Shown here piece by piece: positions 1-64,000 of a stretch of DNA of 64,000 nt. The stretch is from assembly GCA_937927915.1 (NCBI GenBank), contig CALGKB010000004.1:434001-498000 (forward strand), written 5' to 3'. Every line of letters begins with the position of its first letter. Positions within the stretch are counted from its first letter, which is position 1. The stretch is from an uncultured Pseudanabaenaceae cyanobacterium (GTDB taxonomy: Bacteria > Cyanobacteriota > Cyanobacteriia > Pseudanabaenales > Pseudanabaenaceae). A program made the translations under genes and the position numbers. A model generated the notes under the pieces. The model made no database searches and was not told where the DNA came from. It saw nothing but the letters and a program-made list of their open reading frames with translations.

Positions 1-2418
1 GGGGAAGTAAAATGGCAGGGGGATTTAGCCTTTGTGCTGTTGCCAGGGAGTGGCTGGTTACCCCTAGGGGAAGGGATGTGGATCGAAGCGATCGCTCCCA
101 ACAACTTGGTCAAGGTGGAGGTAGAAATCACTAGCCTCGAGCGGTTACGCCCAGGGGAGATACGGCGCAGTTTAGACTATTTGCTGGCTTACTTTTGGCG
201 TTACCTTGCCCACCAGGGGGAATTGCAGGCAACGGCAGAGCTGGCTCGTCTGCAGTCTAGGGCACAGCTGAATCAACAGCTGCTGGAAAAAGCAAATGCC
301 GACCTCATTGCCGTTCTTGACCCCAAAGAGACAGAGACAGTCCAGGAGGGTTCCCCCCTCTTGGTGGTGATGGGGGCAGTGGGGCGGGCGATGGGGATTA
401 AGATTTCGCCGCCGGCAGCCTCGGAGAATTTACAGCGGGTGAAGGAACTAGAGGCAATCGCCAGGGCATCGAGGGTGCGGGTGAGACAGGTATTACTCAG
501 GGACAAGTGGTGGCTAGAGGATGCGGGTCCCCTAGTGGGGTTTGTGTTACCCGATCGGACTCCCGTGGCTTTACTGCGGGACAAGGGTTACTACGAGTTA
601 CTAGACCCGACGGACTTAAAGCGCCAGGTAGTAGATGAACGGGTCAATGCGCGCCTGGACAGTCAGGCTTATATGCTCTATCGCCCCTTACCGCAGAAAC
701 TACGATCGGGCATCGACCTGCTGAAATTTGGCTTTCGCGGGCAGATCAAGGACATCATCCTAATTGTCATCCTGGGTATCACGATTACGCTGTTGGGAAT
801 GGTCACCCCCCAAGCAACGGGGCTATTGATTGACAGTGCTATTCCCGATGCCGATCGAGGCTTGCTATTGCAGATTGGTTTGGCACCGATCGCTGCTACC
901 TTTGGCAGTGCCATCTTCCAATGGAGCCGGGGCATGATCCAAATGCGGGTGGAGACTCTGGCAGACAGCGTGACCCAGGCAGCAGTGTGGGACAAGTTGT
1001 TGACCCTGGGCATTCCCTTCTTCCGCCAGTATGCAACGGGGGACTTGGAAAACCGCGTATCCGCCATTGGGGAAATTCGCAAACGCCTAGGGGGCAACAC
1101 GATCGAGACTCTGTTTACCAGTTTCTTCTCCCTCCTAAACCTGGGTTTATTGTTCTACTATAGTCCCCCCTTGGCACTGCTAGCCCTAGCGATCGGGGTG
1201 GTACTGGTGATTTTCGCCACGGTAACAGGGGTAATCATTCTGCGCAATGAACGCCCTCTGCAAGAGCTGCGGGCAAATATCTTTGGTACTGTGGTGCAGT
1301 TGATCAACGGTATTACCAAGTTAAAAATTGCCGGGGCAGAGGAGCGAGCCTTCAAGTATTGGACAGAGCAGTATAGTCGGCAGCAGCGCCTAGTATTGCA
1401 ACAGCAGAGTTTGCAGGATTTAATCCAGCTCTTTACCGCCATTTTGCCTATTCTCTCCTCGGGACTTATTTTTGCTGTTGCTGTCTATCTCCTAAGTAAG
1501 AGTGAGGGGACGCCCAGCTTGACGACGGGGAAATTCCTTGCCTTCAACACTGCCTTTGGCACTTTCCTGGATGGGGCAGCACAGTTGAGCAATACCCTCA
1601 CGGATGTCCTAGATGTGGTGACGCTGTGGGAGCGTGGGTATCCCATTATCAGCACGCCGCCAGAAATCCCACCTAATGCCACTGACCCAGGGGTGTTGCG
1701 GGGACAGATTCAAGCTTCCCACCTGTATTTTCGCTATCGCCCGGAGGGACCGCTGATCCTCAACGATGTCAGTTTCCATGCGGAGCCAGGGGAATTTATT
1801 GCCTTTGTGGGACCATCAGGGAGTGGTAAATCAACTACCTTGCGCCTGTTGTTGGGCTTTGAACAGCCGGAGTCGGGGTCAATTTTCTACGATGGGCAGG
1901 AGCTGTCGGGCTTAGATATTTACGCCGTCCGTCGCCAGATCGGCACAGTACTGCAGAATGGGCGTATTATGTCTGCTTCCATTTTTGAGAACATTGCCGC
2001 CGGGGCGGTGATTACGATGGAGGAGGCATGGCAGGCAGTGCGCATGGCGGGGATGGAGAACGACATTAAGCAGATGCCTATGGGTCTGCACACGATCATC
2101 AGTGAGGGGGGAAGCAACCTGTCAGGGGGACAGCGGCAGAGATTGTTGATTGCCAGGGCTTTGGTCCTCAAACCGTCGATCATCTACTTTGATGAAGCGA
2201 CTAGTGCCCTCGACAACCGCACCCAAAGTATTATCAGCAAGAGCCTGGATGAGCTGCAGGTAACCCGCATTGTCATTGCCCACCGTCTCAGTACCATTCG
2301 CCATGCCGATCGGATTTATGTGATGGAGGCGGGGCGGGTAGTCCAGGTCGGTAATTTTGAGCAGTTACAGTCAGAACCTGGTTTGTTCTCCCGCTTGATT
2401 GCCCGCCAGTTGGCTTAA
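1..2418 (+). CDS. NHLP-type peptide exporter ABC transporter (permease-ATPase), 5' end outside window
   Basis: The reading frame is open from base 1, so the N-terminus lies upstream and 805 residues are visible. An N-terminal region of about 230 residues precedes a six-helix ABC exporter membrane domain and a C-terminal ATPase. The ATPase shows Walker A GPSGSGKST (about residues 604-612), signature LSGGQ (706-710), Walker B IIYFDEA and the switch histidine in IAHRLST. The long non-membrane N-terminal part without a C39 peptidase fold fits the NHLP/NHLM bacteriocin-export family, which exports RiPP-type peptides across the inner membrane. The partner fusion protein and substrate peptides would lie upstream, outside the window. 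Its stop codon overlaps that of the convergent neighbour. The exporter class is clear; the NHLP assignment is by recognition of family-like sequence. Confidence 0.8.
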   Translation, partial: GEVKWQGDLAFVLLPGSGWLPLGEGMWIEAIAPNNLVKVEVEITSLERLRPGEIRRSLDYLLAYFWRYLAHQGELQATAELARLQSRAQLNQQLLEKANADLIAVLDPKETETVQEGSPLLVVMGAVGRAMGIKISPPAASENLQRVKELEAIARASRVRVRQVLLRDKWWLEDAGPLVGFVLPDRTPVALLRDKGYYELLDPTDLKRQVVDERVNARLDSQAYMLYRPLPQKLRSGIDLLKFGFRGQIKDIILIVILGITITLLGMVTPQATGLLIDSAIPDADRGLLLQIGLAPIAATFGSAIFQWSRGMIQMRVETLADSVTQAAVWDKLLTLGIPFFRQYATGDLENRVSAIGEIRKRLGGNTIETLFTSFFSLLNLGLLFYYSPPLALLALAIGVVLVIFATVTGVIILRNERPLQELRANIFGTVVQLINGITKLKIAGAEERAFKYWTEQYSRQQRLVLQQQSLQDLIQLFTAILPILSSGLIFAVAVYLLSKSEGTPSLTTGKFLAFNTAFGTFLDGAAQLSNTLTDVLDVVTLWERGYPIISTPPEIPPNATDPGVLRGQIQASHLYFRYRPEGPLILNDVSFHAEPGEFIAFVGPSGSGKSTTLRLLLGFEQPESGSIFYDGQELSGLDIYAVRRQIGTVLQNGRIMSASIFENIAAGAVITMEEAWQAVRMAGMENDIKQMPMGLHTIISEGGSNLSGGQRQRLLIARALVLKPSIIYFDEATSALDNRTQSIISKSLDELQVTRIVIAHRLSTIRHADRIYVMEAGRVVQVGNFEQLQSEPGLFSRLIARQLA

Positions 2419-3701
2419 GTACCTTCAACGGTGGTGGTGAATCCTGCCTCCTTTAGTCTTTGGGCTTGGGCATCTGCCTCTGCTCGATCGCGGTAGGCTC
2501 CTACTTGCAGCATTCTTCTGCCGTTGCGATTAGTGACAAAGGCATCGGGGACAAGGCGACGGAGCTGGGCGGTACGGGCTTCTGACTCCAGGGGCACAAA
2601 CACCCTAAATCGAAAAACATTACCTGCTGCTGGGGTGGCAGGGGGGGCGGGACGGGTAATAGGAGCATTGGGGGGCAGGGCTTGGGGGCGTTGCACAATG
2701 ACGGGCACAGCGGGGGCAGGGGGGGGCGGGGGGGGTAGGTTGGCAACAGTGGTAGAGGTGGGGGCGCCGTTCAGACTCATATTCACCACCTTCTTGGGGT
2801 CGACCTGATTGCCAAAGGCAGTGAAAGTCACACCGGCGGAGTTGTTGATGTCCCTTTGGCGGTTGTTTTGAAAGATATTTTCCCCTGGCTCGGTGGGAGT
2901 GCCGAGGTCGGGGTTGGGGTGCCCCTTGCGGTCTTTGAGGATAACTAAGCCATCTTCCCGACTATTGGCGATCAAATTACCCCTGAGTTTGGGGGTGGCA
3001 AGGTTAGATACCACAATGCCTGCGCGGTTATTGAGGATGCGATTGTTGAGGATAGCAACTGCCGATTTTTGCCCCACCGACAGCCCAAAGCCCGTATCCT
3101 CAAACACATTTTCACGGATTTCCCCTGTACTTTCCCCTACCGCCGAGAGACCGCTGGCACGGTTCTTGGTAAACACATTTGCCAGTACCAGGGCATTAGC
3201 CTTACCCGTGAGAAATACGCCATCGTGGGCAGTTTGGGTGAAGGTGTTGTTGATAATAGAGACATTTTGAGCAGATTCCACCCACAGACCATAACCCCGC
3301 TTGGCACTATTGATGAGAGTGATGCCCCGCACTTGTGTATTGTCATTAGCTAGGATAGCGACATTTTGGCGGGCAAAAGTGGGACTGACGTAGAAGCCAC
3401 CCCCAGAGATGACTACCCCCTCCCCCTTACCTTGTTCATTGCCCCGCAGAGTAATGCCCTTAGGTAACTGGAGGGGAAAGATTTCACCACTGTCAGCGGT
3501 GTAGTTCCCCGGTGCCAATTGAATGACTACGCCAGGGGCGGGATTGGAGCGCAGGGCGGCGGTGATGGTACGGAAGGGTTGAGTTTCGGTGCCGCTGTTG
3601 GGGGAGTCCTGACCACTGGGGGCAACATAGATCACAGGGTTTGCCTGTACTGCCCAGGGGATAGCAACCGCTACCACGACAAAGCAACAGATAGAACGCA
3701 T
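2415..3701 (-). CDS. Secreted DUF1565 right-handed beta-helix protein with C-terminal SPOR domain
   Basis: A signal peptide (hydrophobic stretch ending AVQA, about residue 20) leads into a DUF1565 start (IYVAPSGQDSPNSGT). This is followed by about 230 residues of parallel beta-helix with repeated NN/NR turns such as INNTFTQ and LNNRILNNRAG. A proline-rich linker (about residues 320-365) leads to a C-terminal SPOR-like domain ending QVGAYRDRAEADAQAQRLKE. SPOR domains bind denuded peptidoglycan; DUF1565/PbH1 folds are usually carbohydrate-binding or lyase-like. It is therefore probably a periplasmic or envelope protein, but no catalytic residues can be assigned. It is a single gene, convergent with the ABC exporter. 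Confidence 0.85.
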   Translation of the reverse strand: MRSICCFVVVAVAIPWAVQANPVIYVAPSGQDSPNSGTETQPFRTITAALRSNPAPGVVIQLAPGNYTADSGEIFPLQLPKGITLRGNEQGKGEGVVISGGGFYVSPTFARQNVAILANDNTQVRGITLINSAKRGYGLWVESAQNVSIINNTFTQTAHDGVFLTGKANALVLANVFTKNRASGLSAVGESTGEIRENVFEDTGFGLSVGQKSAVAILNNRILNNRAGIVVSNLATPKLRGNLIANSREDGLVILKDRKGHPNPDLGTPTEPGENIFQNNRQRDINNSAGVTFTAFGNQVDPKKVVNMSLNGAPTSTTVANLPPPPPPAPAVPVIVQRPQALPPNAPITRPAPPATPAAGNVFRFRVFVPLESEARTAQLRRLVPDAFVTNRNGRRMLQVGAYRDRAEADAQAQRLKEAGFTTTVEGT

Positions 3702-3759
3702 GGTGTTTTTCCCTAACCTGTCTCGGTGATTGTAGCGAAACTAGACGGGAATGCAACCT

Positions 3760-4884
3760 TTACGTTCCATTGTCAACTGGTAACTCCAAAATTTGCTTGG
3801 TCACTGCCATACTCTCTTCGTAGAGGGCTTCCCTGCCGTAGCGCTGCATCTGTTGTACGAGTAAAATATCAGCACTTTGGTCACCTAGGGGGGTCACCAA
3901 GTGGGTGCGGTAACTCTGGGCACTGCCCGCCGCTTCCATGCGCATACAACCCGTCGACTCGGAACAGAAAATATTGCAGGCATCGGCGTTTTGCTTACTG
4001 GAGGAGAGGCGCAGCCCAATTAAATCCCCTACCACTGCCCCTGGGTCCCCTACGGGAATCGCCGCTAACTCTGCTTTCACAGACATCCCTTCCCTGCCTG
4101 TAAACCAAATGTGGTGGAGGTCGTAATCGCCGCCCCTAAAACTCTGGGACACCGGTTGCCACTGCAGACGACTGGCAATCCACCCCAAAAACATCAACGC
4201 CTGGGCACTGTTGCCCCGTTCATAATCGATCGTGATCCCATCTATGTCCCACACCGCTTTACGCCGATCGGGGGGGTCGAAGGCTTGGGCGGTCAGTTCC
4301 TGCCAGGGGTTAATCCTGCGCCAGTTGAGGTCAGCTACGGCTATCCCTGCTTCTAGCAAGTTACTGACCAGAATTAGGTCGCGGGGTACGTCAGTAAAAA
4401 GGGAGGAGTCCAAAATTAAGCGATCGACATTTTGCATCAACCGCTCGAACAGGCGGCTGGTAATATCAGGGCTGTCCTTCCACCAGACAAAAATGGGCAA
4501 ATCCTGCAGGGTCAGTTCTCGCACCAGGGGGTAAACTCGTTCAAAGGCTTCCTTGGTGCCCATCAAAGTAATGTATTCACCGCAAATTAAGTTACTGCGG
4601 CTCTTTTGGATGGGACAGTAGGAGGCTACCTGAGCAGTAATGCCCTCATCTTCGCCTGGCTGGGGCAAAAGGCAAATCACTCGACAGGGGCTTTGGGAGG
4701 CAATTACATCGATCGTGTTTTGCACCGTGGCTAGGTTCCCCTGGGGTTCATAGACAATGAGGTTGAAGGTACTGGCTCTGGCGGCAGCGTGCTCCCCGTA
4801 AGCCTGCCAGATTTTGTTCAGCTCCTGGTCAATTTGGGCAAAGGACACATCCTTAGGGCTATAGAAAGAAATTACAGAACTCAT
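3760..4884 (-). CDS. opcA: Glucose-6-phosphate dehydrogenase assembly protein OpcA
   Basis: OpcA is the cyanobacterial activator of glucose-6-phosphate dehydrogenase in the oxidative pentose phosphate pathway and carries redox-responsive cysteines. The 374-residue product has typical family features ([18 protein letters not shown] near the N-terminus, and a cysteine-containing C-terminal part with [13 protein letters not shown]). It follows zwf on the same strand. I chose the ATG at 4884 because it forms an ATGA overlap with the zwf stop and has GGAGG 7-8 bases upstream; an in-frame start 12 bases earlier also exists. The overlap implies translational coupling with the enzyme it activates. 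Confidence 0.93.
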
Positions 4885-6416
4885 AGGCGCCTCCACTGTC
4901 TGCCATCGCGGTTAATTAGTTCTTCTGCTTCCTTGGGTCCCCATGTCCCTGCTTCGTAAAGGGGAATAGAACTGGGGTCAGTGGGCATATCCCAGGCGTT
5001 GAGGGCGGGAGTCACCAACTGCCACGCCGCTTCCACTTCATCTGCACGGGTAAACAGGGTTTGGTCTCCTAACATACAGTCTAGCAACAGGCGGTCATAG
5101 GCATCGGAGCCACCAATACCAAAGGTCTTGCCATAGGCAAAGTCCATCTCCACAGAGCGGGAGCGCAATTCTGTGCCGGGCATTTTTGCCTCAAAGCGCA
5201 GCGCTACCCCCTCATTGGGCTGAATCCGCAGGATGAGAATGTTGGGGCTGACTTGCCCCGCCGCCGATTTGAACAGCAGATAGGGGACTTGGCGGAACTC
5301 AATGGCAATCTCACTCACCTTTTTGGGCATCCGCTTACCAGTGCGCAGATAAAAGGGTACGCCCTGCCACCGCCAGTTATCGACAAAAAATTTCATTGCT
5401 ACGTAGGTCTCTCTTGTGGAGTTGGGGTCAACCCCTGGCTCCGATCGGTATCCCGGCACCTCCTTCCCCTTCATCCACCCTGGTCCGTACTGTGCCCGCA
5501 CGGCGGAGTATTGCAGATTTTTCGTGTCAGCAAGGTGGGTAGCTTGAATGACTTTTACTTTTTCGTTGCGCAGGGCATCTGCTTCCAGCTGGTTGGGGGG
5601 TTCCATTGCTGTCAGACAGAACAATTGCATGAGGTGGTTTTGCAGCATATCCCGCAGTGCCCCCGCTGTCTCGTAGTAGCCGGCGCGGTCCTCTACCCCC
5701 ACACTTTCTGCTACTGTAATTTGCACATGATCGACGTACTGACGGTTCCACAGGGGTTCAAAGATGGCATTGGCAAAGCGCAACACGAGCAAATTCTGGA
5801 CTGTCTCCTTGCCTAGGTAGTGGTCAATGCGATAGACCTGGCGTTCATCACAGACCTGTTGCACCACTTTGTTCAGTTCCTGACAGGAGGCGAGGTCGCG
5901 CCCAAAGGGTTTTTCAATCACCACCCGCGTTTTTTCGGGGCTTTTGATCATGCCTGCCTGCCCCAACTGGCGGATTGCTTCGGCAAAAAATTTCGGTGCT
6001 ACAGCCAGGTAAAAGACGCGATTGCCCCTCGTGCCCCTAATTTCATCCAGTTCTGTGAGCAGTTTGTTTAACTTGGTGTAACCAGCGGGGTCATCCATGT
6101 CGGCGGCACAGTAGTACAGCCCCTGGGCAAAATCCTGCCACACTGCCTCTGCCCCAATTCCCTGCCCGTAGGTTTCTACCCCCTGGCGCATCTGCTCACG
6201 AAAATAGTCGTGGCTCCAGTCCCGCCGCGCTACCCCCACGATCGTGATCTCCGGTGGTAAACGCCGCTGTTGTCTGAGGTGGTAGATGGCTGGCACCAGT
6301 TTACGGGCTGTCAAGTCCCCCGATGCCCCAAAGATAACCAGAATGAGGGGTTCTGGTGTGCGCTCCTGGGTCAGTCCCACCCGTAGGGGATTCTCTTCGA
6401 TCAGTGGTTGCACCAT
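4881..6416 (-). CDS. zwf: Glucose-6-phosphate 1-dehydrogenase
   Basis: It catalyses the first step of the oxidative pentose phosphate pathway, making NADPH in the dark. The 511-residue length is typical. Visible motifs are the nucleotide-binding [11 protein letters not shown] (about residues 30-40), the substrate/catalytic RIDHYLGKE (about 194-202) and conserved EPLWN. It heads the zwf-opcA operon. A TACAAT box (minus strand, 6441-6446) lies 24 bases before the ATG and is a plausible -10 element, but no good -35 is visible. Confidence 0.97.
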
Positions 6417-6493
6417 AGATAGGCTGTCATTCTAGGGAGCATTGTAGCTATCTCTTTGCCCCTCCCCCCCAGATTGCTGTTTTTCTTTAGGTT

Positions 6494-7249
6494 TTACGCC
6501 CAGCCCCGATCGATCGTGACATCTTGGTAGCGCACCGCGCGGATAGCCGTCCGTAAGTCTAGGTCACCGCTGTAAAGGGCTTTGCCAATAATTGCGCCGC
6601 TGACCCCTAGGGGTTCCAGGGTGAGGAGATCGAGCAAATCCTGCACCGTGCTGATGCCGCCGGAGGCAATAATGGGGACATCCACTGCCGTTGCCAGTTG
6701 GCGCAGCTGTTCTAGGTTGGGTCCCTGCAGGGTGCCGTCCCGCTGGATGTCTGTATAGATGATGCCAGCAATGCCAATCGTGGCAAGGCGTTGGGCGAGA
6801 TCGGTGGCATGGACTTCAGAAGTGTGGAGCCAACCTTGGGTGGCAACCTTGCCGTTTTTAGCATCAATACTCACTAGCACTTGCCCTGGAAATTCGCCGC
6901 AAATATCTGCTACCAGCTGAGGCGCTTCCACCGCGATCGTGCCCAGAATGACACGGCTGACCCCCGTTGCCAATACCGCCATGATGGCATTACGACTGCG
7001 CAACCCCCCCCCCACCTGCACATGGACTGGCACTGACCGCGCGATCGCTTCAATGACCTTGAGATTTTGGGGTTCCCCCGATCGGGCACCGTCTAAATCC
7101 ACCACATGGAGATAGTGGGCACCTTCTTCGTACCAGCGGCGGGCGACTGCCAGGGGGTCATCACTGAATACTTCCGCCTGCTGATAGTTGCCCTGATAGA
7201 GTCGGACACATCGCCCTTCCAAGATGTCGATCGCGGGGATGATTTCCAT
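6494..7249 (-). CDS. hisA: 1-(5-phosphoribosyl)-5-[(5-phosphoribosylamino)methylideneamino]imidazole-4-carboxamide isomerase
   Basis: HisA is the Amadori isomerase of histidine synthesis. The 251-residue half-barrel begins with EIIPAIDILEGRCVR, which carries catalytic Asp8, and has the second-half motif IIYTDIQRDGT containing the matching aspartate. Phosphate-binding glycines occur in VQVGGGLRS and IIASGGIS. No other his gene is adjacent. The ATG at 7249 lies 7 bases after the stop of a small acidic ORF on the same strand, so the two are probably co-transcribed. Confidence 0.97.
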   Translation of the reverse strand: MEIIPAIDILEGRCVRLYQGNYQQAEVFSDDPLAVARRWYEEGAHYLHVVDLDGARSGEPQNLKVIEAIARSVPVHVQVGGGLRSRNAIMAVLATGVSRVILGTIAVEAPQLVADICGEFPGQVLVSIDAKNGKVATQGWLHTSEVHATDLAQRLATIGIAGIIYTDIQRDGTLQGPNLEQLRQLATAVDVPIIASGGISTVQDLLDLLTLEPLGVSGAIIGKALYSGDLDLRTAIRAVRYQDVTIDRGWA

Positions 7250-7256
7250 CTATGTC

Positions 7257-7406
7257 TCAGTCCTCCTCATCCTCTTCTTCGTAGTCATCGTCATCTTCGT
7301 ATTCTTCGTCGTCCTCGTATTCCTCATCATCTTCGTACTCTTCATCCTCCTCAAAATCATTCTCTTCCAACTCTTCCTCTGTGAGCACAGTGGTGATGCG
7401 GGTCAT
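7257..7406 (-). CDS. Small very acidic repeat protein (49 aa), unknown function
   Basis: The frame was read directly from the minus strand. It starts at ATG 7404-7406, preceded by AGGAG about 6 bases upstream, and ends in TGA 7 bases before hisA. The N-terminus MTRITTVLTEEELEEN is ordinary. The remaining part is almost only Glu, Asp and Tyr, built from imperfect tandem EEYEDD units. Such composition suggests an intrinsically disordered polyanion, for example a nucleic-acid mimic or a binder of basic partners, but no function is assigned. The good ribosome-binding site and tight spacing to hisA argue that it is translated. The opposite strand reads as a hydrophobic frame, which I take to be its mirror. 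Confidence 0.7.
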   Translation of the reverse strand: MTRITTVLTEEELEENDFEEDEEYEDDEEYEDDEEYEDDDDYEEEDEED

Positions 7407-7546
7407 AGTTCACTCCTAACGGTTTGGCATGATCTTACTTGATTATCGGGCAAATGGGTATTTGCAAAGGAAAATTTACTTTTCTTCAAATCTTCAAATA
7501 CAACAGAAACGGGTAATATTAGGGAAGGTTAGCGCTGGGAAATGGC

Positions 7547-8491
7547 ATGGCAAAGTACAGATTGATTACCCGCAGTGACCTAGATGGGATTGTCTGCGCT
7601 GTCATTCTAAAGGAATTGGATTTAATTGACGAGATTGTCTTTGCCCACCCCAAGGATATGCAGGATGGCAAGATTGCAGTCACTGAGCGGGATATTACTG
7701 CCAACTTACCCTATGTCCCCGGCGTCTACCTTGCCTTTGACCACCACTACAGCGAAACCCTCCGGCTGCAGTCCCCTCCCCCCAATTTGATTATTGACCC
7801 CGATGCTCCCTCGGCGGCAAGGGTAGTTTATAACTACTACGGCGGTAGGATGAAATTGCCCCACGTCTCCCAGGAGATGATGGCAGCGGTAGACAAGTCC
7901 GATAGTGCCCAATTTACCCTAGAGGAGATTTTGCACCCCCAGGGCTGGACGCTCCTCAGTTTTCTCCTCGATGCCCGCACGGGCTTAGGACGGTTTAAGG
8001 ATTTCCGCATTTCCAACTACCAATTGATGCTGGATTTGACGGAATACTTCCGCCGCATGACCATTGAGGAAGTGATGGCACAGCCAGATGTGCAGGAGAG
8101 AGTGAACCTCTATTGGGAATATCAGGATAAGTTCAAGGCACAGTTACAGCGCGCCTCCCAGGTCATCCCCCCCCTAGTAGTGGTGGATTTGCGGGAAGAG
8201 GAAATTATCTACCCCGGCAATCGCTTTATGGTCTATGCCCTCAACCCCAACTGTAATATCTCCATGCACATCATTTGGGGTCTCAAACAACAAAACACAG
8301 TCTTTGCCGTCGGTAAATCTATCCTCAACCGCACTTCCCCTGTCAATGTCGGTGCTCTCATGTTGCGCTATGGGGGCGGTGGGCACGCTAACGCTGGTAC
8401 CTGCCAAATTGAAAACGATCGGGTGGAGACTGTGCGAGCAGAACTAGTCCAAACCATCCTTGACCTCTCCCAAGAGACAGTGATTAGCTAG
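7547..8491 (+). CDS. DHH-family phosphoesterase (NrnA/exopolyphosphatase-like)
   Basis: The 314-residue protein has the DHH phosphoesterase signature. It carries DLDG at residues 11-14, DHH at 65-67 for manganese binding, and a C-terminal DHHA1-type glycine motif GGGGHANAG (about 276). Family members hydrolyse short oligoribonucleotides, pAp, cyclic dinucleotides or polyphosphate, and the sequence does not tell which. The start ATG has only a weak GGGA upstream; another ATG lies 5 bases earlier in a different frame. It is divergent from the hisA group across a 140-base AT-rich gap, where TAATAT (7513-7518) could be its -10 box. Confidence 0.88.
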   Translation: MAKYRLITRSDLDGIVCAVILKELDLIDEIVFAHPKDMQDGKIAVTERDITANLPYVPGVYLAFDHHYSETLRLQSPPPNLIIDPDAPSAARVVYNYYGGRMKLPHVSQEMMAAVDKSDSAQFTLEEILHPQGWTLLSFLLDARTGLGRFKDFRISNYQLMLDLTEYFRRMTIEEVMAQPDVQERVNLYWEYQDKFKAQLQRASQVIPPLVVVDLREEEIIYPGNRFMVYALNPNCNISMHIIWGLKQQNTVFAVGKSILNRTSPVNVGALMLRYGGGGHANAGTCQIENDRVETVRAELVQTILDLSQETVIS

Positions 8492-8495
8492 CCAT

Positions 8496-8516
8496 AAAAA
8501 AAGCCCCCGCAGGGGC
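8496..8516 (-). terminator. Rho-independent terminator of apcE
   Basis: Read on the minus strand, GCCCC and GGGGC (8503-8507 and 8512-8516) form a five-pair stem with a four-base loop, followed directly by seven T residues (8502-8496). It sits 28 bases after the apcE stop and only a few bases from the end of the convergent DHH gene. The plus-strand side has only a short A run, so it serves apcE. Confidence 0.8.
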
Positions 8517-8544
8517 AAAACGTCGAGTCTAGGAGAAATCCCTG

Positions 8545-11283
<2,739 letters not shown>

Positions 11284-11365
11284 TTAATTAACCTAAAAAT
11301 ACACCTTAACTTCTAATTTATCCTACTATTGGCTTACCCTCTTGCCCCTCTCCCCTGTTACATTT

Positions 11366-12325
11366 CTAAACGATCGGATGTCTGCCGATGGCAATTGCTG
11401 CTACAAGCATCCCCAACACCAGGAAGGGCTGAGCACTGGCTTGGTATTTCACGTCATTGGCGATGGGGTCGCGCAAAAAGTACATATCCTGCAAGGTAAT
11501 CTGGGGAATAACTAACAACACTAGTAGGCTGGCTAACAATCGTTCCCCGATCGCTACGAGATAGAGGGCAATGCCAATCTGAAAGACATCGATCATAAAG
11601 GCAGCAATCTGGGCTGCCCGCTGCACACCAAACATCACCGGCAGGGATTGGAGACCCATTTGTCTGTCCCCCTCTACACTCTTAAAGTCATTGACCACGG
11701 CAATGCCCAAACCCGCCAGACTATAAAACATAGTGATTGCTACAATTTGCCAGCTCAACTCCCCAAACAGTGCCTGACCCGCACACCAAGGCAGGGCAAT
11801 ATAACTGGCACCAAGGGCATAATTTCCCAACCAGCCATTTTGTTTCAGTTTGAGAGGGGGAGCGGAATAGATGTAGGCAAGGAATGCCCCAATAGCGGTG
11901 ATGACAGTGATAGTAAAGGTTTTATGTCCCGCCCACAGGTCCAGTAAGATTGCCACCCCAAAGCCCAGGAGCAATAACACCCAAATCTGGAGGATCACAT
12001 TCCGCAAGGGGATAGCGCCGGAGGGGATGGGGCGGTAGGGTTCGTTAATGGCATCAATTTCGCGGTCGTAATAGTCATTGAGGGTTTGCGTATAGCCTGC
12101 CATCAGCGGTCCCGACAGGAGCATACAGGCAAGGGCAACTAGGAAATGCTCCCAAGTCCAGCGGTACCCCCCCGAAGAGGCAGCGCCACAGACTACCCCC
12201 CACATCAGGGGAATCCAAGTAATCGGTTTCATCAACTGCAGGTGGATTTTCCAGAGGGCAGTGGTTTTTACATCCGCCCCCTTCATACCTAATAGCTGCC
12301 TTGTACTAGCTTGGGAATCACTCAT
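11366..12325 (-). CDS. chlG: Chlorophyll a synthase (geranylgeranyl/phytyl transferase)
   Basis: ChlG esterifies chlorophyllide with phytyl or geranylgeranyl diphosphate in the membrane, the last step of chlorophyll a synthesis. The 319-residue UbiA-family protein has about eight to nine membrane segments. The first diphosphate/Mg motif is NDYYDREID (83-91), followed by INEPYRPIPSG, which is diagnostic of ChlG. A second acidic region is NDFKSVEGD. It follows rplY on the same strand with a short gap. Confidence 0.96.
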   Translation of the reverse strand: MSDSQASTRQLLGMKGADVKTTALWKIHLQLMKPITWIPLMWGVVCGAASSGGYRWTWEHFLVALACMLLSGPLMAGYTQTLNDYYDREIDAINEPYRPIPSGAIPLRNVILQIWVLLLLGFGVAILLDLWAGHKTFTITVITAIGAFLAYIYSAPPLKLKQNGWLGNYALGASYIALPWCAGQALFGELSWQIVAITMFYSLAGLGIAVVNDFKSVEGDRQMGLQSLPVMFGVQRAAQIAAFMIDVFQIGIALYLVAIGERLLASLLVLLVIPQITLQDMYFLRDPIANDVKYQASAQPFLVLGMLVAAIAIGRHPIV

Positions 12326-12347
12326 GGTTTTGCTGCGAGGGACAGCC

Positions 12348-12908
12348 CTATTTTAAGCGACCTGCTAACACACTCATCAATAAAGTGCGAGGGTCAGAAG
12401 CGATCGTCAGTCCCTCCGGCAGAGGCAAATCCGCTACCCGAATCCCCTGGCGCATTTCCAGGTGGGAAATGTCCACCTCAAACTTATCTGGCACCCGATC
12501 GGGGGGACATACAACCTTAATGCTTTTCATCAGCAACTGAATGGAACCACCAGCCTTTACCCCGACGGGCGTACCCTTAAACACCAGGGGCACTACCACC
12601 TCAATCTTGGGCTTCTGGTCGACGGCAAATAAACTGACGTGGAAAATTTCCTTCTTGTAGGGGTGGCGCTGAATCTCTTTGATGATAGTATTACCCTGGA
12701 AGTCTCCCCCCTCTACCCTGGTGGCAATAAGGGTATTGTTTACCAAGGCATGGGCAAGGAGATGCTTGAGTTGGGGGGCATCGATCATCACCGCGTCGGA
12801 GCCATTCCCCTTGTGACCATAGATAGTAGCAGGTGTCCAACCCTCACGGCGCAGAGCACGGGGGTTCATATTAGCAGGACGGGGTTTACAGGCAAGGCTA
12901 AGGGGCAT
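12348..12908 (-). CDS. rplY: 50S ribosomal protein L25/general stress protein Ctc
   Basis: L25 binds 5S rRNA. The 186-residue product is the long CTC form, with an N-terminal 5S-binding beta-barrel (LRREGWTPATIYG, NTIIKEIQRHPYKKEIFHVSL) and a C-terminal TL5 domain (VPLVFKGTPVGVKAGG). The start gives the usual family N-terminus (MPLSLACKPRPAN, compare the common MALSI-type beginning). A strong promoter lies upstream, and chlG lies downstream on the same strand. Confidence 0.95.
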   Translation of the reverse strand: MPLSLACKPRPANMNPRALRREGWTPATIYGHKGNGSDAVMIDAPQLKHLLAHALVNNTLIATRVEGGDFQGNTIIKEIQRHPYKKEIFHVSLFAVDQKPKIEVVVPLVFKGTPVGVKAGGSIQLLMKSIKVVCPPDRVPDKFEVDISHLEMRQGIRVADLPLPEGLTIASDPRTLLMSVLAGRLK

Positions 12909-12936
12909 AACATCTGCTCAAAAAACAGCGTTTCCC

Positions 12937-12964
12937 ATTATAACTTAGTTATGGCAAGGGGCAA
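12937..12964 (-). promoter_or_regulatory. Sigma-70-type promoter of rplY
   Basis: On the minus strand, TTGCCC (12959-12964) and a perfect TATAAT (12937-12942) are separated by 16 bases. The expected start of transcription is about 20 bases before the rplY ATG. This is a match to the sigma-A consensus seen in the sequence only. Confidence 0.65.
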
Positions 12965-12989
12965 GGGTAGAATTTTCAGACTAGTTGTC

Positions 12990-13018
12990 TTGGAATATGC
13001 AGAGTTAAGCGCTACAAT
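12990..13018 (+). promoter_or_regulatory. Sigma-70-type promoter of the SiaB/STAS/lnt gene group
   Basis: TTGGAA (12990-12995) and TACAAT (13013-13018) have a 17-base spacer. The next ATG, at 13047, has the ribosome-binding site CCAGGAG. It is divergent from the rplY promoter, and the two -35 elements are about 26 bases apart. Confidence 0.6.
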
Positions 13019-13046
13019 CATCAATGACTGCCTCCAGGAGTGAGCC

Positions 13047-13637
13047 ATGCCGCAAATTTACGGGAAGTATATCGATAAGATTCCTGGCATTCACGAGTTT
13101 TTAGCCCTCAAGTTTTACCCTACTTCCCAAAAGGTACGCCAGCGTTGGAAGACTAGTGGCTTGTCAGCTAACTTTATGGCAGACTATTTTGCTACTTTTT
13201 ACCCCGGCGGCGAGAATGAAAATGGGATCAATGTACAAGCAGAAATCAAAAGCGCTGTCAGCTTTATTGCCAACGAACTCCTAGAAAATGCCATGAAGTT
13301 TAGTGATGATTCTACCCTTTTCCCCACTAGCATTACCCTCCATTCCGACGAAAATCAAATTCTATTTATCGCTACTAATAGTCTATCGAAAGAGAGAATG
13401 GAACAATTTAAGCTATATTTGGAAAAATTGACCAACTCTGACCCCTATGAACTTTACATTGAAACGATCGAGCGCAATGCTATGGAAGATACTAATAGCT
13501 CCGGGTTAGGCTTTTTGACCATGATCAATGACTATGCCGCTGAACTGGGTTGGAAGTTTGAAACAAAGGAAATTCACGGCAAGCAGGTGCATTATGTGAT
13601 TACTTCTGTCAAAATCAATTTTAGAGGAAGGGGTTAA
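13047..13637 (+). CDS. SiaB/RsbW-like ATP-binding protein (putative protein kinase)
   Basis: The 196-residue protein has a GHKL-type ATP-binding fold. The N box is IANELLENAMKFS (about residues 74-86) and a glycine box lies in SSGLGFLTMINDYAAELGW (about 150-168). It resembles the SiaB/DUF6272 group and cyanobacterial RsbW-like kinases, which phosphorylate a partner STAS or SiaC protein in partner-switching control. The next gene, 2 bases downstream, encodes just such a STAS-like partner. The start has an AGGAG site. The output of the switch is unknown. Confidence 0.75.
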   Translation: MPQIYGKYIDKIPGIHEFLALKFYPTSQKVRQRWKTSGLSANFMADYFATFYPGGENENGINVQAEIKSAVSFIANELLENAMKFSDDSTLFPTSITLHSDENQILFIATNSLSKERMEQFKLYLEKLTNSDPYELYIETIERNAMEDTNSSGLGFLTMINDYAAELGWKFETKEIHGKQVHYVITSVKINFRGRG

Positions 13638-13639
13638 AT

Positions 13640-13990
13640 ATGCTGACAACTATTCAAGCGGAAGATTACGAAGTGCAGTATTTGCCAGAGACAAATGAAG
13701 TAGTCTTTCAGGGGTCACTGCGTCTCAGTGGGGCGGAGGAATATCAACCGATCGTGGATTTACTGGAGAGGTTAATCTCTGACCAAAATACTCATATCTG
13801 TTTAGACCTGCGCAAGTTGGACTTCCTCAACAGTTCGGGTATTAACATCCTCTCTAAGTTTGTGATCAACGTCCGTAAGCGGAATACGATCGAGGTGACG
13901 GTAAAAGGGTCAAAAGCAATTCCCTGGCAGAGTAAGTCCCTAAAAAATCTGCAGCGTCTTATGCCCAATCTGAAACTGGAGATTGAATAG
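13640..13990 (+). CDS. STAS-like (SiaC-type) anti-anti-sigma/partner-switching protein
   Basis: The 116-residue single-domain protein has the conserved strand-helix segment LDLRKLDFLNSSGINILSK. In STAS or SiaC proteins this segment carries the phosphorylatable Ser/Thr, here within NSSG near residue 71. It starts 2 bases after the kinase-like gene, and its end overlaps the putative TTG start of lnt by 8 bases, so the three are probably translated together. By homology it is the substrate of the upstream kinase. The target it regulates is not visible. Confidence 0.75.
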   Translation: MLTTIQAEDYEVQYLPETNEVVFQGSLRLSGAEEYQPIVDLLERLISDQNTHICLDLRKLDFLNSSGINILSKFVINVRKRNTIEVTVKGSKAIPWQSKSLKNLQRLMPNLKLEIE

Positions 13991-15458
13991 GGTTTTCCTT
14001 GTTGCCCTGGGGGGGGTGGGGATGGGACTGTGTACTGCTCCCTGGCAGGGGTGGGGATGGGCATGGGTCAGTTTAGCTCCCCTGTGGTGGGCAGTGGGGG
14101 GAAGGCAGCTGGGGGTAGCCCTAGGCTTGGGCTTGCTATGGGGGGCATGTTATCACGGTTTGGCTTTGTTGTGGCTGACAGGTGTCCACCCTTTGGATTG
14201 GTTGGGGCTGTCCTGGCTCCAAAGTATCAGCATTGCCATCGGTATTTGGCTGGCAGTAGTGGCATGGGGGGCGCTTCTGGTGGGAATATGGGCAATGGGG
14301 ATGGCAGGCACAAGTGGATTACCGCCTTGGTTGCGCTTGGCAATTGGAGTGGGGCTATTCTGCGGCTTAGAGAAATTGTGGAGTTTCTCCCCCCTCTATT
14401 GGTCAGCCCTGGGATTTACCCAAAGTCCCTCCAATTTACTAGTGCTGCAGTGGGGCAGGTGGTCAGGGCAACAGACGGTAACAGCACTGCTGGTCTTTTG
14501 TAACGGTTTATTGGCGGAACTTTTATTAAGATTTTCCCTTGATTTAGTAGTTGCAGGGGGCGTGGTTCTAGTGACTGTCCTTCTCTATGGCTGGTGGCAG
14601 TTACAGTTACCTGTGGTGAATAGGGGGGAGGGTATCAGGGTGGGGCTAATCCAGGGCAATGTCAGTAATCGGGAAAAATTTGCCCCCCAGGGCACGCAGC
14701 TGTCCTTGCAACGTTACCGCAACGGCTACCAAGAGTTAGCCCGATCGGGGGTAGATGTGATTGTGACGCCGGAGGGGGCGCTGCCCCTGAGTGAGAGGGG
14801 AGCCTACCAGGGGATGGCGGATTTGCTGGCAGTTTATCGTGTACCCCTGTGGTTGGGTGTGACGGGAGAGCAGAACAGTCTGATTTTGTGGCGGGATGAC
14901 CCTGTGCCCCTGACCAGGTTTGATAAGGTCAAATTGGTGCCCCTAGGGGAATATGTACCCGACTTCCTAGAGGGAATTGCCCAGCGTCTGTCCCCTCTGG
15001 AGGGAGAGTTTATCCCTGGTCGCCCCGATCAAATTGTCGATACCCCCTGGGGCAGATGGATAGTGGGGATTTGCTATGAGTCTGCCTTCCCGGCGCACTT
15101 TCGCCGCCAAGCCCACCGGGGGGGAGAGTTAATCTTAACCGCTGCCAACAACGCCCACTATGCCCCTGCTATGCCCTGGCAACACCACGCCCAGGATGTA
15201 GCCCGCGCCATCGAGACCGATCGCTATGCCATCCGTGTTACCAATACCGGTTATTCAGCGATCGTTGACCCTAGGGGACGTACCCTCTGGCTGTCAGGGT
15301 TAAATACCACGGAAACTCATATTGCTACGGTCTATCGCCGCTCTACGCAAACCCTCTACGTGCGCTGGGGGGATTGGCTTACCCCTCTCCTACTGGCAAT
15401 AGGGACGACGGGGTTTTGGGGCTATCGCTACAAAAACAGGAAGGGATTTATGCTATAG
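13983..15458 (+). CDS. lnt: Apolipoprotein N-acyltransferase
   Basis: Lnt adds the third acyl chain to lipoproteins in the inner membrane. The 491-residue frame has several N-terminal membrane helices and a C-terminal carbon-nitrogen hydrolase domain. The catalytic triad is Glu in VTPEGALP (about 264), Lys in FDKVKLVPLGEY (about 317) and Cys in VGICYESAF (about 364), with a final membrane helix. The start is uncertain: TTG at 13983 has GGAG 4 bases upstream and overlaps the previous stop, while ATG at 14022 is an alternative. Confidence 0.93.
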   Translation: MNRVFLVALGGVGMGLCTAPWQGWGWAWVSLAPLWWAVGGRQLGVALGLGLLWGACYHGLALLWLTGVHPLDWLGLSWLQSISIAIGIWLAVVAWGALLVGIWAMGMAGTSGLPPWLRLAIGVGLFCGLEKLWSFSPLYWSALGFTQSPSNLLVLQWGRWSGQQTVTALLVFCNGLLAELLLRFSLDLVVAGGVVLVTVLLYGWWQLQLPVVNRGEGIRVGLIQGNVSNREKFAPQGTQLSLQRYRNGYQELARSGVDVIVTPEGALPLSERGAYQGMADLLAVYRVPLWLGVTGEQNSLILWRDDPVPLTRFDKVKLVPLGEYVPDFLEGIAQRLSPLEGEFIPGRPDQIVDTPWGRWIVGICYESAFPAHFRRQAHRGGELILTAANNAHYAPAMPWQHHAQDVARAIETDRYAIRVTNTGYSAIVDPRGRTLWLSGLNTTETHIATVYRRSTQTLYVRWGDWLTPLLLAIGTTGFWGYRYKNRKGFML

Positions 15459-15494
15459 TCTAACTGCATGGAACTTGCCCCGGCAGGACTACTG

Positions 15495-15758
15495 ATGGAC
15501 GACCTAGAGCGCAAATTCCAGGAACTGGAACGGCACGCAGCACAACAATCGCGGAAATTCCCCCTGGTGGAGACAATTAACCGTATGCAGGGGTGGCAAA
15601 AGATTGTGGCGGTTATTGTTGTGGGCATTGTTTTATTTACAGTAGTGCAATTTGTCCTCAATCTCTTGGTGGGGCTGGTCACGATCGCTGTTTTTGCCTT
15701 GATTGTTGCCTTTCTCTATAAGCTCTTCTTCCAAACCGATCGGAGTCAAGGTCTCTAG
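15495..15758 (+). CDS. Small membrane protein, unknown function
   Basis: The 87-residue protein starts MDDLERKFQELERHAAQQ, an amphipathic helix, then has two hydrophobic stretches that probably span the membrane as a hairpin, and a basic C-terminus. ATG 15495 is preferred because AGGA lies about 7 bases upstream; an ATG 27 bases earlier lacks a ribosome-binding site. It follows lnt by 36 bases and may be co-transcribed. I do not recognise the family. Confidence 0.7.
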   Translation: MDDLERKFQELERHAAQQSRKFPLVETINRMQGWQKIVAVIVVGIVLFTVVQFVLNLLVGLVTIAVFALIVAFLYKLFFQTDRSQGL

Positions 15759-15765
15759 CAGTTAA

Positions 15766-17082
15766 CTACTTTGAGGGCAAGTTGCCCAAAAAACCAGAGG
15801 GGGATGTAGTACGGCGGGTTAACAGGGCTTCCCGATGGCGGAGAGTGTTGATTGCCACTTCCCAGGGAAAGATAAATAAATGATAGGACTCAGGGGAAAG
15901 ACGGTCTTTATCCAAGTCTTCAATCACTGCCCGAAAGATACTCAACAGTCTTTGTCTGCCTCTTTCCAATTCCTCAAAGGTCTCCGCCCGATCGAGTTCC
16001 TCTGTGATTTGCACTAGTTCCAAGTTGTAGAGGTCAGCGCGGTTCTTTTGTTTTTCCGCAATCTGAGAGCGCACTTGGGCAAAGAGAGAAAAAACGATCG
16101 TGAACAAAGTAACCAACAGAGCGATCGGTTCCGCATTTTCCTGCAGAAAGGAAGGTTTATCGCGGTCATAGTAAGCCTGGGCGCCGGGGTGGAGGGGAAT
16201 TCCCAGGGATTGACCTGTGCCAGGATAGCTGATAGAGGCAGCACGGGGATTGAGGGTAACCAAGTCATTGCGATACTCAAACAGAATGCGGGTTATCTCT
16301 TCCACAATCTCTTTATCTAAGTGACGATGGGTAATCAAGAGAGAGCGCACACCCACTGTCGGCAGATCAGCCGGCGGTATGGGAGGACTGGCGCTGTAGG
16401 TACCTTTGGGGATTGTGGCGGGTTCCGTTTCCGGGTAGAAAATTTGCAGGGCAGAGGCTTGGTCAATGGGGACTAAACTACCACGACCTTTTTGCAAGAG
16501 ACGGCGCATATCCAAGTTGCCAGACCCCACGACGCGAAACAGAGCATCCACTTTCCCCTGCAGAAAGGCTTGGTTAGCCTCTTGACCTGGTAGGTGTATT
16601 GCTTTGATTTCCTGGAGATTGATGTCATAGTGGCGGAGTAATTCCAAAAAGGCATTGTAAGCACCACTGCCCACAGGGGGAGTAACTACCCGTTTACCCC
16701 GCAGATCACCAAATTCCGCGATTTTTACCCCCGGTCGCACCACGAGGTGAAATGTCTCCACATACATAGAAGCAATGGAGCGAATGTTGGGCTTAGTATC
16801 AGTGTCGTTTTGCACAAAACCAAGGTCTGCCTGCCGCCCATCCACGAGAGAGATATTTTCTGTGGCTCCCTTCGTCTCTAAAACTTTGACCCTGAGGCGG
16901 GGAGCATAGCGAGGAATCACTGTGGCTAAAGCCTGCCCCATTGCATGATATTCCCCCTGGGGGCTGCCAGTGGCAATTACCAGGTCTACAGTTTTAGTGC
17001 GATCGTAGATGATCTTTCCCACAATCCCCACTGCCAAGGCAGTACAGCTCACAATGAGAGCAATAAAATAGCGCCTGTTCAC
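15766..17082 (-). CDS. TAXI-family TRAP transporter periplasmic solute-binding protein
   Basis: An N-terminal membrane anchor (residues about 5-25) precedes a TAXI binding domain with VIATGSPQGEYHAMGQALA, DLGFVQNDTD and GKRVVTPPVGSGAYN. Unlike simple binding proteins it continues past residue 300 into a second membrane helix (about 320-340) and a coiled-coil tail of about 100 residues. TAXI proteins normally feed TRAP permeases, but none lies in this window. The tail suggests docking to another membrane protein. It lies 41 bases downstream of tRNA-Lys on the same strand. Confidence 0.85.
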   Translation of the reverse strand: MNRRYFIALIVSCTALAVGIVGKIIYDRTKTVDLVIATGSPQGEYHAMGQALATVIPRYAPRLRVKVLETKGATENISLVDGRQADLGFVQNDTDTKPNIRSIASMYVETFHLVVRPGVKIAEFGDLRGKRVVTPPVGSGAYNAFLELLRHYDINLQEIKAIHLPGQEANQAFLQGKVDALFRVVGSGNLDMRRLLQKGRGSLVPIDQASALQIFYPETEPATIPKGTYSASPPIPPADLPTVGVRSLLITHRHLDKEIVEEITRILFEYRNDLVTLNPRAASISYPGTGQSLGIPLHPGAQAYYDRDKPSFLQENAEPIALLVTLFTIVFSLFAQVRSQIAEKQKNRADLYNLELVQITEELDRAETFEELERGRQRLLSIFRAVIEDLDKDRLSPESYHLFIFPWEVAINTLRHREALLTRRTTSPSGFLGNLPSK

Positions 17083-17123
17083 AGTAAGTAACCCCCAGAG
17101 GTCTAGCTTTCCCCTAACCTATA

Positions 17124-17195
17124 TGGGTCGTCTGGGGATCGAACCCAGGGCCAATCGGTTAAAAGCCGAGTGCTCTACCGCTGAGCTAACGACCC
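17124..17195 (-). tRNA. trnK: tRNA-Lys (anticodon UUU)
   Basis: On the minus strand, GGGTCGT pairs with ACGACCC as the seven-base acceptor stem, followed by discriminator A. The D-arm contains AGCTCAGCGGTAGAGC and the anticodon loop is CTTTTAA, giving anticodon UUU. The T-arm contains GGTTCGATCCC. CCA is not encoded. The length is 72 bases. It lies between the TolC-type gene and the TAXI gene, all on one strand. Confidence 0.97.
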
Positions 17196-17246
17196 GCAAA
17201 TGCCCAATCATCATAGCACAGATTAACAAATGTTTGCAAACAAAAC

Positions 17247-18920
17247 TTAAATGCTGTTAGTCGCCCGCTGCAAGTCAGCGATCGCTTGGTTAAAGTTGAT
17301 AATTGCTCGCAGTTTGTTGACCTCTGCCCGTACTAGGTCTTCTTCTGTGCGGATGACTTCTAGTTGGGTTCCCACACCGGCACTGAGGCGCAACCTCGCT
17401 AGGCGCAAAGCTTCTGCCGCACTCTGGACAGCTTTTTCTGCAGTAGCAATCTGTTGGCGGTTGGACTGCAAGTTGCTGAAGGCTTGCTCCACTTCAAAGC
17501 GAATCTGGTTGATCTGCTGTTGAAATAAATTGTCAGCCAGGGCTTGATCGGCTGCGGTCTGGCTCAAGCGGGCTTGGGCTACGCCACCGTCATAGAGACT
17601 GAGATTCAACCTTGCCCCCAAACTATAGCCGAGTCCTATACCGCCCGGTTGACTAAAATTGTCAGCAAAACCATAGTTGGCAAACAGACTGACCTGGGGT
17701 CCTAGCTGTGCTTGCACCGATCGGGCGCGTTCCTGGGCAATCAGTTTCTGCAGACGGGTGCTGTCTAGTTCAATACGATTACGAAAGGCAGTGATGATCG
17801 TGTCCTCTAGGCTTAATTCCCAGTCTTTCACCTGCACAATGGGGTCAGCAGCACTCAAATCAACGGTAGGGGGAAACTCCAGCAGGCGGGCAAGGTTGCG
17901 GCGGCTATTGTACTGCTCACCAAGGGCTTGTTGCAGAGCTTGTTGGGCATCTGCCAGTTGCACTTCCGCTTGCAAAACATCAAATTTGGTACCGACACCA
18001 GCCCGTTCTAGAGCTTGGGTATCCTGCAGACTGCGCAGGTTATTTTCCACTGATTTTTTGCGGATACGCACCTGTTCATCGGCATTTTGCAGACGGTAAT
18101 AGGCACTGATGACATTGAGACGGATGTTTTGGCGCACACGACTTACCTCTGCTTCCCGCAGACGCACGGTGTTTTCTGCTGCTCGGATGTCTGCCTCTAC
18201 TCGACCGTTAGTGAAGATATTGTAGTTGATGCCCACACTGCCGTTGAAGGGCTGGGAGTAGGGGGTGGGAGAGGAGAGGGAACGGGCAAGGGGGGAATCC
18301 TGAAAGGTGTATTCCAGTTGCGCCCCCACTGTGGGGTTAAGGGCGGCTTTCGCTTCCAGGAGAACAGCGCGGGAGCGCTCTAACTGCAGTTTAGCTTCCT
18401 TCAGTTCCCGACTGTTGATCTCCGCCAGCTCCAAGGCTTCTGCCAGGGTGATGGGCTGGGTACGCTCGATCGTTATTTGTTCAGGGTTGGTGGGGACAAT
18501 CAGAGTAGGCTTCACTTCTAGGCGCACGTCAGGGGCGGGCAATTTGGGGGGAACAGGCGTAGCAGCTATGGTGGTAGCAGATGGCAATTCTGGCTTGGTC
18601 TCTGGGGTACTGCGGACAACTTCTATGGTGGGTAAGCCGATCGGTTCGGGAGCAACGGCGAGGGAGGGGGGCACAGGGGTAAGGGCATCGGCATGCAGCC
18701 ATTCCCGCAGAATAGGTGTAGAGGGAGTAACAGCTGTAGTCCCATTGGTAGGGACTGGACCAGGCTCACGGGCAACAATAGGCAGAGTAGGGGAAACAGG
18801 CAGCAGCGTTTCTTGGCTGATCAATTCCCGCAGGACAGGGTTGGGAGTGGTGGTCTGAGCAAAAACCCCATTCGTCACCCCTAATGTCAACAAGCCTAAA
18901 CCACAGACAAATTGGCGCAT
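17247..18920 (-). CDS. TolC-family outer membrane efflux protein
   Basis: A signal peptide (MRQFVCGLGLLTLG to VFAQ) is followed by a proline- and threonine-rich N-terminal region of about 150 residues. The TolC/OEP domain begins with ITLAEALELAEINSRELKEA and contains two helix-rich repeats (SAYYRLQNADEQVRIRKKS and QAFSNLQSNRQQIATAEKAV). It forms an outer-membrane channel for type I secretion or multidrug efflux. ATG 18920 is preferred over the upstream GTG because GAGGAG lies about 9 bases before it. No inner-membrane pump is adjacent, so it probably serves pumps encoded elsewhere. Confidence 0.92.
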   Translation of the reverse strand: MRQFVCGLGLLTLGVTNGVFAQTTTPNPVLRELISQETLLPVSPTLPIVAREPGPVPTNGTTAVTPSTPILREWLHADALTPVPPSLAVAPEPIGLPTIEVVRSTPETKPELPSATTIAATPVPPKLPAPDVRLEVKPTLIVPTNPEQITIERTQPITLAEALELAEINSRELKEAKLQLERSRAVLLEAKAALNPTVGAQLEYTFQDSPLARSLSSPTPYSQPFNGSVGINYNIFTNGRVEADIRAAENTVRLREAEVSRVRQNIRLNVISAYYRLQNADEQVRIRKKSVENNLRSLQDTQALERAGVGTKFDVLQAEVQLADAQQALQQALGEQYNSRRNLARLLEFPPTVDLSAADPIVQVKDWELSLEDTIITAFRNRIELDSTRLQKLIAQERARSVQAQLGPQVSLFANYGFADNFSQPGGIGLGYSLGARLNLSLYDGGVAQARLSQTAADQALADNLFQQQINQIRFEVEQAFSNLQSNRQQIATAEKAVQSAAEALRLARLRLSAGVGTQLEVIRTEEDLVRAEVNKLRAIINFNQAIADLQRATNSI

Positions 18921-18991
18921 TCCTTCCACTCCTCGCTAATCCACAGACAAGGGCTAGTCTGCAACGCATTATAGTTTAGTCCCTGTTGTCG

Positions 18992-20653
18992 TCAAATTGA
19001 TGCGGAAAGGGGCAATTCCCTGCTAATACGCTCGCTTAGGAGAGTTAATGCCCTGATCAAATCCTCTAGTCCCACCCGATCGGTGGCAGAGATGAACACC
19101 CCCTGGGGATAGAGACTGCGCTGTAGGGTGAGGTCATTAGCCCGATCGATTTTGTTGAACACCAAGAGGCTAGGCAGCTGCAGGTCACCGCAGGTCTGAG
19201 CCAGAATTTTTTCCACCGCCTTGATCTGGGTTTGCCAGTGGGGATGGGAGCTATCTACGACATGGAGGAGGGCATGGGCAGTAGTCACCTCTTCTAGGGT
19301 AGCGCGGAAGGCATTTTGCAGGGAGGGGGGCAACTCGTGGATAAATCCCACTGTATCTGTGAGCAGGACAGTAGTACCATTGGGCAGGAATAATTTGCGG
19401 GTGGTGGGGTCCAGGGTAGCAAACAACTGGTCAGCGCTGTAGACATCCGCCTTAGTCAGGGCATTGAGGAGGGTAGATTTGCCCGCATTGGTATAACCCA
19501 CGATAGCAATTGTAGGAATTGCCTGGTCGAGGCGGTGTTGTCGCATTCTCGCCCGCTGTGTGCGCAGTTGATTGACCTGTTGTTGCAAAAAGGTGATGCG
19601 CTTTTGAATCACCCGCCGATCGGTTTCCAGCTTGGTTTCCCCTGGTCCTCTGGTGCCAATACCGCCCCCTAAGCGGGAAAGAGCTTCCCCCCGTCCCGTC
19701 AATCTGGGCAAACGATAGGCTAACTGGGCTAACTCCACCTGCAACTTCCCCGCCGCCGATCGTGCTCTCTGGGCAAAAATGTCTAGGATCACCTCCGTCC
19801 GATCGCTGACTCTAACTCCCGTGATTGCCTCCAAGTTGCGAATCTGTCCAGGGGATAACTCCCGATCGAAGACTAGCAAATTAGCCCCCAGGGTTTGACA
19901 AGCCAGGGCAATCTCACGGATTTTGCCTTCCCCCACAATAGTTTGGGGATGGGGCTGTTCCCGCCGTTGCCAAAAAGTCTGTAGCACCTGTCCCCCCGCA
20001 CTGACCACCAGTTGGGCTAACTCCGCCAGGTTGGCTTGGAAGAGGACATCCGACTGCCGCGCTGTTTGCACCCCCACAATAATCACTCGATCGGTGGCAA
20101 AATCTACCGCCTGCGCCCTGAACTCCCGCTGAAATTCCTCCTCCAAACCACTGACCAGAGCGAGGAAGTCCTGTTTTGTCACCGCATCCAAACTTTGGGC
20201 AGGGAAGACATACCAAGGTTTCTCACTGGCTTGGGGCAACAGATGAGCAACATAAACCTTCCCCACCCTGCCATCGGGGCGCACCTGACAGGACACCAGG
20301 GCATCCAAACGCTGCATGACCATAGCCGTCAGAGAGGCTGTCCCTGGCGGTTCTCCCCCCCAATCCGTAGTGACACAGCGAATGCCACTGAGACGCGTCT
20401 CCCCGTAGCGGGGCAATTCCTGGGGGGGAATCCTGGTCACTTCTGGCGTCCCAACCCCTACCCTCACCACCTGTCCCCGCCGATTGATGTACACGGAGAT
20501 TGCTGCTCCCATCTCCCCACTAATGGCAGTCAGACGCTGGGCAAATTCAGGGGTAACAAAAATATCCTGCGGCAACCGCTGGCGATAGAGACGTTGCAGT
20601 TGCTTGAGTTGACTAGGTTTGAGTCCTTGGGTCTCGCCAAAGATGGTGTTGAT
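18992..20653 (-). CDS. hflX: Ribosome-associated GTPase HflX, apparent AUC start codon
   Basis: HflX is a GTPase that rescues or splits stalled ribosomes. An N-terminal domain is followed by a G domain with G1 GYTNAGKST (about residue 380), G3 DTVGF and G4 FNKID. The first usual start codon in frame is TTG at 20575. However, the 26 codons before it encode NTIFGETQGLKPSQLKQL and more, the conserved N-terminus of cyanobacterial HflX. The frame is closed by TAA just upstream, and no ATG, GTG or TTG lies between. ATC at 20651-20653 falls exactly where the homologues' Met lies, with AAGGAGG 12 bases and GGGAG 4 bases upstream. It follows the LON-domain gene by 23 bases. Confidence 0.9.
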   Translation of the reverse strand: MNTIFGETQGLKPSQLKQLQRLYRQRLPQDIFVTPEFAQRLTAISGEMGAAISVYINRRGQVVRVGVGTPEVTRIPPQELPRYGETRLSGIRCVTTDWGGEPPGTASLTAMVMQRLDALVSCQVRPDGRVGKVYVAHLLPQASEKPWYVFPAQSLDAVTKQDFLALVSGLEEEFQREFRAQAVDFATDRVIIVGVQTARQSDVLFQANLAELAQLVVSAGGQVLQTFWQRREQPHPQTIVGEGKIREIALACQTLGANLLVFDRELSPGQIRNLEAITGVRVSDRTEVILDIFAQRARSAAGKLQVELAQLAYRLPRLTGRGEALSRLGGGIGTRGPGETKLETDRRVIQKRITFLQQQVNQLRTQRARMRQHRLDQAIPTIAIVGYTNAGKSTLLNALTKADVYSADQLFATLDPTTRKLFLPNGTTVLLTDTVGFIHELPPSLQNAFRATLEEVTTAHALLHVVDSSHPHWQTQIKAVEKILAQTCGDLQLPSLLVFNKIDRANDLTLQRSLYPQGVFISATDRVGLEDLIRALTLLSERISRELPLSASI

Positions 20654-20676
20654 AGTTCTCCCTTACCTCCTTCCTG

Positions 20677-21324
20677 CTAGATGTCTTTGAGGGTTTCTTT
20701 CAAAACAGTGCGGGCAGCTAGTTGGGAACGGGTAGAAGAGAGTATTTCCACCTCCCGCCGCAGACGAGCGATCGTGTCTTGCGTCTCCAGGAGGGCTTGT
20801 TGCTCTTCGCTGGCGCCGTAGAAGTAGCTGGCAATCCAGTAGGACAACTCCAGGGGACTGCGGGGAATCTGGGGCAGTTCAATTTCCTGTTCCGTCAACT
20901 TCTGGGAGAGGCGCACCACATCTAACAACACCTGCCGCAACTCCTCCGCTAGATTGTAGAGTAGGTCAGTATCTTCGCACAGGTTGTCATCGATCCATTC
21001 TACTAACCCCACCCGGTAGGGCTTTTCCCTAGTAAACTTGATCACACGGAAGCGCTGTTGCCCGATCGTCATAATCTTCCACCGATCGTCAGGGAGTTTG
21101 TGGTATTGGACAATCTGGGCGCAGCACCCCACTGTGGCACACTTGCCTGACTGACTATCCCACATCAGCACGCCGAAACTGCGGTCAGTTTCCATCACCG
21201 TATTGATCATCATGCGGTAGCGGTACTCAAAAATGTGCAGGGGCAGAGCCTGCCCTGGGAAGAGCACCACCTCAGGGAGAGGGAAAAGGGGGAGTTCGCG
21301 TACAGAAAGGGAAGATACTGTCAT
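20677..21324 (-). CDS. LON peptidase substrate-binding domain protein
   Basis: The 215-residue protein is the stand-alone form of the Lon N-terminal domain. The typical opening is LPLFPLPEVVLFPGQALPLH, followed by IFEYRYRMM, FGVLM and GTIG-like core strands, then a helical C-terminus. It lacks ATPase and protease domains. Such proteins are common in cyanobacteria and their role is not firmly known; substrate recognition is inferred. It lies just upstream of hflX on the same strand, so the pair probably forms an operon. Confidence 0.88.
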   Translation of the reverse strand: MTVSSLSVRELPLFPLPEVVLFPGQALPLHIFEYRYRMMINTVMETDRSFGVLMWDSQSGKCATVGCCAQIVQYHKLPDDRWKIMTIGQQRFRVIKFTREKPYRVGLVEWIDDNLCEDTDLLYNLAEELRQVLLDVVRLSQKLTEQEIELPQIPRSPLELSYWIASYFYGASEEQQALLETQDTIARLRREVEILSSTRSQLAARTVLKETLKDI

Positions 21325-21405
21325 GGCAATTCGCGGTCTCTATTACCAGGTTAGCACCGATCGCTAAAATCAGTCTCCCAATTTAGATAGAACTAGCCAA
21401 AAAAT

Positions 21406-21422
21406 GTTACGCTGACTGTAAC
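21406..21422 (+). repeat. Short inverted repeat before ppx
   Basis: GTTAC and GTAAC (21406-21410 and 21418-21422) flank a seven-base centre and lie 16 bases before the ppx ATG. It could be a small operator or an mRNA hairpin in the leader. Five-base arms occur by chance, so this is weak. Confidence 0.25.
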
Positions 21423-21437
21423 GGTGTTGACAAAGAG

Positions 21438-23036
21438 ATGGGAGAACGTATCTTAGCTGCCATTGACGTAGGCACGAATTCAATTCACATGGTCATCGCT
21501 CAAATTAACGAGCAACTACCTACTTTTACTATTATCTCCACGGAAAAGGAAACTGTGCGCCTAGGGCAAGGGAAGGGGGAGCGGGGTGAACTCAATCCCC
21601 AAGCTATGGATAGGGCGTTAGTGACTCTGGGGCGCTTTCGCCAGCTCTGCCAGACCCTGGGGGTAACAGATATTGTCGCTGCTGCCACCAGTGCCGTGCG
21701 GGAAGCCCCTAACGGACAGGAGTTCATCGATCGGATTTTGCACCAGACGGGTATTCCTGTCGATCTCATCTCTGGGCAAGAGGAGGCGCGGTTGATTTAT
21801 TTGGGTGTCCTCTCGGCGATGGAACTCAACCACCAACCCCACTTAATTATCGACATTGGGGGCGGCTCCACGGAGTTGATTTTAGGGGATGGTCATGCCC
21901 CCCGCTACCTCAGCAGCAGCAAGGTAGGAGCGGTACGTCTGACGGAAATGTTTGTCCACAGCGACCCCATCTCTAACTATGAGTTTGAACAACTGCGGGG
22001 CTACATCCAAGGGGTAATTGAACGACCAATGGAGGAACTGCAGCAGCTCTTGAAGGGAACCAAGCCTAAGTTTGTCGGCTGTTCCGGCACGATCGAGGCG
22101 GTTCTCAGTTTGTTTGCCAAGGAGAGCACAGGCATAGTGCCCACACCGTTGCAAGGCTATACAGTCTCCCTGGAAGCGGTCTCCGCCATAGTGCAATTGC
22201 TCAAACGAGCGAACTTAACAGAGCGGGTGTTGTTGGTGGGACAAAAGCGGGCGGAAATTATCCTGGCAGGGGCGACTATTTTGTTGGAAGTGATGCAGGC
22301 GTTGGAACTCCCCCAAATTACCTACTGTCAGGCGGCTCTGCGGGAAGGTTTGATTGTGGACTGGATGATTAGAAATGGCTTGATCGAAGACCGCTGGCGC
22401 TATCAGAGTTCGGTGCGGGAACGGAGTGTCCTCAAACTGGCTCACAAATACCAAGTCAACCTACCCTACGGTAAACAGGTGGCGAAGTTAGCCCTCCGTC
22501 TCTTTGACCAAACCAAGGGAGTTTTACATCGCTGGGGAACAGAAGAACGACAACTCCTATGGGCGGCTGCTATCCTCCACAACTGCGGTCACTTTGTCAG
22601 CCATGCGGAACACCACAAGCATTCCTACTATTTGATTCGCCATGGGGAATTGCTGGGCTATACGGAATCGGAACTAGAAGTAATTGCCAATCTGGCGCGC
22701 TACCACCGCAAAAGTGAACCGAAACGCAAACACGAAAACTTTCAGCATCTCACCCCCCGCCAACAACTGTTTGTCAATCAAATTTCTCCCCTGCTGCGGC
22801 TAGCCGTTGCCCTCGATCGGCGGCAGATCGGTGCCATAGAGGATGTGCAGATCAAAGTAGAAGGGACAACCTGTCACCTGCAGATTTTACCCCGCCATCC
22901 AGAAGACCCCTGCACCCTGGAACTGTGGAGTTTGCAGTACAAAAAGGAGCTGTTTGAGCAATACTATCGCCTGACTTTGTCTGTCTCGGTCCATCTCAAC
23001 TGCGGAGTAGGGGAGGGGGCAGCTGTGCACCAGTGA
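21438..23036 (+). CDS. ppx: Exopolyphosphatase/guanosine pentaphosphatase (Ppx/GppA) with HD domain
   Basis: The 532-residue enzyme hydrolyses polyphosphate from chain ends or converts pppGpp to ppGpp. The actin-like ATPase fold shows AAIDVGTNSIHMVIAQ (phosphate 1), IIDIGGGSTELIL (phosphate 2) and GQEEARLIYLG. The C-terminal third is an HD-type domain with ILHNCGHFVSHAEHHKHS (about residue 378 on). It is divergent from the LON/hflX pair, and its last 41 bases overlap the end of the convergent J-domain gene. Confidence 0.95.
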   Translation: MGERILAAIDVGTNSIHMVIAQINEQLPTFTIISTEKETVRLGQGKGERGELNPQAMDRALVTLGRFRQLCQTLGVTDIVAAATSAVREAPNGQEFIDRILHQTGIPVDLISGQEEARLIYLGVLSAMELNHQPHLIIDIGGGSTELILGDGHAPRYLSSSKVGAVRLTEMFVHSDPISNYEFEQLRGYIQGVIERPMEELQQLLKGTKPKFVGCSGTIEAVLSLFAKESTGIVPTPLQGYTVSLEAVSAIVQLLKRANLTERVLLVGQKRAEIILAGATILLEVMQALELPQITYCQAALREGLIVDWMIRNGLIEDRWRYQSSVRERSVLKLAHKYQVNLPYGKQVAKLALRLFDQTKGVLHRWGTEERQLLWAAAILHNCGHFVSHAEHHKHSYYLIRHGELLGYTESELEVIANLARYHRKSEPKRKHENFQHLTPRQQLFVNQISPLLRLAVALDRRQIGAIEDVQIKVEGTTCHLQILPRHPEDPCTLELWSLQYKKELFEQYYRLTLSVSVHLNCGVGEGAAVHQ

Positions 23037-23634
23037 GATTGGCACCCGTCAGTTTCACCATGATTTTATTGCCATAGCCAATGCGTGCGCCCCGCAGGTC
23101 GGCATAGACTAGGTTTGCCCCGCTGAGGTCAGCGCCGATGAGATTAGTCTCCTGCAGGTTGGCATAGCTCAAGTCCGCCTGGAGGAGATTGGTACGGAAG
23201 AGTTTTGCCCCCCGTAGATCAGCGCGGTGAAAGTTGGTCTTGGGCAGAAAGGCATCGCTTAAATCGGCGTACCTGAGGTTGGCGTAGCTGAAATTGCGCC
23301 CGGAAAAATCCCGCTCCCGTAAATCTACCCTCTGTAAATCCCTGCCACTGTAATCCCCCTTTGTCTTCCTTGTCTCCGTCCTTTGTCTGGTCTGGTGATA
23401 CTTTCCCTTCTCCCCCCCTCCCTGACCAGTACATGTGTATGACCGTAGAATTTCCCGGGCTTGATTGAGTTCTTTTAGTTTTGCCTCCGCTTTTTGTTGC
23501 AGCCTGTAATTGTCACGGGGAATCCGATCGGGATGCCAGATAAACAACAAATCCCTGTAAGCCTGGTTGATCTCCTCCCAAGAAGCGCCAGGGAATACTT
23601 CCAACACCTGATAACAGTAATGGATGCTAAACAT
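22996..23634 (-). CDS. J-domain protein with C-terminal pentapeptide repeats
   Basis: The N-terminal about 65 residues form a DnaJ domain with the HPD motif in FIWHPDRIPRD. After a basic, low-complexity linker come about 100 residues of pentapeptide repeats (A(D/N)LxX pattern, for example YANLRYADLSDAFL and ADLSGANLVYADLRGA) that form a right-handed quadrilateral helix. It probably recruits DnaK to a scaffold or client. J-domain/pentapeptide fusions are largely cyanobacterial and of unknown role. The end overlaps ppx tail to tail. Confidence 0.88.
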   Translation of the reverse strand: MFSIHYCYQVLEVFPGASWEEINQAYRDLLFIWHPDRIPRDNYRLQQKAEAKLKELNQAREILRSYTCTGQGGGEKGKYHQTRQRTETRKTKGDYSGRDLQRVDLRERDFSGRNFSYANLRYADLSDAFLPKTNFHRADLRGAKLFRTNLLQADLSYANLQETNLIGADLSGANLVYADLRGARIGYGNKIMVKLTGANLTGAQLPPPLLRS

Positions 23635-23777
23635 AGCGCCATCATAACCCGATCGGTTTTGCCTGGGGCATTTGTGATTAAATATGAACTAAATATGCCA
23701 GTTCTACTGCAGTGTGTAATACAAAAGTTTACGCTTGCCTTCCTGTTTGTGTGCAAGTTTACAAAATTGTGTAATTC

Positions 23778-26057
23778 TCAATCTAACTTTTGCACGGAGT
23801 GAGGCAAGAGAATCTGGCGGGTATTGGGGGGGAATTTGACCAGGAGGGAAATGGTCTTACCAGAGCCAATGATCCTTTCCACCGTGCCCAGTCCTAGGTG
23901 GGGATGCTTGACCCGATCGCCGATTTGCCAATTGGTAGGGCGGAGGGGAATGACCTTAGCAGTTGTTGACCGTTTCTGTTTTCCCTCTTCCAGGATGAGT
24001 TCAGCAGGCAGTTCTGCCAGAAACTGAGAGACTTCAGCACATTGGGAATTGCCGTACAAGCGTCGTTCCTGGGCGGAGGTGAGATAGAGCTTTTCCTGAG
24101 CGCGGGTAATGCCCACATACATCAGTCGTCTTTCTTCTTCTAGGTCAGCGGGATTGTCCAAGGCTCTGTAGCTGGGGAATAAACCCTGTTCCAGTCCTAC
24201 CAAAAAGACAACGGGAAATTCCAAACCCTTGGCACCGTGTAAGGTCATTAAATTGACTTTTGTCTCTGACTCCCCTGTACTTTCTTCCGCTGCACTCAAG
24301 CTGGCAGTAGCTAAAAAGCCTGGCAGGGATTCATCTTCGTTTTCTTGGGCATACTGCACCGCAGCATTGATTAACTCCTGCAGGTTGTTCAACCGATCGA
24401 TCGCTTCTTCTGTACCTTCCTCCTGCAGTTCATTTTGATAGCCCGACTCCACAATCACTGTCCTGATTAGCTCGCTGGCTTTGACAGTCTCCTGCAACCT
24501 CTGCCACCGCAGAATTTGATGCACAAAGGACTGAATCGATCGGTATGCTCGGCTGGCAATTAGTTTGACTACCTCTTCCTGCTGCAGAAACTCAAACAAC
24601 GATAACTCCAATTCCACTGCCTTGTCCATCAGCTTATTGACAGTTTCCTTGCCAATACCACGTTTGGGCACATTGATAATGCGCAGCAGACTGACATTGT
24701 CCTGGGGATTAACAATCAGTCTCAGGTAAGCCAGGATGTCTTTGATTTCTTTGCGGTCGTAGAAGCGCATTCCCCCCACCACACGGTAGTTGATATTTTG
24801 GCGCATTAACACTTCTTCAAAGACACGGGACTGGGCATTGGTGCGGTAGAGGATGGCGCAATCCCCTGGTTTGCCTCCCCCGCGGATGTGTGCTTTAATG
24901 CGATCGACGACATATCTTGCTTCCTCCACTTCATCAAAGGCGTTGTAGTAACGGATAGCATCCCCTTCCCCCCTGGTTGGTCGCAGTACCTTGTCAATTC
25001 TTTGTGTGTTGTTTTGAATCAGAGCATTGGCGGCGTGGAGGATGTTTGCCACCGATCGGTAATTTTCTTCCAGTTTGATCATGGTTTTGGTCTCACTGTC
25101 GGGCAGTCCATCGCCAAAGGTGTCCTGGAATTCCAGCAGGATTCTAAAGTCTGCCAGGCGAAAGGAATAAATACTCTGATCTGCATCCCCTACAGCAAAG
25201 ACCGATCGGTTGGTCCAGTCTATGGTTGTCCCTTTGTTATTGGTGACCAAGAGGCGAATCAACTCGTACTGGGTGCGGTTGGTGTCCTGGTATTCATCAA
25301 CTAGGATGTGGCGAAACCTGTTGTGCCAATAGTGTAAGACCTGTTCCTGCTGGCGGAAGAGTTGGACAGGGAGAAAGATTAAATCATCAAAATCGAGGGC
25401 ATTGTTTTGTAACAGACGCTCTTGGTAAAGGCGATAGACCTGATAGATGGTTTCCCCCCGATACCCCCTCTCCTGCTGCCGATAGTCCTGGGGAGTCCAA
25501 CCGCGATTTTTCGCCCCACTGATAGCATAGCGAATCGAGCGGGGGTCAAACCGTTTGTCGTCTAAATTGAGGTCTTTAGTCACGATCTCCTTCACCAGGG
25601 ACTGCACATCACTTTCATCGTAGATGACAAAATGGCGGGACCATTTACGCCCGTCCTCTGTCTGATATTTCTCAATGTCAAAGCGCAACAGGCGTGCACA
25701 GAGACTGTGAAAGGTGCCAATCCACAGATGTTTTGTGTATTTTCTGTAGACGATCGAGCGGGTTGCGGTTTCCTCTGGGGGGCTGAGGTCTGCCAGGGTT
25801 TGTCCAGGGGGCAGTTGGGTTTCCATGAGCAGATTTTCCAACCGCGTTTTCATTTCCTTGGCAGCCTTGTTGGTAAAAGTCACCGCCAGAATTTCTTCTG
25901 GGTCAACCCCTGCCGTCAACAGCAGATTAGCGAGGCGGTAGGTGAGTGTGCGAGTTTTGCCAGAGCCTGCCCCTGCCACAACTAACAGTGCGCCGTCGCG
26001 GTGTAAAACTGCCCGTTGTTGGGAGGGATTTAAGCGCTGCAGGAAATGGGGATGCAT
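23778..26057 (-). CDS. pcrA: ATP-dependent DNA helicase UvrD/PcrA/Rep family
   Basis: This superfamily 1A 3'-5' helicase acts in repair and replication-fork maintenance. Motifs are Q motif LNPSQQRAV, Walker A AGAGSGKT (residues 28-35), DEYQDTN (motif II), GDADQSIYSFR (motif III) and VTRAQEKL (motif VI). A C-terminal Tudor-like region (QIGDRVKHPHLGLGTVERI) is typical of PcrA. ATG 26057 is preferred; the TTG 18 bases earlier would start at the very 3' edge of tRNA-Gly. Only 18 bases separate the tRNA end from this ATG, and no ribosome-binding site is visible between them. Confidence 0.95.
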   Translation of the reverse strand: MHPHFLQRLNPSQQRAVLHRDGALLVVAGAGSGKTRTLTYRLANLLLTAGVDPEEILAVTFTNKAAKEMKTRLENLLMETQLPPGQTLADLSPPEETATRSIVYRKYTKHLWIGTFHSLCARLLRFDIEKYQTEDGRKWSRHFVIYDESDVQSLVKEIVTKDLNLDDKRFDPRSIRYAISGAKNRGWTPQDYRQQERGYRGETIYQVYRLYQERLLQNNALDFDDLIFLPVQLFRQQEQVLHYWHNRFRHILVDEYQDTNRTQYELIRLLVTNNKGTTIDWTNRSVFAVGDADQSIYSFRLADFRILLEFQDTFGDGLPDSETKTMIKLEENYRSVANILHAANALIQNNTQRIDKVLRPTRGEGDAIRYYNAFDEVEEARYVVDRIKAHIRGGGKPGDCAILYRTNAQSRVFEEVLMRQNINYRVVGGMRFYDRKEIKDILAYLRLIVNPQDNVSLLRIINVPKRGIGKETVNKLMDKAVELELSLFEFLQQEEVVKLIASRAYRSIQSFVHQILRWQRLQETVKASELIRTVIVESGYQNELQEEGTEEAIDRLNNLQELINAAVQYAQENEDESLPGFLATASLSAAEESTGESETKVNLMTLHGAKGLEFPVVFLVGLEQGLFPSYRALDNPADLEEERRLMYVGITRAQEKLYLTSAQERRLYGNSQCAEVSQFLAELPAELILEEGKQKRSTTAKVIPLRPTNWQIGDRVKHPHLGLGTVERIIGSGKTISLLVKFPPNTRQILLPHSVQKLD

Positions 26058-26075
26058 AGAATAGAAGACTCGCAA

Positions 26076-26146
26076 AGCGGGTGACGGGAATCGAACCCGT
26101 GACTACAGTTTGGAAGACTGTGGTTTTACCATTAAACTACACCCGC
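26076..26146 (-). tRNA. trnG: tRNA-Gly (anticodon UCC)
   Basis: On the minus strand, GCGGGTG and CACCCGC pair as the acceptor stem, with discriminator T. The anticodon loop CTTCCAA gives anticodon UCC, and the T-arm contains GGGTTCGATTCCC. CCA is not encoded. The length is 71 bases. The helicase gene starts 18 bases after its 3' end on the same strand. Confidence 0.97.
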
Positions 26147-26152
26147 ACGTAG

Positions 26153-28625
<2,473 letters not shown>

Positions 28626-28701
28626 AGATTTTTTGCCAGGGGATAGGGGATTACTTTAGCACTCTTATCCCCCTTTCCCAAAAAAATTTGGGTAGGCGTG
28701 T

Positions 28702-28729
28702 TAAATTAGCCAACTTCTACGCTAAGATA
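28702..28729 (+). promoter_or_regulatory. Putative promoter of the Yfr1-like RNA
   Basis: TTAAAT (28702-28707) and TAAGAT (28724-28729) are 16 bases apart. This would place the transcription start near 28736 and give a transcript of about 54 bases ending at the hairpin and T-run at 28789. The -35 match is weak. The position, relative to an otherwise orphan terminator, is the main support. Confidence 0.4.
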
Positions 28730-28735
28730 AAAGTT

Positions 28736-28789
28736 AGTCTAAACCACTTTACCCTCTCCTCACATACACTCCCGGGTGAGGGTTTTTTT
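28736..28789 (+). ncRNA. yfr1: Candidate Yfr1 small regulatory RNA with terminator
   Basis: A plus-strand hairpin followed by seven T residues (28782-28788) lies in a 230-base gap with no plus-strand gene before it, so it must end a short RNA. Just before the hairpin is CTCCTCACATACAC (28755-28768). This closely matches the single-stranded CUCCUCACAC core that defines Yfr1, a small cyanobacterial RNA that pairs with porin and other mRNAs. The predicted length of about 54 bases also fits. The first base of the transcript is inferred from the promoter-like TAAGAT. Confidence 0.6.
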
Positions 28790-28855
28790 CTTTGTAACCA
28801 CGCTGAGAGATTAGCATAGGTTTTCATTTTTGAATAGTGCCTGACGAAAAATTTT

Positions 28856-29554
28856 TTACGCTGCCTGCAGAGCAAGGCGGGAGAGGATTTGCCCCATAAT
28901 GGCGTTGATAGCAGTAAACCGATCGGGCTGTCCCAGCATCTCTGGGGGGGATTGGATATACTGCCCTGGCACCAGCTCCTCCCCACAGTTCTCAATTAGG
29001 GCTTGCACGGCGGCGGGGGTAGATTCCAGGTGGAACTGTAGCCCCAGGACTTTGTGTCCGTAGCTAAATGCTTGATTCCTACAGCCAGCACTACTAGCCA
29101 GCCAAGTACAAGCGGGGGGAATGCTAAAGGTATCGCCGTGCCAATGAAATGCCATAAATTCCGGCGGTAGGTCAGCAAAGGGACTAAACCAGCGCGCCTC
29201 TGACGTCAGTTGCACGGGAAACCAGCCGATTTCTTTCTGTTGATTTTTCTCTACCTTGCCCCCCAGAACAGCTGCCAGTAACTGCGCCCCCAGACAAATA
29301 CCTATCACTACCTTGCCAGCCCCGATCGCTTCTCCTATAAACTGCTTTTCTACCTTGAGCCAGGGATAGAGTGCCTCTTCATAGATGTTCATTGGTCCCC
29401 CCAGGACAATCAACCAGTCAAAGGCAGCCACATTAGGTAGGGTTTCCCCCTGGTAGAGCTGCGTGGCAGAGAGAGAGTAACCCCGATCGGTTGCCCACTG
29501 GGCAATACTAGCTGGACCCTCAAAGGGCACGTGTTGTAGGTAGTGGATGCGCAT
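28856..29554 (-). CDS. Class I glutamine amidotransferase (GMP synthase-like)
   Basis: The 232-residue single domain has the catalytic cysteine in GICLGAQLLA and His-Glu in GLQFHLESTP, the class I triad. It is the stand-alone GuaA-like type, which may release ammonia from glutamine or from gamma-glutamyl compounds. There is no synthetase partner next to it, so its acceptor is unknown. It is divergent from gun4. Confidence 0.9.
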   Translation of the reverse strand: MRIHYLQHVPFEGPASIAQWATDRGYSLSATQLYQGETLPNVAAFDWLIVLGGPMNIYEEALYPWLKVEKQFIGEAIGAGKVVIGICLGAQLLAAVLGGKVEKNQQKEIGWFPVQLTSEARWFSPFADLPPEFMAFHWHGDTFSIPPACTWLASSAGCRNQAFSYGHKVLGLQFHLESTPAAVQALIENCGEELVPGQYIQSPPEMLGQPDRFTAINAIMGQILSRLALQAA

Positions 29555-29640
29555 GGGAAAAACTGCAACCCTAGTTTGAGTCTCTCTATCTTACAAAAGA
29601 TTGTTGTTCAATCGTTAGGGGATAGATTTAGATTAAAATA

Positions 29641-30363
29641 ATGCAGCAACAAGTAGGACGAGGTTTAATCCCAGTTATGGTAACTAGGGAAGAGATTGCC
29701 ACTAAAATTAACGCCCCCGATGTGAAAGAATGCCTGCAAGGGATCAGAGCGGCAGTAAACTTGGCAGCAGCAGGGACTACTTTGCTCATAGAACTGTTTG
29801 AGCGGCGCAGACAGGAAAAACTGCCTATAGATTTTATTGATGGTGCCATTTACCAAACCCTACGCCAGATGGGTGACCAAACTTTACAAAAGTCTTTGAT
29901 GGAGGGTTTACAGTTACAAGAACGACGGATTGACTATGGGGAATTATTTGATCTCTTGAGCTTAGCCTCCTATCAAAAGGCAGATGTCTTAACTAATAAA
30001 AAGATGTGTGAAGCAGCAGGAACAGGGGCATTGGCGCGGGGCTGGTTATATTTTACCGATGTGGAGCAGATGGATTTGGCAGATTTGTTAACGATCGATC
30101 GGTTGTGGTTAGTGTTTTCGGAGGGGAAATTTGGCTATTCTGTGCAGCGGCGGATTTGGTTGAATTTAGGTAAAAACTGGGAGAAACTGTGGCAACAAAT
30201 TCAGTGGAAGCAGAATGGTAGCTTTGCCCGCTATCCTAGTGGTTTTATTTGGAGCTTAGAAGCACCCAGGGGACATTTGCCGCTATCAAATCAAATTCGC
30301 GGTAACAAAACCCTAGAGGCAATTTTTAATATGTTGGAAAAGGCTAATGGCTCAACCAGTTAG
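29641..30363 (+). CDS. gun4: GUN4 Mg-chelatase cofactor
   Basis: Gun4 binds protoporphyrin IX and Mg-protoporphyrin and stimulates Mg-chelatase. An N-terminal helical bundle (residues about 30-90, with AIYQTLRQMGDQTLQ) precedes the GUN4 fold. That fold contains ADVLTNKKMCEAAG, WLYFTDVEQM, FGYSVQRRIWL, WKQNGSFARYPSGFIW and APRGHLPLSNQIRG. The 240-residue length is typical of the cyanobacterial protein. The ATG has no clear ribosome-binding site; an ATG 36 bases downstream is an alternative. The last 17 bases overlap the next gene. Confidence 0.92.
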   Translation: MQQQVGRGLIPVMVTREEIATKINAPDVKECLQGIRAAVNLAAAGTTLLIELFERRRQEKLPIDFIDGAIYQTLRQMGDQTLQKSLMEGLQLQERRIDYGELFDLLSLASYQKADVLTNKKMCEAAGTGALARGWLYFTDVEQMDLADLLTIDRLWLVFSEGKFGYSVQRRIWLNLGKNWEKLWQQIQWKQNGSFARYPSGFIWSLEAPRGHLPLSNQIRGNKTLEAIFNMLEKANGSTS

Positions 30364-31063
30364 AATCGAAAATGCGACAGCGGGCACGATCGTCAATGTT
30401 GCCATCAATATCATCCGATCGGAGCCAAGGGCTTATTTTGGTTTGGGACTGGTAGCTGTATTATGGTCATTAATTCCCATCTATGGCTCGGCAAATTCCA
30501 GTAGGACATTGGCAGTTATCAGTGCCAAGGCTTACCAAAAACTGTTGGGCATCGAGGCGACAACACAGGAAATTTATCAGCGCTTAAACCGCAAGCTGTG
30601 GAGTTTTTGGTGGCTAACACTCCTAGGGGGCATTTACATTAGTTTGTTAATGCTTGTTTGTTCTATAGCTCTGATATTCTTCAGGTTTATTCACAAAGTG
30701 AGTTTTATATTGATTGGCGGTCTTTTTCTTTATCTCTATGGCAGGGCAAGTTTTGCCGAAGTACCGCTAGCGGTGGAGCCACAGCAATCTGTCTTGGGCA
30801 GTTTAGCCCGATCGTTTAGTTTGAGTGCTGGCTATGCCCGCAAGATTCCGATGGTGTTTTCTATCAGTTACCTCATTCTGTGCAATATTTGGCTGAGCAT
30901 ACCCTACCTCTTTTTCACAACTATGACTGCAGTGCTTGGAGGGGTCTTTTTGTTTTTCCTAGTTACTAATGCCCTCTTAAACACAGTTCTACAGGTAGTT
31001 AAGGCAGTCATTTATTATGATTTAGTGTGCCTCAAAGAAGGCATTGATCTGCACATTACTTAG
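30347..31063 (+). CDS. Multi-pass membrane protein, unknown function
   Basis: The 238-residue hydrophobic protein has about five or six predicted membrane segments (about residues 30-48, 90-115, 118-133, 170-190, 192-215) and a loop with SVLGSLARSFSLSAGYARK, as in DUF975-like or glycerophosphodiesterase-associated membrane domains. The start overlaps gun4 by 17 bases, so the two are probably translationally linked. A role near tetrapyrrole synthesis is only a guess from position. Its last 8 bases overlap the convergent transglycosylase gene. Confidence 0.78.
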   Translation: MAQPVRIENATAGTIVNVAINIIRSEPRAYFGLGLVAVLWSLIPIYGSANSSRTLAVISAKAYQKLLGIEATTQEIYQRLNRKLWSFWWLTLLGGIYISLLMLVCSIALIFFRFIHKVSFILIGGLFLYLYGRASFAEVPLAVEPQQSVLGSLARSFSLSAGYARKIPMVFSISYLILCNIWLSIPYLFFTTMTAVLGGVFLFFLVTNALLNTVLQVVKAVIYYDLVCLKEGIDLHIT

Positions 31064-33194
31064 GTACCATGCCTACTTGCTCTTGATTAAGAATATTGGC
31101 AATTTGGGTTTGCAGGGCAGGGCTATAAATGCGCAGATAATTCCAATAGTTGGCAAATACTTTCTTCACATAGTCCCTCGTTTCCCGATAGGGAATGCGC
31201 TCCACAAACTCATCCATATCCCCCACGCCTGCTCTCACCCAATTGGCAACTGCCCCCGGTCCCGCGTTGTAACTGGCAACCGCTAACATGGAGTTATTCC
31301 CATAGCGACTGTGGGTATAGCGCAGATACCAAGTGCCAAATTCCACGTTGTCCTGGGGGTTAGTCATGCTGTAATTTTTGCGCCCCAATTTCTCCGCAAT
31401 CCAAGCCGCTGTCTCGGGGATAATTTGCATCAAACCAACGGCATCGGCACTCGATCGGATTGCCTTTTCAAAGCGGGATTCCTGGCGAATTAAGCCAAAC
31501 ACCAAAGCGGGATGGAGATTGCGCTCGGCGGCTCTAGTTTTCACAATTTCCCGATAGGCAAGGGGATAGAGAAAAGTCAAGCGATCGGGGTGTTTTTTCA
31601 ACTCCGGAATTTGACTGGCTTCCTGGGGACTGACATCAATCCAATCCAAACTGTCTAGCTGCCTAATGCCTAGGAGGTAATCCCCCGCCAGCACCCGCAT
31701 AATGCCATCGGTGAAAATCTCCCGCACATTTAACACCCGCTTGCCCCGCGTTGTGAATTGCCACAGGGCAGTGGCATCCTCATCTTCCCCCAAGAGATAC
31801 AGTTCCTGCAAAACTGGCGATCCCGTTGGCAAGGGCGCCCGCCTACCGATCGGTTCTAGGTTGTAGTTGACCTGCTCCACTCCCCCCAAGCTGCCCACAG
31901 GCATACCTAGGGCAGTAGCACTCCGCCAGGCATAGTAGGATTCCCCATGATGGCGTAGGACATGGCGATAGAGTTGCTGGGCACCCGAGCGGTCGCCGAT
32001 TTTTTCCGACCACTTGCCCGCCCAAAAACCTGCCTCTGCCGCTGCTTCACTAGTTTGGTTTTGCAGTTGTAATTGCCGCACAGTGGCGATGGCATCCAGG
32101 AGTTGTCCCGATCGGGCTTTTTGTTTTGCTATTTCCAGGAGCAGTTGGGCGGCGCTATCACTCTGGGGAAATTTCTGCAACAGGGTGGTCAGGGTTGCCT
32201 GGGGATTAGTTTGTAGTACGTCCCGCTCTATATAAAACTTGGCTAGTAAAGCCTCTGCCCCCGCCTGGGGATACCTCTCCACAATCCGATCGGCAAGGGT
32301 AACTGCCTGCTGTGGGGGCAACAACTGCATCAACCGTAGAAGGGCACGGGGTGCCTCTGGACTCTGGGGATAGCGATCGACTACCCCCCGGTAGGCATGG
32401 ATAGCATTTTCCCGCCGATCGGCACGGTGATAACTGCGGGCAAGACGGTAGGCAGTGATAGCATTGGGGGTAGCTTTACTGTAAGCATCCGCCGCCTTGG
32501 TAAAGACAAAATTGTCATAATAGCCCTCGGCAACCGCCCACCATTGGTCAGGAGTAAGGCGCAAGCGCGTAGCCCGATCGAGGTAGGGCAGAATATCAGC
32601 ATCATCAGGGAAGTAGGTGACCAAGCTTATCAACAGGTCAGGGTTTTGCCCCGCTCGCTCCTTGAGGTACCTTTTGGCGAGGGGATGGGAAGGATAACGG
32701 CGCACCAGGGTATCGATGTCTTGTCGATCGTGGGTGACTACCGCCGCCACTGCCGTACTGGGAAAGCGATTGAGGATATTGGTCTGCACAGTAGCTGCCT
32801 CCTCTGTCCGTCCCAGTTGCAAAAGGGCTTGGGAGCGCTTTAGCCAAATATATTCCGTCAGGAGGGGGTAGGATTTTTCTAGGTCAGTTAGGAGTTCCAG
32901 GGCTGGTGCGGGCTGTCCCTGGCGCAGGTACAAGTTAGCTAAAACGTAGCGATGGCGATGGGCTTGGGCACGATCGGTCTGTAACTGCTGGCTATGGTAG
33001 TTGATCTGCTCGGCGGGGGAGAGGGCAAGGGAACGGACAAAGGAAGGGGGGCTAGGTAGATCCGTAGCTGCAGGGACAGTAGGGGCAACCATTTTCTCCC
33101 CCTGTTTCGCCATGAGGGTCAAATTGTAAAACCCCAAACCCGCCGTACCCAGGCTACCAAGCAACAGAACCCAGCTGAACCACCCCTTTGCCAT
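31056..33194 (-). CDS. slt: Soluble lytic murein transglycosylase with TPR-like helical region
   Basis: An N-terminal membrane anchor (residues about 5-27) is followed by about 480 residues of helical TPR/Slt superhelix (for example DAYSKATPNAITAYRLARSY). The C-terminal SLT domain has catalytic Glu in GLIRQESRFEKAIRS, then SADAVGLMQIIPETA and VASYNAGPGAVANW. It cleaves peptidoglycan to 1,6-anhydro products in the periplasm, for turnover or insertion of envelope machines. At 712 residues it is full length for the family. Confidence 0.94.
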   Translation of the reverse strand: MAKGWFSWVLLLGSLGTAGLGFYNLTLMAKQGEKMVAPTVPAATDLPSPPSFVRSLALSPAEQINYHSQQLQTDRAQAHRHRYVLANLYLRQGQPAPALELLTDLEKSYPLLTEYIWLKRSQALLQLGRTEEAATVQTNILNRFPSTAVAAVVTHDRQDIDTLVRRYPSHPLAKRYLKERAGQNPDLLISLVTYFPDDADILPYLDRATRLRLTPDQWWAVAEGYYDNFVFTKAADAYSKATPNAITAYRLARSYHRADRRENAIHAYRGVVDRYPQSPEAPRALLRLMQLLPPQQAVTLADRIVERYPQAGAEALLAKFYIERDVLQTNPQATLTTLLQKFPQSDSAAQLLLEIAKQKARSGQLLDAIATVRQLQLQNQTSEAAAEAGFWAGKWSEKIGDRSGAQQLYRHVLRHHGESYYAWRSATALGMPVGSLGGVEQVNYNLEPIGRRAPLPTGSPVLQELYLLGEDEDATALWQFTTRGKRVLNVREIFTDGIMRVLAGDYLLGIRQLDSLDWIDVSPQEASQIPELKKHPDRLTFLYPLAYREIVKTRAAERNLHPALVFGLIRQESRFEKAIRSSADAVGLMQIIPETAAWIAEKLGRKNYSMTNPQDNVEFGTWYLRYTHSRYGNNSMLAVASYNAGPGAVANWVRAGVGDMDEFVERIPYRETRDYVKKVFANYWNYLRIYSPALQTQIANILNQEQVGMVPK

Positions 33195-33233
33195 AACAAG
33201 ACTCCCCGCTAATCGCCCTGCATCCTAGCACGC

Positions 33234-34925
33234 CTATGGGGAATTGAACAGGGCAAAGGGCAACAGACCCGCCACTACTTGGGGTAGCGCCCCCCAGGAA
33301 AACTTCCACTCAGGCTTGATTAACTCCCACAGCCGCATCACCTCTGCCACGTGCAGGCGATTATCCTCCGTCAAAGCTAACAAAATGCGATTGCGGATAT
33401 ATCTCCCTTCTTCGGAAAGCAAATAGCGCAGACCACTGTGGGCGGCGGGGATGAGATTGAGTTCCCCTTCCGAGCGGGCAATGCGCAACAAATTTTCCAG
33501 GCGATGCCACTGAAACCGATCGTTTTTGAACAGCACCTCTAACAAACGACGGCGCAAACTCTCCGATTCATCCGTGAGCAAACGCTTAGCCACGTAGGGA
33601 TAGGCAATCTGTACAATTCTAAAGTCGGGATTAAGAGTCAGTGCCACCCCCTCCTGGGTAATAACGGAGCGAATAATGAGGGCAAATTTAGCCGGCAAAC
33701 AGAAGGGGTAATCATACATGATCTTAGCAAACCGATCGGTGACTACCTTAAAATTAAAATCCCGCACCCGCTCATTCATAATATCGGCAAATACCGCCTC
33801 CAGGGCAGCGACAATAGGTTTTAAGTCTGTATGGGGCTGCAGAAAACCCAACTTGACGTAATCTTCCCCCAACTTTTCATAATCCTTGTTAATGAGGTGC
33901 ACGACGGAATCCACCAGCTGTTCCTTAGTCTGCAAATCCAGTTGGTCCATCATGCCAAAGTCAATATAAGCCATCTTGCCGTCGTAGGTGGCAAAGAGAT
34001 TACCAGGGTGAGGGTCAGCATGGAAAAAACCAAATTCTAACAACTGCCGCAACCCCGCCATCACCCCAATCCGAATCAGCTGATCCCGATCGAGACCCGC
34101 CGCCTTAATTGCCTCTATATCCGTCAATTTGATGCCATGAATCCACTCCAAAGTTAAGACCCGCTTAGTGGTGTAGCGCCAGTAAATTTTAGGCACCTTA
34201 ATATGGGGGTCATCCTGGAAATACCTGCTAAATTGCTCCGCATTTCTGGCTTCCTGGAGATAGTTAATCTCCTCAAACAACTTGGTGCCAAATTCATCCA
34301 CAATTGCCTCTAAACTGTTGCCTAAATTGAGGGGCAAATAGGGACCAAACCAGCGGGCAAACAGACGAATAATGTATAAATCCAGGGTGAGAACAGGAAT
34401 CAGACCCGGTCTTTGTACCTTGATTGCCACATCCTCCCCTGTGTGTAACTGCGCCCTATATACCTGCCCCAAACTCGCCGCCGCCACAGGCTCAGAGGAA
34501 ATCGAGCGGTAAATTGCCTGGGGACTCTTGCCTAAATCCGCCTGGATAATTTGAAAAGCTACCTCATTACTAAAGGGGGGAAGCTGGTCTTGCAATTTCG
34601 CCAACTCGGTCACAAAGTCAGGGGGCACGAGGTCAGGACGGGTAGAGAGAGCCTGCCCCACCTTGATATAGGTAGGACCCAAGGCTGTAATGATACAGCG
34701 CAACTGCTCTGCCCTAGCTAGGGGGGACTGCCCCGTCAATTTGTCCCACAGCAACCCCACCACAAAGGACAAAAATGCCCCCATAGTCTGCAGAACCCGC
34801 CCCATGACCAGGAGAGGACGCTTAGCATAGTAGTTAGCAATGACCTGGGGGTCGTAAACTTCCAACTCCGTCAATTTTGTCACAGCTTGTCTTAAAGGTC
34901 CTTCTAAAAAATGTACTATCTGCAA
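33234..34925 (-). CDS. ABC1/UbiB/AarF-family atypical kinase
   Basis: The 563-residue protein carries the UbiB-family signatures: the KxGQ motif in YIKVGQALSTRPDLVP, AAASLGQVYRA in place of the glycine loop, AIKVQRPG for the lysine, and FFHADPHPGNLF for the catalytic loop. A C-terminal membrane-associated region follows. The family supports prenyl-quinone and lipid metabolism. The only standard start codon in frame is TTG at 34925, with no ribosome-binding site; a 9-bp inverted repeat lies 7 bases upstream. It is divergent from kaiA. Confidence 0.92.
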   Translation of the reverse strand: MQIVHFLEGPLRQAVTKLTELEVYDPQVIANYYAKRPLLVMGRVLQTMGAFLSFVVGLLWDKLTGQSPLARAEQLRCIITALGPTYIKVGQALSTRPDLVPPDFVTELAKLQDQLPPFSNEVAFQIIQADLGKSPQAIYRSISSEPVAAASLGQVYRAQLHTGEDVAIKVQRPGLIPVLTLDLYIIRLFARWFGPYLPLNLGNSLEAIVDEFGTKLFEEINYLQEARNAEQFSRYFQDDPHIKVPKIYWRYTTKRVLTLEWIHGIKLTDIEAIKAAGLDRDQLIRIGVMAGLRQLLEFGFFHADPHPGNLFATYDGKMAYIDFGMMDQLDLQTKEQLVDSVVHLINKDYEKLGEDYVKLGFLQPHTDLKPIVAALEAVFADIMNERVRDFNFKVVTDRFAKIMYDYPFCLPAKFALIIRSVITQEGVALTLNPDFRIVQIAYPYVAKRLLTDESESLRRRLLEVLFKNDRFQWHRLENLLRIARSEGELNLIPAAHSGLRYLLSEEGRYIRNRILLALTEDNRLHVAEVMRLWELIKPEWKFSWGALPQVVAGLLPFALFNSP

Positions 34926-34932
34926 CGCTTTT

Positions 34933-34962
34933 GTTATGTTACTTAATTTAATTTAACATAAC
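34933..34962. repeat. Perfect 9-bp inverted repeat between ABC1 kinase gene and kaiA
   Basis: GTTATGTTA (34933-34941) and TAACATAAC (34954-34962) are exact reverse complements around a 12-base AT-only-but-one centre. It sits 7 bases before the TTG start of the ABC1 kinase gene and 82 bases before kaiA. It could be an operator shared by the divergent genes or an mRNA hairpin occupying the kinase gene's ribosome-binding region. Confidence 0.6.
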
Positions 34963-35044
34963 TAAGGGGATTATGCCCGCCGACTGACTGGAAAAGCAGT
35001 AAAACCATTTATCATACATACTTACAGAGGCTTATTGATTCCCT

Positions 35045-35767
35045 GTGTCACTCCACATTGGCTACATACCTGGGGCAAACGCTCCCCCCAATCTCCACGA
35101 GTTGTTACCCCCCGATCGGTATAAGCTCGTACCCGTCACCTATTTGACGGAGGACACCAACTTAGACTGCCTACTGGTTTTTGATGAGGAAATCCCTACT
35201 TTACATCTGCCGATCGTGGTTATCAGTGAAAAAATTGTTGATCCCCAGGTTGTGCACATTCCCCCCCAACATATCGCCAATTTACCCCACTATATTGAGC
35301 AGTCCATCAGGCAGTTTTTGCACCGCCTCGATCGTTCCCAGGTCATCACAGAACAGCAGCAAAAATTAGCGCAAAAATTAAAGGAGAGGTTAGGTTATTT
35401 GGGGGTATATTACAAGCGTGACCCCAATCAATTCCTGCGAGCTATGCCCCCCGATGAGCGGCGTGCTTACCTAGCAAAGTTGACAGAAATCTACAAGTCC
35501 ATTATTTTAGAATACTTCAAAGAAAGCCCTGACCACCTCAATCAAAAAATCGATGAATTTGCCAGTATGGCGTTTTTAGCGGATGTCTCGGTTTCCCAGA
35601 TTCTGGAAATTCACATGAACTTGATGGAACAGTTGAGCAAACAATTGCGTATCGAGGGGCACAAGGACGAGGTTCTGTTAGATTATAGAATTACCCTCAT
35701 TGATGTCATTGCCCACCTCTGCGAAATGTATCGTCGTTCTATTCCGCCAAAGGCAGGTAACCTATGA
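35045..35767 (+). CDS. kaiA: Circadian clock protein KaiA (compact N-terminal domain)
   Basis: KaiA stimulates KaiC autophosphorylation. The C-terminal four-helix domain (about residues 105-240) is well conserved: [28 protein letters not shown] and [18 protein letters not shown]. The N-terminal pseudo-receiver is only about 95 residues, against about 135 in the 284-residue Synechococcus elongatus protein, though [15 protein letters not shown] and LPIVVISEK still align. An in-frame TGA at 35036 limits the start to GTG 35045, with AGAGG 14 bases upstream. It overlaps kaiB by ATGA. Confidence 0.95.
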
Positions 35768-36069
35768 CCCCTCTACGCAAAGCCTACGTCCTCAAACTCT
35801 ATGTGGCGGGAAACACCATCAATTCCCTGCGCGCCCTCAAAACTCTCAACGAAATCTTGGAGAAGGACTTCCAAGGTATCTACACCCTCAAAGTAATTGA
35901 TGTCCTCAAAAACCCCCAACTGGCAGAGGAGGATAAAATTCTCGCTACCCCCACCCTGGCGAAAGTTTTGCCCCCTCCTTTGCGTAAAATTATTGGGGAC
36001 CTATCCGATCGTGAGAAAGTATTAGTTGGACTAGATTTACTCTACGAGGACTTACAGGAGCATGACTAA
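35764..36069 (+). CDS. kaiB: Circadian clock protein KaiB
   Basis: KaiB binds phosphorylated KaiC, sequesters KaiA and recruits output kinases. The 101-residue fold-switching protein has the family opening [20 protein letters not shown], then [24 protein letters not shown] and the C-terminal [24 protein letters not shown]. The ATG overlaps the kaiA stop by four bases (ATGA) and the gene's end overlaps kaiC by 8 bases. Confidence 0.98.
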
Positions 36070-37594
36070 TTCCGACCAGCAGCGCGGTATCAAAAAGCTA
36101 CGCACAATGATTGAGGGGTTAGATGACATCACCCACGGTGGCTTACCTATGGGTAGGGCGACGTTAGTCAGCGGTACGGCAGGTACGGGTAAGACCCTCT
36201 TGGCAGTGCAGTTTCTCCACAATGGCATTGTTCACCTAGATGAACCAGGGATATTTGTCACCTTTGAGGAATCCCCCGAGGACATCATCAAGAATGCCTA
36301 CAGTTTTAATTGGGATTTGCCCAAATTGATCGCCCAGGGGAAGTTGTTTATTCTGGATGCGTCGCCGGATCCGGAGGGGCAAGAAATTGTGGGGGAGTTT
36401 GATCTCTCTGCCCTGATTGAGCGCATTCACTACGCCATTGTCAAGTACAAAGCAAAGCGGGTAGCGATCGATTCCATCAGTGCCATTTTCCAGCAGTACG
36501 ACTCCATTTCTTTGGTGCGGCGGGAGATGTTTCGCCTCGTGGCACGCCTGAAATCCCTGGGGGTGACAACGGTGATGACGGCAGAGCGGGTGGATGAATA
36601 TGGTCCTGTGGCCCGCTTTGGGGTGGAGGAGTTTGTCTCCGACAATGTGATTATTTTGCGCAATGTGTTGGAGGGAGAACGGCGGCACCGCACGGCAGAG
36701 ATTTTGAAACTGCGGGGTACAACCCACATGAAGGGGGAGTTTCCCTTTACAATGACCAGTCAGGGGATCAATATCTTTCCTTTGGGGGCTATGCGCTTGA
36801 CCCAAAAATCTTCCAATGTACGGGTGTCCTCAGGCATCAAAACCCTGGATGAGATGTGTGGGGGTGGCTATTTCAAGGACTCCATTATTTTGATTACGGG
36901 GGCAACGGGGACGGGCAAGACCCTAATGGTCACCAAGTTTTTAGAGGATGGTTGCAAGAATGGGGAGAGGGCAATTCTGTTTGCCTATGAGGAGTCACGG
37001 GCGCAGCTTTCCCGCAATGCTTCCTCCTGGGGGACGGATTTGGAGAAGCTGGAGAACAGCGGCGTGCTCCGTATTATTTGCACCTACCCAGAAGCTACGG
37101 GTTTGGAAGACCACCTGCAACAAATTAAGACGGAAATTGACAATTTCAAACCCACTAGAATTGCTATAGATTCCCTCTCTGCCCTAGCGCGGGGGGTGAG
37201 CAACAATACGTTCCGCCAGTTTGTGATTGGGCTGACGGGCTTTGTCAAGCAGGAGGAAATTACGGGCTTATTTACTAACACCACGGACCAGTTCATGGGT
37301 TCCCACTCCATCACGGAGTCCCACATTTCTACAATTACGGACACCATCATTTTGCTGCAGTACGTGGAAATTCGAGGTGAGATGTCCAGGGCGGTGAATG
37401 TGTTTAAGATGCGGGGGTCTTGGCATGACAGTCGCATTCGCGAGTATGTGATTACGGACCAGGGGGCGCAGATCAAAGACTCCTTCCAGGGCTTTGAGCG
37501 CATTCTCAGCGGTTCTCCCACCAGGGTATCCATCGATGAGAAGTCGGAACTGTCGCGCATTATGCGAGGGGTGCAATCTGACCCTGACCTATGA
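36062..37594 (+). CDS. kaiC: Circadian clock ATPase/autokinase KaiC
   Basis: KaiC is the hexameric clock core with duplicated RecA-like domains. CI has Walker A GTAGTGKT (38-45) and CII has GATGTGKT (about 280-287). The autophosphorylation pair is S423/T424 in [10 protein letters not shown], with T418 as the third site, corresponding to S431/T432/T426 of S. elongatus. The C-terminal KaiA-binding tail ([17 protein letters not shown]) is present. The 510-residue length is near normal. Starts inside the kaiB end; the stop overlaps panC/cmk by ATGA. Confidence 0.98.
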
Positions 37595-39087
37595 CCAGGA
37601 TTTTCCGCAGGGTAGCGGCTCTGCGCTGTTGGCGACGATCCTTGGTGGGGGATGTGGGGTTTGTCCCCACGATGGGTGCTCTGCATAGGGGGCATGGCAG
37701 TCTCATGGAGCGGGCAAGGCGGGAGAATCGCTATGTGATTGTTAGCATTTTTGTCAATCCGATGCAGTTTGGTCCCCAGGAGGATTTCCACCGTTATCCC
37801 CGTACCTGGGAAGCGGATGTGCAGCTATGTCAGTCCTTGGGGGTGGATGCCATTTTTGCTCCCCTGCCGGCGGAGGTAGTCCCCAGTTTCCGGGTTGTCC
37901 CTCCCCCAGAGATGGTACAAGTCCTCTGTGGTCCCCATCGCCCTGGGCACTTTGAGGGGGTTTGTACGATCGTGCTCCAGCTTCTCAACATCGTCCAACC
38001 CGATCGGGTCTATTTGGGGCAAAAGGACGGGCAACAGGTGGCTATCGTGGCGCGGATGGTAGAGGAATTTCATCTGCCGGTGCAGGTAGTGCGCTGTCCG
38101 ACGGTGCGGGAGGCATCGGGCTTGGCTTTAAGTTCTCGCAACCGTTATTTGCAGGGGGAGGAGCAGAGGGTGGCAACTTTGCTCTATCAAGCCCTAGCCT
38201 TGGCGGTTAAGGAGTTTGAGGGGGGAGAGCGATCGGTAGGAAATTTGATTAAATCTATGGAAAATTTCTTGCGTCCCTACCCCCAACTAAGGTTACAGTA
38301 TATCGAATGTGTGGATTTGGAGACCCTCACTCCCCTCGATGTCATTATGGATGGTATGACGGCTATGTTGGCAATCGCTGGCTATGTGGGCAATACCCGC
38401 CTCATCGACAATGTCCTGTTGCAAAAACGCCGCCCGATCGTGGCGATTGACGGTCCGGCGGGGGCAGGGAAATCAACGGTGGCAAAGTTGGTAGCAGAAA
38501 AGTTGGGCTTAGTCTATCTGGATACGGGGGCAATGTACCGCGCCATTACCTGGAGTGTCCTGCAGGCAGGGATTGACCTAGAGGACAAGAGCGCGATCGT
38601 GGAGTTAGCTAGCAACCTCAATTTGCGGGTTACCAGCGATGCCCAGATTTTTGTCAATGGGGAAAACGTCACCCAGGTCATTCGGCAGCAGGCGGTCACG
38701 GCAGCAGTTTCTACTGTGGCGGCAATCCCAGAGGTGCGGGCAATTCTAGTCAAGGAACAGCAGGCACTCGGAAAAGCGGGGGGTGTGGTCATGGAGGGCA
38801 GGGACATTGGCACCCATGTCTTTCCCCAGGCAGAGGTGAAAATTTTTCTCACTGCTTCTGTGGCAGAGCGGGCTAGACGGAGACAGCGGGATTTACAACA
38901 GCGGCAATTGGAGGTACCCGATTTGGCGGAAATTCAAAAATCCATCGAGGAGCGGGACTACAAGGACATGCATCGCCCCATTTCTCCCCTGCGGCAGGCG
39001 GAGGATGCTATCAGAATTGATACGGACGGCATGACGATCGAGGAAGTGGTCGATAAAATCATCAGTCTATGGCAGGAACGGCTATGA
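37591..39087 (+). CDS. panC/cmk: Bifunctional pantothenate synthetase/cytidylate kinase (PanC-Cmk fusion)
   Basis: Residues 1 to about 275 are pantoate-beta-alanine ligase, with [35 protein letters not shown] and SSRNRYL. Residues from about 281 are CMP kinase, with P-loop [21 protein letters not shown] and [10 protein letters not shown]. The fusion is characteristic of cyanobacteria, linking coenzyme A and nucleotide synthesis genes. The N-terminus is short and the first residues are unusually arginine-rich. Start overlaps the kaiC stop by ATGA, tying a metabolic gene to the clock operon. Confidence 0.97.
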
Positions 39088-39107
39088 ACTATGAGGGAGG
39101 AGAGGCG

Positions 39108-39629
39108 ATGACGGTATTTGAAGGCAATTTCACGGACACGGAAAACCTGCATTTTGCCCTGGTGATGGGGCGCTTCAATGACCTAGTGATGTCACGGTTG
39201 GTGCAGGGCTGTGTGGATGCCCTCCTACGCCATGGGGTAAAAGAGAGCCATATCGATCGGGCATGGGTGCCGGGCAGCTTTGAGATTCCCCTGGTGGCGC
39301 GGGAGTTGGCTTTGACGGGGCATTACGATGCTGTGATCTGTCTAGGGGCAATCATTCGGGGGGACACACCCCACTTTGACTATGTGGCGGCGGAGGCGGC
39401 TAAGGGCATTGCGGCAGCGTCTTTGCAGACGGGGGTACCGATTATCTTCGGCATTGTGACAGCGGACAACATGCAGCAGGCACTGGAGCGGGCAGGGATC
39501 AAGGTGAACAAGGGGTGGGAATACGCCCTCAACGCCATTGAGATGGCAAATTTGCTCCGTCACATCCGCAAAGTTACAGCAGTCCGCCCGGAGCGCTATA
39601 ATGCCATACCACCAGGGACAGATCAGTGA
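39108..39629 (+). CDS. ribH: 6,7-dimethyl-8-ribityllumazine synthase
   Basis: RibH makes the riboflavin precursor lumazine. The 173-residue product begins TVFEGNF, then [37 protein letters not shown] (catalytic His) and [15 protein letters not shown] 39108 is chosen because GGAGGAG lies 6 bases upstream; an upstream ATG at 39084, overlapping the panC/cmk stop, would add eight residues not usual for the family. It follows panC/cmk after 20 bases. Confidence 0.95.
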
Positions 39630-40456
39630 TGAAGGCTTACCTTGCTGCCGCGGTACAAATGACCAGCACCCCTGATTTGGAGCGCAATCTCAGTCAGGCG
39701 GAAGACCTCATTCAACTAGCCGTCAATCGGGGGGCGGAGTTGGTCGCTCTGCCGGAGAACTTCCCCTTTTTGGGGGACGAGGAGGAAAAGCGCCAGAAGG
39801 CCAGCACGATCGCTGATAGGAGCGAAAAATTCCTCAAAACTATGGCGCAGCGCTACCAGATCACGATTTTGGGGGGAGGTTATCCCGTCCCTGCCACAGA
39901 GGGCAAGTTTTACAACACGGCGCTCCTGGTGGGACCGCAGGGGGAAGAACTAGCCCGTTACCACAAAATCCATCTTTTTGATGTCAATCTCCCCGATGGC
40001 AACACCTACCGCGAGTCCGCCACTATCTTGGCAGGGAAAGAACTGCCCCCCGTCTATCGCTCTGAGACTTTGGGGAATTTGGGTCTCTCGGTTTGTTATG
40101 ATGTGCGCTTCCCCGAACTCTATCGCCATTTAGCCCAGCAGGGGGCGCAGATTTTCTTTGTCCCCGCTGCTTTTACTGCCTTTACGGGGAAAGACCACTG
40201 GCAAGTCCTGCTACAAGCCAGAGCGATCGAGAACACCTGTTATGTGATTGCCGCTGCCCAGGTGGGAACCCACTACGAGCGCCGCCAGTCCCATGGTCAC
40301 GCCATGATTGTCGATCCCTGGGGGACAATTTTGGCAGATGCGGGGAATACACCGGGAGTAGCGATCGCGGAAATTCAACCCGCCCGCCTAGAGCAAGTGC
40401 GCCGCCAAATGCCCTCCCTGCAACACATGACCTGGAGTTGCACCGTCAGTCTTTAA
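39629..40456 (+). CDS. Carbon-nitrogen hydrolase (Nit1/Nit2-like omega-amidase family)
   Basis: The nitrilase-superfamily triad is visible as Glu in LVALPENFPFLGD, Lys in RYHKIHLFDV and Cys in LSVCYDVRFPEL. The branch resembles Nit1/Nit2, which repair deaminated glutathione or hydrolyse omega-amides. The 275-residue frame begins at ATG 39629, sharing one base with the ribH stop (TGATG). Its last 11 bases overlap the convergent mltA. Confidence 0.92.
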   Translation: MKAYLAAAVQMTSTPDLERNLSQAEDLIQLAVNRGAELVALPENFPFLGDEEEKRQKASTIADRSEKFLKTMAQRYQITILGGGYPVPATEGKFYNTALLVGPQGEELARYHKIHLFDVNLPDGNTYRESATILAGKELPPVYRSETLGNLGLSVCYDVRFPELYRHLAQQGAQIFFVPAAFTAFTGKDHWQVLLQARAIENTCYVIAAAQVGTHYERRQSHGHAMIVDPWGTILADAGNTPGVAIAEIQPARLEQVRRQMPSLQHMTWSCTVSL

Positions 40457-41564
40457 GGAGGAGGTAGTACAGTCGGCCGGGGGACTTGATTAAACCAGCG
40501 CGGTCCTGGGCAGCCTTGCCCGTACCCATGAAAATATCTACCCTGCCTGCCCCGCGGATGGCACTACCAGTGTCTTGGTCGAGGACAAAGCGATTGACCC
40601 AGCGGTATTGGGGGGTGGGGGAAGAGGGGGAGAAAAAGGGCAAGGTCGTAGAAATTAAGGCGAGGGCACCAGGGGGCATAAGGGATTTATCGGTGGCGAT
40701 CGATCGTTCTGGCGTCACAGGGACACCAATACTGCCGATGGCAGGTCTGCCTTGGGTTTCACGGAAGAAGACATAGCTCTCATTGCGGTGGAGATAATCC
40801 AGCAATTCCTCAGGATGGCGTTGGAAATAGTTGATAATAGCAGGCAGATCAACCTCCTCTGGTTTCATCTTGCCGTCTTTGATCAACTCAGCGCCGATGG
40901 AAGTGTAGGGACGATCGGTCTTGCCAGCATAACCCACAGTCATGACCTCCGTCTCTGAGAGGCGTAACCGCGCGGAACCCTGCACATGCACTAAAAAGGC
41001 TTCCAGGGGATCAGCCAACCACACCAACTCCCAGCCCTGCAATTTATCCGTGGTTTCCAGTTCACGGCGGGTGGGATGGGGTTTCTCCCACGTGGCAAAA
41101 TCAGCAGGTAAACGATAGAGGGGATAGCGAAACCGAGCGGTCTTTTGTCTGCTAGCAGCAAATACAGGCTCATAGTAACCCGTAAACAACACCGTGCCTT
41201 GGTTATCTCTGCCGCTAGATTGGTAAAAGACAAACTCCTGTAGGACCTGTCTTTGTAACTCTGCCGCACTCTTACTGCTGAGCAAAAGTTGACGAAACCG
41301 CCTTAAACTGCGCACTACCCGATCGTGGGTAATATCCCCAATGGGATAGAACCTGTGGGAGGAAGGCTTTGCCAAAAAAGACAGACTGTGATCGATGGCT
41401 CGGAGCAACTGCTGCCGATCGGTAGCCAAGCGGTCATCCGGCAACTGCACTTCCAAGTTAGCTACTGCTGTCACCGGCACCAGGACAGAGCCTGCCCACA
41501 CCACTCCCCTCAACCCCCACCACAACGCCAAACCAGCGACTAAACGTGCCAACATCGTAAACAA
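40446..41564 (-). CDS. mltA: Membrane-bound lytic murein transglycosylase A (MltA)
   Basis: An N-terminal hydrophobic signal (about residues 4-24) precedes the MltA domain with TGYYEPVFAASR, the double-psi barrel and the C-terminal 3D domain. The 3D domain has conserved aspartates in DQDTGSAIRGAGRVDIFMG. It cleaves peptidoglycan in the periplasm. No lipobox cysteine is evident at the signal end, unlike the E. coli lipoprotein. ATG nine bases inside the frame (MLARLV) is an alternative start. Confidence 0.93.
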   Translation of the reverse strand: MFTMLARLVAGLALWWGLRGVVWAGSVLVPVTAVANLEVQLPDDRLATDRQQLLRAIDHSLSFLAKPSSHRFYPIGDITHDRVVRSLRRFRQLLLSSKSAAELQRQVLQEFVFYQSSGRDNQGTVLFTGYYEPVFAASRQKTARFRYPLYRLPADFATWEKPHPTRRELETTDKLQGWELVWLADPLEAFLVHVQGSARLRLSETEVMTVGYAGKTDRPYTSIGAELIKDGKMKPEEVDLPAIINYFQRHPEELLDYLHRNESYVFFRETQGRPAIGSIGVPVTPERSIATDKSLMPPGALALISTTLPFFSPSSPTPQYRWVNRFVLDQDTGSAIRGAGRVDIFMGTGKAAQDRAGLIKSPGRLYYLLLKD

Positions 41565-41636
41565 AGGTTAAGATAGTAACAAAACGTACCACGTGCCCTT
41601 ACACTCAGAATACAATCAGCGCAAAGGACAGCAACT

Positions 41637-42272
41637 ATGACTTTACTACTAGGAGATACTGTTCCTGACTTTACCCAAGATTCTTCCGAAGGACCAATCC
41701 ATTTCTACGAGTGGATGGAAGACAAGTGGGTGATTTTCTTTTCCCACCCTGCTGACTATACGCCTGTGTGCACAACGGAACTAGGGGAAGTGGCTAAACT
41801 GAAGCCCGAATTTGACAAGCGCAACGTCAAAGTCCTTGCCCTCAGCGTAGACGATGCCGAATCCCATCGGAACTGGATCAAGGACATCAACGAAACTCAA
41901 AACACCACCATCAACTATCCCATCATCGCTGATGTCGATCGCAAGGTCTCAGAACTCTACGGCATGATTCACCCCAACACCAGTTCCACTGCCACCGTCC
42001 GAGCGGTCTACATCATTGACCCCAACAAGAAGTTGCGCCTAACTTTGACCTATCCTCTCACCACCGGTCGCAACTTTGATGAAATTCTGCGAGTGATTGA
42101 TGCCCTACAACTGTCGGACAAATACCAAGTGGCAACGCCTGCCAACTGGAAGGACGGCGACGACTGCATCGTTCCCCTCTCTATTTCCACGGAAGAAGCA
42201 AAACAGAAGTTCCCCAAGGGAGTCAACGAAATCAAACCCTATCTCCGTTTAACTCCCCAACCCAACAAATAA
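41637..42272 (+). CDS. 1-Cys peroxiredoxin (Prx6 type)
   Basis: The 211-residue thiol peroxidase reduces peroxides. The peroxidatic cysteine is C45 in DYTPVCTTELG, and the Prx6-type C-terminal extension (YPLTTGRNFDEILRVIDALQL, WKDGDDCIVPLSI) is present. AAGGA lies 8 bases before the ATG, and TACAAT (41612-41617) is a possible -10 box. A clear terminator follows. The arrangement suggests an individually regulated stress gene. Confidence 0.95.
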   Translation: MTLLLGDTVPDFTQDSSEGPIHFYEWMEDKWVIFFSHPADYTPVCTTELGEVAKLKPEFDKRNVKVLALSVDDAESHRNWIKDINETQNTTINYPIIADVDRKVSELYGMIHPNTSSTATVRAVYIIDPNKKLRLTLTYPLTTGRNFDEILRVIDALQLSDKYQVATPANWKDGDDCIVPLSISTEEAKQKFPKGVNEIKPYLRLTPQPNK

Positions 42273-42281
42273 AATCTCTGT

Positions 42282-42304
42282 CCCGTCCCCTGGGCGGGCT
42301 TTTT
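42282..42304 (+). terminator. Rho-independent terminator of the peroxiredoxin gene
   Basis: CCCGTCC (42282-42288) and GGGCGGG (42292-42298) form a seven-pair stem with one G-U pair and a three-base loop. CTTTTT follows at 42299-42304, 10 bases after the stop codon. It reaches the stop of the convergent small membrane gene. Confidence 0.85.
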
Positions 42305-42644
42305 AATGTCCCAGGCAGTAGGCAGAGAGCATCTCCAGCCAAGAGCGGTAATCGGGGCGCTGGAAATAATGGGCAATGAACTGGGACAGGATGTAGTCAG
42401 TGGCAAAGAAGGTCACGACCATCACTCCTAGGCAGACCAGCACCGTGCGAGGGGAATATCTTATGGCAGTGGGAGGGGGGGCTTTCCCTTCCAGGTGGGC
42501 GATCGTGCTGTTGGTAACTAAACCCGTTTGGGCGACACTGCGCATAATCAATTCTGTCTGTTGTTCCAGTTTGTCCAGGCGTTTGGGAGCCAGTTTTTGT
42601 AAGCGCTGGATTTCCTGCAGGAGGTGAGGGCTATCTTTGGGCAT
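42303..42644 (-). CDS. Small membrane protein with N-terminal coiled-coil, unknown function
   Basis: The 113-residue protein has a helical, charged N-terminal half (LLQEIQRLQKLAPKRLDKLEQQTEL) and one hydrophobic span near residues 70-90, then an aromatic-rich tail. I chose ATG 42644: a longer frame from a GTG at 42707 would run through a TATAAT box (minus strand, 42678-42683) that is better read as the promoter. I do not recognise the family. Confidence 0.7.
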   Translation of the reverse strand: MPKDSPHLLQEIQRLQKLAPKRLDKLEQQTELIMRSVAQTGLVTNSTIAHLEGKAPPPTAIRYSPRTVLVCLGVMVVTFFATDYILSQFIAHYFQRPDYRSWLEMLSAYCLGH

Positions 42645-42673
42645 ATTTCTTGTAAGGGCAGTGCTGGCTTTAG

Positions 42674-42683
42674 TAAGATTATA
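42674..42683. promoter_or_regulatory. Overlapping divergent -10 boxes
   Basis: TATAAT on the minus strand (42678-42683) lies 33 bases before the small membrane gene start. TAAGAT on the plus strand (42674-42679) lies 29 bases before the 69-residue ORF. Neither has a good -35 element, so the exact use is inferred. Confidence 0.35.
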
Positions 42684-42708
42684 GACAGGTTTAGTTTGGA
42701 GTAGCACA

Positions 42709-42918
42709 ATGGTCTGTAAGAGCAGTTCTCCCCTCGCCGCAGCGGTTAGATTTCACAGAGATTTCCATTTTAAGACTGGTTTACTCCTAGACACAGGTGC
42801 CCGTCTCCTAGGTGTACATCGGTTTCCTCTGACTAAGCCTTTGTATAAAGCTGCTAAGATTGCTGGCTATGCCAATGTTGCCCTTGCTAGTATAGCTTTA
42901 GTCCTGTTAGAAGATTAG
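42709..42918 (+). CDS. Small protein (69 aa) upstream of IscA-type gene, unknown function
   Basis: ATG 42709 has GGAG 7 bases upstream and the frame ends 5 bases before the iscA-like start, so it is probably translated in the same message. The product is basic at the N-terminus with two cysteine-free charged segments (FHFKTGLLLDTGARLLG, PLTKPLYKAAKIAGYA) and a hydrophobic C-terminus that could insert in a membrane. I do not recognise a family. Confidence 0.65.
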   Translation: MVCKSSSPLAAAVRFHRDFHFKTGLLLDTGARLLGVHRFPLTKPLYKAAKIAGYANVALASIALVLLED

Positions 42919-42923
42919 AAATT

Positions 42924-43277
42924 ATGATTACCTTAACAGAAGCAGCCGTCAAAAGAGTGCGTATTCTGCAGGCACAAAGGCAGACCAATGCTCCTCTGCG
43001 GATTGGGGTTAAAAGCGGCGGTTGTTCCGGGCTGTCCTATACGATGGATTTTGTGGAAGAGTTACAGCCTTTGGAGCGGGAGTATGATTGCAACGGCGTC
43101 AAAATCGTCATCAACGACCTCTACCGTCCCCACCTAGAGGGCTTGGAGCTAGACTATGCCGAGGATTTGATGGGGGGGGGTTTCCGTTTCTACAATCCCA
43201 ATGCTACCCGCTCCTGTAGCTGTGGCACTTCCTTTGCTACGTCGAAGGATATGGGTAAACCCGTTGCCTGCAGCTAA
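42924..43277 (+). CDS. IscA/SufA-type iron-sulphur cluster assembly protein
   Basis: The 117-residue HesB/IscA-fold protein carries the three cluster-binding cysteines: C34 in GGCSGLSY and C98/C100 in SCSCGTSF. It is an A-type carrier that passes Fe-S clusters to apoproteins. It may be iscA or sufA; the sequence does not separate these. The small 69-residue ORF precedes it and a metallo-hydrolase gene follows after 3 bases. Confidence 0.93.
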   Translation: MITLTEAAVKRVRILQAQRQTNAPLRIGVKSGGCSGLSYTMDFVEELQPLEREYDCNGVKIVINDLYRPHLEGLELDYAEDLMGGGFRFYNPNATRSCSCGTSFATSKDMGKPVACS

Positions 43278-43280
43278 TCT

Positions 43281-44024
43281 ATGCAACTGACTTGGCTAGA
43301 TAGTAATTCTTGGCTCCTAGAAGGGGATGGGTTACGCATTTTGCTTGACCCTTGGTTGGTGGGCAGTTTGGTGTTTGGGGGGGCACAATGGCTGTTCAAG
43401 GCAGAAAGACCTGTTAGCCGTCCTCTCCCCCCTGCTATAGATTTTATCTTGCTCTCCCAGGGGTTACCTGACCACGCCCATCCCCCTACCCTGCAGGTGC
43501 TAGACCGATCGCTACCTGTGGTTGCCTCTCCCAGTGCGGCTAAGGTCTGTCGGGAGTTGGGTTATACCCATGTCTATACCCTTGCCCATTTTCAAAGCCT
43601 GCAGATTAAAGATGTCACGATCGAGGCTCTACCTGGTGCGCTAGTGGGGGCAACTCGGCGGGAAAATGCCTACATCCTCCGCTTCCCTGACCGATCTATT
43701 TATTACGAACCCCACGGCAATCACGACCCCATACTACAAAAGCAAAATCCGATCGATATTGTTATTACTCCCGTTGTAGATTTGCTTTTACCGCTAGTGG
43801 GAGCTGTGATCAAAGGGCGAGAGACTACTGTGCAACTGTGTGAATGGTTGAAGCCAAAGTTTTTACTGCCCACGGCGGCGGGGGGTGACCTCCAGGTCAG
43901 TGGGCTACTGCTAAAACTATTGCGGGCAGAGGGTTCTGTCCAGGAGATGCAGAGCCAGTTGCGAGGGCGGGGATTAGAAACGATCGTTTTAGACCTGCAG
44001 CCCTGGCAGCCCGTTTCCCTGTAA
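43281..44024 (+). CDS. Metallo-beta-lactamase-fold hydrolase
   Basis: The 247-residue protein resembles UlaG/YtnP-like MBL proteins, with WLDSNSWLLEGDGLRILLDPWL at the start in a pattern typical of the fold. The metal motif is changed to LSQGLPDHAHPPT instead of HxHxDH. Later residues include EPHGNHD and LLPTAAGGD. The missing first histidines suggest altered metal binding or a non-hydrolytic role. It follows the IscA-type gene by 3 bases. Confidence 0.82.
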   Translation: MQLTWLDSNSWLLEGDGLRILLDPWLVGSLVFGGAQWLFKAERPVSRPLPPAIDFILLSQGLPDHAHPPTLQVLDRSLPVVASPSAAKVCRELGYTHVYTLAHFQSLQIKDVTIEALPGALVGATRRENAYILRFPDRSIYYEPHGNHDPILQKQNPIDIVITPVVDLLLPLVGAVIKGRETTVQLCEWLKPKFLLPTAAGGDLQVSGLLLKLLRAEGSVQEMQSQLRGRGLETIVLDLQPWQPVSL

Positions 44025-44055
44025 AATCTTGTACTGACATTTACCTAGGGTGGGC

Positions 44056-44982
44056 ATGAGGATTTTGGTGACGGGGGGAGCGGGTTTTATTGGTTCTCAT
44101 TTGATCGATCGTCTTTTGGGGGAAGGACACGAGGTCATCTGTTTAGACAATCTCTACACGGGGACACGGGCAAATATTGCGGCTTGGCAACAGCATCCCC
44201 TCTTTCATTTTATGGAACATGATGTCATAGAACCGATCGATATAGCGGTAGAGCAAATCTATCATCTGGCTTGTCCTGCTTCCCCTGTGCATTACCAAGC
44301 TGACCCCATCAAGACCGTAAAGACGAGTTTCCTGGGTACTCTTCATCTTTTAGAGTTAGCCACAAAATACAAAGCCCGTTTTCTCCTGGCTTCCACCTCA
44401 GAAGTCTATGGTGACCCCCTGGTGCATCCCCAGCCAGAGGACTATTGGGGCAATGTCAACTGTACGGGTATTCGTGCCTGTTATGATGAGGGTAAACGGG
44501 TGGCAGAAACTCTGACTTTTGACTTCCACCGCCAGTATAAGACAGACATCAGAGTTGCCCGCATCTTTAACACCTATGGTCCCCGTATGTTGGAAAATGA
44601 CGGCAGAGTGGTGAGCAATTTTATCTCCCAAGCTCTGCGGGGTAAGGATTTAACTGTCTATGGCGATGGCTCCCAAACCCGCAGTTTTTGTTATGTCTCT
44701 GACCTAGTGAGGGGCTTAATAGCTTTAATGCAGAGCGATTGTCTTTTACCTGTCAATCTCGGCAATCCAGGGGAATATACCATCTTGGAATTGGCAGCAA
44801 CAGTGCAGGAACTGGTGGGGAAACCGATCGGGATCACCTTCCGCCCCTTACCCCAAGATGACCCCCAACGCCGTCGTCCTGATATTAGCCGTGCCCAACA
44901 GCTGTTAAATTGGCAACCTACCGTCCCCCTACGGGAAGGGCTGCAAAAAACCATTGCTGATTTCCGGCAACGCTTGGGTTAG
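44056..44982 (+). CDS. UDP-glucuronate decarboxylase (UDP-xylose synthase), SDR family
   Basis: The extended short-chain dehydrogenase has NAD motif [34 protein letters not shown] and catalytic Tyr-Lys in [10 protein letters not shown], all characteristic of UXS-type enzymes that convert UDP-glucuronate to UDP-xylose. It is 308 residues from ATG 44056; a GTG two codons earlier is possible. Its product feeds polysaccharide synthesis. Its end overlaps the convergent helicase gene by 4 bases. Confidence 0.92.
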
Positions 44983-47597
44983 ATGAGGTCTTGTACAGGA
45001 AAACGATCGATTAAGAGGGCTGCTCTTTCCGCGTTCTTACGCAGAGATTCTGATAACAGACTGATATAAGGAATCTGACAGAGTAAATCTAAAGTACGGC
45101 GCATGAGACGCACTAAATCCCCTTCATCCAAACTCGTCTGCTGACAGAGGTCTTGCCACGTTGCCCCTAAAGCCCAGGTTTCCACCAGTCCCACTAACTC
45201 AAATTCCAACAACACAGGAATATTCACTTGTAACTTGCGCTGCATCTGCAGTAACTTCCGTCGCAAACCCCGCAGTCCCGTCAACGCCTCTTCCACCGCC
45301 ATCGATACCCCCACCCGCGACCAAGTATCAGACCGATTGTTGTCCGTCACTAGGGCAGCACAGACCGCCGCTAAATGGTGGGGCGCTAACTCATCTAACT
45401 CCCCCGCCTCTAACACCAATGCCAACCACAACTCATTTTCCCCCCGCAAGGAAGCTGCAATTTTACCCAAAGCCGTGGGCTGCAGTCCCTCCAGACAATT
45501 AAAATGTTGCAGAATTTCCACCAGACTGAGAAACTCCTGCCAATGAAACTGTCCCTGTCTGGTCACCTCTTGCTGCAATGCTTCTCGCTTCTCTTTTAGT
45601 TGTTCTAATTTGCGAATCTTTTTGATGATGTTACCCTTGTCCTGCCAGCTGTTGACAGGATGTTGATCAATCTTGGTTGTCAGGGTTTGCACTAGCCGCT
45701 GTTGCTCCAATACTTCAGGGGGTAAAGGAATCTCTGGTAAAGCGGGAATCGATCGGGCTAATTCTAAGGTCTGTTCTGTACCCTTACACGTAGCACCAGG
45801 ACGCATCGCCAAAGCCGCTGGATAAATTAGTTCCTCCGTCTGCCAGATGTCTCCTACCGTAACAATGTCTTTATGGGTCAATACATACCAATTGTTATCG
45901 TTGCCAAGACAGACAAACCAAGGGAATTGTCCTGACCCCTGTACCTTTTGCGCCAATACCCCCGCTCTACGTTGACCGTTGGGCAGTTTGATCGTCACCA
46001 GAGAACCACTAAGAGCGTAGGGCAGATAGGTGACCAAGTCCTGATGGTAGACCTCCTCTGCTTGGGCAGTGAGAATCTTCAATAATCTTTTCTCCTCCTT
46101 CAATCTTTCTTTCAACTTGTCGTAGTCTGCCAGTTGACTAGTGTCTATTGCTGTTAACACTTGTTCCAGCCGATCGATGTCCGCCGTCAGTTCCTGCAGA
46201 TATTGCTGCTTTGGTTCCAAAGATAGATTTGCTAGGTATTGCCCAAAACTGCGCTCAATCAGTTCCTTTGCCCTCGCCAGGGAATGGGTCTGCAACAAAT
46301 TCAAAACCATGCCATAGCTAGGCGTAAATTGACTGACTAGGGGGTCTGCCTGCGCAGTGGCTAAATAACCCGCCTCCCGTAAGCCTTCGTAGGGAGTCTG
46401 CAGCGTTACTACGTGACCGATCGTGTCCATGCCCCTCCTCCCTGCCCGCCCTGCCATCTGCAAAAACTCCGAGGGGGTCAACAACCGATGTCCTTCGTCT
46501 GTGCGCTTGGAAAGACTAGAGATAATGGTGGTTCTGGCAGGCATATTGATCCCCGCTGCCAAGGTCTCCGTCGCAAAGACAATTTTAATTAAACCCTGCT
46601 GAAATAACTCCTCAATAAACGTCTTCCACAGGGGCAAAATACCGGCATGGTGGGCAGCGACACCGCGATAGAGAGCAGGAATATGACTACTGTAGCGTAA
46701 TTCAGGGTTTTGCGCTAAAAACCGATCGATTTGATATTGCAGTTCCCTGGCCTCTTCCCCCTCCACCAGACTGATGGGTGCTAGTTGTTCCACTGCCTGG
46801 TCACAGCCCCGCCGACTAAAGATAAAATAAATAGCGGGCAACATTTCTCTCTCTTGTAATTGCCTGACAACAAAGGGCAGACTGGGAGGTTCAGGGGGCT
46901 TCTTCCCTGGCTTGGGGCGATAGTGAGCCTTTAGTTTGGGGTTAATCTCTTTCTGTTCTTCATCTAGGAGGGGAAACATGCCCTTGGACATACAGAAGTA
47001 ATACTGCAAAGGCACAGGACGAAAATCAGAATAGACCAGAGCTGTCTCCCCGTGCACCAAGTTAATCCAATCTGTCAGTTGTTGACTGTTTGCCACTGTG
47101 GCAGAGAGAGCCACTAACTGAATCTCTTTCGGACAATAAATGATGGACTCTTCCCACACTGTTCCCCGCTGGCGGTCATTCATGTAATGACATTCATCTA
47201 AGACCACCGTCTGCACATCCGTCAAAGATACTCCCACTTCCCCGATCGGTGTGCCGTAGAGCATATTGCGGAAAATCTCCGTCGTCATCACTAAAACCGG
47301 TGCTTCCCTCTGGAGGGTCACATCCCCTGTCAGTAAGCCCACCTTGTCTTTGCCAAAAATCTGACGGAAGTCCCGTAACTTTTGATTGGATAATGCCTTG
47401 AGGGGCGTAGTGTAGAACACCCGTTTCCCCTGGGCAATAGCACGATGGATGGCATACTCACCAATGAGCGTCTTTCCCGAACCCGTGGGGGCACAGACCA
47501 CCACCGATCGATTTTGGTTGAGGTGCTCGATTGCTTCTAGTTGAAACCGATCGAGGGTAAAGGGAAACAGTTGACTGAGGTCTAAAGTAGTCACCAT
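44979..47597 (-). CDS. Ski2-like DEAD/DEAH-box RNA helicase
   Basis: The 872-residue superfamily 2 helicase has Walker [13 protein letters not shown], Walker [10 protein letters not shown], motif [11 protein letters not shown], a [10 protein letters not shown] segment and motif [14 protein letters not shown]. The C-terminal part has the DSHCT/arch-type helical domain of Ski2/Mtr4 proteins. Such cyanobacterial enzymes are thought to act in RNA turnover or processing. Starts 66 bases from the SbcC stop, on the same strand. Confidence 0.93.
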
Positions 47598-47663
47598 CCC
47601 AACCGTACGCCTGTAACAATTCTATGATAACTTACATCTCTCTCTCCCCGCAGCCCAAACATA

Positions 47664-50084
47664 TTACTGATTGACTAGGACGGTATGTTGTTTAACGGGG
47701 TCAAAGGCAAGACGGATAGTGTGATTGAGACTATCTTTGATGTCTTCTACATGGGTAATGATCAAGACTTGTGCAAACTGTTGCCCTAGACCATAGAGGA
47801 GTTGCAGGACATTTTCCCGCCGGTTTTGGTCTAAAGAGCCAAACACTTCATCGAGGATAAGCAGAGAAAAGGGCTGCCCTGTGCGTTCTGTGATCATTTG
47901 GGAGATAGCTAAACGCAGACAGAGATTGACAATGTCTTCTTCCCCTCCCGAAATAACGGACTTGCTTTCCGCCTGGGATTTGACAATGACTTGGTATTTG
48001 TCGTCTAACTCTAGTCCATCGTATCTGCCATCTGTCAACTGCTGTAGAAAGTAACTGGCATTCTCCGCCAAACGGGGACGAATTTGTTTGGTCAGGTACT
48101 CCCGTAGTTCTGTAAAGGCTTGGTCCAATTCTTTTAATGTCAAATACTCAATTCCTACCCTTTTATACTGCTCTTGCAGCTGCCGGTATTCTGTCTGCTG
48201 TTGTTGCAGTTCCTGTAGGTGTTGCTGATATAAGGCTAGGCGTTCTTCCATCGTTTGATACTGGCTGTTGATGCTCTGATACAATTCCTCTGTCCTGTCA
48301 TATTGTGCTTTTCTTGCTTGAAATTCTGCTGCCGTATATCCCACTGCTGCCATCTCTCCTTGCAACTGTTCTATCTCCTGCAGGAGGGTTTGCCAATCAG
48401 TTTGCTTTTGCTCCAGTTGTGCTGTCACCTTTTGCCAATTGGCGGGGGCTTGAGAGAGTTTCAGAAAGGTTTCGTATTGTGGCAGGAGTTGTTGTAGTTG
48501 CTGCTGTAGGAGCTGGTAGCGGTGGGGGGCAAAGGTCAAGGGTTCTGGTGGCAGGGATAATGCCCGCGCTTCCTTTTCTTTTTGCTGCAGTTGCTTCTGT
48601 AAAATCTCTTTCTTAGTCAGGTCTCTGGTCAAGATTTTATGGCGCTGTTGCCACACCTGTAGTTGGGATTGTAAACCCGATCGCTCTGTTTCTAACAAAA
48701 CAAGAGACCTGGGCTTGCTTTGCAATTTATCTAGTGCCTGTTGCCACTGCTGTAAATTCCCTTGGCACTCCTGTATGTGGCGGTGGAAATGCTGGATAAC
48801 GGTGTCGTACTCCTGCTGCAGGGGGCGTTCACAGGTGGGACAAATCCCCTCTGCCCCTGCTGCCTCGATCGTTTGGCGCTGTGTTTGCAGACGCTCTAGG
48901 GTCTGTCTGGCTGACTTGATCTGTGCCTGGAGGTCTGCCTGTTGTTGCTGCCACTCCCAGGTTGCGGTGTTGATCTCTTCTGATAGATGGTCTATGCTCT
49001 GTTGATAGTTATCTATCTCTGTAGTAAGGGTTTGTAGTTCTACCTCGAGGGGGAGTAATAACTCTATTTCCGCCCTGATTGCTTCTATCTCCTGCTGTAA
49101 CCTTGCCTGTCTTTCTTTCGTCTGCTGTGCCTGTAAAAACGCTGCGTACTGCCCCTGCAGAGTTTGATACTCGGTCTGGATTGTCTGGTACTCCAGGGCT
49201 AAAGGCTGTAGTTGGGAAAACTGTTCTAACTCTGCTGCTAGTTTTTGTTGCTGTACTTGTAGGTTGTTGATCTCTTTTGCTAGCTGTTCTTGTCTGTGTT
49301 GGCTGCTCTCTAACTTCGCCTGTAGTTGTAGAAAGACAGTGCGACGATCGTTAATCTCCTGCCACAGAGTCCGTGCCTGCTCCCGTTGTTTGCTTACCTC
49401 TGCCAGTTGTTGTGCTAATGTCTGTAATGTCGCTGTTAGGGTCTGGATTTGTGCCTGCTGTTGCTGGACTCGCTCCTCTATCCCCTCCAGCGCCTGTAAC
49501 TTTCCTTCGATGTTGTCTTTTTGCTTTGCCTTTTGTTTGATGTCATAGCGTATTGTATTCTCTTTGTCAGCGCTGCCCTGCACTTCTTCAATCTTTTCGT
49601 AGCCCAACATCCTAGCGATAAACCGCTCCCTGTCTGCTGCCCCCTCGATGGAGCCTAAAAATTGTAATTCCTTCTGCCCTGTGAAATAGCTGTTAAAAAA
49701 TTCTCTGTAACTCATGCGCAGCAGTTGCTGCAGTTTTTCATCTACACCTTTGACAGAGGTGGCAATCACTTTATCTTCCTGCCATAATTGCGCTTCACTC
49801 CTACTGCCCTGGGCGCGTTGCAGGCGATAGGTGCGGTTCTGCCAGACAAACTCTAAATCCACCACCACTTCTGACCCGCCAGGGGCGTGACGCCAAATAA
49901 GGGTGTCTTTGCTGCCCCGTAAAACCCCCGGTTTATTGCCGTAGAATGCCCACGCGATCGCTTCTAGAATCGTGCTCTTGCCGGCGCCATTGTCGCCCAG
50001 TATCCCCGTCAAACCCTCCACAAATTGAATAGAAGTGTCCTTGTGTTGGCGAAAGTTTTGCAGGTGGAGGGACAACAGGAACAT
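47664..50084 (-). CDS. sbcC: SMC-like exonuclease subunit SbcC
   Basis: SbcC with SbcD forms a nuclease that removes hairpins and double-strand-break end structures. The 806-residue protein has Walker A GDNGAGKST (30-38), two long glutamine-rich coiled coils and a zinc hook CPTC (about 415-418). The C-terminal signature is SVISGGEEDIVNLCLRLA and Walker B is LLILDEVFGSLD. ATG 50084 (MFLLSLHLQNF) is chosen, 7 bases after the preceding stop. A TTG 30 bases earlier overlaps that gene. No sbcD is in the window. Confidence 0.93.
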   Translation of the reverse strand: MFLLSLHLQNFRQHKDTSIQFVEGLTGILGDNGAGKSTILEAIAWAFYGNKPGVLRGSKDTLIWRHAPGGSEVVVDLEFVWQNRTYRLQRAQGSRSEAQLWQEDKVIATSVKGVDEKLQQLLRMSYREFFNSYFTGQKELQFLGSIEGAADRERFIARMLGYEKIEEVQGSADKENTIRYDIKQKAKQKDNIEGKLQALEGIEERVQQQQAQIQTLTATLQTLAQQLAEVSKQREQARTLWQEINDRRTVFLQLQAKLESSQHRQEQLAKEINNLQVQQQKLAAELEQFSQLQPLALEYQTIQTEYQTLQGQYAAFLQAQQTKERQARLQQEIEAIRAEIELLLPLEVELQTLTTEIDNYQQSIDHLSEEINTATWEWQQQQADLQAQIKSARQTLERLQTQRQTIEAAGAEGICPTCERPLQQEYDTVIQHFHRHIQECQGNLQQWQQALDKLQSKPRSLVLLETERSGLQSQLQVWQQRHKILTRDLTKKEILQKQLQQKEKEARALSLPPEPLTFAPHRYQLLQQQLQQLLPQYETFLKLSQAPANWQKVTAQLEQKQTDWQTLLQEIEQLQGEMAAVGYTAAEFQARKAQYDRTEELYQSINSQYQTMEERLALYQQHLQELQQQQTEYRQLQEQYKRVGIEYLTLKELDQAFTELREYLTKQIRPRLAENASYFLQQLTDGRYDGLELDDKYQVIVKSQAESKSVISGGEEDIVNLCLRLAISQMITERTGQPFSLLILDEVFGSLDQNRRENVLQLLYGLGQQFAQVLIITHVEDIKDSLNHTIRLAFDPVKQHTVLVNQ

Positions 50085-50091
50085 ACTGCAG

Positions 50092-50307
50092 TCAATCGGC
50101 TCCTTCTTTGCCAAAGAGATTGTAACGGGAGGTTTCCAGTTTCTGCCACAACTCCTTAATCTGTTCGTAAGCCTCTAGGGGGGTGATTTTGCCGCTGTTT
50201 TCCAGGGCACAGATGATTCCCACCCGTCCCGCAAATTCCTGAAGATTGGCATCGAGGAGGAGATTCTCAGGCGTGAATTCCCCCCGAAATGGTCTTTGCG
50301 GGTACAA
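50092..50307 (-). CDS. DUF7219-like small cyanobacterial protein
   Basis: The 71-residue helical protein has GEFTPENLLLDANLQEFA and RVGIICALENSGKITPLEAY, matching a small conserved cyanobacterial family of unknown role that I recall as DUF7219. The only standard start is TTG at 50307, and no good ribosome-binding site precedes it; homologues carry a few more residues, so the true start is unresolved. It lies between rpsT and sbcC on one strand. Confidence 0.75.
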   Translation of the reverse strand: MYPQRPFRGEFTPENLLLDANLQEFAGRVGIICALENSGKITPLEAYEQIKELWQKLETSRYNLFGKEGAD

Positions 50308-50329
50308 ACCTTGCTCGGTGTTGCCGCCA

Positions 50330-50629
50330 CTAGCTTGCCTCTAGCCCCAAGAGGGCTTTGGTCCGTCTGGTTAAACGGGCTTTGCGTCGATTGCCTGTGT
50401 TGCGGTGGATTACTCCTGTCTTCACTGCCCGATCGATTTTGCTAAATGCTAGGGCTAAGCGTCGGTCCAGGTCCGCCTTGTTCTCTGGCGTGGGGTTAGC
50501 CTTGTACACTTCCAGGGCACGCAGGTAGTTTTTGGTCAGAGTAGCGATCGCTGACTTGTAGGACTTATTGCGCAGGCGATTCCGTTCCGCTATCTTAGCT
50601 CGCTTCGCTGCCGACTTGATGTTTGCCAT
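50330..50629 (-). CDS. rpsT: 30S ribosomal protein S20
   Basis: S20 binds 16S rRNA. The 99-residue product has the standard start [21 protein letters not shown], three basic helices and a C-terminal [18 protein letters not shown]. The frame stays open 49 codons upstream, but family length and N-terminus fix the ATG at 50629. The start is 63 bases from the divergent small zinc-finger-like gene. Confidence 0.97.
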
Positions 50630-50692
50630 GAAAAAGTCTTGGAAAAGTGCATAGATTATTTTAACATAGAGGGGTGGATTGCGCACAAATTT

Positions 50693-50944
50693 ATGGATGC
50701 CTTTAGTGCAACTCCCCCACCCTGGACAGCGGCGGCAAAGCATGGGGTAGACTTTACTTGCCCCACTTGTGGTCAAACTTCCCGTGCGGCGACTGCTGTG
50801 TGGGTCAATCGGCGTTCTCCCCTCTATCGGGAAAATCGGCGGGTGTGGCAGGAATTTTATCTCTGTGAGTGTGGCACTGCTTGGTGGGGTTGGAATGATG
50901 AGCGCCCCCCTTCTACCCTAGTCATCGAGCTGCGGGAGGACTAG
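50693..50944 (+). CDS. Small zinc-ribbon-like cyanobacterial protein
   Basis: The 83-residue protein contains CPTCG (about residues 24-28) and CECG (about 62-65), a likely four-cysteine zinc site, with the segment [20 protein letters not shown] between. It belongs to a conserved family of unknown function that I recognise from other cyanobacteria. Starts at ATG 50693 ([11 protein letters not shown]); the longer frame would begin near the rpsT promoter region. dcd begins directly after its stop. Confidence 0.75.
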
Positions 50945-51523
50945 ATGCTGAAAAACGATCGGTGGATTATTGAGCAGGCAAAGCGGGGCATGATTGACCC
51001 CTTTGAACCCTCTTTAGTCTCTGAGGTGGAGGGGCGGAAGGTCGTCAGTTACGGTCTCTCCAGCTATGGCTATGATGTGCGTCTGGCGCCCAATGATTTC
51101 CGCATTTTTCGCCATATCCCTGGTACGGTGGTCAATCCCAAAAATTTCAATCCCCAAAACCTAGAGCCTGTCCCCCTGCAAAAGGATGAGTACGGGGAGT
51201 TTTTCATCATCCCTGCCAACTCCTATGGTCTGGGAGTCTCCCTGGAACGCCTCTGTATTCCCCCCAATATCACGGTCATCTGTATCGGCAAGTCTACGAT
51301 GGCGCGCTGCGGTATTATCGCCAATATCACGCCCATTGAAGCTAGCTGGCACGGCTTTCTCACCCTGGAGTTTAGCAATTCCTCCAGTGCCGATTGTCGT
51401 ATCTATGCCAACGAAGGGGTTATCCAACTCCTGTTTTTTGAGGGAGAACCCTGCCAAACTACCTACGCCGATCGCAAGGGCAAGTACCAAGGTCAACCCC
51501 AGGCTGTCACTTTCGCCCGCTGA
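50945..51523 (+). CDS. dcd: dCTP deaminase
   Basis: Dcd deaminates dCTP to dUTP, supplying thymidylate synthesis. The 192-residue protein has GLSSYGYDVRL, the loop KSTMARCGI and ITPIEASWHGFLTLEFSN with the catalytic Glu, plus VIQLLFFEGEPCQTTYADRKGKYQ at the end. ATG directly follows the TAG of the zinc-ribbon gene. The tail overlaps the convergent ccb gene by 17 bases. Confidence 0.96.
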   Translation: MLKNDRWIIEQAKRGMIDPFEPSLVSEVEGRKVVSYGLSSYGYDVRLAPNDFRIFRHIPGTVVNPKNFNPQNLEPVPLQKDEYGEFFIIPANSYGLGVSLERLCIPPNITVICIGKSTMARCGIIANITPIEASWHGFLTLEFSNSSSADCRIYANEGVIQLLFFEGEPCQTTYADRKGKYQGQPQAVTFAR

Positions 51524-51995
51524 GATGTGCCTGCAGTTGAGTGAGGGTGTCGCGGTGCCCCTGTACTAATAACCGATCGGTTTGGGCACTGACCTTGACC
51601 TCCTCTATCTTCTGTGCCCCCCGCCAGTAAAACCAGCCCGCCAAGGGCGCTCCCCCCACCAGTAGATAGACAGCCCTGCCCCATTCAGGTAGCAGGAAAG
51701 AGAGCACCAGACTCAGACAGAGCAACCCGATCGCTGCCAGGACGGTCAAAAATATTGCCAAGCCCAGGCTGCCCTTGATCTTGCCCTCTAGGGTAACGCT
51801 ATCCCGATCGGGGTCAACTTCTTTCACCCTGTAACCCAGTCCTAGGAGGTAGTCACGGATGGTGGGAGTCAGGTTGGGGTCGCCTATCTCCAGGTAAGTA
51901 GGGCGGTCTTTCACCGCTCCCCGCACAAAGAAGACTAGCCCCACTAGCAGCAGGAGCGTCAAGAATAGGGTGGAATAGTAGCTCAGTGCAATCAC
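51507..51995 (-). CDS. Cofactor assembly of complex C subunit B (CCB2/CCB4-like)
   Basis: The 162-residue membrane protein has an N-terminal span (about residues 8-24), a soluble loop with [21 protein letters not shown], and two further spans (about 78-98 and 105-122). It resembles the CCB proteins, which help attach haem ci to cytochrome b6. The GTG start overlaps the hemE stop (GTGA), linking haem synthesis to cytochrome b6 assembly. Confidence 0.75.
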
Positions 51996-53023
51996 AGGGA
52001 TTTGACAGTTTCAAAGAAGAAACGGACATTTTCTTCGGGGGTGGTGGAGAGAACCCCATGCCCCAAATTCATAATATGCCCTTTCCCCCCCGCTTGTTCT
52101 ACCACCAATTCAATCTGCTGGCGAATGTAGTCCTGGGGAGCAAACAAGACACAGGGGTCCAGATTGCCCTGCACGGCAATGTTTTCCCCCAGGCGCTGGC
52201 GGGCTTCCTTCATGTTCACCATCCAATCCAGACTGATCACATCTACCCCTGTCTGTGCCATGCGTTCTAAAATGCCGCCGCTGCCGCAAATATACAGAAT
52301 CAAAGGCACATCAGGATAGCGATCGTGGACATACTCGACAATTTGTTTGGTGTAGGGCATGGCAAAGATTTCATATTCCGTCGGTGTGAGATTGCCCGCC
52401 CAGGAGTCAAACAGCTGCACAGCCTGTGCCCCTGCCTCAATCTGATAACAAATGTAGATGGCAATGTTTTCCGCCAGGATGGAGAGAAACTTATGCAGCA
52501 GTTGGGGATTTTGGTAGGACATGGATTTAATTACAACAAAGTCCTTGGAACTCTTCCCCTCGATGGCGTAGGCGGCTAGGGTCCAGGGGGCACCGACAAA
52601 ACCCAAAACTACCGCCTGGTCTTTGACTTCCTGGCGCAGGGTGCGCAATATCTGTCTGATAAAGGGGAGAGACTCCTGGGGTTTGAGAGTATGCAGGCGG
52701 TCCACCTGCTCCTTAGTGCGAATGGGGGGGTCAATCAAAGGTCCGCGACTTTCCACGATGTCAAACTCAATCCCCATGCCCGGCAGCGGTGTCAAAATGT
52801 CGGAAAACATGATCACCCCGTCCGGATGAAAGGCGTGGAAGGGCTGTAGGGAAATCTCGACGGCAATGTCTGGGTTCTCCGATCGCTGGCGAAAGTCAGG
52901 ATAGCGGTCCCGCAACTCCCGATAGGCTTGCATATACCGCCCCGCTTGCCGCATCATCCACACCGGCGGTCGATCGAGGCTCTCTCCCCGGGCCGCCCGC
53001 AGTAACCGATCGTTACCCCCCAT
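51992..53023 (-). CDS. hemE: Uroporphyrinogen III decarboxylase
   Basis: HemE decarboxylates uroporphyrinogen III to coproporphyrinogen III in haem and chlorophyll synthesis. The 343-residue enzyme begins with the signature [19 protein letters not shown], then [24 protein letters not shown] and [14 protein letters not shown] lies 11 bases before the ATG. It has its own promoter and is followed by the ccb-like gene. Confidence 0.97.
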
Positions 53024-53056
53024 GATTAAAACATTCCTCTATTTACAGCACTGTCC

Positions 53057-53084
53057 ATTATATTGCCTGTATATCTAAAGTTAA
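53057..53084 (-). promoter_or_regulatory. Sigma-70-type promoter of hemE
   Basis: On the minus strand, TTAACT (53079-53084) and TATAAT (53057-53062) are 16 bases apart. The transcription start would be near 53050, about 27 bases before the hemE ATG. Confidence 0.55.
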
Positions 53085-53179
53085 CCCCCTGCTTCCCCTA
53101 GAAGCCTGAGTAAAAATTCCTAGAAAGGTTAAGATATATTGTGGATGGTAAACTTTTTTATAGTTTAAGGGCGCACACC

Positions 53180-53581
53180 ATGCTTTCCCCCCAGCCAACT
53201 TCTTCCCGTAGTGATACTGTTGAGCAGGAATCTCTGCCCCGTTTTCCTTGGGGTGGGTTGGTGACTGTGGTTCTAGTGGGGGTAGTGGCGGTGTTGCTGT
53301 GGCTGTGGTGGTTTCCCCCCGCTGATGCCTATACCCGATCGGTGTTATCCCTAAAAGGGGATGCAGAAAAGGGACGATCGATTTTTGTGATGAATTGTGT
53401 CCCCTGCCATGGACAGTGGGCGGAGGGGGAGGTGGGTCCCAGTTTGCAGGGGGTAGCCCGCCATAAATCGCGGCAGCAGTTAGTGCACCAAATTATCAGT
53501 GGGGAAACGCCCCCCATGCCCAAGTTCCAAGCGGAACCCCAGATGATGGCAGACCTACTGGAGTACCTCAATCAGCTTTAG
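53180..53581 (+). CDS. cytM: Cytochrome cM
   Basis: CytM is a low-abundance c-type cytochrome that modulates respiratory and photosynthetic electron flow. An uncleaved N-terminal membrane helix (about residues 28-45) is followed by a haem-binding CVPCH (C73, C76, H77). Conserved CytM segments are [21 protein letters not shown] (Met ligand) and [12 protein letters not shown] 53180 has AAGGG 8 bases upstream; an upstream GTG frame overlaps a TATATT box. The last 27 bases overlap obgE, convergent. Confidence 0.92.
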
Positions 53582-54553
53582 TTCCTGCCACACCCGATCG
53601 AGGAGTTGGTCAATGCCAGTGCGGGTAGCGGCGGAGATGAGGAGGGGGGTAATTCCCACCTTTGACTGGAACTGCATTTGCCAGCTGTGGGGGTCTTCTA
53701 TAGCGTCGATTTTGTTGAGGGCAAGGATGCGGCGCTTTTCTGGCAGACCATGCCCATAGGCGGCTAGTTCCTGCAAAATTGTGTGGTAGTCAGCGAGGGG
53801 GTCAGGGGCAGTCACATCGACGAGGTGAATAAGTAGGCGTGTGCGTTCAATGTGGCGGAGGAAGTCATGCCCTAACCCCACCCCCAAGTGGGCACCGGCA
53901 ATTAAACCAGGAATATCGGCAAATACCACTCCGTCCCCATCCGGTTTGGACACCACTCCCAAATTTGGTACGAGGGTAGTGAAGGGATAGTCGGCAATTT
54001 TGGGGCGCGCCGCCGAGACCACGGAAATCAGGGTAGATTTGCCCGCATTAGGCAAGCCAATGATCCCCACATCCGCCAGCAGCTTCAGTTCCAGGCGCAG
54101 GTGTCGCCGTTCCCCTGGTAACCCCGGCAGGGCATATTCCGGGGCACGATTGGAATTGCTAAGGAAATGCTGATTGCCTAAACCCCCCTTGCCTCCCTTT
54201 GCCACCACTAATTCCTGCCCTGGTTCCGTCAGATCGCCCAGCACTTCCTCCCGATCGAGGTCGATTACCACTGTGCCACAGGGAACGCGGATACGGGTGT
54301 CGGCACCGTTTGCCCCTGTCATATTGTTGGGACCCCCGCGTTTGCCTGGTTCCGCCTTGAAGACCTTTTGGTAGCGAAAATCCAAGAGAGTTTGCAGGTC
54401 GTTGGTCGCCACTAGGATGACGGAGCCACCCCAGCCTCCATTGCCCCCGGAAGGACCTCCCGCCGGCACGTATTTCTCCCGTCGGAAGGCAACGATACCA
54501 TCGCCTCCTTTCCCCCCCTGTACAATAATTTCTGCCTGGTCAATGAACTGCAT
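53555..54553 (-). CDS. obgE: GTPase Obg
   Basis: Obg is an essential large-subunit ribosome assembly GTPase. The glycine-rich Obg fold (about residues 1-155, [21 protein letters not shown]) is followed by a G domain with [11 protein letters not shown] (about 166-176), DIPGLI and ALNKID. The C-terminal OCT domain of some Obg proteins is absent, as usual in the 330-residue form. Start overlaps the EVE-domain gene by 14 bases. Confidence 0.96.
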
Positions 54554-54962
54554 TGCTGTAGTTTGCTAACTGCAAGATCAACTGCCAATGGGCAGGGCTA
54601 ACGGGCACAACGGATAGACGGCTGTTGCTAAGCAAGGCAAAGCCCGTAAACCCAGGGTGAGATTTTATTGTAGCTAAACTAACAGGCTGTGGCAGGGGCG
54701 CTACTTTGGCAATATCAAATACTACCAACCTGGGGTCATTTTTACTGGGGTCAGGATAGGGAGGGGAAGTAACCTGGGCAATGCCTACCACACGCCGCTC
54801 TTCCCCCGTATGGTAAATCAGAGCTAGGTCGCCTACCTGGATAGTCCTAATGTGTTTTAACGCCAAATTGTTCGCTACCCCATCCCAAACGGTAGTGCCA
54901 TCCCGATCGAGGTCGCTGTAGCTGTAGACCTGGGGTTCGGTTTTCAGGAGCCAGTATGCCAT
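54540..54962 (-). CDS. EVE domain protein
   Basis: The 140-residue protein is a single EVE (PUA-like) domain: [18 protein letters not shown] at the start, [14 protein letters not shown] and [21 protein letters not shown] domains are expected to bind modified nucleotides in DNA or RNA. It overlaps both neighbours (obgE by 14 bases, the upstream gene by 1 base), so the three are one operon. Confidence 0.9.
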
Positions 54963-55615
54963 TAGTTACCAGGGGTCAGCCGTTTGACCTGGGCAATTAG
55001 CGCCTGACAGTTGTCCCCCACCAGGTAGCCATAGCCAGAGGCTGTTTTCACCCCCACGCAGGGGTAGAGGTAGAGGAATAAATCTGCCAAAATCTCGTCG
55101 ATGAACCACTGCAGCTTGGGAAAACCTTCGATCAATTCCCCGTCTAGGAAGTTCTCCCCTGGGGTTTGCCGCAGCGTGGACTCAAAGGTAAATTTATCCC
55201 TGAGGTGGGCGTATTCCTGCCTTTTGCCCCAATCCCACAGTTCGTAGGTGATCTCCTGCCCGATCGTGCTCGTCCAAAACGCCTTGGTCGTTAACTTTTG
55301 TGAGAGTTGTTGTGCCTGCTGGGAGAGGAGGGAGGGATCAATGCTCTGCCAAGGGTAGAGGATGGTGATCCATTCATAACTTCTAGCATAGGGTTCCACC
55401 AGGATTGTCACCGTCTCCCCAATGGGGGTATCACTAGGTAAGGGAGACAGTTGCTCTCCGATTTCCCAGCCTAAATTGCGGTAATATGTCTCTACACTTT
55501 CCCGGTCGGAACGAATTGCTAGCCACGCCCACTGGTTGGTCTTTCCCTGCAGCCAAGCTAAATAGTCTATGTAGCCAACGGCAGGTGCTTCCATGTCCAT
55601 TTCAATTTTACGCAT
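54962..55615 (-). CDS. Conserved cyanobacterial protein of unknown function
   Basis: The 217-residue soluble protein has no signal or membrane span. It is rich in Trp/Tyr (WAWLAIRSDRESVETYYRNLGW, LFLYLYPCVGVKTASGYGYL). I do not recognise a named domain. The ATG at 55615 is taken over one two codons earlier. The stop shares a base with the EVE start (TAATG), so it is the first gene of that operon, divergent from psaC. Confidence 0.75.
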   Translation of the reverse strand: MRKIEMDMEAPAVGYIDYLAWLQGKTNQWAWLAIRSDRESVETYYRNLGWEIGEQLSPLPSDTPIGETVTILVEPYARSYEWITILYPWQSIDPSLLSQQAQQLSQKLTTKAFWTSTIGQEITYELWDWGKRQEYAHLRDKFTFESTLRQTPGENFLDGELIEGFPKLQWFIDEILADLFLYLYPCVGVKTASGYGYLVGDNCQALIAQVKRLTPGN

Positions 55616-55681
55616 ACCCAACCTGAATATTAAGTTGTTTTAAGTTATTCTAGCTTCTTTAAGCACAGGGGGAATCTCTAG

Positions 55682-55972
<291 letters not shown>

Positions 55973-56004
55973 CTATTATTCATTCATTTGTACATTCATT
56001 GGGC

Positions 56005-56036
56005 GAGGGGAGTGCTCAAGGGTGCTCCTCTTTGCT
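56005..56036 (+). terminator. Weak candidate terminator after psaC
   Basis: GAGGGGAG (56005-56012) can pair with CTCCTCTT (56025-56032) with two G-U pairs around a 12-base loop. The following TGCTCTT is a poor T-run. It overlaps the end of the response-regulator gene on the opposite strand. Confidence 0.3.
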
Positions 56037-56396
56037 CTTATAGGTGAGCCAATACTTCACCTGCTGCTCTACCTTGGCAATATCGATCGGTTTAGCGATG
56101 TAGTCATTACAGCCTGCTGCTAGGGCGGATTCGCGGTCTCCCTTCATGGCGTGGGCAGTGATAGCAATGATGGGGGTAGTACTGCCACTTTGGCGGATTT
56201 GGCGGGCGATCTCCCACCCATCTACTTCGGGCAGGGCAAGATCGAGGAGAATTAAATCGGGACGGTTTTTTTGCAGCCAGGCGAGGGCATCTTTGCCGTT
56301 GTTGATGCACACTAGCTGATAGTCATCCTCTAGGATTTGTTTGAGGAGGATTTGGTTGTCGAGGGAGTCCTCAATAATCAGAATTAGACCGTTTAT
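56016..56396 (-). CDS. Single-domain (CheY-like) response regulator, apparent AUA start
   Basis: From the first standard start (GTG 56312) the product would lack strand 1 and the acidic pocket. The frame is open further upstream and encodes NGLILIIEDSLDNQILL, a normal receiver N-terminus. ATA at 56394-56396 is where Met is expected, and AAGGAG lies exactly 7 bases before it. It overlaps the asparaginase stop as ATAA, where ATGA would be usual. With this start the 126 residues include E9-D10, phospho-acceptor D52 in LLDLALPE, T79 and K101. No output domain is present and no kinase is adjacent. Confidence 0.82.
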   Translation of the reverse strand: MNGLILIIEDSLDNQILLKQILEDDYQLVCINNGKDALAWLQKNRPDLILLDLALPEVDGWEIARQIRQSGSTTPIIAITAHAMKGDRESALAAGCNDYIAKPIDIAKVEQQVKYWLTYKSKEEHP

Positions 56397-57331
56397 GTCA
56401 GTTCTCCTTCTACTTCCAAGCGACTAAATTCCCCTACCCTGGCAAAGGTCTCTGCCAGTTGGTCAGTAATTGTCGATTCTACCCACCCCAGTTGCCGTAG
56501 GACATAGATAGCCACTGCTTGTTTTGCCCGCTTGCTGCCGTCGGCGACTTTGATGGCAATACCCATCCCCTCTGTCATCTTACCTAGGCACTGCACCCCC
56601 TCTGCTCCTGCCTTGCTTAAGATTGTTCCCCCTGTGGCAGTCATCACTTCTGTATCAAATTCTCCCTTCCCTGCCACCAGTTCCGGATAGGTAGTCATCG
56701 CCCTGGCAATGCGCTCTAGGTGCAGGTGTTCATGCCCGGACAGGAAGGCGTATAAGCTAGCCAGTTGTCCAATTTCTAAGAGATAGGTGGGAGCGGTACA
56801 GTCATCGTGGGCATAGACCAGTTCGGCGGCGGGCATTTGCAGCAGTTCCCCCAACTTCTCCCGAATCAGTTGCTGTACGGGGTGGTCCCGATCGGTGTAG
56901 GTACTAATATCCCAGTTCTGCTGCCGACAGACAGCGAGCATCCCCGCATGTTTGCCCGAACAGTTGTGTTGCAGGGGGCTGTCCTTGTCTCCCTTGGGGC
57001 ATTTGAGGTATTCCGGCTCCACATCGCACTGCCAGAGAATCTGAAACACTAGACGGCTATGCTCGATCGTGCCCTGGTGGGAAGCGCACATAAGAGCTAA
57101 GTGGCGATCGGTGAGGTGGAAGCGTTCTAAAGTACCAGTGGTAACAACGGGGAGGGCTTGGATGGGTTTGAGGCAGGAACGGGCAAAGATGGCATTTTGG
57201 AAATCACCAGCCGCCGCAATGATGCGTCCTCGATGGTCAGCCACTGCCACATCGCAGTAGTGGGTAGATTCGGTGATGCCTTCCCGTAACAGACGGACAA
57301 CTAGGGGAGCAGAACGGGGACGACGGCTCAT
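56393..57331 (-). CDS. Asparaginase II-family L-asparaginase
   Basis: The 312-residue protein fits the thermolabile L-asparaginase family (AnsA/PF06089 type): PLVVRLLREGITES at the start, SCLKPIQALPVV, MCASHQGTIEHSR, NCSGKHAGMLAV, HDDCTAPTY and a TATGG strand. It would hydrolyse asparagine to aspartate and ammonia, although many members are untested. It is immediately upstream of the response regulator with an overlap at the stop. Confidence 0.85.
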   Translation of the reverse strand: MSRRPRSAPLVVRLLREGITESTHYCDVAVADHRGRIIAAAGDFQNAIFARSCLKPIQALPVVTTGTLERFHLTDRHLALMCASHQGTIEHSRLVFQILWQCDVEPEYLKCPKGDKDSPLQHNCSGKHAGMLAVCRQQNWDISTYTDRDHPVQQLIREKLGELLQMPAAELVYAHDDCTAPTYLLEIGQLASLYAFLSGHEHLHLERIARAMTTYPELVAGKGEFDTEVMTATGGTILSKAGAEGVQCLGKMTEGMGIAIKVADGSKRAKQAVAIYVLRQLGWVESTITDQLAETFARVGEFSRLEVEGELT

Positions 57332-57402
57332 GTAAGCCTCCAGGGTGAAGCGCTGCCGCGGACAGGTAGTTTAAGGTAGGGGAGTGGTAAGCAACTCAAC
57401 TT

Positions 57403-58287
57403 ATGCAGTCCCAATATTGGCAATGGCGAGAACAATCTATTCACTACGTGCATTTGGGAAGTAATCCTGACTATCCCCCCTTGTTGTTGGTGCATGGCTT
57501 TGGCGCTTCTACGGATCACTGGCGTAAAAATATCACGGAATTAGGGCAGGAGTTAGAGGTGTGGGCAATTGATTTGCTGGGCTTTGGCAGGTCGCAAAAA
57601 CCTCGCTGGACTTATACTGCTGACCTGTGGCGCGATCAGCTCCTCAATTTTATCAAAGAGCAAATCCAACGACCGACTATTTTAGTGGGGAATTCCCTGG
57701 GGGGCTATGTTTCCCTCTCCTGTGCCGCGGCTGCCAAAGAGTGGGTAGCAGGGGTTGTCCTCCTCAACAGTGCTGGCGCCTTTAGTGATACTACTCCCCT
57801 CGGTGCCCAGTCCACTAGCCCACTGATGCAGTTAATCCGCTTGGGGGTCCGCTCTCTGTTGCAGCAACCCTGGTTTAGCTATCTCTTGTTTCAGTTTGTG
57901 CGGCGAAGGTCCCAAATTCGCAAAACTCTGTTGCAGGTCTATGTGGACAAATCGGCTGTCACTGACCAGTTGGTGGAGGAAATTTACCGCCCTTCCTGTG
58001 ATGACGGTGCTGCCCATGTGTTTGCCTCTGTCTTTAGTAGCCGCCAGGGACGCCCAGTAGACGAGCTGCTGCTGCAGATTGCCTGTCCTCTCTTGGCGAT
58101 TTGGGGCACAGGTGACCCCTGGATGGATTGCGCTGGCAGAAGTCAAAAATTCCGCACCTACTACCCCCAACTGCAGGAGGTTTTCCTTGCCGCTGGACAT
58201 TGCCCCCACGATGAGGCTCCCCAACTAGTAAATGCAGCAATCCGATCGTGGGTAGGGACTGTTGTTAAGGGCTGTACCGTGAGTTAA
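57403..58287 (+). CDS. Alpha/beta-fold hydrolase
   Basis: The 294-residue protein has the oxyanion segment LLVHGFGASTDHWRKN, nucleophile Ser in LVGNSLGGYVSL, acid in WGTGDPWMD and catalytic His in AAGHCPHDEAP. It resembles plant and cyanobacterial pheophytinase-like or lipase-like enzymes, but the substrate cannot be assigned. Its tail overlaps the HPt gene on the opposite strand by 23 bases. Confidence 0.9.
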   Translation: MQSQYWQWREQSIHYVHLGSNPDYPPLLLVHGFGASTDHWRKNITELGQELEVWAIDLLGFGRSQKPRWTYTADLWRDQLLNFIKEQIQRPTILVGNSLGGYVSLSCAAAAKEWVAGVVLLNSAGAFSDTTPLGAQSTSPLMQLIRLGVRSLLQQPWFSYLLFQFVRRRSQIRKTLLQVYVDKSAVTDQLVEEIYRPSCDDGAAHVFASVFSSRQGRPVDELLLQIACPLLAIWGTGDPWMDCAGRSQKFRTYYPQLQEVFLAAGHCPHDEAPQLVNAAIRSWVGTVVKGCTVS

Positions 58288-58603
58288 ACAGTTGTTTCAC
58301 TTTTTCAAGTTCTGCTGTCATTTCGGTCAGGAGAAGGGCAAGGCGATCGGGGCTTTGGCATTTTGCTTCCTGCTCCAGACGGGCGGCTAGGGCTTGCATT
58401 GGCTGTGCTCCCACATTGGCACTTGCTCCCTTGATGTGGTGCCCCTCCTTAGCGAGTTTGTCCCACTCCCCTGCAGCAAGGCTTGTCTGTGCTGCCTCTA
58501 GGTGCAGTTCTGTGTCTTCAATGTAGATGCGCAGTAACTCTGCCTCAAAATCCCGATCGTTGTCCGAGATGTTTGCCAGGTAGTTAAAGTCAATTGCGGA
58601 CAT
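58265..58603 (-). CDS. HPt-domain phosphotransfer protein
   Basis: The 112-residue helical protein carries the HPt motif HHIKGASANVG with phospho-acceptor H55, the expected four-helix bundle and no other domain. It would shuttle phosphate between a hybrid kinase and a response regulator. ATG 58603 follows the preceding stop directly (TAAGATG) and lacks a ribosome-binding site; a GTG 30 bases earlier is possible. The nearest response regulator is 1.9 kb away on the same strand. Confidence 0.88.
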   Translation of the reverse strand: MSAIDFNYLANISDNDRDFEAELLRIYIEDTELHLEAAQTSLAAGEWDKLAKEGHHIKGASANVGAQPMQALAARLEQEAKCQSPDRLALLLTEMTAELEKVKQLFNSRYSP

Positions 58604-58604
58604 C

Positions 58605-59504
58605 TTAGGGCGTAGGCTGGGACGGTAGACCACTTTCTGTTGCAGGGGCTGTGGCTATAGCCTCTCCCACACCGCGGCGGACTTCTATGCCAAATTGCTC
58701 TAGGACAACAGCGGGGATGAGTCCGGAGGTGTCAATTTCTTTCACCAGGACTTTACCATCGGCAATTCTCTGTCCAGGGCGGATCGTGCGCGTAGGTAGG
58801 CGGTCACCGGGGATGCTGGCAATGGCTACTACTTCCTGCCCAATCTGTAGTACTCCCGAAATGCGTACCTGCTTTGCCTCTACTGGTTCAGGTGGGGCGG
58901 GTTCCCCTGGTGTGGCGATCGGTTCTTTTACGACGATCGTGCCTCTGGGTGCCCTGGGGGGACGGGGGCGGGGGGGTGGGGCAGCCTCTACCTTGGGTGG
59001 GGGGGGCGGGGGAGGAATTTGAGCATCCAGCTCTTGGAAGGGGTCTTTTCTCCCTACGTCAGCCTTTAACTGCTCGAGGCGTTGTTTACGATCGATCGGT
59101 TCGATGAGATTGACAGGAGGTTCTACGACAGGGGGCGCAGTGAACGTCTCAGATATATCAACCTTGGGTAGGGGCTTAGCTTCAGCGACTTTGTCTTCAG
59201 GGCTAGGAATGATACAGGGAGGAACGTTAGTCACACTACAGAAGCGCAGTTGTTTGGCGTTAGCTAAATCCCGCACCTGTTGGCAGATTTGCCCCAAGTT
59301 CCGCCGTTGGGTCTTAATTTGGCGGGGTTTGGGAATATTAGCGAAAGACTCAGGGGCAATATTACCTTCCTTGTCGAAATAGATTGTACATTCCCTTGTT
59401 ACTTCCTCGTTGGGGTCACCACAGGCACTTAGTAAACCCACTAGCATCAGCCCCATCGCCACTGCGGAATATTTGCGCATACCTGACTTCAACTCCTTCG
59501 CCAT
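58605..59504 (-). CDS. Proline-rich lipoprotein with PilP-like C-terminal domain
   Basis: The signal peptide ends in the lipobox LLSAC, so a lipoprotein is expected. After about 110 residues comes DPFQELDAQIPPPPPPP, a long proline-rich linker and a C-terminal PilP-like beta domain (VRISGVLQIGQEVVAIA, DGKVLVKEI). PilP couples the inner-membrane type IV pilus complex to the PilQ secretin; this one is PilP-like only in its C-terminus. ATG 59504 is preferred (GGAGG 10 bases upstream). It is the second of two related genes. Confidence 0.78.
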   Translation of the reverse strand: MAKELKSGMRKYSAVAMGLMLVGLLSACGDPNEEVTRECTIYFDKEGNIAPESFANIPKPRQIKTQRRNLGQICQQVRDLANAKQLRFCSVTNVPPCIIPSPEDKVAEAKPLPKVDISETFTAPPVVEPPVNLIEPIDRKQRLEQLKADVGRKDPFQELDAQIPPPPPPPKVEAAPPPRPRPPRAPRGTIVVKEPIATPGEPAPPEPVEAKQVRISGVLQIGQEVVAIASIPGDRLPTRTIRPGQRIADGKVLVKEIDTSGLIPAVVLEQFGIEVRRGVGEAIATAPATESGLPSQPTP

Positions 59505-59544
59505 GATTCTAGTCCCTCCCAGGGGATTTGACAACCGTAAAAAA

Positions 59545-60147
59545 TCATTCCCCTTGGTCAAGACTATGGGGGAATTCTGTGTTGTTTTGTTCCAAGATCA
59601 CTAGGGGTTGCTCCGCCAGCGCGATCGTTTTCACCAGCACTTTATTATCCACCAATCTCTCCCCTTCTGTCACATATTGGGTAGTACCGCCGGGCAGGGA
59701 CACAATGGCATAATTTTTACCCCCAATTTCCATTGCCCCCATGACTTTAATTTTTTCCGCTTCCAGGGAAGGAGCTACGGTTTTTGTCTCAACGGGGGGC
59801 GGTAGTAATTCTGACTGCGGGACTACGGGGGGAGGCTCTACCGGGGCAGGTGGTGCGGGCAGTGGCTCAGGGGGTAGCGCTGTTACCAAAGGGGGCGGTT
59901 CTACTGTTGGGACAGAACTAACTACTGGCGGCAGGCTAGGCAAATTCAAAGAGGGAACACTACCCACCTCTCCCCCCACAAACAGAACACCACTATAGGC
60001 AGGACTTCCCCCCCGACTTCCTACCATATTTCTGGGCGAATTCGGCAGTTGAGGCAGTTCCCCCGATCGGTCATGGTGCGTCACTATCACACTGTGGAGA
60101 ATAGCTATCCCCACTAGACAAGCCCCGATCGCTACATATTTGCGCAT
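59545..60147 (-). CDS. Proline-rich membrane-anchored protein with PilP-like C-terminal domain
   Basis: A single N-terminal membrane segment (residues about 4-22) is followed by a long disordered Pro-rich region (for example PPLVTALPPEPLPAPP). The C-terminal domain VMGAMEIGGKNYAIVSLPGG through VTEGERLVDNKVLVKTI has the same pattern as the next protein's C-terminus. It lacks the lipobox. The pair has probably arisen by duplication. A type IV pilus or secretion-envelope link is inferred from the domain resemblance only. Confidence 0.75.
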   Translation of the reverse strand: MRKYVAIGACLVGIAILHSVIVTHHDRSGELPQLPNSPRNMVGSRGGSPAYSGVLFVGGEVGSVPSLNLPSLPPVVSSVPTVEPPPLVTALPPEPLPAPPAPVEPPPVVPQSELLPPPVETKTVAPSLEAEKIKVMGAMEIGGKNYAIVSLPGGTTQYVTEGERLVDNKVLVKTIALAEQPLVILEQNNTEFPHSLDQGE

Positions 60148-60159
60148 AGTTTTGGGTAG

Positions 60160-61506
60160 TTAATTTGCCACCCTATTCCCTACTACAAAAGGCAAGAATT
60201 GTAAAGGCTTTCCCCTCGTTGCAGGAATAATTTTCCCCTGGGCATACACTATCTGACCATTGACGATTGTGTATTGGGGAAATCCCGTCAATTGCCAACC
60301 TGTAAACGGACTCCAACCACATTTTGTCTGTAATTGGGCAGATTCTACTGTTTGCCAGTGGTTGAGATCAACTAGGACTAAATCGGCATCCCAACCAACC
60401 CGAATTTCCCCTTTGTGGGGGATACCGTAGGCGATCGCTACATTGCGACTGAGCCAGTTACTCACCTGGGCTACCGTACATTTCCCCTGCATAGCGGCAG
60501 TTAGCATTAAGGGGAGGGAGGTCTCCACCCCTGGCATCCCAGAAGGGGAGTGGGGATAGGGCTTTGCTTTTTCCTCTAAGGTATGGGGGGCGTGGTCGGT
60601 GGCAATAAAATCCAAAACACCATCCTGTAAACCCTGCCAGAGGGCGGCGTTATCTGCCTCCGATCGTAAGGGGGGGTTCATCTGCGCCAGTGTCCCCAGA
60701 GTTTCATAGGCAGAGGTGTTGAGGAACAAGTGCTGGGGCGTGACTTCGGCGGTGATCCAGGGAGCTTTGTACTGCCGTAGGTAATCTACCTCCAACTTAG
60801 TGGAGAGATGGAGGATATGCAGACGACGACGGTATTTGAGGGAGAGACGGACAGCCTTCTGGGTAGCAAGGAGAGCCGCCCGATCGTCCTGGATGAGGGA
60901 ATGCAAACAGGGATGGGCTGCCGAGAGATGGCCCAAAATTGCTTCTCTTCTCTGGCGAATGCGCCCTTGGTCTTCCGCATGGACAGCAATGAGACGACTG
61001 CCCTGGGCAAAAATGCGCTCCAACAGGTCATCATTATCAACCAGTAAATCCCCGTGCATTGACCCCATGAAAACCTTGATGCCACAACAAGGCTCTACTG
61101 TTTCCAGCTCCTCCAGGTTGTAAGCCGTCGCCCCGATGAAAAAGCCATAGTTGACAATGGATTTCTCCCTAGCGCGCTGCAATTTGTCCGCCAGAGTTGC
61201 CCCATCGACTGTGAGGGGTTTGGTGTTAGGCATTTCCAAAAAACTGGTCACCCCCCCCTTAGCACAGGCATAGCTAGCCGTCTGCAGGTCTTCCTTGTAC
61301 TCCAAGCCTGGTTCCCGAAAATGTACCTGGGGGTCAATCACCCCTGGCAACAACGTCAAGCCCCTGCCGTCAATGACCCGATCGGTCTCTACTGTAATCT
61401 CCGTCCCTATTTGGGCAATCTTTTCCCCCCTTACCAACACATCTAACTGTGGCAATTCCCCCGTAGGCAGGAGCACTTGACTGCCCTTAATTACCAAATC
61501 CTGCAT
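60160..61506 (-). CDS. pyrC: Dihydroorotase (or closely related cyclic amidohydrolase)
   Basis: The 448-residue type I dihydroorotase-like enzyme has the zinc ligands in DPQVHFREPGLEYKEDL, the carboxylated-lysine strand GIKVFMGS, His in AVHAEDQ and LHILHLSTKLE, and catalytic Asp in IATDHAPHTLEEK. It converts carbamoyl aspartate to dihydroorotate in pyrimidine synthesis. It is divergent from rpsL. Confidence 0.93.
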   Translation of the reverse strand: MQDLVIKGSQVLLPTGELPQLDVLVRGEKIAQIGTEITVETDRVIDGRGLTLLPGVIDPQVHFREPGLEYKEDLQTASYACAKGGVTSFLEMPNTKPLTVDGATLADKLQRAREKSIVNYGFFIGATAYNLEELETVEPCCGIKVFMGSMHGDLLVDNDDLLERIFAQGSRLIAVHAEDQGRIRQRREAILGHLSAAHPCLHSLIQDDRAALLATQKAVRLSLKYRRRLHILHLSTKLEVDYLRQYKAPWITAEVTPQHLFLNTSAYETLGTLAQMNPPLRSEADNAALWQGLQDGVLDFIATDHAPHTLEEKAKPYPHSPSGMPGVETSLPLMLTAAMQGKCTVAQVSNWLSRNVAIAYGIPHKGEIRVGWDADLVLVDLNHWQTVESAQLQTKCGWSPFTGWQLTGFPQYTIVNGQIVYAQGKIIPATRGKPLQFLPFVVGNRVAN

Positions 61507-61517
61507 AGCAATCCACC

Positions 61518-61547
61518 TTGACTGCGTTTATTGTAATGTGCTAGAGT
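61518..61547 (+). promoter_or_regulatory. Promoter of the str operon (rpsL)
   Basis: TTGACT (61518-61523) and TAGAGT (61542-61547) are 18 bases apart and a TG dinucleotide precedes the -10 box, giving an extended sigma-70 promoter. The rpsL ATG is 27 bases downstream. Confidence 0.6.
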
Positions 61548-61573
61548 TTTAGACCGTTGACAAAATAGCCCCT

Positions 61574-61981
61574 ATGCCCACGATTCAGCAACTGATTCGG
61601 AGTGAGAGAAGCGCCATAAAACAAAAGACCAAGTCCCCTGCCCTCAAAGCTTGTCCCCAGCGGCGGGGGGTCTGCACCAGGGTATATACCACAACACCGA
61701 AAAAACCCAATTCTGCTCTACGCAAGGTAGCCCGCGTCAGGCTTACCTCTGGTTTTGAAGTGACGGCTTACATCCCTGGCATTGGTCACAATTTGCAGCA
61801 GCACTCCGTAGTCCTGATTCGGGGCGGACGGGTGAAAGACTTACCTGGTGTACGTTACCACATTATTCGCGGCACTCTGGATACAGCAGGCGTGAAAGAC
61901 CGCAAGCAAGGGCGTTCCAAGTACGGGGCAAAACGACCCAAACCAGGGCAAGCCGCTGCTCCCGCTGGCAAGAAGAAATAG
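61574..61981 (+). CDS. rpsL: 30S ribosomal protein S12
   Basis: S12 sits at the decoding centre. The 135-residue product begins [12 protein letters not shown] and has [21 protein letters not shown] (with the streptomycin-site Lys within TPKKPNS), [17 protein letters not shown] and a basic tail extended beyond the usual 124 residues. It is the first gene of the str operon; rpsG starts 10 bases after its stop. Confidence 0.98.
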
Positions 61982-61991
61982 GAGGTGAGAA

Positions 61992-62462
61992 ATGTCCCGC
62001 CGCAATCGCGCTGTTAAACGTGTCACTCCCCCGGAGCCTGTCTACAACAGCCGTCTCGTAAATATGCTGATTAAAAGGCTCATGCTCAATGGCAAACTGG
62101 CGCTTGCTTCCCGCATTGTCTACAAAGCATTGGATTTAGTGGGACAGCGTACAGGCAATCCCCCCCTTGAAGTGTTTGAGCGGGCAGTGCGTAATGCCAC
62201 ACCCCTAGTGGAAGTAAAAGCAAAACGGGTGGGGGGAGCTACCTACCAAGTGCCGATGGAAGTGCGCAGCGATCGGGGAGTTTCCCTGGCTCTGCGGTGG
62301 ATTATCCAGTATGCCCGCCAGCGCAACGGCAAGGGGATGGTGATCAAACTAGCAAATGAAATTATGGACGCTTCTAACGAGACAGGGGGAGCCATCCGCA
62401 AGCGGGAAGAGACCCACAAGATGGCAGAAGCTAACAAAGCCTTTGCTCACTACCGCTACTAA
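61992..62462 (+). CDS. rpsG: 30S ribosomal protein S7
   Basis: S7 nucleates the 30S head by binding 16S rRNA. The 156-residue protein begins [10 protein letters not shown] and has [32 protein letters not shown] and the C-terminal [25 protein letters not shown] is present 4-5 bases before the ATG. It is the second gene of the str operon. Confidence 0.98.
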
Positions 62463-62524
62463 AATGAGATTGTGCTATTCTTTATACTGGTTTAAGATTT
62501 TCGCCCTTTGACGAGGAAAACAAC

Positions 62525-64000
62525 GTGGCAAGAACTATCCCCCTAGAGAGAGTACGCAACATCGGTATCGCCGCCCACATTGACGCGGGTAAGACGACCA
62601 CAACGGAACGTATCCTGTTCTACTCTGGTCTCATCCACAAGATGGGGGAGGTGCATGAGGGTACGTCGGTGACCGACTGGATGGCCCAGGAGCGGGAGCG
62701 GGGCATCACAATCACGGCAGCAGCGATTAGTACAGCCTGGACAATTCGCGACCCCAATAACCCCAGTCAGCCCCTGCCGGGTGCGCCAGAGCACAAGATT
62801 AACATTATCGACACCCCTGGTCACGTTGATTTCACGATCGAGGTAGAGCGATCGATGCGGGTACTGGATGGGGTGATTACAGTGTTGTGCTCTGTGGGAG
62901 GAGTACAGCCCCAGACAGAGACAGTATGGCGACAGGCAGACCGCTACAAGGTACCCCGTATTATCTACGTCAACAAGATGGACAGAACGGGGGCTAACTT
63001 CTTCAAGGTGTATAACCAAGTGCGGGAGCGGTTGCGGGCTAACGCTGTGCCCATTCAGATTCCCATTGGCAGTGAGTCTGACCTCAAGGGCATTGTAGAC
63101 CTGCTCAGGATGAAGGCATACATCTACTACGATGAGCTGGGCAAGGACATCCGCGTAGAAGAGATTCCCGCCGAGGTAAAGGAAGTAGCAGAAGAATACC
63201 GCGTCAAGTTAGTAGAAGCGGTAGCGGAGACTGATGATGACCTAATGACCAAGTACTTGGAAGGGGAAGACCTAACAGAAGAAGAAATCAAGGTTGCTCT
63301 GCGCAAAGGGACTATCAATGGCACGATCGTGCCCATGCTGTGCGGTTCTTCCTTCAAGAACAAGGGGGTACAGCTTTTGCTAAACGCAGTGGTGGATTAT
63401 TTGCCCTCCCCGATCGATATTCCTGCTATCAAAGGGAAGCTACCGGATGGCACGGAGGTAGAGCGCAAAGCCAGTGATGAGGAGCCGATGTCTGCCCTGG
63501 CATTTAAGTTAATGAGCGACAAATTTGGTGATTTGACCTTCGTGCGTATTTACTCCGGCGTGATGAGTAAGGGTTCCTACGTCCTTAATGCCAGCAAGAA
63601 CAAGAAGGAACGGGTATCGCGCCTAGTGGTACTGAAGGCAGACGAGCGCATTGAAGTCGATGAGCTGCGGGCAGGGGACCTAGGGGCAATCATTGGTTTG
63701 AAGGATACCACTACAGGGGACACTCTCTGCGATGAAAATGCGCCGGTCATTTTGGAATCCCTGTTTATCCCCGAGGCAGTCATCTCTGTGGCAGTGGAAC
63801 CCAAGACCAAGGCAGACATGGACAAGCTCTCCAAGGCACTGCAAGCACTTTCCAAGGAAGACCCCACCTTCCGTGTCTCCCTGGATACAGAGACTAATCA
63901 GACTATCATTTCGGGGATGGGAGAACTGCACCTAGAGATTCTGGTAGACCGCATGATGCGGGAGTTCAACGTGGAAGCCAATGTCGGTGCACCCCAGGTG
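62525..64000 (+). CDS. fusA: Elongation factor G, 3' end outside window
   Basis: EF-G drives ribosome translocation. The visible 492 residues include the G domain with [28 protein letters not shown] (G2/switch), DTPGHVDF and VNKMD, domain 2 and the start of domain III ([17 protein letters not shown]). The start codon is GTG with GAGGA 8 bases upstream. About 200 residues are cut off by the window end. It is the third gene of the str operon. Confidence 0.98.

Follow-up and report, generated by a model that had tools for sequence, protein, structure and literature searches.

The hflX gene and its upstream region

The window, a stretch of 64,000 nucleotides from an uncultured Pseudanabaenaceae cyanobacterium with a genome of 2.4 Mb, carries on its minus strand a gene for the GTPase HflX, preceded by one whose product has a LON substrate-binding domain. 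The features around the start of hflX are the following:

18992..20653, minus strand: hflX, 553 codons from ATC, then TGA (18994-18992)
20653-20651, minus strand: putative start codon ATC of hflX (codon 1); the homologous codon is AUH (AUU, AUC or AUA) in 108 of 112 comparable loci
20654, minus strand: U at position -1 of the hflX start; U in 102 of 112 loci
20658..20662, minus strand: GGGAG, a possible second Shine-Dalgarno-like sequence, 4 nt upstream of ATC
20665-20663, minus strand: TAA in frame with hflX, beyond which the open frame does not extend upstream of ATC
20665..20672, minus strand: AAGGAGGT, a strong Shine-Dalgarno-like sequence, 11 nt upstream of ATC
20672-20666, minus strand: AAGGAGG, 12 nt upstream of ATC
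20575-20573, minus strand: TTG, the first usual start in the hflX frame (codon 27), not accepted as the main start
20677..21324, minus strand: upstream gene with a LON substrate-binding domain (Pfam PF02190)

On the minus strand, 556 open codons of the hflX frame stretch from 20662 down to the TGA at 18994-18992, and after the TAA the sequence reads GGG AGA ACT ATC AAC ACC ATC TTT GGC. The earliest usual start (ATG, GTG or TTG) in this frame is a TTG 26 codons past the ATC; with the TAA upstream and the next usual start at codon 27, no usual start in the frame can serve. The original prediction had described an in-frame TAA followed by no ATG, GTG or TTG before the TTG at 20575, and this description holds when the minus strand is read, as do the spacings that it gave for AAGGAGG (12 bases) and GGGAG (4 bases) before the ATC. 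The TAG of the LON-domain gene (20679-20677) lies 23 nt upstream of the hflX ATC, so that co-transcription and translational coupling of the two genes are possible.

The encoded protein scores 458 bits against the HflX GTPase model TIGR03156, for which the cut-off is 216.75, and it contains the domains GTP-bdg_N (PF13167, residues 207-294), GTP-bdg_M (PF16360, 296-374) and the G domain (PF01926, 381-501), the last with intact GYTNAGKST, DTVGF and NKID motifs. From its family (PMC4770234), the product would be expected to split 70S ribosomes. No Pfam family matched the N-terminal residues 1-206 (20036-20653 in the window), and none of the solved HflX sequences that we found covers residues 1-170. 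The plasmid collection was considered as a source of the long HflX form from other phyla, and the one examined record that covered the N-terminal part was from Fusobacterium.

Codon 1 of hflX in the Cyanobacteriota

The phylum sample comprised 291 genomes, 131 of them with an HflX match, and together with stretches taken by coordinate it yielded 191 distinct hflX start regions, a sample in which close relatives weigh heavily and many of the genomes are MAGs. A match to HflX at E <= 1e-40 is absent from several small-genome cyanobacteria (family code f2, 1.6-1.9 Mb, and genus g47 of family f32), in which hflX appears to have been lost. We treated as informative the 112 of the 191 loci whose frame is closed by a stop upstream and offers no ATG, GTG or TTG between this stop and codon 1. 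Codon 1 of the informative loci is ATC in 76 cases, ATA in 29 and ATT in three, so that the alignment with related cyanobacterial hflX genes, a check suggested by the original prediction, places an AUH codon at the homologous position, where the conserved coding region begins, in 108 of 112 loci. The exceptions are two loci with ATT one codon earlier (L141 and L149), one with CTG one codon earlier (L168), and one in which codon 1 is ATG (L170). This last is the only ATG, and it belongs to a second hflX copy in a genome that keeps an ATC copy (L116).

The 108 AUH loci are distributed over 26 family codes and 41 genus codes, plus 27 named genera. Two of them come from beyond the class to which the window's genome belongs, one with ATC behind AGGAGG (L174) and the other with ATT behind GAGGAGG (L175). 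At codon 1, each of the best 80 named cyanobacterial loci carries ATC or ATA, and a further locus (L199) has ATA. Judged from these loci, a non-AUG start of hflX (AUC, AUA or AUU) is common to most cyanobacteria. The original prediction had supposed that homologues carry their initiator methionine at this position; the premise was mistaken, as the relatives have no ATG there but ATC or ATA. It had also held that ATG in sister genomes would speak against an AUC start, and both congeneric genomes have ATC at codon 1 (L086, with a protein 89% identical to that of the window, and L087, 78%), which favors the AUC start. In L087 the ATC is kept although the sequence upstream of it is unrelated to that of the window.

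These comparisons leave a negligible probability for a sequencing or assembly error at codon 1, or for a ribosomal frameshift from the upstream frame. An error is ruled out by the ATC in both congeners and by recurrence across the phylum, with AUH in the absence of a usual start found in more than 100 distinct loci, and the LON-type frame has its stop (TAG 20679-20677) ahead of the in-frame TAA and so cannot shift into the hflX frame, which makes a frameshift from the LON-type gene impossible in the window.

On a FastTree phylogeny of 185 proteins, the state of codon 1 (ATA, ATC, ATT, ATG or other) changed at least 23 times and AUH and non-AUH were exchanged at least 7 times, both counts being approximate and including partial sequences. 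As traced on this tree, codon 1 stays AUH through repeated changes of its third base, and, going by the same loci, AUG is not substituted at codon 1 of the main hflX copy in the oxygenic lineages sampled. Three genomes contain two long hflX copies; the second (L165, L167 and L170) has an ATG either at codon 1 or beside it, indicating that AUG is tolerated by these organisms, and the other (L196, L123 and L116, respectively) keeps ATC. Other genes of the relatives have usual starts before their conserved regions: infC in 26 of 26 cases, frr in 23 of 23, and lrtA (lrtA/hpf) in 23 of 23. We had considered infC as a fellow gene with an AUH start, and rejected it on these 26 loci.

Codon 1 as the likely site of initiation

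The codon usage at codon 1 departs from that of isoleucine elsewhere in the same genes. Among 128 full genes, and given each gene's own isoleucine usage, ATT is expected at codon 1 in 74 cases and is observed in none, and ATA is expected in 12 and observed in 32. The sequence on the two sides of this codon also differs in character. Codons 2-26 show coding periodicity, with mean entropies of 0.58, 0.31 and 1.40 bits at codon positions 1, 2 and 3, whereas the codons upstream of codon 1 show no periodicity (1.75, 1.79 and 1.60 bits). Judged by its usage and surroundings, codon 1 behaves as a start codon rather than as an ordinary isoleucine codon. The original prediction that the 26 codons before the TTG encode a conserved N-terminal segment of HflX was thus borne out, in that codons 2-26 evolve as protein-coding sequence and the upstream DNA does not.

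Among the usual starts of the frame the TTG at 20575 comes first, and translation from it or from another downstream usual start would give a protein of 527 residues or fewer, with the codons upstream untranslated. We consider this very improbable and rejected the TTG as the main start, as codons 2-26 are constrained at the protein level, and the first usual start downstream falls at 22 different codon positions among the 108 loci, none of them conserved. A TTG start would also remove a predicted strand (residues 4-6) and helix (residues 13-24), both of which are confident in a model that draws on 20 sequences from the window and the loci (mean pLDDT of 89 over residues 11-30).

Where a nearby in-frame usual start is present, it lies mostly two codons upstream of codon 1, and this raises the alternative that translation truly begins at codon -2, which some genomes have as ATG or GTG and Nostocales as ACG, and that codon 1 is an internal isoleucine codon. 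Codon -2 is ATG, GTG or TTG in 48 loci, and it is ACG in 51 of the 112 loci without a usual start. It is GCG, AAG and others elsewhere, however, AGA in the window, and TAA, TAG or TGA in eight loci, in which the stop is followed by one codon (TTT, CCT, GTT, CTT or ACT) and then by ATC or ATA, so that only codon -1 or codon 1 can be the start there. Together with a usage of codon 1 unlike that of an isoleucine codon, this makes a general start at codon -2 extremely improbable, and we rejected it for the window and for the eight loci with a stop. For the minority with ATG, GTG or TTG at codon -2, initiation may take place at that codon. Codon 1 in such loci is often ACT, ACA, GTT, CAA, CAG or GGA, the free variation that is expected once the start has moved upstream, and in 28 loci that have both AUH at codon 1 and ATG, GTG or TTG at codon -2, either could initiate. 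Where a usual start is lacking, conservation before codon 1 extends beyond the U: the preceding four bases are in most loci GCCT, frequently within ACG-CCT.

For the window itself, the comparison of relatives strongly supports the original prediction of an AUC start, and hflX is almost certainly initiated at the AUC at 20653-20651. The initiator fMet-tRNA would read this codon, and the protein would begin fMet-Asn-Thr-Ile-Phe-Gly.

Start context and the possible role of IF3

U directly precedes codon 1 in 102 of the 112 hflX loci, compared with 74 of 252 positions before the first ATGs of neighboring ORFs. The base at -1 may pair with A37 of the initiator tRNA, and such pairing is possible for U(-1) at the hflX start. 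Shine-Dalgarno-like sequences show no enrichment over the whole set (at least 4 nt in 48% of loci against 47% in shuffles), leaving the Shine-Dalgarno sequence unsupported as a general compensating feature, and the window with its AAGGAGGT lies on the strong side for such sequences.

Many loci of Nostocales and of Oscillatoriales type have instead a hairpin of 5-7 bp that occupies about 10-26 nt before codon 1 (e.g. L033, L014, L112 and L119), with its 3' end about 10 nt from this codon. The arms are GGCCAG/CTGGTC, GGCCACA/TGTGGCT, GGATCGG/CCGATCC, TGGCCGG/CCGGTCG and others, and 37 of 66 strong stems end exactly 10 nt before codon 1. Covariation in 25 loci scores 0.281 against 0.214 in shuffles, a value reached by 5 of 500 shuffles, with two-sided changes in 9 cells against 3.5 in shuffles, and it also exceeds that of slid versions. 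The hairpin is absent from the window, which has AAGGAGGT in its place. No Rfam leader or riboswitch scored above the gathering score in the window between 18000 and 22000 or in five hairpin-bearing loci. Four loci (L021, L041, L060 and L079) share a conserved TGTAAAATA-like sequence about 45-55 nt before codon 1, which from its sequence and position could be a -10 element, giving a leader of about 40 nt that contains the hairpin.

The persistence of a weak start codon suggests that it is retained on purpose to set the amount of HflX, and we consider it probable that the AUC start is joined by a selected attenuation through the weak codon. ATC, with AU at its first two positions and a third base other than G, has the codon form of IF3-regulated (infC-type) genes. 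In vitro, more IF3 gives less full-length product from AUU/CAU and other weak third-base pairs (PMC10158994). The weak codon would be maintained because initiation factor IF3 discriminates against it, HflX output would normally be low, and this output would be held up by compensating features, namely the U at -1 and a strong Shine-Dalgarno-like sequence here or a leader hairpin in many other lineages. HflX synthesis would then rise under a shortage of IF3 relative to free 30S subunits. HflX is an alternative recycling factor that splits 70S ribosomes (PMC4770234; PMC9067457) and IF3, an anti-association factor, prevents the subunits from joining (PMC9067457), so that a rise of HflX under scarce IF3 is coherent, and the factor that splits 70S ribosomes would thereby be tied to the factor that keeps subunits apart. 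We regard IF3-dependent control of hflX, which the original prediction suggested and which would fit the codon class and the precedent of infC, as evenly poised between true and false. AUU, the start of E. coli infC, is rare at codon 1 of hflX, which simple discrimination by IF3 does not explain.

The AUH start may also be real and conserved and yet provide a fixed low output, or form part of a leader controlled by heat or structure, with the level of IF3 carrying no physiological signal. AUH codons initiate weakly in general, the covarying hairpin about 10 nt before the start in many lineages could itself regulate, and infC is non-AUH in these bacteria, which leaves hflX without a conserved IF3 autocontrol circuit like that of E. 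coli to join. A constant low output could be reached by easier changes, however, such as GTG, TTG or a weaker Shine-Dalgarno sequence, and the persistence of AUH with exchange of its third base indicates that a property of the codon class is involved. A fixed output or a leader-controlled start therefore seems unlikely to us, though not negligibly so. Returning to control by IF3, we put forward tentatively, as somewhat less than an even prospect, the broader proposal that cyanobacteria have carried an IF3-sensing AUH start on hflX instead of infC ever since their common ancestor, that through this start the splitting of ribosomes by HflX is coupled at the level of translation to the supply of IF3 and free 30S subunits, and that in many lineages the hairpin takes the place of a Shine-Dalgarno sequence.

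Only a small number of bacterial genes are known to retain an AUH start, of which infC is the best studied. The weak AUU start of E. coli pcnB limits the amount of its enzyme, and hflX likewise has a weak AUH start, in another gene and another phylum. E. coli infC has an AUU start and is under autocontrol by IF3 (Butler et al. 1986-87, as cited in PMC13009471 and PMC9845219), and in S. aureus infC and ccpN start with AUA and cvfC1 with AUU, non-canonical starts being found to cut protein yield (PMC13009471). Like infC with its AUU in E. coli and AUA in S. aureus, hflX is a gene of the ribosome cycle with a conserved AUH codon, of the class that IF3 discriminates against. Unlike in those systems, the gene with the AUH start is hflX, and since cyanobacterial infC has usual starts, autocontrol is not the circuit. 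The AUH starts of ccpN and cvfC1 are, as in hflX, kept through the taxon, and theirs lower expression relative to a usual start; they have extended Shine-Dalgarno sequences, whereas AUH in hflX is phylum-wide and mostly without a clear Shine-Dalgarno sequence, often with a hairpin instead. Genes of the hflX family are controlled by the uORFC-6-1 leader in Bacillales (PMC8632094) and, for hflXr of Listeria, by the rli80 attenuator (PMC9067457). The control proposed here would likewise be post-transcriptional, but the cyanobacterial feature is the start codon itself and not a leader ORF or an attenuator.

AUH starts conserved within a taxon are thus already known, and hflX adds a further, phylum-wide case. 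The open papers searched contained no report of an AUH start for hflX, and an earlier listing in proteogenomic or non-AUG-start surveys is possible. With AUH phylum-wide on the gene of a ribosome-splitting factor and usual starts on infC, the role of weak starts and of IF3 becomes directly testable outside proteobacteria and firmicutes, in standard strains of cyanobacteria. The AUH start also means that gene finders restricted to ATG, GTG and TTG will trim the N-terminus of HflX in most cyanobacteria.
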